Below the pieces are notes generated by a model that saw nothing but the letters and a program-made list of their open reading frames with translations, ran no database searches and had not been told where the DNA came from. From a virus, in IMG/VR virus record IMGVR_UViG_3300030108_001243, positions 1 to 24,491 of that record: DNA of 24,491 bases; one strand, 5' to 3'. A program made the position numbers and the translations under genes. Positions 1-24,491 of the stretch are shown here, piece by piece. Each line of letters starts with the position of its first letter. The first letter of the stretch is position 1.

Positions 1-4
1 ATTA

Positions 5-190
5 ATGTCTACAAAATTACAAGGTGATATTAAGGTTATCAATCAAAGGTTAGATACTATTGAAAATAATCATCTTGCTCATTTACGTGAGGACATTAAA
101 TCTTTAAATCAAAAAATATGGGCGATAGTTGTATTAGCTATCGCTCAACTATGTTCATTAGTTTTAATTTTCGTATCGCAAACGATTTGA
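5..190 (+). CDS. Small coiled-coil plus transmembrane protein (holin-like candidate)
   Basis: This 61-residue protein has a charged heptad-like N-terminal half (about residues 5-37, with leucines and isoleucines spaced as in a coiled coil). A single hydrophobic segment follows (about residues 38-58, rich in I, V, L and A). That layout, a cytoplasmic coiled coil and one C-terminal membrane anchor, is shared with XhlA-type haemolysin/holin accessory proteins and several small phage membrane proteins. The start is supported by bases 3-7 reading TAATG, the stop/start overlap used throughout this window, so an upstream gene probably ends at base 5. The ribosome binding site would lie outside the window. 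A role in lysis is an inference. It sits among connector genes, far from the endolysin at 21573, so it could instead be a virion or membrane-targeting protein. Confidence 0.6.
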   Translation: MSTKLQGDIKVINQRLDTIENNHLAHLREDIKSLNQKIWAIVVLAIAQLCSLVLIFVSQTI

Positions 191-197
191 GGTAAAT

Positions 198-866
198 ATG
201 ACAACATCAAGCTCTACCGATTTTGAATTAGCAGTTGATGATTATATAGAAGAAGCATATGAAAGATGTGGTTTAGAAATACGAACAGGTTACGATCTTA
301 AAACAGCAAAAAGATCGTTGAATATTATGTTAGCAGAGTGGGCTAATCGTGGACTTAATCAATGGACAATTGAACAAAGAACACAAGCACTTACAGCAGA
401 TGATGTTGATTATACTTTAGGCACAGATGTAATTGATGTTTTGTCTGTTGTTGTTAGACGAAGTGGCACAGATTTTAATATGTCACGTATAAGTCGTGAT
501 ACTTATTTATCTATACCAACAAAAACAACGACAGGTAGACCTACACAGTATTTTCTTGATAGACAAATAACACCTAATTTAAAAATATGGCCAGCACCTG
601 AAAATAGCACAGATGTTATACATTATGATGCTCTCACCAGGATACAAGATGCTGATACTATGCAAAATACTTTAGAAATACCATTTAGATTTTATCCTTG
701 TTTAGCTGCTGGATTAGCTTATTACATAGCTTTAAAACGTGCACCTGATAGAATACAATTATTAAAAACTTCATATGAAGAAGAATTTGATAGAGCAATG
801 GCAGAAGATAGAGACAGATCATCTTTTACTATTACTCCAAGTTTAGATTATTATAAGGTTGGATAA
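198..866 (+). CDS. Head-tail adaptor-like connector protein (first copy)
   Basis: This 222-residue protein has the layout of podoviral adaptor proteins (P22 gp4, T7 gp11 and SU10 adaptor-type), which form a ring below the portal and join head to tail. The N-terminal half is helical, with a segment near residues 25-55 resembling the 'RSLNIMLAEWANRG' helix common in phage adaptors. The middle has a beta segment with the pattern G-R-P-T-Q-Y-F-L-D...I-W-P-A-P (about residues 113-133). The C-terminal part is a helical bundle ending in a tyrosine. The GxPxxY...PxP pattern recurs in the protein at 1370-2224, so the two look like distant paralogues. A purine-rich GAGGTAA lies just before the start. 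The function is assigned by pattern and by its place before the nozzle genes, not by a search. Confidence 0.62.
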   Translation: MTTSSSTDFELAVDDYIEEAYERCGLEIRTGYDLKTAKRSLNIMLAEWANRGLNQWTIEQRTQALTADDVDYTLGTDVIDVLSVVVRRSGTDFNMSRISRDTYLSIPTKTTTGRPTQYFLDRQITPNLKIWPAPENSTDVIHYDALTRIQDADTMQNTLEIPFRFYPCLAAGLAYYIALKRAPDRIQLLKTSYEEEFDRAMAEDRDRSSFTITPSLDYYKVG

Positions 867-1369
867 TGCCAAAATATGCAAATGGTAGTAATGCTTTTGT
901 AATTTCTGATCGTTCTGGTTTTAGGTATCGTACAAAAGATACTAGAAAAGAATGGAATGGATTGCTTGTTGGCAAAGATGAATATGAAGAAAAACATCCA
1001 CAACTTGACCCTAGACCTAAAAAACCAGATGCAGAAGCATTAAGAGTTGCAAGACCTGAAAGATCAGAACCAGCTATTGAAGTTTTGTTAGAACTTGATC
1101 CTTTTAAAACAGGTAGCTCTGGAAGCAGTACAGTAACTGTAACAGAAAAAAGTCATGGCAGATCAGCATCAGGTACAGTTAGATTTAGAAATGTAGTTAC
1201 TTTTGATGGTATAACAAAATCAGTAATGGAAAATTCATCTGGCTTTACTATTGCTAGTGTTATTGATACAAATAATTATACAATTACAGTTTCAGATACT
1301 GCAACTGTAGGTTCAATAAGGGGTGGTGGCAAAATTGCTTCAGCAGGCCCTGTCACGTTAGAGGCTTAA
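866..1369 (+). CDS. Small virion-associated protein with C-terminal beta domain
   Basis: This is a 167-residue protein of unknown molecular function. The N-terminal 70 residues are basic and proline-rich and include a segment with D-P-R-P-K-K-P (48-54) and V-A-R-P-E-R (61-66). I recall this type from small proteins beside the connector genes of marine podoviruses. Residues 82-155 form a separate beta-rich domain with T-V-T-E...H-G and N-Y-T-I-T-V-S. The same domain is embedded in the nozzle-like protein at 12296-14428 (residues 105-177). The start overlaps the previous stop as TAATG, with an AAGGTTGG-like ribosome binding sequence inside the preceding gene. Its place between two adaptor genes suggests a connector accessory or decoration role, which is inference. 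Confidence 0.55.
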   Translation: MPKYANGSNAFVISDRSGFRYRTKDTRKEWNGLLVGKDEYEEKHPQLDPRPKKPDAEALRVARPERSEPAIEVLLELDPFKTGSSGSSTVTVTEKSHGRSASGTVRFRNVVTFDGITKSVMENSSGFTIASVIDTNNYTITVSDTATVGSIRGGGKIASAGPVTLEA

Positions 1370-2224
1370 ATGAGTTATACATTAACAACTTTAAAAACAT
1401 CTATAGAAGATTATACAGAAAATAATGAAACTACCTTTAGAAATAATTTAAGAAACTTTATTCGATCAACGGAAAATCGTCTTTTTAAAATGATTGATTT
1501 TGAAGTTTTTCGTAAAAATGTTACTAGTGCTACAAGTTCTTCAGATAAATTTTTATCTGTACCAACTGATTTTTTTTCGCCATTTAGTTTGTCTGTAACA
1601 GTTTCTAGTAATACAATTTTTTTGTTAGAAAAAGATGTAAATTTTGTTCAAGAATATCATCCTAATCCTGCAACTACAGGTGTACCTAAATATTATGCAA
1701 GATTTGATGTAAATAATTTTATATTAGCTCCAACACCTAATAGTAATTATTCTGTAGAATTACATTATTATTATAGACCAACAAGTTTAGCTGACAGTAC
1801 AATAGAGTTAACTGTTGGAGTAGCTTCGAGTTTTGGAGTTGGAGAAACAATAACTGGATCATCAAGTGGTGCTACAGCAACTATTGAAAGCAAAAATGAT
1901 AGCACAAATAAATTAACAATTATCGTACCTACAACAGCTTTTACAAATAATGAAACAATTACAGGTTCTACAACTTCTCATAGCTCTGCTATATCAGCTA
2001 TATCAAGCGATACTACAACCACTTGGTTAAGTAAAAATGCCATAAACGCAATACTTTACGGATCGCTTGTAGAAGCGTATATATTTATGAAAGGTGAACC
2101 AGACGTGATACAACAATATGAAAAAAGGTTTATGGAAGAAGTAAGTCGTTTAAAAGATTTTGGTGAAGCTAGGGAAAATGCTGATGCTTATAGGCAAGGA
2201 CTACCTCGTCAAAAAAGAACATAG
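1370..2224 (+). CDS. Second adaptor/tail-tube-A-like connector protein with inserted beta domain
   Basis: This 284-residue protein matches the pattern of marine-phage adaptor proteins. It has an N-terminal helix with R-N-F-I-R-S-T-E-N-R-L (29-38 region), a beta core with V-P-T-D-F (64-68), G-V-P-K-Y-Y (104-109) and A-P-T-P (120-123), then Y-Y-Y-R-P (133-137). The C-terminal helices carry W-L-S-K-N-A and A-Y-I-F-M-K. Between 'RPTSLADS' and 'TTTTWLS' lies a 70-residue insertion (about 143-213) with two copies of an E-T-I-T-G-S motif. Homologous adaptors usually run directly from the R-P-T-S-L strand into a D-x-x-T-x-W-L-S segment, so this looks like a domain graft. The protein probably forms a ring between portal and nozzle. 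The assignment is by recognised pattern and gene order. Confidence 0.62.
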   Translation: MSYTLTTLKTSIEDYTENNETTFRNNLRNFIRSTENRLFKMIDFEVFRKNVTSATSSSDKFLSVPTDFFSPFSLSVTVSSNTIFLLEKDVNFVQEYHPNPATTGVPKYYARFDVNNFILAPTPNSNYSVELHYYYRPTSLADSTIELTVGVASSFGVGETITGSSSGATATIESKNDSTNKLTIIVPTTAFTNNETITGSTTSHSSAISAISSDTTTTWLSKNAINAILYGSLVEAYIFMKGEPDVIQQYEKRFMEEVSRLKDFGEARENADAYRQGLPRQKRT

Positions 2225-2234
2225 GAGATAAAAC

Positions 2235-2726
2235 ATGGCAACCTCAAATGCAGCAACCACTTATTTAGAGCATAGGATACTTAATTTTATATTTAATAAT
2301 AACGCACAAGTATCCAGTGCCAACTTTGGTAGTGGTAATTCAAACGGATTAGGAAGTAATATATATGTTGGATTGGCTACGGCTGTTTCAAACTTTGATG
2401 ATAGCACAGGTGAGTCGGCAGATGCAGGTTCTGTATCGGTTACAGAAGCAACATTTGGTGGATACGCAAGAGTACAAACTACTGCTTGGACACTAGTATC
2501 GCCTACAGCAAATCAACAAACTGCAAAGAATACAAATGCAATTGATTTTGCAGCTAAGACAGATAGTGGAACGCAAACAATAACTCATGTATTTATTAAT
2601 GATAGTTCCAGCTCTAGTGGCAATAATAACTTTTTGTTTATTGGAGCGTTAGATGCAAGTAAGACATTAGCAGAAGGTGACATATTTAGAATAAACGCAA
2701 CAAACTTAAGTATAGAGTTGAAGTAA
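2235..2726 (+). CDS. Gp80-like tail fibre/tail-tip protein
   Basis: This 163-residue protein resembles the Gp80-type phage tail fibre family. It has an N-terminal 'TTYLEHRILNFIF' helix, then I-Y-V-G-L-A-T-A (about residues 43-50), a G-G-Y-A-R-V motif (74-79), a beta segment T-Q-T-I-T-H-V-F-I-N-D (112-122), and G-A-L-D...A-E-G-D-I-F-R-I (136-152). In that family this layout of helix, YVGLxTA, GYxR, TITHxxI and ALxxxKxxxxGDxxxI is repeated closely. A clear AGGAGA ribosome binding site sits 7-8 bases before the ATG. It is the first gene of the fibre island and is joined by TAATG to the long fibre at 2726. It probably forms a small trimeric tip or a fibre-attachment protein. The exact role is not known. 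Confidence 0.55.
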   Translation: MATSNAATTYLEHRILNFIFNNNAQVSSANFGSGNSNGLGSNIYVGLATAVSNFDDSTGESADAGSVSVTEATFGGYARVQTTAWTLVSPTANQQTAKNTNAIDFAAKTDSGTQTITHVFINDSSSSSGNNNFLFIGALDASKTLAEGDIFRINATNLSIELK

Positions 2727-4954
2727 TGGCTTTAGTAATAAAAGATAGAGTAAAAGAAACCACAACTACTACAGGTACTGGAACATTTAACTTAGCTGGT
2801 GCAGTAAGTGGTTTTGAAGGTTTTATTCAAGTTGGTGATGGCAACACTGTTTATTATGTTTGCACAGACAATACAAGTTTTGAAATTGGTATAGGAACAT
2901 TTACTGATGCATCACCAGACACTCTTTCAAGAGATACAATACTACAGGCTAAAGACGTTCCAAATGGCACGACAGATCAAAAAGTAGATTGGGGTTCTGG
3001 AACAAGAACAATATTCTGTACTTACCCTGCTGATAAAGCAGTGTTTAAAGATGCAAGTAATAATATAAACGGCACATTTGTAGGTAATATTACAGGAGAT
3101 GTCACGGGCAACGCTGATACTGCTACTACTTTAGAAACAGCTAGGGAAATTAACGGAACAAGTTTTAATGGAGGTGCAAATATAACTGTAACTGCTGCGG
3201 CAGGAACACTAACTGGTAATACACTTAACTCAGGGGTGACAGCATCTAGTTTAACTAGTCTTGGAACATTAGCTAGTAATTTAAACTTAGGTGGTCAAGA
3301 CATTGTAACTACAACATCTAATCAAGATATTGATCTTCAAACACATGGAACTGGTGTGGTAGTTATAAAAGGAAACAATGATGACAGTGGAAGTAATGTG
3401 GGTGCTATAAAATTTAATTGTGAAGTAAACTCACATGGTCAAATATTAAAGGCTGCTCCACATTCAGCTAGTGCTGATAATGTGTTAATATTACCTCAAG
3501 GTCAAAATGACAGTTCACCACAAGAATTAGTTGCTGTAGATATAACACAAACTCTTACAAACAAAACATTAACTTCACCAAAAATAAATGAAGACGTTGC
3601 TGTAACATCGACAGCAACAGAGTTGAATATACTAGATGGAGTTACTTCAACTACAGCAGAGTTGAATATACTAGATGGCGTAACTGCAACGGCATCAGAG
3701 CTTAACATCTTAGACGGAAAAAGTTTTGTAGACGAAGATAACATGGCGAGTGACAGTGCTACAGCGATTGCGTCACAACAGTCAATTAAGGCTTATGTTG
3801 ATGCTCAAAAAGCTGATATGCAGTTTGTTTTAGAAGATGGTGATGGTACAGAAGTACAGATTACAAAAGACAAAGAAGTTAAATTTGTAGAAGGTGGTGG
3901 TTTAGATATAAATTGGACAGACACCTCTACTGGTTCAGATGCCGATCCATATGATTTAACATTTACTGTAAACGCATCACAAACTGGTATTACATCACTT
4001 ACCAATGCAAGTTTAGTAATAGGTCGTGATGCTGACAATGATATAGACTTTAGCACAGATAATCAAATTACATTTAGGGCAAATGGTGCAGACCAGATAA
4101 AACTTACCGATGGTGCTTTAGTTCCTGTTACAAATAATGATGTAGATTTAGGTACTTCTAGTTTAGAATTTAAAGATGCTTTTTTTGACGGAACAGTAAC
4201 TGCTGATGCTTTTGCTGGGCCTTTGACAGGTAATGCAGATACAGCAACTAAAGTTTATGTTGATGAATCAGAAGATGATAATGCTGCTTACAACATAGCA
4301 TTTTTAGACACAGTTGAAGGAGGTAATGGTTTTAGAACCATGCAGGTGGACAACACAGGTCTTACTTTTAATCCAGGTACTAATACTTTAGCTGTTACCA
4401 ATACATCAACAACTCTTGCAACAGCTGCACAACCTAATATTACATCATTAGGAACTCTTACTACACTTACAGTTGATAACGTAATTGTTAATGGCACAAC
4501 AATAGGACACACAGATGACACTGATCTAATGACAGTTGCAGATGGTGTATTGACAGTTGCTGGTGAAGTATCAATGACCACTTTAGATATAGGTGGAACA
4601 AATGTTACAGCTACAGCAACAGAGTTGAACATAATGGATGGTGTTACAGCGACCACATCAGAATTAAATATAATGGATGGTGTAACCTCTACAACATCAG
4701 AACTAAATATTCTTGACGGAGTCACAGCTACAGCATCAGAATTAAATATAATGGATGGAGTGACTTCCACAACAGCAGAACTTAACATTCTTGATGGTGT
4801 TACAGCAACAGCTTCTGAACTTAATATTATGGATGGCGTTACAGCAACTACGGCAGAATTAAATCATTCTGATGGTGTAACATCTAATATTCAAACACAA
4901 CTAGATGCCAAAGCAACAAAAGGGTTCGTTACAGCTATGGCTATAGCGTTGTAA
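2726..4954 (+). CDS. Long tail fibre protein with ELNxxDGVT tandem repeats
   Basis: This 742-residue fibre protein is low in cysteine and tryptophan and rich in T, A, N, D and G, as beta-helical phage shafts are. The N-terminal domain (about 1-95) has the marine-fibre pattern with F-I-Q-V-G-D-G and L-S-R-D-T-I-L. The shaft follows with typical phage fibre motifs: G-N-I-T-G-D-V-T-G-N-A-D-T-A-T (about 121-135), L-T-N-K-T-L-T-S-P (about 275-283) and L-T-G-N-A-D-T-A-T-K-V-Y-V-D-E-S (about 503-518). There are two blocks of the 13-residue repeat T-x-x-E-L-N-I-(L/M)-D-G-V-T-x, three copies near 296-334 and seven copies near 630-721. It ends abruptly with V-T-A-M-A-I-A-L, without a receptor-tip domain like those in the neighbouring genes. 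It may therefore act as a shaft or connector to which the following small proteins attach (inference). Confidence 0.72.
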   Translation: MALVIKDRVKETTTTTGTGTFNLAGAVSGFEGFIQVGDGNTVYYVCTDNTSFEIGIGTFTDASPDTLSRDTILQAKDVPNGTTDQKVDWGSGTRTIFCTYPADKAVFKDASNNINGTFVGNITGDVTGNADTATTLETAREINGTSFNGGANITVTAAAGTLTGNTLNSGVTASSLTSLGTLASNLNLGGQDIVTTTSNQDIDLQTHGTGVVVIKGNNDDSGSNVGAIKFNCEVNSHGQILKAAPHSASADNVLILPQGQNDSSPQELVAVDITQTLTNKTLTSPKINEDVAVTSTATELNILDGVTSTTAELNILDGVTATASELNILDGKSFVDEDNMASDSATAIASQQSIKAYVDAQKADMQFVLEDGDGTEVQITKDKEVKFVEGGGLDINWTDTSTGSDADPYDLTFTVNASQTGITSLTNASLVIGRDADNDIDFSTDNQITFRANGADQIKLTDGALVPVTNNDVDLGTSSLEFKDAFFDGTVTADAFAGPLTGNADTATKVYVDESEDDNAAYNIAFLDTVEGGNGFRTMQVDNTGLTFNPGTNTLAVTNTSTTLATAAQPNITSLGTLTTLTVDNVIVNGTTIGHTDDTDLMTVADGVLTVAGEVSMTTLDIGGTNVTATATELNIMDGVTATTSELNIMDGVTSTTSELNILDGVTATASELNIMDGVTSTTAELNILDGVTATASELNIMDGVTATTAELNHSDGVTSNIQTQLDAKATKGFVTAMAIAL
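3611..3727 (+). repeat. 39-bp tandem repeats, block 1 (3 copies)
   Basis: Three in-frame 39-bp units encode 13-residue repeats with E-L-N-I-L-D-G. The Glu codons start at 3620, 3659 and 3698. The third copy ends in D-G-K instead of D-G-V-T. Nucleotide identity between units is partial, with differences mostly at synonymous positions. Confidence 0.85.
4613..4891 (+). repeat. 39-bp tandem repeats, block 2 (7 copies)
   Basis: Seven consecutive 39-bp units encode T-(A/T)-(T/S/A)-E-L-N-I-(L/M)-D-G-V-T-x. The Glu codons start at 4622, 4661, 4700, 4739, 4778, 4817 and 4856. The last unit is degenerate (E-L-N-H-S-D-G). The units alternate between the T-A-S/T-T-S/T-T-A and the ILDG/IMDG forms, which suggests past duplication of more than one unit at a time. 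Protein repeats of this type are common in marine phage fibres. Confidence 0.88.
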
Positions 4955-4967
4955 ATAGGAGAATATA

Positions 4968-5294
4968 ATGGCACAAGATTTTGAACGAAATACTGCAAAT
5001 AGTGTAGGAACAAGTGCATCAACTTTGAGAACAGCAAATTCTGATGATGCGATTGTAGGAATAACAATTGCTAATATAACATCAAGTCAAATTGCAGTAG
5101 AAGTGTATATCAATGACGGATCGAATGATATACACATTGTGAAGGATGCACCTATCCCAGCAGGTTCAAGTTTACAGGTTTTAGATGGTGGAGCTAAAAT
5201 AGTTATGGTGGATGGTGATGCACTTAAAGTTAAAAGTGATACTGCCAGTTCAGCAGATGTTTGGGTTTCGGTTGTTGATGCAATTAGTACATAG
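4968..5294 (+). CDS. Small virion structural protein
   Basis: This 108-residue protein is predicted to be all beta. Its pattern is S-T-L-R-T-A...I-V-G-I-T-I-A-N, then a V-E-V-Y-I strand, D-A-P-I-P-A-G-S-S-L-Q-V-L, and G-D-A-L-K-V-K-S...V-W-V-S-V. I recall small proteins of this type ('IPAGSSLxxLxG...xxGDxLxV') near fibre genes in marine phages and cyanophages. The protein at 14586-14930 follows the same order of motifs (I-S-A-K-A-T-V-E-L-L...I-L-K-A), so the window has two members. It has an AGGAG ribosome binding site a few bases before the ATG. A decoration, tail-knob or fibre-base role is possible but not shown. Confidence 0.55.
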   Translation: MAQDFERNTANSVGTSASTLRTANSDDAIVGITIANITSSQIAVEVYINDGSNDIHIVKDAPIPAGSSLQVLDGGAKIVMVDGDALKVKSDTASSADVWVSVVDAIST

Positions 5295-5302
5295 GAAATA
5301 AT

Positions 5303-6151
5303 ATGCCGTATTTAGGTAACGCTCCCACAGCAAACTTTGCATCTGTAACAAAGGATACATTTAGTGGTGATGCTAGTGAAACTGCTTTTACTTTATCTCA
5401 AACAGCAACGACAAATGGTGTAGCCGTTTATGTTGAGAACGTAAGACAGATACCAACAACAGCCTATGCAGTCAGTGGTACTACATTGACGTTTACTGGT
5501 GCTCCTCCAAGTGGCACGAATAACATTTATGTAATGCACCACAACACACCAGTAAGCACAGCAACACATCCTGCTGCACAAGACTTGACTGCTACAAATG
5601 CTAATTTTACTGGAAATGTAACTGGTGCTGGTATGGATCATCTTTTTTCAGCAACTATAAGCAGTGCTGTTTCTGCTTATGATATAGATTCTACATACAT
5701 CAATTCAACCCATGATAATTATTTAATACAAGCAGAGTTTCTTCCAGCAACGGATAACGTTTATTTATATCTTCAGGTATTTGTAGGTGGATCAGTACAA
5801 ACAGGTAGTTCTTATTATGGAAGAACAACAGCTAATTTAGATGCTTCTCTTTATTCAAATGATAACTCTGATACTATACTCACTAGAACTAATTACTACT
5901 CAAATGGTAATGCCACAGGTGAAGGGATTACTATTAACGCAAATTTACAAAATGTAAATAACACAGCAAGACCATGTTGTATTAATGGTATTGAAAATAA
6001 TTTTAGTACAAGTGGTAATCATAGTGCTTCAACTTTTACTGGTAGTATAAATTCAGCTAATGCTTCTGATGTTGTAAATGGTATAAGATTTTATATGAGT
6101 AGTGGAGACATTGCATCAGGAACAGTTAAACTTTATGGGCTTAAAGACTAA
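5303..6151 (+). CDS. Receptor-binding tail fibre, tip type A with anchor
   Basis: This 282-residue fibre starts with the anchor domain M-P-Y-L-G-N-A-P...T-F-S-G-D-A-S-E-T-A-F-T-L-S (1-32). A V-A-V-Y-V-E-N-V-R-Q-I-P segment and L-T-F-T-G-A-P-P-S-G-T-N-N-I-Y-V follow. This pattern is widespread at the N-terminus of podovirus and marine fibres and serves to attach the fibre to the tail. A short collagen-like linker 'NANFTGNVTGAG' leads into a C-terminal receptor-tip domain (about 110-282) that ends G-I-R-F-Y-M-S-S-G-D-I-A-S-G-T-V-K-L-Y-G. The tip is paralogous to the whole protein at 8012-8614. Its dedicated chaperone is probably the next gene, joined by TAATG. It has an AGGAAA-type ribosome binding site. 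Confidence 0.65.
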   Translation: MPYLGNAPTANFASVTKDTFSGDASETAFTLSQTATTNGVAVYVENVRQIPTTAYAVSGTTLTFTGAPPSGTNNIYVMHHNTPVSTATHPAAQDLTATNANFTGNVTGAGMDHLFSATISSAVSAYDIDSTYINSTHDNYLIQAEFLPATDNVYLYLQVFVGGSVQTGSSYYGRTTANLDASLYSNDNSDTILTRTNYYSNGNATGEGITINANLQNVNNTARPCCINGIENNFSTSGNHSASTFTGSINSANASDVVNGIRFYMSSGDIASGTVKLYGLKD

Positions 6152-6432
6152 TGAAAAAAATGGTTAATAACATAATAGTAGAAATGACTTCAGAAGAAGT
6201 TAAAGCAAGAGAAACCGAAGAGAAGGCTTGGGCTGATGGTGCTACTGAGCGTAAAAAAGATAAGTTAAGAGATACTAGAAAACCATTGTTAGAAGAAGCT
6301 GACCATAAAATAAATACACTTACAGATAGTGGTGGTGATGCAACTGCATGGCGAAAATACAGGCAAGATTTAAGAGACATTACTAAAGCATCTGACCTGG
6401 ATAACGTAACATTTCCAACGAAACCGAGTTAA
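6151..6432 (+). CDS. Tail fibre assembly chaperone (Phage_tail_APC-like), copy 1
   Basis: This 93-residue protein has the layout of phage tail assembly chaperones of the APC/DUF4376 kind. It has an N-terminal 'M-K-K-M-V-N-N-I-I-V-E-M-T-S-E-E' strand and helix, a central charged helix with R-D-T-R-K-P-L-L-E-E-A-D, then W-R-K-Y-R-Q-D-L-R-D-I-T (70-81) and a terminal N-V-T-F-P-T-K-P-S. The W-xx-YRQxLRDI...PxxP ending is the family signature. Such proteins help fold or trimerise the fibre tip encoded just upstream. The start overlaps the stop of that fibre gene as TAATG. The last 26 bp are identical to the end of the paralogue at 8611-8895. Confidence 0.72.
   Translation: MKKMVNNIIVEMTSEEVKARETEEKAWADGATERKKDKLRDTRKPLLEEADHKINTLTDSGGDATAWRKYRQDLRDITKASDLDNVTFPTKPS
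6407..6432 (+). repeat. 26-bp direct repeat at chaperone gene end (copy 1)
   Basis: The last 26 bases of the first chaperone gene, including its TAA stop, are identical to 8870-8895 at the end of the second. Identity stops at the stop codon and one base upstream of the stretch. The rest of the two genes is clearly diverged. Confidence 0.85.
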
Positions 6433-6442
6433 GGAGTAATAA

Positions 6443-7672
6443 ATGCCCTACATAGGAAGATCAACAGACGGATTTGGAGTAAGGAATAGGTTCTTATTTG
6501 TTGCTTCTGCTAATGACACATCTGTATCAGGAGCAGATGCCAATGGAGCTACTCTAACCTTTACAGATGGTGCATATGTTGATGTATATCTTAATGGTGT
6601 CTTGCTCAAAGCAGGAACGGATTATAATACAAACACAGCTAATACTATAGCAGGTCTATCAGCGTTATCTGCAAATGATGAAGTGACTGTTATTGTGTTT
6701 GATGTATTTACTGTTGCCGACATGGTAAGTGCTACAACTGGTGGTACGTTTAGTGGAGATATAATTTTATCTTCTACAGATGCTGGTGCAAGTTCAGCAC
6801 CTAATTTAACCTTTAATCGAAATTCATCTAGTCCAGCAACAGATGATGTTATGGGTAAAATAAGTTTTAAAGGTAAAAATGATGCAGATGAAGAAATAGA
6901 ATATGGCAATATTGAAGCTGTTATAGCCGATGAAACAGATGGAACTGAAGATGGTAAAATTCAAATTGGTATAATGAGAAATGGTACTGTGCAAACTCGT
7001 TTTGCTATGGCTGGAAATTCTGATACAAAGTTTTTTAATAGAAATGTACAATTGTCCAGTGTAGATTTTAAAGCTAGAGGAAATGAGATTTTTTTAGATT
7101 CTGACGATGATACATCTATAACAGCAGACACTGATGATAGAATAGATTTTAAAACAGGTGGTACTGATAGACTTCAAATACAAAGCACCTCTGGTAATAA
7201 TGTTGTTATTGCAGATGGTCTAACACTTACTGATGGCAATCTTATTTTAGCAAGTGGTCATGGAATAGATTTTAGTGCTGAAACTAATTCTGCAAGTGGT
7301 TCTGCATCTGCATTATTAGACGACTATGAAGAAGGTACGTTTACTGCCGCATTTACTAACTTTTCTGGTAGTGCAACATTTAGTAATGCTGTTTATGTAA
7401 AGATTGGACAAATGGTATTTTTTACTCTTCATATAACTGGTAAAAGTAATACAAGTGATGGAGATCAAATGACAGTTAGTGGATTTCCTTTTGCTGTATT
7501 AGGGGAACATCCAGCTAGTGTGGGTATGAATGATAATGAATTTGGTCACGCAATGGTAAATACAGCAGAATATTTGTATTTTTATAATTTAACTGGTGGC
7601 CCATTTACTTACGATATGTTTCCACACACAAGTGGATATGCACGAATACAAGGTGCTTACAGAATAGCTTAA
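6443..7672 (+). CDS. Tail fibre protein with EEGTFT-type head
   Basis: This 409-residue fibre has an N-terminal anchor 'MPYIGRSTDGFGVRNRF' followed by V-D-V-Y-L-N-G-V-L-L-K-A-G-T-D-Y (46-61). That layout is common in cyanophage and pelagiphage fibres. Residues 119-200 form a shaft module with L-T-F-N-R-N...G-K-I-S-F-K-G...I-E-A-V-I-A-D-E-T-D-G-T-E-D-G, which recurs in altered form twice in the fibre at 9889. Residues about 217-282 have Asp-rich beta repeats. A L-L-D-D-Y-E-E-G-T-F-T motif (291-301) then opens the C-terminal head (about 300-409), which presumably meets the receptor. It has a good GGAG ribosome binding site and is followed after ten bases by a small companion gene. Confidence 0.68.
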   Translation: MPYIGRSTDGFGVRNRFLFVASANDTSVSGADANGATLTFTDGAYVDVYLNGVLLKAGTDYNTNTANTIAGLSALSANDEVTVIVFDVFTVADMVSATTGGTFSGDIILSSTDAGASSAPNLTFNRNSSSPATDDVMGKISFKGKNDADEEIEYGNIEAVIADETDGTEDGKIQIGIMRNGTVQTRFAMAGNSDTKFFNRNVQLSSVDFKARGNEIFLDSDDDTSITADTDDRIDFKTGGTDRLQIQSTSGNNVVIADGLTLTDGNLILASGHGIDFSAETNSASGSASALLDDYEEGTFTAAFTNFSGSATFSNAVYVKIGQMVFFTLHITGKSNTSDGDQMTVSGFPFAVLGEHPASVGMNDNEFGHAMVNTAEYLYFYNLTGGPFTYDMFPHTSGYARIQGAYRIA

Positions 7673-7682
7673 TGGAGAAAAT

Positions 7683-8012
7683 ATGGCACAAGGCGATATA
7701 ACAAAAGAAATAGAATATGATAAAATTGAGGTAGTTAATACATGGGCAATACAAGTTCGTAAAGCTACTAAAATTATGGAAGAACAGGCTGATGGTTCAA
7801 AGAAAGAACTAACTCGTTCATTTCATCGTCATGTAGTAAACCCATTTAATTCAGTTGCTAACATAGACAGTGATGGAAAAATTACAGGGTGGACACATAC
7901 AGCTACAGATATAAGTGGTGAAGACGCTTCAGTACAGGCGATAGCTAATGCAGCTTGGACTGATACAGTTAAAAATAACTATAAAGCATATAGAGAAAGT
8001 CAGAGCAGTTAA
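7683..8012 (+). CDS. Small fibre-associated protein of unknown function
   Basis: This 109-residue protein begins with D-I-T-K-E-I-E-Y-D-K-I-E-V-V-N-T-W-A-I-Q-V-R-K-A-T. A beta segment containing 'RSFHRHVVNPF' follows, then W-T-H-T-A-T-D-I-S-G-E-D-A-S-V-Q-A-I (70-87) and a C-terminal helix with W-T-D-T-V-K-N-N-Y-K. I recall the ISGED...W-T-D-x-V-K-x-x-Y pattern from small proteins encoded between fibre genes of marine phages, without a known function. It follows the fibre at 6443 with a GGAG ribosome binding site and overlaps the next fibre gene by TAATG. A chaperone or fibre-base role is likely from its position only. Confidence 0.5.
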   Translation: MAQGDITKEIEYDKIEVVNTWAIQVRKATKIMEEQADGSKKELTRSFHRHVVNPFNSVANIDSDGKITGWTHTATDISGEDASVQAIANAAWTDTVKNNYKAYRESQSS

Positions 8013-8614
8013 TGAGCAACGCACGAAACCTTGCCAATCTTTCCACCACATTTGGAATGGTTCATCTTAACACAACTACAGTTTCTTCTGCTGTAGCAAA
8101 TGTAACTTTTAGTTCGTCTTTAATTACTGATACATACATGGACTATAGAGTTGTTTTGAGATTTGTTGCTGGTGCAACAAATGGACAAGCTCTTTTTGTT
8201 TTCCCATCAGATGACAATGGTTCAACTTACGATATACTTATTGAACAAGCGATGCAGTATCATGACACTAAAACAAGTGCAGCAGGAATTGCTGGAACAA
8301 ATGGGAATAGTGATGCTAAAATACAAATAGGTGCTGGTACAGAAAATACTGCAAATAAAGGTTTAAGTGCAGACTTGATGTTTATTGGATTAAGGCAGAC
8401 TACTGGCTTTAAAGCAATGTATTATAATGCTCATAATGCACACGATAATGATGGTGGTCATAATACTGGTAATGATTACTGGTGGAATGGTGGTTCAAAA
8501 ATTATAGGCACATCAAATTCAAATAGAGAATCAATAAATCATTTAAAATTTCAATTTGCAAGTGGTAATGTTGCACAAGGAACATTTAGTTTATATGGGA
8601 TAAAATCAGCATGA
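8012..8614 (+). CDS. Receptor-binding fibre tip protein, paralogue of the 5303 tip
   Basis: This 200-residue protein starts with a very short anchor 'MSNARNLANLSTTFG', used by many phage receptor-binding proteins. The rest is the receptor-tip domain also found at about residues 110-282 of the 5303-6151 protein. The strand order is alike (S-S-A-V-A-N-V-T-F versus S-S-A-V-S-A-Y-D-I), and both end in the (F/Y)-x-x-(A/S)-S-G-(N/D)-(V/I)-A-(Q/S)-G-T-x-x-L-Y-G-(I/L)-K pattern. Here the tip is attached to a different anchor. The gene overlaps its chaperone gene at 8611 by ATGA. The middle (residues about 60-150) differs strongly from the paralogue, as expected for a surface that binds different receptors. 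Confidence 0.66.
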   Translation: MSNARNLANLSTTFGMVHLNTTTVSSAVANVTFSSSLITDTYMDYRVVLRFVAGATNGQALFVFPSDDNGSTYDILIEQAMQYHDTKTSAAGIAGTNGNSDAKIQIGAGTENTANKGLSADLMFIGLRQTTGFKAMYYNAHNAHDNDGGHNTGNDYWWNGGSKIIGTSNSNRESINHLKFQFASGNVAQGTFSLYGIKSA

Positions 8615-8895
8615 AAAAATTAGTTGATGGCGTTGAAATTGAAATGACAGATGCAGAGATTGCATTAAAACAAGCAGAAGATAAAGCAAATCTAGAAGGA
8701 ACATTAGTACAAAGAATGGCTCTTCTTAGAAACAAAAGAGATATTTTATTAGCCGAAACAGATTGGATGGGTAATTCTGATGTTACCATGAGTAATGATT
8801 GGAAAACATATAGACAAGCATTGAGAGATATTACTAAAACAGAACCAGTTGACATGGCTTTAAGCAATATAACATTTCCAACGAAACCGAGTTAA
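8611..8895 (+). CDS. Tail fibre assembly chaperone (Phage_tail_APC-like), copy 2
   Basis: This 94-residue protein is a paralogue of the 6151-6432 product. It begins M-K-K-L-V-D-G-V-E-I-E-M-T-D-A-E-I. The central helix carries R-D-I-L-L-A-E-T-D-W, the tryptophan form typical of APC chaperones, followed by W-K-T-Y-R-Q-A-L-R-D-I-T and N-I-T-F-P-T-K-P-S. This copy is closer to the family consensus than copy 1, which has lost the D-W motif. It overlaps the preceding fibre tip by four bases (ATGA), so the two are probably translated together. Each chaperone copy directly follows a fibre with the same tip type, which supports a one-to-one pairing. Confidence 0.75.
   Translation: MKKLVDGVEIEMTDAEIALKQAEDKANLEGTLVQRMALLRNKRDILLAETDWMGNSDVTMSNDWKTYRQALRDITKTEPVDMALSNITFPTKPS
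8870..8895 (+). repeat. 26-bp direct repeat at chaperone gene end (copy 2)
   Basis: This is identical to 6407-6432, in the same frame and position at the end of the paralogous gene. The encoded peptide is T-F-P-T-K-P-S with its flanking residue. Confidence 0.85.
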
Positions 8896-8916
8896 TAATA
8901 AAGTGAGTAACTTATA

Positions 8917-9399
8917 ATGGCAATAACAAAAATAGGAAGAAATGCTGTAGAGTCTATTAATTCTCCTGCTGTACACGCAATTAGCAGTAGTAATCAAAGT
9001 CTCTCTGCTACTACTTTTACAACTGTTACTTTAGCAGATGAAGATTTAGATACAGAAAGTGATTTTTCTAGTAATACTTTTACTCCTCCTGAAGCAGGGA
9101 CTTATTTAATATTAGGTTCAATAGGACTTGAATGTGATAATGCAGGCGATTTAACGGCAGGTTATATTAGATTAACAAAAACAAGCAGTCACACACCTTT
9201 ACCTGGATCAACTCATGGAATATCATCTCCTCATACTGACAATGCTACTTTTACAGTTTTAGGTCTGTCAACATCATGGGTAGGAACACTTGCAACAAGT
9301 GATATTATTCGTATGCAGGCATACGCAAATTGGGGTGGTGGTAGTACAAATGTTCAAACAACCTATTCTGCCATGTCAGTTATAAAGTTGGCAACATAA
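8917..9399 (+). CDS. C1q/TNF-like receptor-binding head protein
   Basis: This 160-residue protein has a jelly-roll pattern like the C1q-like heads of phage receptor-binding proteins. It shows S-S-N-Q-S-L-S-A-T-T-F-T-T-V-T-L-A-D-E-D-L-D-T-E-S-D-F, then F-T-P-P-E-A-G-T-Y-L-I-L-G-S-I (54-68), and late strands with I-I-R-M-Q-A-Y and Y-S-A-M-S-V-I-K-L. The FxxxxxGxYxxxxxxxF pattern after a long Asp/Glu-rich loop is characteristic. The N-terminus (about 1-20, with I-T-K-I-G) is too short to be a full anchor, so it probably attaches to another fibre component. No strong ribosome binding site is seen; GTGAG lies 10-15 bases upstream. It is likely a trimeric head that contacts the host surface. Confidence 0.6.
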   Translation: MAITKIGRNAVESINSPAVHAISSSNQSLSATTFTTVTLADEDLDTESDFSSNTFTPPEAGTYLILGSIGLECDNAGDLTAGYIRLTKTSSHTPLPGSTHGISSPHTDNATFTVLGLSTSWVGTLATSDIIRMQAYANWGGGSTNVQTTYSAMSVIKLAT

Positions 9400-9402
9400 A
9401 TC

Positions 9403-9879
9403 ATGCTAGGCTTTAGTGCTTTATCAGAAAACCCTATTAGTAGTGTTAATAAGGTACTAGAACTTTCTGCATCAATGACGGCTTTAGCCGTATCGTCTTC
9501 TGCTGCGGCTGGTACGCTTGTTGGTGCAGCAAGTTTATCATCTTCATCAATACAGACAACAGCTGGAGTTAGGATACTTGTTCATAGTGCAAGTCTTGAA
9601 TCATCATCCGTAGCATCCTCTGCTGCTGTGTTTATAAAAGGATCAACATTACAAACGAATTTAGTATCGTCCTCTGTGCAAACAACAACTGGTGTTCGTA
9701 CTTTAGTTGGCACATCAACACAAGATTTAAACTTCACACAAACAACAACGGGTGAATTATTATTTACAGAAATCGTACCAAGTGTTAATGTCACTTATAC
9801 AGAAATCACACATACTGGTGATAATTGGACAGAAATTACACATACAGGTGACAACTGGACAGATGTAAATACAGGTTAG
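9403..9879 (+). CDS. Repetitive Ser/Thr-rich structural protein
   Basis: This 158-residue protein has low complexity (Ser, Thr, Ala and Val). It starts M-L-G-F-S-A-L-S-E-N-P-I-S-S, a start I recall from small proteins of marine phages with 'FSALAExPI'. It then has imperfect repeats around Q-T-T-A-G-V-R-I-L-V (51-60) and Q-T-T-T-G-V-R-T-L-V (93-102). The C-terminus repeats T-E-I-T-H-T-G-D-N-W twice in tandem (133-152), then a partial third copy T-D-V-N-T-G. The start is three bases after the previous stop. The repeats suggest an elongated or multi-site structural part, perhaps between fibre subunits. The function is unknown. Confidence 0.5.
   Translation: MLGFSALSENPISSVNKVLELSASMTALAVSSSAAAGTLVGAASLSSSSIQTTAGVRILVHSASLESSSVASSAAVFIKGSTLQTNLVSSSVQTTTGVRTLVGTSTQDLNFTQTTTGELLFTEIVPSVNVTYTEITHTGDNWTEITHTGDNWTDVNTG
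9799..9858 (+). repeat. 30-bp tandem repeat (2 copies plus partial) encoding TEITHTGDNW
   Basis: Two 30-bp units encode the identical decapeptide T-E-I-T-H-T-G-D-N-W. They differ only at synonymous positions (for example ATC/ATT and GAT/GAC), so the repeat is kept at protein level. A degenerate third copy follows. Confidence 0.85.
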
Positions 9880-9888
9880 GAGTTATAA

Positions 9889-11550
9889 ATGGCTAGTTCA
9901 TACACATCAAATAATCGTATAGAAAAGATTGGTACAGGCGAACAAGCAGGTACTTGGGGATCAACGACCAATACAAATTTTGATATTATTGATAAAGCTA
10001 TAAATGGAGTTGGTTCAATTACATTGTCTGGAGTAGAAGATGATTTAACAACTTCTGATGGAGATAAAGATTCTAGTGGTCTTTTTAAAGTTTTAAAATT
10101 AGGTGGATCACCAAGTGGCAGTCATAAATTAAGGATAAGACCTAATAGTGTACAAAAACTTTATTTTGTTGCAAATTCATCTGGTCAAACTGTTGAAATT
10201 GGTCAAATAGACGACAATGCTAACTTTAGCACAAGCACAAATTCTGTGAGCGTTGCAGATGGTAAAACAGCTATAATTTATGCTGATGGAGGGGGTGCTA
10301 CTGCCGCAAAAGTTAGATCAATAGAAACTGGATCAGATGAATTTACAGAAGATGTAACTATTAAAACAGATGATGGTGCACTGTTAACTTTGCAGACACG
10401 TGATACAACTGTTACAGATGGTGATGTTCTTGGAGCTTTACAGTTTCAAGCACCAGATGATACAGATGGTAAAACTGGCGATGCTGATGGATCAAAAGTT
10501 ACAGCATCTATTGTAGGTGAAGCAGATGCAACTTTTAATGCAGATACTAATTCTACTGACTTAGTATTTAAATTAGCAACAGATGGTGATGCAGCAGAAA
10601 AAATGAGACTAACACATGAGGGTGATTTAAATCTTATTACAGATGGTAAATCAATCAACTTTGGTGCTGACAGTGAAATACAGTTAACACATCATGCAGA
10701 TACAGGTTTAAAAATAAAACATACTGCTACAGCAGATGACAAACCTGTCATTCTTACATTGCAAACAGGTGAACAAGATATTCAAAATGGAGATGTATTA
10801 GGAGCAATAGAATTTCAAGCACCAGACGAAGGAACAGGAACAGATGCTCAAGTTTCTGCTGGAAGAATAGAGGTTCAATCAGAAGGTGATTTTTCTGCAA
10901 CAAACAACGCAGCTATGATTGTATTTAAAACTGGTGAAGATGGTACAAATGCAGGAACACCTTTAGAAAGATTTAGAATTGAATCATCTGGTTCTTGTGG
11001 CATTGCCGCGGACGGAAGCACCACCACAAATCATTTAAGAGTTGGTGCAAGTTCAGATTTACTTCTTTTCCACGAAAGCGATATAAATAAAATTGTATCA
11101 GGTTCAGGCAACCACCCAATAGCCATACAAAGTAACTCAGGAGAGTACATGGCTAATTTTGGTGTTAATGGTGCAGTTACTTTATATCATGATAATGTTT
11201 CTACACTTGAAACTAGCTCAACTGGCATAAGCATAACAGGAAACCTTTCTGTTAGTGGTGCAATTGTTGCTAATGGTGACGTTACAGCTTTTTCAGATGA
11301 AAGACTAAAGTCTGACGTTAAAACAATAGATAACGCTTTAGACAAAGTTATGAATATGCGTGGTGTGTCTTATACAAAACAAGCTGAAAAAGGTATCGGT
11401 GTTATTGCACAAGAGGTAGAAAAAATTATACCAGAAGTTGTGACAGATGGTGAATATAAATCTGTAGCATATGGAAACATAGTTGGTGTTCTTATTGAAG
11501 CAATTAAAGAACAACAAAAACAAATTGATGAATTAAAGAAAGATAAGTAA
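9889..11550 (+). CDS. Tail fibre/spike with C-terminal S74 intramolecular chaperone
   Basis: This 553-residue fibre has an anchor domain 'NNRIEKIGTGEQAGTWG' (about 8-24) of a type common in phage fibres. The shaft has two related modules starting at about residues 165 and 288: L-T-L-Q-T...G-D-V-L-G-A-(L/I)-x-F-Q-A-P-D. The C-terminus is an S74 peptidase/chaperone domain. It has S469-D-E-R-L-K474, the Ser-Lys catalytic dyad motif, then G-V-I-A-Q-E-V-E-K-I-I-P-E-V-V and a terminal helix ending in K-E-Q-Q-K-Q-I-D-E-L-K. In this family the domain trimerises the fibre and then cuts itself off just before or at the serine. About 84 residues would be lost here. The catalytic motif is intact. An AGGAG ribosome binding site precedes the start. 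Confidence 0.82.
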   Translation: MASSYTSNNRIEKIGTGEQAGTWGSTTNTNFDIIDKAINGVGSITLSGVEDDLTTSDGDKDSSGLFKVLKLGGSPSGSHKLRIRPNSVQKLYFVANSSGQTVEIGQIDDNANFSTSTNSVSVADGKTAIIYADGGGATAAKVRSIETGSDEFTEDVTIKTDDGALLTLQTRDTTVTDGDVLGALQFQAPDDTDGKTGDADGSKVTASIVGEADATFNADTNSTDLVFKLATDGDAAEKMRLTHEGDLNLITDGKSINFGADSEIQLTHHADTGLKIKHTATADDKPVILTLQTGEQDIQNGDVLGAIEFQAPDEGTGTDAQVSAGRIEVQSEGDFSATNNAAMIVFKTGEDGTNAGTPLERFRIESSGSCGIAADGSTTTNHLRVGASSDLLLFHESDINKIVSGSGNHPIAIQSNSGEYMANFGVNGAVTLYHDNVSTLETSSTGISITGNLSVSGAIVANGDVTAFSDERLKSDVKTIDNALDKVMNMRGVSYTKQAEKGIGVIAQEVEKIIPEVVTDGEYKSVAYGNIVGVLIEAIKEQQKQIDELKKDK

Positions 11551-11552
11551 GC

Positions 11553-12296
11553 ATGGCTTTACCAGCTAGTGGAAATTCAATAAGCATGGATCAGATGCGA
11601 ACAGAGTTTGGCATATCTGGTTCTATATCAATGAGTCAATTGTATAGAGGTGGTAGTGAAGTTCCTGCAAATGGCACTGTAAGTGGCAGTATTGCTAGTT
11701 TAACAGGTAGTCAAAATGGTTATGGTGGAAGCAGTCAACCAATTTTAAATCATTATTATGCTGTTGCATCTAGGTTTACAGGAAATATGACCTGTGGAAA
11801 TAACGGAGATGTTACAGCAGATGGTGATATTACTTTTACCACAACTGCCGTAGCATCAGGTGATAATGGTGAAAATATGGCATTTATAAACTCAGGACAA
11901 GTAAACACTGGTGGAGTTAGAATAGCAACAACAGACGCATCAGCAGATTCAAATAATCTTCAAAATGGAATTTTAAATACTGGAACAAGTCCGATAGTAT
12001 TTAAGTCTTTTTCTGGATCACAAACTGCTGCCTCTCTTACTGGTGGAACATATGTAACAACTATACCTAATGGCACATCATTTGATATACCTTTAGGAGT
12101 AACTTCATTTAAAATGTTTAGTCATGCTTCTGGCAGAAAAAGAATGACAGGTGGTAATGATGGCTCTGTTACCATAACTATAGGAAATGGTTCTGGTAAT
12201 TATACTTCTACTGGTACTATAAACACTGGTGTTCCTGATGGCAGTTCTGGAAATGAAACAATAAAGTTTTCAGATTTATTTGGAGCTACTGCATAA
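11553..12296 (+). CDS. Tail fibre-like structural protein (MALPxSGxISM type)
   Basis: This 247-residue protein begins M-A-L-P-A-S-G-N-S-I-S-M-D-Q-M-R-T-E-F-G-I-S-G-S-I-S-M-S-Q-L-Y-R-G-G-S (1-35). I recall the pattern M-x-L-P-x-S-G-x-I-S-M-x-Q-I-x-x-E-L-G at the start of many cyanophage and marine phage fibres and tail proteins. The rest is Gly-, Ser-, Thr- and Asn-rich with alternating beta patterns (such as 'GDITFTTTAVASGDNG') and ends with S-D-L-F-G-A. The start follows the previous stop by two bases, and the stop overlaps the nozzle gene as TAATG. It has no recognisable receptor-tip signature shared with the other fibres, so its contact partner is unknown. Confidence 0.58.
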   Translation: MALPASGNSISMDQMRTEFGISGSISMSQLYRGGSEVPANGTVSGSIASLTGSQNGYGGSSQPILNHYYAVASRFTGNMTCGNNGDVTADGDITFTTTAVASGDNGENMAFINSGQVNTGGVRIATTDASADSNNLQNGILNTGTSPIVFKSFSGSQTAASLTGGTYVTTIPNGTSFDIPLGVTSFKMFSHASGRKRMTGGNDGSVTITIGNGSGNYTSTGTINTGVPDGSSGNETIKFSDLFGATA

Positions 12297-14428
12297 TGCC
12301 ATTAACCAAGCTACAATTCAAACCAGGAATCAACAGAGAAGTAACTCCCTATAGTAATGAAGGTGGTTGGGTTGACTGTGATAAAATACGTTTTCGTTTC
12401 GGTTATGCAGAAAAATTTGGTGGTTGGGAAAAATTAACAACAAGCACTTACGAAGGCACAGCAAGACGTTTACATAATTGGTTGGCACTTGATGGATCAA
12501 ATTATCTTGGTGTAGGTACACATCTTAAATACTACATTGAAGAGGGTGGTTTATTTAATGATATAACGCCTATTCGTAAATCTACAACAAATTCTACAAC
12601 ATTTGCAGCTACAAACGGCTCTGCAAACATAACTGTTACAGAAAATAATCATGGTGCAGCAGAAAATGATTTTGTTACATTTAGTGGTGCGGCAACTTTA
12701 GGTGGTCTTATAACAGCCACAATACTTAACGCTGAACATAAAATAGTAAATATAATAAATGGAAACTCTTATACAATAACAGTTAGTTCTGCTGCTAATG
12801 CATCTGATACGGGCGATGGTGGAGGTGGAACTGATGCTGTATATTTAATAAATGCAGGTCTTGACTCACAAGTTGGTGGTACGGGTTGGGGTGCTGGACT
12901 GTTTGGTGGTACAACTGCTAATGCTGTTACTACAACTATAGCTGAACCACTAAATGCTGAATTTAGTAATTCAGATACTACTTTAACTGTTGCTAATTCA
13001 AATCCTGGTCATCAAATAGCAGCAGATGATTTTATTTTAATTGAAGAAGAAATTTTAAAAGTAACTAATGTTTCTTCAAATGATTTAACAGTTGTAAGAG
13101 CACAAAGTGGAACATCAGCTTCTGCTCACGCACATGGAACAAATGTTCGGCTTTCTGTAGGTAATTCTTTATCATCAGATGATTTTACTGGTTGGGGTAT
13201 AGCAGCAGAAAGTGGAACAACTCGTGAAATACGAACATGGTCACATGATAATTTTGGAGAAGATTTATTTATAAATCCTAGAGATGAAGCTGTGTATCGT
13301 TGGGATAAAACAAATGGTTTAACTACGAGAGCAGTAGAAATTAGCACTATCTCTGGTGCAGAAAATGCTCCTACTGTAGCAAAACAAATTATGGTTGATG
13401 AAAATCACTTGATAGCTTTTGGTACGAATATTTATGGAACATCAACTCAAGATCCATTGTTGATTAGATTTTCTGATGATGAAAATCAGTTGTTATTTAC
13501 AGTTCGCTCTGGATCAGCAGCTAATTTTTTAACAATAGGTTCAGGTTCAGAATTTGTTCAAGCAATTAAAACAAAACGTGAAATACTTGTTTGGACTGAT
13601 ATTTCTTTACATAGTTTAAGGTATATTGGTTATCCTCTTTATTATGGCATTGATCAAATAACATCAAGCATAACAATTATGGGTCCTAAAGCTGCTGTTG
13701 CAGTAGAAGATGCCGTATTTTGGATGGGTAAAGATAATTTTTATGTGTATGCTGGTGGCACAAAAACTCTGCCTTGCACTGTTAAAGACAAAGTGTTTCT
13801 TGATTTTAATAATGAACAAGCAGACAAAGTTGTTGCAGGCGTTAATTCTGAGTACACAGAGGTTATATGGTTTTATCCATCTGAATCAAATTCATTAAGT
13901 AATGGTGGTACAGGAGATATAGATAAATATGTTATATATAACTATGGACAAGGAATATGGTATTTTGGAACATTAGCAAGAACAGCATGGATAGACAGAG
14001 GTATACGTCAATTTCCTATAGCTGCAGGCTCACCTAATTTATTTAACCATGAAACAGGTTTTGATGATGATGGCTCTGCTATGACATCATTTATTGAGTC
14101 TGCACCAATGGACATAGGAGATGGTGATAAATTTACTCTTGTTCAAAAAGTCATACCTGACTTGACTTTTGATGGATCAACATCTCAAAGTGCTCCAGCG
14201 GCTAATTTTACTTTAAAAGCTCGTAATGAACCTGGTGAAAATTATAGCAATACATCTGCTGGAACTGCTACAAGAACATCTACATCACCTGTTGAAACTT
14301 TTACTAATCAATTAAATTTAAGAGCGAGAGGTCGTTCTTTTGCTTTACGTGTTGACTCTGACGCACTTGGTGTTAAATGGAGATTAGGATCACCAAGAGT
14401 TAGTATTAGACCTGATGGGAGAAGATAA
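12296..14428 (+). CDS. Nozzle/tail-tube-B-like protein (P22 gp10 / T7 gp12 type)
   Basis: This 710-residue protein starts M-P-L-T-K-L-Q-F-K-P-G-I-N-R-E-V-T-P-Y and then G-G-W-V-D-C-D-K-I-R-F-R-F-G. I recognise this start from a conserved marine podovirus tail protein related to the P22 gp10 and T7 gp12 nozzles that close the tail. Two beta domains are inserted in the N-terminal third. One spans residues 105-177 and is shared with the protein at 866-1369. The other (about 220-285) has I-L-I-E-E-E-I-L-K-V-T-N-V...L-T-V-V-R-A-Q-S-G-T. The later part has propeller-like segments (such as 'DNFYVYAGG' and 'VIYNYGQGIWYFG'). It is separated from the adaptors by the fibre island. The assignment rests on pattern and gene order. 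Confidence 0.62.
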   Translation: MPLTKLQFKPGINREVTPYSNEGGWVDCDKIRFRFGYAEKFGGWEKLTTSTYEGTARRLHNWLALDGSNYLGVGTHLKYYIEEGGLFNDITPIRKSTTNSTTFAATNGSANITVTENNHGAAENDFVTFSGAATLGGLITATILNAEHKIVNIINGNSYTITVSSAANASDTGDGGGGTDAVYLINAGLDSQVGGTGWGAGLFGGTTANAVTTTIAEPLNAEFSNSDTTLTVANSNPGHQIAADDFILIEEEILKVTNVSSNDLTVVRAQSGTSASAHAHGTNVRLSVGNSLSSDDFTGWGIAAESGTTREIRTWSHDNFGEDLFINPRDEAVYRWDKTNGLTTRAVEISTISGAENAPTVAKQIMVDENHLIAFGTNIYGTSTQDPLLIRFSDDENQLLFTVRSGSAANFLTIGSGSEFVQAIKTKREILVWTDISLHSLRYIGYPLYYGIDQITSSITIMGPKAAVAVEDAVFWMGKDNFYVYAGGTKTLPCTVKDKVFLDFNNEQADKVVAGVNSEYTEVIWFYPSESNSLSNGGTGDIDKYVIYNYGQGIWYFGTLARTAWIDRGIRQFPIAAGSPNLFNHETGFDDDGSAMTSFIESAPMDIGDGDKFTLVQKVIPDLTFDGSTSQSAPAANFTLKARNEPGENYSNTSAGTATRTSTSPVETFTNQLNLRARGRSFALRVDSDALGVKWRLGSPRVSIRPDGRR

Positions 14429-14586
14429 TGTCTGTTGTCATACCTCCAAGATTGCCAGAGCCACCCGAACAAATAGATAGACAATATATGGAAGATTTAA
14501 TAAGAGCTTTACAAGTGTTTATATCTCAACAAACAATAAGTAATGTTGAAGATGATGCACAAGCATTTAGTTGGTTTACAGAATAA
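14428..14586 (+). CDS. 52-residue conserved small protein
   Basis: A short gene of 52 codons fills the gap between the nozzle-like gene and the next small virion gene. It overlaps the first by TAATG and the second by TAATG. A GGGAGA ribosome binding sequence (14417-14422) lies before the start. The product starts M-S-V-V-I-P-P-R-L-P-E-P-P-E-Q and continues with an amphipathic helix around Y-M-E-D-L-I-R-A-L-Q-V-F-I. I recall proteins of this kind ('IPPRLPxPPxxY...LxRxLExY') beside tail genes in marine podoviruses. The polyproline-like start and single helix suggest a small protein that docks on a larger virion protein. Its function is unknown. Confidence 0.7.
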   Translation: MSVVIPPRLPEPPEQIDRQYMEDLIRALQVFISQQTISNVEDDAQAFSWFTE

Positions 14587-14930
14587 TGCCTAATTTTTAT
14601 AAAAATGTAAAAGTTGATTTTAGTGATACAGACGAAGAAACTGTATTAACAACACCCGTAGGTGCTACAAACATAATTAAATCTATGCTTGTAACAGAAG
14701 ATAGTAACAATGCTGATACAATTACTATAACAATAACTGGAACGACAAATGTTGGTGGTACTTCATCATCTTCTACAGTTCCCATATTCAAAGATAAGGC
14801 TATATCAGCAAAAGCCACAGTTGAATTGTTAACACAACCATTAGTGTTACAAGACTCTGAAATATTAAAAGCGACAGCAGCTACAGCTAATCGTTTACAT
14901 TTGGTTGTAAGTTATTTAGAAATAAGTTAG
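14586..14930 (+). CDS. Small virion structural protein, relative of the 4968 product
   Basis: This 114-residue protein uses the ATG at 14586, which overlaps the previous stop as TAATG. A further in-frame ATG at 14571 lies inside the previous gene and is less likely. The predicted beta pattern is V-L-T-T-P-V-G-A-T-N-I-I-K-S-M, T-I-T-I-T-I-T, then F-K-D-K-A-I-S-A-K-A-T-V-E-L-L (74-88), E-I-L-K-A-T and L-H-L-V-V-S-Y-L-E-I-S. This order of motifs matches the 4968-5294 protein. In other phages the family sits close to nozzle and ejection genes. It is probably a minor virion protein. Confidence 0.55.
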   Translation: MPNFYKNVKVDFSDTDEETVLTTPVGATNIIKSMLVTEDSNNADTITITITGTTNVGGTSSSSTVPIFKDKAISAKATVELLTQPLVLQDSEILKATAATANRLHLVVSYLEIS

Positions 14931-14939
14931 GATAAGAGC

Positions 14940-15872
14940 ATGGGTTTAGGTGACGTATTAAAAAAGGTTGTTTTACCAGTAGCTGCTGGAGCTTTGTTAG
15001 GTCCTGCTGCGACAGGTGTTCTTAAAGGAGTAGGTTTAGGTAAACTTGCCGCTAATCCTTTTATTGCTAATGCTTTAGCTAGTGGTTTAGGCAGTGTGGT
15101 CGCAGGGGGAGATACTAAAGATGCTTTACGATCTGCACTATTAGGAGGTGTGGGCGGCACTTTTGCACAAAGAAAATTTCCAAGTTTAACAGGTGATACA
15201 ACCACACAAGATGTTGTTCAAGGTGGTCCAAAAAATTTTACAAGAAAACCAATAGATGCGGCAAAAAAATTTGAACCAGCAACCATGTCAGGACAATTAG
15301 CACAACAATTAGGATTTGAAGATAGTTTAATCGGTAATTTGTTAAACACGAAATTAGGTGAGGGTCTTGCTGCAGGATTGTTAACACAGTTGTTTTCTAG
15401 TGATGAGGATGAGGATTCACGTACTGCTTTTGAACGTAGACCTTTTGGATTCGGTGGCCCTGGCGGACAAATTGGTGGTATTAAATATATGCAAGAGGGC
15501 GGAGATACGAAAGAACAACGTATGCCTAGAGAGCCACGAAGACCTTCTGGTATATTAGAATTTTTAGAATCAGATAAACCAATTTTTTCACCGTTTGGAT
15601 TTGGTGCTGACTTTGATACAAAACTTGAAATTCTTAAAAAATTAGGATTTATCAAAACTGCACAACAAGGTGGTGAGATGGATTTTCCTAGACGTGATGG
15701 CGGTATAGACCCATCAGAGGGATCAGGAACAAAAGATGATGTGCCAGCTATGTTAACTGCTGGTGAATTTGTTTTAACTAAAGATGCTGTTAAAGGTTTA
15801 GGTAACGGCAATCAAAGACTTGGCATACAAAGAGCATATGATATGATGGGTCAATTGGAGAGGATGGCATAA
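14940..15872 (+). CDS. Ejection/internal virion protein with glycine zipper and GEF motif
   Basis: This is a 310-residue protein. The N-terminal 75 residues are hydrophobic and rich in Gly and Ala (G-A-L-L-G-P-A-A-T-G-V-L-K-G-V-G-L and A-L-A-S-G-L-G-S-V-V-A-G-G), like the glycine zippers of membrane-inserting DNA ejection proteins. The C-terminus (253-310) carries a conserved phage motif: I-D-P-S-E-G-S-G-T-K-D-D-V-P-A-M-L-T-A-G-E-F-V-L (key residues D-D-V-P-A-M-L and G-E-F-V) followed by L-G-N-G-N-Q-R-L-G. Forms of the PAMLTxGEFV motif occur in tape-measure and internal virion proteins of many phages. It is the first of four likely ejection genes. It probably helps form the DNA channel across the host envelope. 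Confidence 0.62.
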   Translation: MGLGDVLKKVVLPVAAGALLGPAATGVLKGVGLGKLAANPFIANALASGLGSVVAGGDTKDALRSALLGGVGGTFAQRKFPSLTGDTTTQDVVQGGPKNFTRKPIDAAKKFEPATMSGQLAQQLGFEDSLIGNLLNTKLGEGLAAGLLTQLFSSDEDEDSRTAFERRPFGFGGPGGQIGGIKYMQEGGDTKEQRMPREPRRPSGILEFLESDKPIFSPFGFGADFDTKLEILKKLGFIKTAQQGGEMDFPRRDGGIDPSEGSGTKDDVPAMLTAGEFVLTKDAVKGLGNGNQRLGIQRAYDMMGQLERMA

Positions 15873-16927
15873 TGGCAGTTCAAACAGTTGAACAGGTAAA
15901 ACGCTTACCACCTTATCTTGAAGGTTTACAAAAACGTCTCTTATCCAGTTTATATGGCACGTTTGATGGTGCAACTCAGACACAAAAAGGTTTATTAGAT
16001 AAAAAACTAGATTTACCTGCTTTTCAAGTAGCTGGATTGGACCCTTTACAGCAAATGGCTTTTGCATATGCTCCACAAATGTTCGGGTCTTTTGCACCAT
16101 TCATGCAAAGTGGTTTAGGTCAAATTGGTGCTGGTGCTAATACTTTAGGTCAAGGACAAGCGACATTAGGTGCAGCGTTATCACCCATAGGTGCGGCAGG
16201 AACTGCCATATCTAGGGGCATAGGACAGTTAGCTGATCCAACAGCAGGTATGCAAAAGTTTTTTGATCCGTTTCAAGAACAGGTTATTCAACAAGCTGAA
16301 AAAGATATTGAAAGAGATGCAGACTTACGAAGTCAAAAATTATTAAGTGGTTTACAAGGTCAAGGTCAAGGAATTGGCTCAGGTCAAAGAAGTGGTCGTA
16401 GTGCTGTATTAGAAGCAGAACTTGCAAGAAACACAGCAGATCAAAAGGCGAGGACTTTAAGTGGTTTACGATCTGGTGGTTTTCAACAGGCCATGAAAAA
16501 CTTTCTTGGCTCTACAGAGTTGATGGGTGGTCTTGGTGGTAAATTAGGAGAGGTAGGTAGCCGTTTTGGAGATATTGGTGGAAAATTTGGCGTTTTGGGT
16601 GATGTTTATAATCGTTTCGCTGGTACTACTGGAGATTTAGGACGACTAACATCAGAGTTAGGTCGTGCTGATTTAACTAATTTAGTCAATTTAGGTGGAA
16701 TAGGTAGAGCTTTTCAACAAGAAGGACTTGATGCTCAGAGACAAAATCTTTTACAGGGTGTTATGGAGCCTTACACAAGATTACAATTAGGATCACAATT
16801 CTTGTCAGGTATGCCTAGTGCTTCAATACCATCTATATTTAAATCTGTTACAACACCAGAGCCTAACCCATTTATGTCTGGCGTTGGTGCTTACACAGCC
16901 CTACAAAATGCAGGAGTAAGTGCATAA
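15872..16927 (+). CDS. DNA ejection/internal virion protein
   Basis: This 351-residue, Gly- and Gln-rich protein has little charge clustering. The part with F-D-P-F-Q-E-Q-V-I-Q-Q-A-E-K-D-I-E-R (130-148), a G-Q-G-Q-G-I-G-S-G-Q-R-S-G-R-S-A-V-L-E-A-E-L-A-R-N run (163-187) and helical flanks matches a recurrent pattern in marine phage injection proteins. In those, a 'Y/F-x-N/D-P-(Y/F)-x-x-x-V' box is followed by a D-I-x-R helix and a glycine-rich 'GGSRxxxxEAEL' segment. It is thought to leave the capsid with the DNA, like P22 gp7. It has long glycine-rich tracts around 80-125 and 215-245. The start overlaps by TAATG, with GGAGAGG as ribosome binding site. Confidence 0.6.
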   Translation: MAVQTVEQVKRLPPYLEGLQKRLLSSLYGTFDGATQTQKGLLDKKLDLPAFQVAGLDPLQQMAFAYAPQMFGSFAPFMQSGLGQIGAGANTLGQGQATLGAALSPIGAAGTAISRGIGQLADPTAGMQKFFDPFQEQVIQQAEKDIERDADLRSQKLLSGLQGQGQGIGSGQRSGRSAVLEAELARNTADQKARTLSGLRSGGFQQAMKNFLGSTELMGGLGGKLGEVGSRFGDIGGKFGVLGDVYNRFAGTTGDLGRLTSELGRADLTNLVNLGGIGRAFQQEGLDAQRQNLLQGVMEPYTRLQLGSQFLSGMPSASIPSIFKSVTTPEPNPFMSGVGAYTALQNAGVSA

Positions 16928-18597
16928 TGGCTGAAGATAGTTTATTAAAATTTATTTTTCCAAAAGCTGATCCAAAAGGTATTCAACGTGGTTTAAATTT
17001 TGTTTTTCCAAAAGCAAATTTTGATTTTGCGGGAGAAGATAATGAAGAAATTATTGATGATAATGAAATTATTAGACCTACGTTATCAAAAAAAACTGGA
17101 GGTATAAATTTAGACTTAATACCAGATGATATACAAAAACAATTAAATTTACTGACAAACACACCTATCTTAAAAAAGGAAGATAAAACTGCAGAAAATG
17201 TAGTTACTTCAGATAATCTCGTAGATGATAATGTTGTTGTTAATGACGGTGCGGATGATCCCGAACAAAGTTTAACTCCTACAATGGAGGGAGCTGAAGA
17301 ATTTACAGAACTACAACAAGATAGTTTTAATCCTGATTTAGAGGGTGTTGATAAATATAGAGAAGCTAGTCAAGAATTATTTGATAAATCTTTAAATGAT
17401 TATGAAAACGTATTTAAAGGATCAATACCAAAAATAGGTGATATAAAAGATTATAAACAAGAATTTTATGAAGCAACTGGTCTTGATCCATCAGGTAAAC
17501 CAGATTTAAGAACCGCTGCTACTGCTTTTGGATTAGCGTTAATGCAAAACAAAGCAGGTAAAGGTTTTAATATTGGAAGAATAATGGCTGAAATTGGAAA
17601 AGCTGGTGAAAAAGCTCTTCCATTAGCTGAAAGAGCAAGACAACAAGCTAAAGCAGAAGAAGTGGCTGCTGGTCGTTTTGCTTTGGGTGAGGTCGCAAAA
17701 GATAGAGCTGCAGCACAAGCAGCAATACAAAATAAAATTAAAGCAATTACAGAGCTGAAAAAAGAGTTTAGAGGTTATGAGAACGAAGCACAAAAAACTA
17801 TCTTAAACGCTTATTATGATCAACAACTTAAAAGATTAGAAAATCAAGGTAAAATTTTAGCAGAAAGAGAAAAAAATTTAGGTAAACCTGGTGCAGAATT
17901 TGAATTTTCTGCTGAACAAAAATTACCTTTAATAGCAGGTATGAATGATAAAATTTTACACGTTGCTAATAGAAAAATTGATTCAACAGAAGTTTTTACC
18001 AAACCAACCACAGATGTAAACGGATTTGCACAAGGTTATGGAGATACTTTAGAAGCTATTGGTTCTTTAGATTTAATAGAAAAAGAACTAAGAGAAATAG
18101 CTCAAGGCAGTTTAACTTTTGCAGTGTTAAAACAAAAAGTTGATAGTTTTTTAACAAGTGCGTTTGGACGTACATATAGCTTGTCATTTGACCCAGACAC
18201 AGGAAAAAGAGATACTCCAGTGGCAGATATAGATGCCATACAAAAAAGATTGATAGCACAATATAAAAGATTTTTAACTCAAGAGACAGGTAATGGTATT
18301 TCTAACGTAGATGTTGAAAGATTAGTTGAAGCTCTTGGAAAAATTAATCTTTTTACTGATCCAGATAAGGCTATAAAACAAATTAGAGAAACTAAAAAAA
18401 TATTCGAAGCTCGTAAAACTACATTCTTTAATGTTTTAAGAGATTTTCAAGATAGAAGTAAATATTTTACCGATGAAGCGTATTTAGCTACCATATCAAA
18501 AATAGATAAATTAATAGCTGATGAAATTGGTACAGATTTTTTAAAACCTATAGGTGTTAGTGATGATGGCATTAAACTTTATACAACATTAGGTTAA
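16927..18597 (+). CDS. Internal virion/ejection protein with long coiled coil
   Basis: This is a 556-residue protein. Residues 7-15 and 23-31 are an imperfect repeat, L-K-F-I-F-P-K-A-D and L-N-F-V-F-P-K-A-N. An acidic stretch follows (about 35-50 and 70-115). Residues about 230-325 are a long charged helix with A-E-R-A-R-Q-Q-A-K-A-E-E-V and repeated A, E, K and Q, likely a coiled coil. The C-terminal third has G-N-G-I-S-N-V-D-V-E-R-L-V-E-A-L-G-K and further helices. The size, helical content and place between two ejection-type proteins suggest a role in building the ejection tube. No enzymatic motif is visible. The assignment is by context and composition. Confidence 0.55.
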   Translation: MAEDSLLKFIFPKADPKGIQRGLNFVFPKANFDFAGEDNEEIIDDNEIIRPTLSKKTGGINLDLIPDDIQKQLNLLTNTPILKKEDKTAENVVTSDNLVDDNVVVNDGADDPEQSLTPTMEGAEEFTELQQDSFNPDLEGVDKYREASQELFDKSLNDYENVFKGSIPKIGDIKDYKQEFYEATGLDPSGKPDLRTAATAFGLALMQNKAGKGFNIGRIMAEIGKAGEKALPLAERARQQAKAEEVAAGRFALGEVAKDRAAAQAAIQNKIKAITELKKEFRGYENEAQKTILNAYYDQQLKRLENQGKILAEREKNLGKPGAEFEFSAEQKLPLIAGMNDKILHVANRKIDSTEVFTKPTTDVNGFAQGYGDTLEAIGSLDLIEKELREIAQGSLTFAVLKQKVDSFLTSAFGRTYSLSFDPDTGKRDTPVADIDAIQKRLIAQYKRFLTQETGNGISNVDVERLVEALGKINLFTDPDKAIKQIRETKKIFEARKTTFFNVLRDFQDRSKYFTDEAYLATISKIDKLIADEIGTDFLKPIGVSDDGIKLYTTLG

Positions 18598-18603
18598 AAA
18601 TTT

Positions 18604-21573
18604 ATGGGTAAAATACGTATACAACTTCCTGACGTAACTTTTGATGTTGAAATTGCTGGTGAAACACCCACTATTGAAGAAAAGTTAAAAATAGTTGATA
18701 TTGTTCGTGAAATACGTAAACAGAAAGCAGACCGAACAAATATTCAACAAACCGAACAAACTCAAGATATTGATACAAAATCTGGTATTCGTAACGCAAA
18801 GTTACGTTTTGATTTAGGTTTTGCCGAAAATAAATTAGGTGAAGAAACAAGACTTAAAGAAAACTATGGTATGACAGAAAATGATTATTTTCGTGATAAT
18901 AGAGGTCGTTTAGGTCTAAACGTATCTGGTGCAAAAAAGATTGGTGTTAATATAGATAAACCTACATTGATTGATGAGTCGGGTTTTAGTAAGTATGACT
19001 TTGCAGATTTAAGTGGCATTACACCAGAGTTAACTGGTGGTATAGCAGGTGCTGTTAAGGGTGCCGCTGTAGGTGCACCTGGTGGACCTCTTGGTATACT
19101 GTTTGGTAGTGCCATAGGTGCTGGTCTAGGTGCTGGTGGTGGTAAAGCTGCTGAAGAAGTTGTTGAAACTGCTCGTGGTTTACAAGATCAAACATTTGGT
19201 GAGGTAGCTGGTGATGTCGGAAAAGAAGTTGCTACGACTTTTGCTATAGATGCGGTTTTAGGTGCACCCTTTTTAGGTTTGCGTTATGTAAGTAAAATAT
19301 TTGGTGGCGGTAAAAAACCAACAGAGACTGAGCTTGAAACAATAGGAAGTGGATTAGAAAGAACAGCTAAAATAGACGGTAAAGAGGTTAAAACACCATT
19401 ATTACCAAATTTACAAACTATTGGAGCACCAGCATTATTAGGACGTACTGCAGGAATATCCGAAAAAATATTCGGAACTTCTAAAAGATTAGAAACAAAT
19501 GATGAAAGCATAAGAACTACATTAGAAGCATATAAACAAGTGGTTGGTGAAGCTGCAACGTCAGAAGATATTGGTCAAATGATTTTACAAGCATCTGATC
19601 AACAGTTTAAAAAGATATTAGGTTCGCAAAAAAAAGCAGCAGATGTAGTTTTAAATCAACTTGATGATTTGTTAAAAAGCATGGGTGCTGCGGCTTCTAA
19701 AAATTCAAATTTAGATGCAGACGCTTTAGACTTTTTAGAGAAATCTTGGATACAGGCAACAAAAAATATAGATGATAGCACTGCTGAAATAGCTGCAATA
19801 ATAAATCAAGCTCCATTTCAAAACAAAGTTATACCTACAAATGATTTAGCAGAAATGGCTTTAGATATAAGAAAAGCTAAACCTAACACTGCAACAAATA
19901 AAGATTATAGAGCTATAGCTGATGTGTTAACAAAATATGCACAAAGACGCAGAATGTCTTTTTCAGGTTTGCTTGATTTAAGAAAAGATTTAAATGCTCT
20001 TAAAACCATGAATCATAGTGTTAGACAAGAAGGTACAAGTAATACAATTGCTATCACTCAAGGTGCTTACAATCACATAAATGATATAATTAAAAAAATA
20101 GATGCAAAATTAACACCTTTTGAAGTTGAAGATTTAATTAGAAATTTTGACGTTACAGAAGGTGGACAAAGGATTGGAACAGGTGTTTTAAAACCAGGCA
20201 CTGTACAAAGGTTAAATGAAAAACTTCTTGCACATAGAGATTTAGTTCAAAATACAAATAGAATATTCGGTGATATGGAATCAGCGGCAGCACTTAAAGA
20301 TTTTAGCTCTAAGGGTATTATAGGTGAAGGTGTAAACGCTGACTTTCTTGCAAATAACTTAATTAAAGATGGTAAACCAGAAATACTCAGAAAAGCTATA
20401 GATGCAGTGGCAGAGGGAGATATAAGCGGTTTTGGTAATGCCGAACAATTTAGAGAGCTACTGGCTGGTCAATGGCTCCGTAATGCCATGACAGAGACGA
20501 ACATAGGTTCTGATGCTGCAGGTAAGTTTAATGGATTATTATTTCAAAAGAAAATAGATAGATTAGGTAGAACTGCTGATGTATTGTTTGGTAATAACGC
20601 AGCTAAAATAAAAGAGTTAAGTGCTAAAATTGCTAAAACAAACTTTAATGATTTAACATCAGAGAGCATTGAAAATGTTTGGAAACAAGAAAAAGGTATT
20701 CTTAGAAGCCTTAATGATGTTTTAACTGCTGCAAATGAAGAAGCAGGGTTAAGATCACTAAATTTATTTCAAAAAATACGAACAAATCAAATAGGTGATT
20801 TGCAAGCAGCGTCAAACTTAACGCTTGATACTACAAAAACATCCGAAGTAAGAAGAATATTAAGTAGCGTTGACCCACAAAAAAGAGAAAGTATAAAAGG
20901 TTTTTATCTGAAAGAATTAATTGGTGACTTTGGTACAACACAGACAACTAACGCAGATGCTGTTAAAGCATTTTCTAGTAGACTGATAAAACAAGGTGAA
21001 GATGGTAAACTAGCTGTAGTTTTTGGTGATGAAATGGGTAAAGATATGTTGGCTTTTGGTAAACAATTAGAGTTGTTGGCAAGAAAAGCTGATGGAGGTG
21101 ATTTGATAGCTGCTAATATAGCTGCAAGTCCTTTACAGAATATAGGTTCGGTTTTACGTTTTGGTTTTCTTGGAAGAATTTTAGGTATGAGAAACTTTTA
21201 CAAATCAACATTAGATGATTATGCAAAACTTAAAGCACAAAAAGCTGGTAAAAAAATACCAGATGCAACTTTGTTTGCAAAAGCAATATCTAACACTATA
21301 TCTGCTTTGTCTGCAACCGCTAGGCAAGCACCTCAACAAGTTATAAGAGACTCAGCAAGAGATGTTCAACAACAAATACAAAGTTATCAAGAAAGTCAAG
21401 AACAAGATGCACAACCAGATGATCAAGTATCTCAAATACAACAAAATTTACCAGCTCCGAACATAGATTCGGATATAGCCCAGGTAAATGTGACGCAGCC
21501 TAATAATAGAGCTTCAATTATATTAAATCCAAATCCACAAACTAGATTTTTAGCAGAACAAGGATTAGTCTAA
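18604..21573 (+). CDS. Large internal virion/ejection protein (989 aa)
   Basis: This largest gene of the window encodes a 989-residue protein. It starts with a short domain M-G-K-I-R-I-Q-L-P-D-V-T-F-D-V-E-I-A-G-E-T-P-T (1-23). The next part has L-R-F-D-L-G-F-A-E-N-K-L-G-E-E-T-R-L (67-84), a pattern I recall from large internal proteins of marine podoviruses. Residues 144-180 are a glycine zipper (G-G-I-A-G-A-V-K-G-A-A-V-G-A and G-S-A-I-G-A-G-L-G-A-G-G-G), suitable for membrane insertion. The remainder is mostly helical, and the last 80 residues are Gln- and Asp-rich and probably disordered. I see no lytic transglycosylase motif of the T7 gp16 type. It presumably forms part of the channel that delivers DNA. 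Confidence 0.62.
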   Translation: MGKIRIQLPDVTFDVEIAGETPTIEEKLKIVDIVREIRKQKADRTNIQQTEQTQDIDTKSGIRNAKLRFDLGFAENKLGEETRLKENYGMTENDYFRDNRGRLGLNVSGAKKIGVNIDKPTLIDESGFSKYDFADLSGITPELTGGIAGAVKGAAVGAPGGPLGILFGSAIGAGLGAGGGKAAEEVVETARGLQDQTFGEVAGDVGKEVATTFAIDAVLGAPFLGLRYVSKIFGGGKKPTETELETIGSGLERTAKIDGKEVKTPLLPNLQTIGAPALLGRTAGISEKIFGTSKRLETNDESIRTTLEAYKQVVGEAATSEDIGQMILQASDQQFKKILGSQKKAADVVLNQLDDLLKSMGAAASKNSNLDADALDFLEKSWIQATKNIDDSTAEIAAIINQAPFQNKVIPTNDLAEMALDIRKAKPNTATNKDYRAIADVLTKYAQRRRMSFSGLLDLRKDLNALKTMNHSVRQEGTSNTIAITQGAYNHINDIIKKIDAKLTPFEVEDLIRNFDVTEGGQRIGTGVLKPGTVQRLNEKLLAHRDLVQNTNRIFGDMESAAALKDFSSKGIIGEGVNADFLANNLIKDGKPEILRKAIDAVAEGDISGFGNAEQFRELLAGQWLRNAMTETNIGSDAAGKFNGLLFQKKIDRLGRTADVLFGNNAAKIKELSAKIAKTNFNDLTSESIENVWKQEKGILRSLNDVLTAANEEAGLRSLNLFQKIRTNQIGDLQAASNLTLDTTKTSEVRRILSSVDPQKRESIKGFYLKELIGDFGTTQTTNADAVKAFSSRLIKQGEDGKLAVVFGDEMGKDMLAFGKQLELLARKADGGDLIAANIAASPLQNIGSVLRFGFLGRILGMRNFYKSTLDDYAKLKAQKAGKKIPDATLFAKAISNTISALSATARQAPQQVIRDSARDVQQQIQSYQESQEQDAQPDDQVSQIQQNLPAPNIDSDIAQVNVTQPNNRASIILNPNPQTRFLAEQGLV

Positions 21574-22019
21574 TGGACTTAGAAAAATTAAAAGAACAAC
21601 TCATCATTGATGAGGGGGTCAAGTATGAAACATACCTCGATCATCTTTCCCTTAAGACGTGTGGCATAGGTCATTTGTGTCGTGAAGATGACCCAGAATA
21701 TGATTTACCTTTAGGCACAAAAATATCTGAAGAAAGAGTAACGGAACTTTTCGAACAAGACATACAAAGTGTGATTATGGATTGCAAAAAAGTTTATGAT
21801 GATTGGGATAAATTGCCAGAGCCCGTAAAACAAATCATAGCGAATATGATGTTTAATCTCGGATTGCCGCGTTACAGCAGATTTCGTAAGCATATACAAG
21901 CTGTCATGGACGGCAACTGGCAGGAAAGTGCAAATCAAATGCGTGATTCGAGATGGTATCGTCAGGTAACAAATCGGGCGGAGCGTTTATGTAAGCGTAT
22001 GGAAGAAGTTAGTCTTTAA
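21573..22019 (+). CDS. Endolysin, GH24 T4-type lysozyme
   Basis: This 148-residue endolysin cuts the glycan chain of peptidoglycan to release phage. The catalytic triad of T4 lysozyme (E11, D20, T26) is present with the same spacing as E14 (I-D-E-G), D23 (Y-L-D-H-L-S) and T29 (K-T-C-G-I-G-H-L). The later N-M-M-F-N-L-G and S-R-W-Y-R-Q-V...R-A-E-R-L motifs are the usual GH24 C-terminal lobe. There is no signal peptide or signal anchor, so it needs a holin; the best candidate in view is the small membrane protein at 5-190. The gene starts by TAATG at the stop of the large ejection gene. Its last 11 bases overlap the end of the convergent gene 22009-22191. The second half is visibly richer in G and C than the neighbours. 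Confidence 0.88.
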   Translation: MDLEKLKEQLIIDEGVKYETYLDHLSLKTCGIGHLCREDDPEYDLPLGTKISEERVTELFEQDIQSVIMDCKKVYDDWDKLPEPVKQIIANMMFNLGLPRYSRFRKHIQAVMDGNWQESANQMRDSRWYRQVTNRAERLCKRMEEVSL

Positions 22020-22191
22020 CTTTACTTTTCAACATTAATAATATTTCAGTAGCTAATTTAAGAGCTTGATGTGTCGTTATCTCATGTTGCTGAAAGTCAT
22101 GTTTAAATTCTTTGTTACGTTCTAGTATATTAATTTTTATTGGAGTATTTTCTGCTTCTTGTGTCGCATATACATATACTTCTTTTTTCAT
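22009..22191 (-). CDS. 60-residue partner of the RHH regulator, unknown function
   Basis: This 60-residue protein is encoded on the minus strand directly after the RHH regulator gene, with an ATGA overlap. The two are thus a two-gene leftward operon. The product begins M-K-K-E-V-Y-V-Y-A-T and has an acidic/basic middle and a C-terminal helix with T-T-H-Q-A-L-K-L-A-T-E-I-L-L-M-L-K-S. I do not recognise the family. It does not look like a known RelE/ParE or MazF toxin, though the antitoxin-like first gene makes a toxin-antitoxin reading worth testing. Its stop lies inside the last codons of the lysozyme gene. It may be a small early or regulatory protein. Confidence 0.5.
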   Translation of the reverse strand: MKKEVYVYATQEAENTPIKINILERNKEFKHDFQQHEITTHQALKLATEILLMLKSKVKD

Positions 22192-22379
22192 TGCATTTGC
22201 TTCGCAGAACCAATACCCATATCTTTGATCTCACTACCATATCTTGATTCATATTCTTTTTTTACAAGATTTGTAATTTGTTGTCCGACTTTTCTATCTT
22301 CGTCTACAGCTATCTTTTTAAGTTGTTTATATGTCTTAATATCAACGCTAACACTTTTCCACTTTTCATTTGAAGCCAT
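22188..22379 (-). CDS. Ribbon-helix-helix (CopG/Arc-like) transcription regulator
   Basis: This is a 63-residue protein. The start chosen is the ATG at 22379, because AAAGGA (22388-22393 on the minus strand) sits eight bases upstream. A longer reading from 22535 would run through the promoter and the divergent gene. Residues 7-48 have the RHH layout: a beta strand W-K-S-V-S-V-D-I with alternating residues, helix 1 K-T-Y-K-Q-L-K-K-I-A-V-D-E-D-R, then V-G-Q-Q-I-T-N-L-V-K-K-E-Y as helix 2. RHH proteins bind short inverted repeats as dimers and often repress their own gene. Perfect dyads lie in its own promoter (22421-22437) and in the promoter of the replication genes (22782-22794). It may therefore control the early-gene switch; that is inference. 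Confidence 0.68.
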   Translation of the reverse strand: MASNEKWKSVSVDIKTYKQLKKIAVDEDRKVGQQITNLVKKEYESRYGSEIKDMGIGSAKQMQ

Positions 22380-22397
22380 ATACTTTATCCTTTCTTT

Positions 22398-22769
22398 ATG
22401 ATTAAAAGTAATATACACTATCCCATACGATATGGGAAGTACAATAAGTATAACGCTAAAAAAACAGAGTTTATGGGATTTAAGTTTGATTCCAAATGGG
22501 AAGCAGAGCGTTATGGTCAACTTGTATCTATGCAAATGGCAGGTGTTGTTGAAGATTTAGAACGACAAGTAAAGTTCGATATAATTATAAATGATGTTAA
22601 AATTTGTAGATATGTTGCCGACTTTGTTTATACATTAGTTCATGAAGATGGAAAAAAAGAAAAAATTGTTGAGGATGCAAAAGGAGTGCAAACCACTGAT
22701 TTTAAAATAAAAATGAAGCTAATGAAAGCTGTTAATAATATAGAAATTAAAATTTCTAAAAAAAAGTAG
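22398..22769 (+). CDS. DUF1064-family PD-(D/E)XK nuclease-like protein
   Basis: This 123-residue protein has the pattern of DUF1064 phage proteins: Y-N-A-K-K-T-E (18-24), F-K-F-D-S-K-W-E-A-E-R-Y (28-39), L-E-R-Q-V-K-F (54-60), Y-V-A-D-F-V-Y (72-78) and V-E-D-A-K-G-V-Q-T-T-D-F (91-102). Residues E35, D75, E92 or D93, and K95 fit the PD-(D/E)XK nuclease active site. The family is found near phage replication and recombination genes and is thought to act on DNA. The start at 22398 is only 18 bases from the start of the divergent RHH gene, and no clear ribosome binding site precedes it. A possible rightward promoter is TTTCCA (22356-22361) and TATACT (22379-22384), which would give a very short leader. 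The operator-like dyad lies in codons 8-13. Confidence 0.7.
   Translation: MIKSNIHYPIRYGKYNKYNAKKTEFMGFKFDSKWEAERYGQLVSMQMAGVVEDLERQVKFDIIINDVKICRYVADFVYTLVHEDGKKEKIVEDAKGVQTTDFKIKMKLMKAVNNIEIKISKKK
22410..22438 (-). promoter_or_regulatory. Leftward promoter of the RHH operon
   Basis: On the minus strand a -35 box TTCCCA (22433-22438, 4/6 to consensus) is followed, after exactly 17 bases, by a -10 box TATATT (22410-22415). Transcription would start near 22403, about 24 bases before the ATG. The dyad at 22421-22437 covers most of the spacer and part of the -35, which suits repression. This is a pattern match only. Confidence 0.5.
22421..22437. promoter_or_regulatory. Perfect inverted repeat, likely RHH operator 1
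   Basis: TCCCATA and TATGGGA are perfect inverted halves separated by three bases (CGA). The site lies between the boxes of the leftward RHH promoter and also within the first codons of the divergent DUF1064 gene. Its position supports an autoregulatory operator. Binding is not shown. Confidence 0.55.
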
Positions 22770-22803
22770 TTGACATTTTTGTGGGAAATTCCCATGTTAT
22801 AAG
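22770..22803 (+). promoter_or_regulatory. Promoter region of the rightward replication genes
   Basis: A consensus -35 TTGACA (22770-22775) lies upstream of an extended -10, TG-T-TATAAG (22795-22803). The spacing is 22 bases, longer than the usual 17, so the extended -10 may work largely on its own or with help from an activator. The dyad at 22782-22794 lies between the two boxes. The next gene starts at 22830, behind a GAGGTG ribosome binding site. Confidence 0.5.
22782..22794. promoter_or_regulatory. Perfect palindrome, likely operator 2
   Basis: TGGGAA and TTCCCA form a perfect palindrome around one central base, placed between the -35 and -10 boxes of the replication-gene promoter. It uses the same GGGA/TCCC core as the dyad at 22421-22437, but the half-sites are arranged in the opposite order (TGGGA first), so it is not simply the same site. 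Confidence 0.5.
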
Positions 22804-22829
22804 TTCCTAACAATTATATGAGGTGTACT

Positions 22830-23252
22830 ATGTCAAAAGTAGAATACATTGAAAAGTTTAATCTTGCTGAAACACAAGCACGATTAAATGAAAATCTTAA
22901 AAAGGCTCAGAAAGATTTACAAGACTTTAATAAGTATCTTGAAGAGCGTTATACACAACGGGCACAACAAGTTCTAAATGATAGCGGTAAAGACTTTGGT
23001 ACTGCTAATCTTTTAGAGGGTAATACGCAGGTCAAAGTAGAGTTGCGTAAAAAGGTAGCTTGGGATCAAGAGGGCTTAATAAAGTATCTTAATACTTTAA
23101 AGCCTGAAGATGCAGATCACTTATCTAAGGTATCTGTTACCGTGCCTGAGTCAAAATATTCTAATGCTTTACCTGCTATTCAGCACGAACTTAAAAAGTT
23201 CCGTACTGTTTCGTTGCAGGGTGTAAAAGTTACATTCGAGGGAGAAGAATAA
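22830..23252 (+). CDS. 140-residue early protein of unknown function
   Basis: This protein uses the ATG at 22830, preceded by GAGGTG at six to seven bases. An in-frame ATG at 22818 overlaps that ribosome binding site and is less likely. Residues about 10-55 form a long charged helix, likely a coiled coil (with 'ARLNENLKKAQKDLQDF'). The C-terminal half has W-D-Q-E-G-L-I-K-Y-L and a terminal V-S-L-Q-G-V-K-V-T-F-E-G-E-E. I do not recognise a catalytic motif. It is the first gene after the putative promoter and is joined by TAATG to the ATPase gene, so it probably works in DNA replication or recombination, perhaps as an adaptor for the ATPase. Confidence 0.6.
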   Translation: MSKVEYIEKFNLAETQARLNENLKKAQKDLQDFNKYLEERYTQRAQQVLNDSGKDFGTANLLEGNTQVKVELRKKVAWDQEGLIKYLNTLKPEDADHLSKVSVTVPESKYSNALPAIQHELKKFRTVSLQGVKVTFEGEE

Positions 23253-24112
23253 TGTTAAAAATAATATCAGCCGACGAAAGAATGGCAGAAGAAAGAGGTC
23301 ATAAAATCGTTATTGGTGGACCAAGTGGTGTCGGTAAGACTAGCTTGGTTCGCACAATGGACTCAGAAAAAACTTTGTTTATGGATTTAGAAGCAGGAGA
23401 TGCCGCAATACAAGGGTGGCCTATAGATGTTATCCGCCCTAGAACATGGCAAGAATGTCGTGATTTTGCCTGTTATATTGGTGGTAGCAATCCTGCTTTG
23501 AATGATGATCAAGTCTATTCTAAAGCACACTATGAGCAACTCTGCAAAGAAAAGGGCAATCCGCAAGAATGGTTGGCAAAATATGACAGTATATTTATTG
23601 ATAGTATTACTGTAGCAGGTAGGTTGTGTTTTCAATGGTGTCAAAGTCAACCCGATTGCAAAACTTCTAACGGCAGGCTCGATACTCGAGCCGCCTACGG
23701 TATGCAGGGTCGTGAAATGATGGCTTGGCTAACGCATTTGCAACATATTAGAGATAAGAATGTTGTATTTGTTGGTATATTAGATAGTCGCACAGACGAC
23801 TACGGTAGACCAATACATGATTTACAAATAGAAGGCTCTAAGACGGGTCGTGAACTACCAGGGATTGTGGACGAAGTTATTACTATGGCAATAATGCCAG
23901 GTGATGAAAACACTCCACCATACCGTGCGTTTGTATGTCATACTCTAAACGAATGGAATTATCCTGCAAAGGATAGATCGGGTTGTTTAGATTTGTTAGA
24001 ACCACCTCACTTAGGTAATCTGTTAAAAAAGATGTCAGGTAACACTAAGGCAGAGGATCGTTTGTTAACTTTTAGTTTATTAAATAAAAATAATGGAGAG
24101 GTAAATGCTTAA
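23252..24112 (+). CDS. AAA_24/Sak4-like phage ATPase
   Basis: This is a 286-residue P-loop ATPase. Walker A is G-G-P-S-G-V-G-K-T-S (22-31), and Walker B is Y-D-S-I-F-I-D-S (111-118). V-V-F-V-G-I-L-D-S-R (171-180) is a later core strand, and G-R-E-L-P-G-I-V-D-E-V (199-209) is typical of the phage nucleotide-binding AAA_24 family. That family is related to RecA and includes the Sak4-like single-strand annealing proteins that work with phage SSB proteins in recombination. The following gene encodes an SSB-like accessory protein, which supports this reading. It overlaps its neighbours by TAATG upstream and by eight bases downstream. The exact activity (annealing or helicase loading) is not shown. 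Confidence 0.78.
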   Translation: MLKIISADERMAEERGHKIVIGGPSGVGKTSLVRTMDSEKTLFMDLEAGDAAIQGWPIDVIRPRTWQECRDFACYIGGSNPALNDDQVYSKAHYEQLCKEKGNPQEWLAKYDSIFIDSITVAGRLCFQWCQSQPDCKTSNGRLDTRAAYGMQGREMMAWLTHLQHIRDKNVVFVGILDSRTDDYGRPIHDLQIEGSKTGRELPGIVDEVITMAIMPGDENTPPYRAFVCHTLNEWNYPAKDRSGCLDLLEPPHLGNLLKKMSGNTKAEDRLLTFSLLNKNNGEVNA

Positions 24113-24491
24113 TTTTAATGACGTAGAACCCGATAAGGGATTAGAACCACTAGAACTTATACCTGCGAATACTGTTGCAAGGGTAACTCTAAAGATTGAA
24201 GAGGGTCAAATTGAGATACCCGAGTTTGGTCAAGGTAATTTTTTTCGTGCAAGTGCTACAACAAAAGCAAAATGGTTGCCTATTGAGTTTACTATTACAA
24301 GCGGTAAACACAAAGGACGTAAGTTATGGCACAAATTGTTTGTTGATGGCGATAAGATTGCCGAGGGTGGTATGCCACAAGCTAAACAGATTGGTTTGCG
24401 TACCATGCGTTCTATTTTAGAAAGTGCCCGTCAAATCCGTACTGATGATATGTCGCCTGAAGCAAATGCTAAGAGACAAATAAATTCTATC
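24105..24491 (+). CDS. Phage ssDNA-associated/recombination accessory protein (partial)
   Basis: This is a partial reading frame of 129 codons, running off the right edge. It starts M-L-N-F-N-D-V-E-P-D-K-G-L-E-P-L-E-L-I-P-A-N-T-V-A-R-V (1-27). The middle has L-P-I-E-F-T-I-T-S-G-K-H-K-G-R-K-L-W-H-K (58-77), and L-R-T-M-R-S-I-L-E-S-A-R-Q-I-R-T-D-D-M-S-P-E-A (98-120) follows. I recall this pattern from proteins encoded beside Sak4-like ATPases in alphaproteobacterial phages; some related families (DUF669/DUF2815 type) are thought to bind ssDNA. The start overlaps the end of the ATPase gene by eight bases, behind a GGAGAGG ribosome binding site. A close functional link with the ATPase is likely. 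Confidence 0.66.
   Translation, partial: MLNFNDVEPDKGLEPLELIPANTVARVTLKIEEGQIEIPEFGQGNFFRASATTKAKWLPIEFTITSGKHKGRKLWHKLFVDGDKIAEGGMPQAKQIGLRTMRSILESARQIRTDDMSPEANAKRQINSI

Follow-up and report, generated by a model that had tools for sequence, protein, structure and literature searches.

Two tip-chaperone pairs in the fibre region of the 24,491-nucleotide stretch of marine phage DNA analysed here (the window) behave, in our reading, as exchangeable cassettes that are joined to their surroundings at a linker on one side and at the chaperone gene end on the other, and that an annealing recombinase may move; we give this explanation as a whole a probability of about 0.7. Mosaic junctions, three different cassettes in one slot, and the recurrence of cassette B on numerous anchors and ahead of numerous next genes were all observed directly. 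Each cassette would consist of a fibre tip and a small assembly chaperone whose stop and start codons overlap, and cassettes A and B would circulate as interchangeable units among marine phages.

The tips encoded at 5303-6151 and 8012-8614 end in the same SG(N/D)xAxGTxxLYG pattern, as an earlier note on this DNA had stated (SGDIASGTVKLYG in the 5303 gene, SGNVAQGTFSLYG in the 8012 gene). Judged by their sequences, tips A and B are remote homologues within one superfamily: BLASTP aligns them at 26% over 196 residues (E 3e-6), comparison of profile against profile gives a probability of 99.8 (E 4e-28), and both match phrog_14820, a family without an assigned function. The anchors ahead of them are indeed unlike each other, with about 103 residues preceding tip A and 18 preceding tip B. 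Each tip is followed, as proposed, by its own APC-type chaperone; both score above the curated cut-off of 26.6 bits for PF16778 (Phage_tail_APC; Table 1), and their genes are otherwise diverged (A and B are 41% identical over 97 columns). The chaperone gene directly follows the tip gene at 6151 and at 8611, with stop and start overlapping in TAATG at 6149-6153 (A) and in ATGA at 8611-8614 (B). The two cassettes are not adjacent, the 6443-7672 fibre gene and the 7683-8012 small gene lying between them.

Table 1. Cassettes A and B, their neighbours and the candidate recombinase, in window positions.
Feature	Position	Strand	Match or remark
Fibre gene A anchor, N-terminal, ~103 aa, MPYLGN-type, into FTGNVTG linker	5303..5611	+	
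Tip A, C-terminal end SSGDIASGTVKLYGLKD	5606..6151	+	phrog_14820 3e-4
Chaperone A, 93 aa, Phage_tail_APC	6151..6432	+	PF16778 2e-7, 31.1 bits
26-bp candidate edge, chaperone A copy, codes (V)TFPTKPS-stop	6407..6432	+	
Next fibre gene, MPYIGRSTDGFGVR anchor	6443..7672	+	downstream neighbour also in L012, L258
Small gene between cassettes, phrog_6228	7683..8012	+	phrog_6228 3e-16
Fibre gene B short anchor (MSNARNLANLSTTFGMVH)	8012..8065	+	
Tip B, C-terminal end ASGNVAQGTFSLYGIKSA	8066..8614	+	phrog_14820 1e-6
Chaperone B, 94 aa, Phage_tail_APC	8611..8895	+	PF16778 9e-12, 45.1 bits
26-bp candidate edge, chaperone B copy	8870..8895	+	same as 6407-6432
Gene immediately 3' of chaperone B	8917..9399	+	
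Sak4-like single-strand annealing protein	23252..24112	+	phrog_124 1.5e-44; PF13479 AAA_24 4.8e-41

AlphaFold models tip A as a beta-sandwich (pLDDT 93.2), and tip B is modelled with a pLDDT of 84.6. Foldseek returned no confident match for tip A (best E 2.5e-4, with a TM of 0.20) or for tip B (best E 1.4e-3), and tip B had no match in the cultured phages searched. In a second structure comparison tip A reached Z values of up to 7.5, which the tool itself rates as middling, against beta-sandwich domains found in glycosidases and galectins. Possibly, then, the tips form an all-beta, perhaps lectin-like domain, the lectin-like character being a hint only.

Exchange is seen in the slot bounded by the anchor at 5303 and the next gene at 6443, which holds the A pair in the window, the B pair in relatives L012 and L013, and a third pair in L258. 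When identity to the window was calculated per 60-bp bin, L012 matched at 78-98% over the left flank (4968-5628), at 40-53% over 5628-6107 and at 40-75% onward to 6407, and identity recovered to 93% in the bin from 6408 on, at the beginning of the 26 bp discussed below. L258 has the same right border (90%), and L343, which carries the same cassette as the window, matches at 77-98% throughout 5328-6760. The anchor of fibre gene A is common to L012 and L258, both with other tips; a second anchor type bears tip A in L273, L244 and L246; and nucleotide homology to tip A starts at 5606 in L001, L011 and L136. Where relatives have other anchors, tip B homology begins at about 8047-8069. Tip B with chaperone B was found on at least six anchors and, among 10 instances, before eight nucleotide-level downstream clusters; a 9403-type gene stands directly 3' of chaperone B in L049 and L060, in place of the 8917-type gene. 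The same module thus occurs in differing surroundings and differing modules in the same surroundings, and these natural exchanges, including the three cassettes in one slot, support the proposal of a swap cassette on different anchors.

The junctions predicted for relatives were likewise present, with right-hand breakpoints at the chaperone 3' end and not uniform divergence. At least 209 distinct chaperone instances were collected, 193 with enough flank. The downstream 250 nt were in common in 168 of 387 pairs with similar chaperone bodies and in 147 of 17,424 pairs with dissimilar ones. Homology stopped no more than 48 nt past the chaperone stop in 50 of the 76 cluster combinations with a shared chaperone body. 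In control pairs, unlike in both body and downstream sequence, the ends also match, over 12-36 nt in 222/400 cases and over less than 60 nt in 350/400, because of protein constraint alone.

The picture for joint inheritance of tips and chaperones is mixed. All seven tip A rows at 62% or more have chaperone A, and type B chaperones stand after tip B relatives; in L337-L340, L286 and L290, no chaperone was detected beside tip B. Among LYG-ended tips, tip and chaperone similarity are correlated (Mantel p 0.003), and the link to the tip is stronger for the chaperone's first 30 residues than for later parts, a marginal difference (bootstrap fraction at or below 0: 0.04 and 0.08). Other chaperone clusters keep chaperone and downstream gene constant while tips vary; cluster 40, for example, has 28 instances, 2 downstream clusters and 22 upstream clusters. 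The chaperone would travel with its tip because it must match it.

The last 26 bp are identical in both chaperone genes, again as noted earlier (TAACATTTCCAACGAAACCGAGTTAA); the window holds exactly two copies, direct repeats on the + strand 2.46 kb apart, and 100 dinucleotide shuffles give an expectation of 0. The repeat had been proposed to be a recombination edge, with protein constraint as the alternative, and each idea holds in part. The right junction does lie at the chaperone 3' end, but the peptide there is constrained and relatives' ends differ; FPTKPS-stop is strongly constrained, but its codon versions associate with the downstream gene. Constraint is apparent from the terminal peptide, which is kept in chaperones with unrelated neighbours; in a later set of at least 215 instances, with further scans added, 138 among the matches listed had the FPTKPS end. 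The A and B ends of the window are each one or two substitutions from relatives' ends. As for the association, the last codons are identical at 5.35 of 7 positions when the downstream gene is shared (45 combinations); codon usage predicts 3.12, and the value with unrelated downstream genes is 3.76. The Thr codon is ACG in 13 of 19 ends with a 6443-type neighbour versus 11 of 119 otherwise. At the DOWN 4 slot, six of nine instances, across five chaperone clusters, contain the 21-mer TTCCCAACAAAACCTTCATAG, and the other chaperone of the same record has a different end.

Permutation of ends gave p 0.039 within loose chaperone clusters and no signal within tight clusters, the strictest version (p 0.85). 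Some loci had been chosen by their end codons, which biases the Ser and stop codons; the comparison was therefore run on five codons free of scan constraint, where any excess of same-slot over same-record pairs fell short of significance (p 0.11). The three type B chaperones that combine ACG with a 6443-type neighbour form one clade and so do not represent three separate events (FastTree, 10 rows, 261-267 nt, midpoint root, several weak nodes at 0.24-0.75). In part, the last codons follow the downstream gene, as a crossover edge predicts, though the strength of this signal is moderate.

Other roles for the 26 bp were considered and rejected. Folding z-scores of -0.03 and 0.74 speak against an RNA function, no terminator lies at the site, and a free-standing DNA element is at odds with a 21-mer scan of viral contigs, in which 14 of 14 stretches fell at chaperone 3' ends. 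Concerted evolution of ends within a genome was dismissed because the 21-nt ends of two chaperones in one record are identical in only one of 16 same-record pairs.

The same count weighs on the idea that the pairs arose by duplication within the genome and then diverged, their last 26 bp kept identical by gene conversion. Exact identity of the ends of two genes so close together in one genome would suit it, but in L005, where A and B are both present, the ends differ, and each chaperone has relatives at least 90% identical in other phages although A and B are only 41% identical. These values led us to reject a recent duplication and make duplication with gene conversion very improbable; "duplicated", the word used in the earlier note, finds no support, A and B being old, separately circulating lineages. 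A lesser but real possibility is that the end is an ordinary constrained peptide with coincidental codon identity and that cassettes exchange through larger flanking homologies. Of 80 pairs of a type A with a type B chaperone, 21 share 21 nt and 3 share 24 nt; dissimilar chaperones share all 21 nt in 1.4% and 24 nt in 0.3% of 8589 pairs. The window and L012 have most of 4968-5628 and of 6408-6760 in common, a length sufficient for homologous exchange of the ordinary sort. The eight downstream clusters after cassette B, however, leave no common long right-hand homology for those exchanges.

We consider it unlikely that recombination is illegitimate and occurs anywhere, selection for intact genes then removing other, lethal junctions and the 26 bp having no role. 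A junction is viable only where it leaves gene borders intact, and such a process would accommodate the conservation of the terminal peptide beside unrelated neighbours, the 12-36 nt matching ends of control pairs, and the lack of any terminator, RNA fold or inverted repeat to mark the site. Against it stand the association of codon versions with the downstream gene across differing chaperone bodies and the distribution of TTCCCAACAAAACCTTCATAG at the DOWN 4 slot.

Under the cassette reading, the left junction would fall in the linker between N-terminal anchor and tip, and the right junction at the chaperone gene 3' end, about 40 bases or less from the stop codon. FPTKPS-stop and the next ribosome-binding site would supply a short homology, and there a phage annealing recombinase, for example the Sak4-like protein at 23252, might cross over with no gene damaged; a protein of this kind could act on homologies as short as these. 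A swap would putatively change the host surface structure that is bound. A more far-reaching version strikes us as doubtful: that marine phage genomes have several fibre slots whose slot-specific DNA edges (the chaperone's last ~20 bases and the next ribosome-binding site), with linker repeats opposite, are used by annealing recombinases as standing docking sites for tip-chaperone cassettes, and that anchors, tips and next genes therefore recombine freely from one phage group to another.

Known switching systems were also sought. Invertible tail-fibre switches of the Mu and P1 type pair a serine invertase with inverted repeats that flank alternative fibre ends. The window does not show this arrangement: both 26-bp copies run in direct orientation, and a Pfam scan of 27 window proteins found no invertase or integrase family; the inverted pairs in 4900-9700 number 10 and are 14-25 nt long and imperfect (76-89%). 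A diversity-generating retroelement combines template and variable repeats with a reverse transcriptase. No reverse transcriptase was found among the same 27 scanned proteins, and since the 27-kb record is probably a fragment, one could lie outside it.

Published systems, compared through the portions of each paper available to us, offer partial parallels. A receptor-binding protein and its chaperone suffice to retarget killing by R-type syringacin, and recombination may be anchored at a stretch conserved on one side (PMC6331570). There, as here, fibre and chaperone are replaced jointly between conserved flanks; the organisms are other ones, breakpoints downstream of the pair are reported to have no consistent position (PMC6331570), whereas those seen here cluster at the 3' end of the chaperone gene, and here two pairs share one genome. 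In Alteromonas phages A5, V22 and P24, fibre and cognate chaperone are likewise common to distantly related marine phages, but the chaperones there are 195-240 aa long and those of the window 93-94 aa; the available text of that account yielded no two-cassette genome or edge analysis (PMC10579305). In Pam3 gp24-gp25 and Mu Tfa the variable N-terminal part of the chaperone binds the fibre and the conserved helical C-terminal part trimerises (PMC9608196); a similar part would explain the constrained 3' end here, in APC proteins that are shorter. Metaviromic islands of pelagiphages similarly place host-recognition genes of marine phages, including tail fibre assembly proteins, in the variable part of the genome; they were defined by read recruitment, and the text available contained no junction or cassette definition (PMC3909814). 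No description of a chaperone-end junction was found in the accessible parts of PMC10579305, PMC9599517, PMC6331570, PMC3909814, PMC9608196, PMC10684548, PMC5499656 and PMC8093625, which is no proof of its being unpublished.

These observations suggest that marine phages trade host-recognition parts as plug-in cassettes whose right border lies at the end of a helper gene. One slot with three tip-chaperone cassettes provides natural experiments on where a fibre can be cut with tip, chaperone and neighbours still working, and the specificity of chaperones for their tips becomes directly testable with matched and mismatched pairs. If the edges serve the phage's own recombinase, this would explain how host recognition is reshuffled in abundant ocean phages.

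The fibre region of this phage (2726-11550) holds two fibre genes whose products, tips A and B, end in a common C-terminal motif, and each is followed directly by a Phage_tail_APC chaperone gene whose start overlaps the tip stop codon. The homology between tips A and B is remote; AlphaFold models both as all beta (mean pLDDT 93.2 and 84.6), and tip B had zero matches among 50,697 phage records. The last 26 bp of the two chaperone genes, coding for (V)TFPTKPS and the stop, are identical. The viral record comprises 27,265 bases, of which the window covers nucleotides 1-24491. One encoded protein matches a "stabilization protein" annotation in several phages, and Pelagibacter phages HTVC023P and HTVC027P at 29-31% identity, which suggests an uncultivated podovirus-like relative of marine origin. 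Another of its fibres carries its own chaperone domain, so self-chaperoned and partner-chaperoned fibres are mixed in one genome.

Features of the fibre region and its surroundings, in window coordinates
Feature	Coordinates	Description
Fibre region	2726-11550	
Fibre-like protein	2726-4954	742 residues, many ELNI(L/M)DGVTAT-type repeats
Fibre gene ending in tip A	5303-6151	
Chaperone A	6151-6432	shared 26 bp at 6407-6432
Small gene	7683-8012	phrog_6228
Fibre gene ending in tip B	8012-8614	
Chaperone B	8611-8895	shared 26 bp at 8870-8895
Gene between chaperone B and the 9403 gene	8917-9399	
Another fibre	9889-11550	Peptidase_S74 intramolecular chaperone domain
"Stabilization protein" match	12296-14428	

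Small genes of phrog_6228 (the window copy, L226:2731-3030 and L278:3626-3988) and phrog_9114 (L253:3668-3997, which also matches XkdW PF09636, and L319:3638-3991) lie between fibre genes or just before 6443-type anchors, a position occupied elsewhere by chaperones, and could represent further types of fibre partner.

Chaperones A and B are only 41% identical, whereas each has far closer relatives in other loci of related viral records (90-95% in eight loci for A, 90-97% in six for B), and over 847 bp spanning tip B and chaperone B the window shows 96% identity to loci L149 and L077. The two pairs therefore circulated separately before joining in one genome, and the duplication that the earlier note had proposed as their source is not supported. 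Its observation that the tips sit on different N-terminal anchors is borne out. Tip B with chaperone B occurs on at least six anchors (those of the window; L077/L060/L112; L005; L012; L002/L006; L157), that of L157 being a shaft of about 800 residues. The 10 instances of chaperone B precede eight nucleotide-level downstream clusters, three of which, judged by eye, are apparently one protein family; in L049 and L060 a 9403-type gene follows chaperone B directly. In L337-L340, L286 and L290, relatives of tip B had no adjoining chaperone detected.

The slot framed by the anchor of gene 5303 on the left and gene 6443 on the right contains tip A and chaperone A in the window, L343, L259 and L272, tip B and chaperone B in L012 and L013, and, in L258, a remote relative of tip B whose chaperone ends in FPKKPS. 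In 60-bp bins, identity between the window and L012 is 78-98% up to 5628, 40-53% over 5628-6107 and 40-75% until 6407, and recovers to 93% in the bin starting at 6408. L258 has the same right border, and L343, which carries the same cassette as the window, shows even identity over the whole slot. Exchange breakpoints near the chaperone 3' end, as anticipated from the window sequence, are thus present among relatives. The left border coincides with an FTGNVTG linker; in L001, L011 and L136, where the anchor is a different one, homology to tip A starts at 5606.

Across the chaperone family, when two chaperones have similar bodies the downstream 250 nt are common to 168 of 387 pairs and not to the other 219; with dissimilar bodies they are common to 147 of 17,424. 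Where the body is shared (76 cluster combinations), homology stops at most 48 nt past the stop codon in 50 and runs at least 200 nt in 18; where the downstream gene is shared (94 combinations), leftward homology stops within 60 nt of the stop codon in 42 and at least 400 nt from it in 25. Because the terminal peptide is conserved, 350/400 control pairs sharing neither still match up to 60 nt, so on homology alone the junction can be assigned to the end of the chaperone gene, though not to the 26 bp within it. The cassette-edge rule is not general in this family: chaperone cluster 40 (28 instances of about 140-150 aa, including L055, L063, L093 and L118) has 2 downstream and 22 upstream clusters, indicating that the tip changes there over a fixed chaperone, a linkage opposite to that of the relatives of chaperones A and B (types A and B).

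The last 21 nt are identical in 1.4% and the last 24 nt in 0.3% of dissimilar chaperone pairs (n=8589), as against 21/80 and 3/80 of type A-type B pairs. ACA at the window's A end contrasts with ACT or ACC in the other seven type A sequences, and ACG at its B end with ACT in the near relatives L077 and L005. The exact match over 26 bp thus amounts to a shared end with one or two substitutions and is not a mark of gene conversion.

A degenerate scan returned 132 FPTKPS-stop sites in 44 codon versions. Dissimilar chaperones preceding the same downstream gene agree in 5.35/7 last codons (45 combinations), exceeding in 44 the codon-usage expectation, which averages 3.12/7; agreement is 3.76/7 for different downstream genes (2848 combinations) and 3.96/7 for two chaperones of one record (13 combinations). 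At the five codons left unconstrained by every scan, same-slot agreement (3.49) differs significantly from that of different slots (2.76, p 1e-6) and not significantly from that within one record (3.08, p 0.11). The Thr codon is ACG in 13/19 ends with a 6443-type neighbour versus 11/119 otherwise, in 9/15 versus 7/115 with type A left out, and in 7/12 versus 9/73 with one per combination (p 0.001); the three type B chaperones with both ACG and that neighbour form one clade and hence reflect one or two events. Shuffling of chaperone ends gave p 0.0005 when free and 0.039 inside loose chaperone clusters. The earlier note's reading of the 26 bp as a recombination edge is only partly supported: the end codons show a moderate association with the downstream gene, and against it are the conserved terminal peptide and a non-significant p of 0.85 for shuffling inside tight clusters. 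That the chaperone end serves as such an edge is likely, but not proven. Several records (L042, L046, L070, L093, L109, L118, L031) carry two chaperones with differing ends, and the chaperone before the ATGGCAAGTATATTAAAA gene ends (TTC or TTT)CCAACAAAACCTTCATAG on several different bodies, a slot-specific end.

The Pam3 chaperone and Mu Tfa both couple a variable, fibre-binding N-terminal part to a conserved helical C-terminal part that trimerises (PMC9608196); a chaperone bound to the tip and constrained at its 3' end fits this layout. In a set of 41 non-redundant LYG-ended tips, tip similarity tracks chaperone similarity with rho 0.57 for the first 35 residues and 0.40 for the last 60 (Mantel p 0.003 for each), the difference between the two ends being marginal. 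The phage encodes a Holliday junction resolvase-like protein (phrog_190, 5.5e-31) and a Sak4-like annealing protein (phrog_124, 1.5e-44). Annealing proteins of the latter type promote recombination of short, divergent sequences (PMC8093625) and play a part in phage mosaicism (PMC5499656), so a route for exchange exists, with the Sak4-like protein as its candidate agent. The 27 window proteins scanned included no member of an invertase, integrase or reverse transcriptase family.

That fibre and chaperone are exchanged together is already established for the syringacins, in which the two genes are enough to retarget (PMC6331570), and a fibre-chaperone pair is reported as common to several Alteromonas phages (PMC10579305). 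The syringacin study describes downstream breakpoints that vary, whereas those of the present phages gather at the chaperone end. What is added here is one genome with two cassettes of one superfamily on different anchors, a single slot seen loaded with three cassettes, and this gathering of the right-hand junction.
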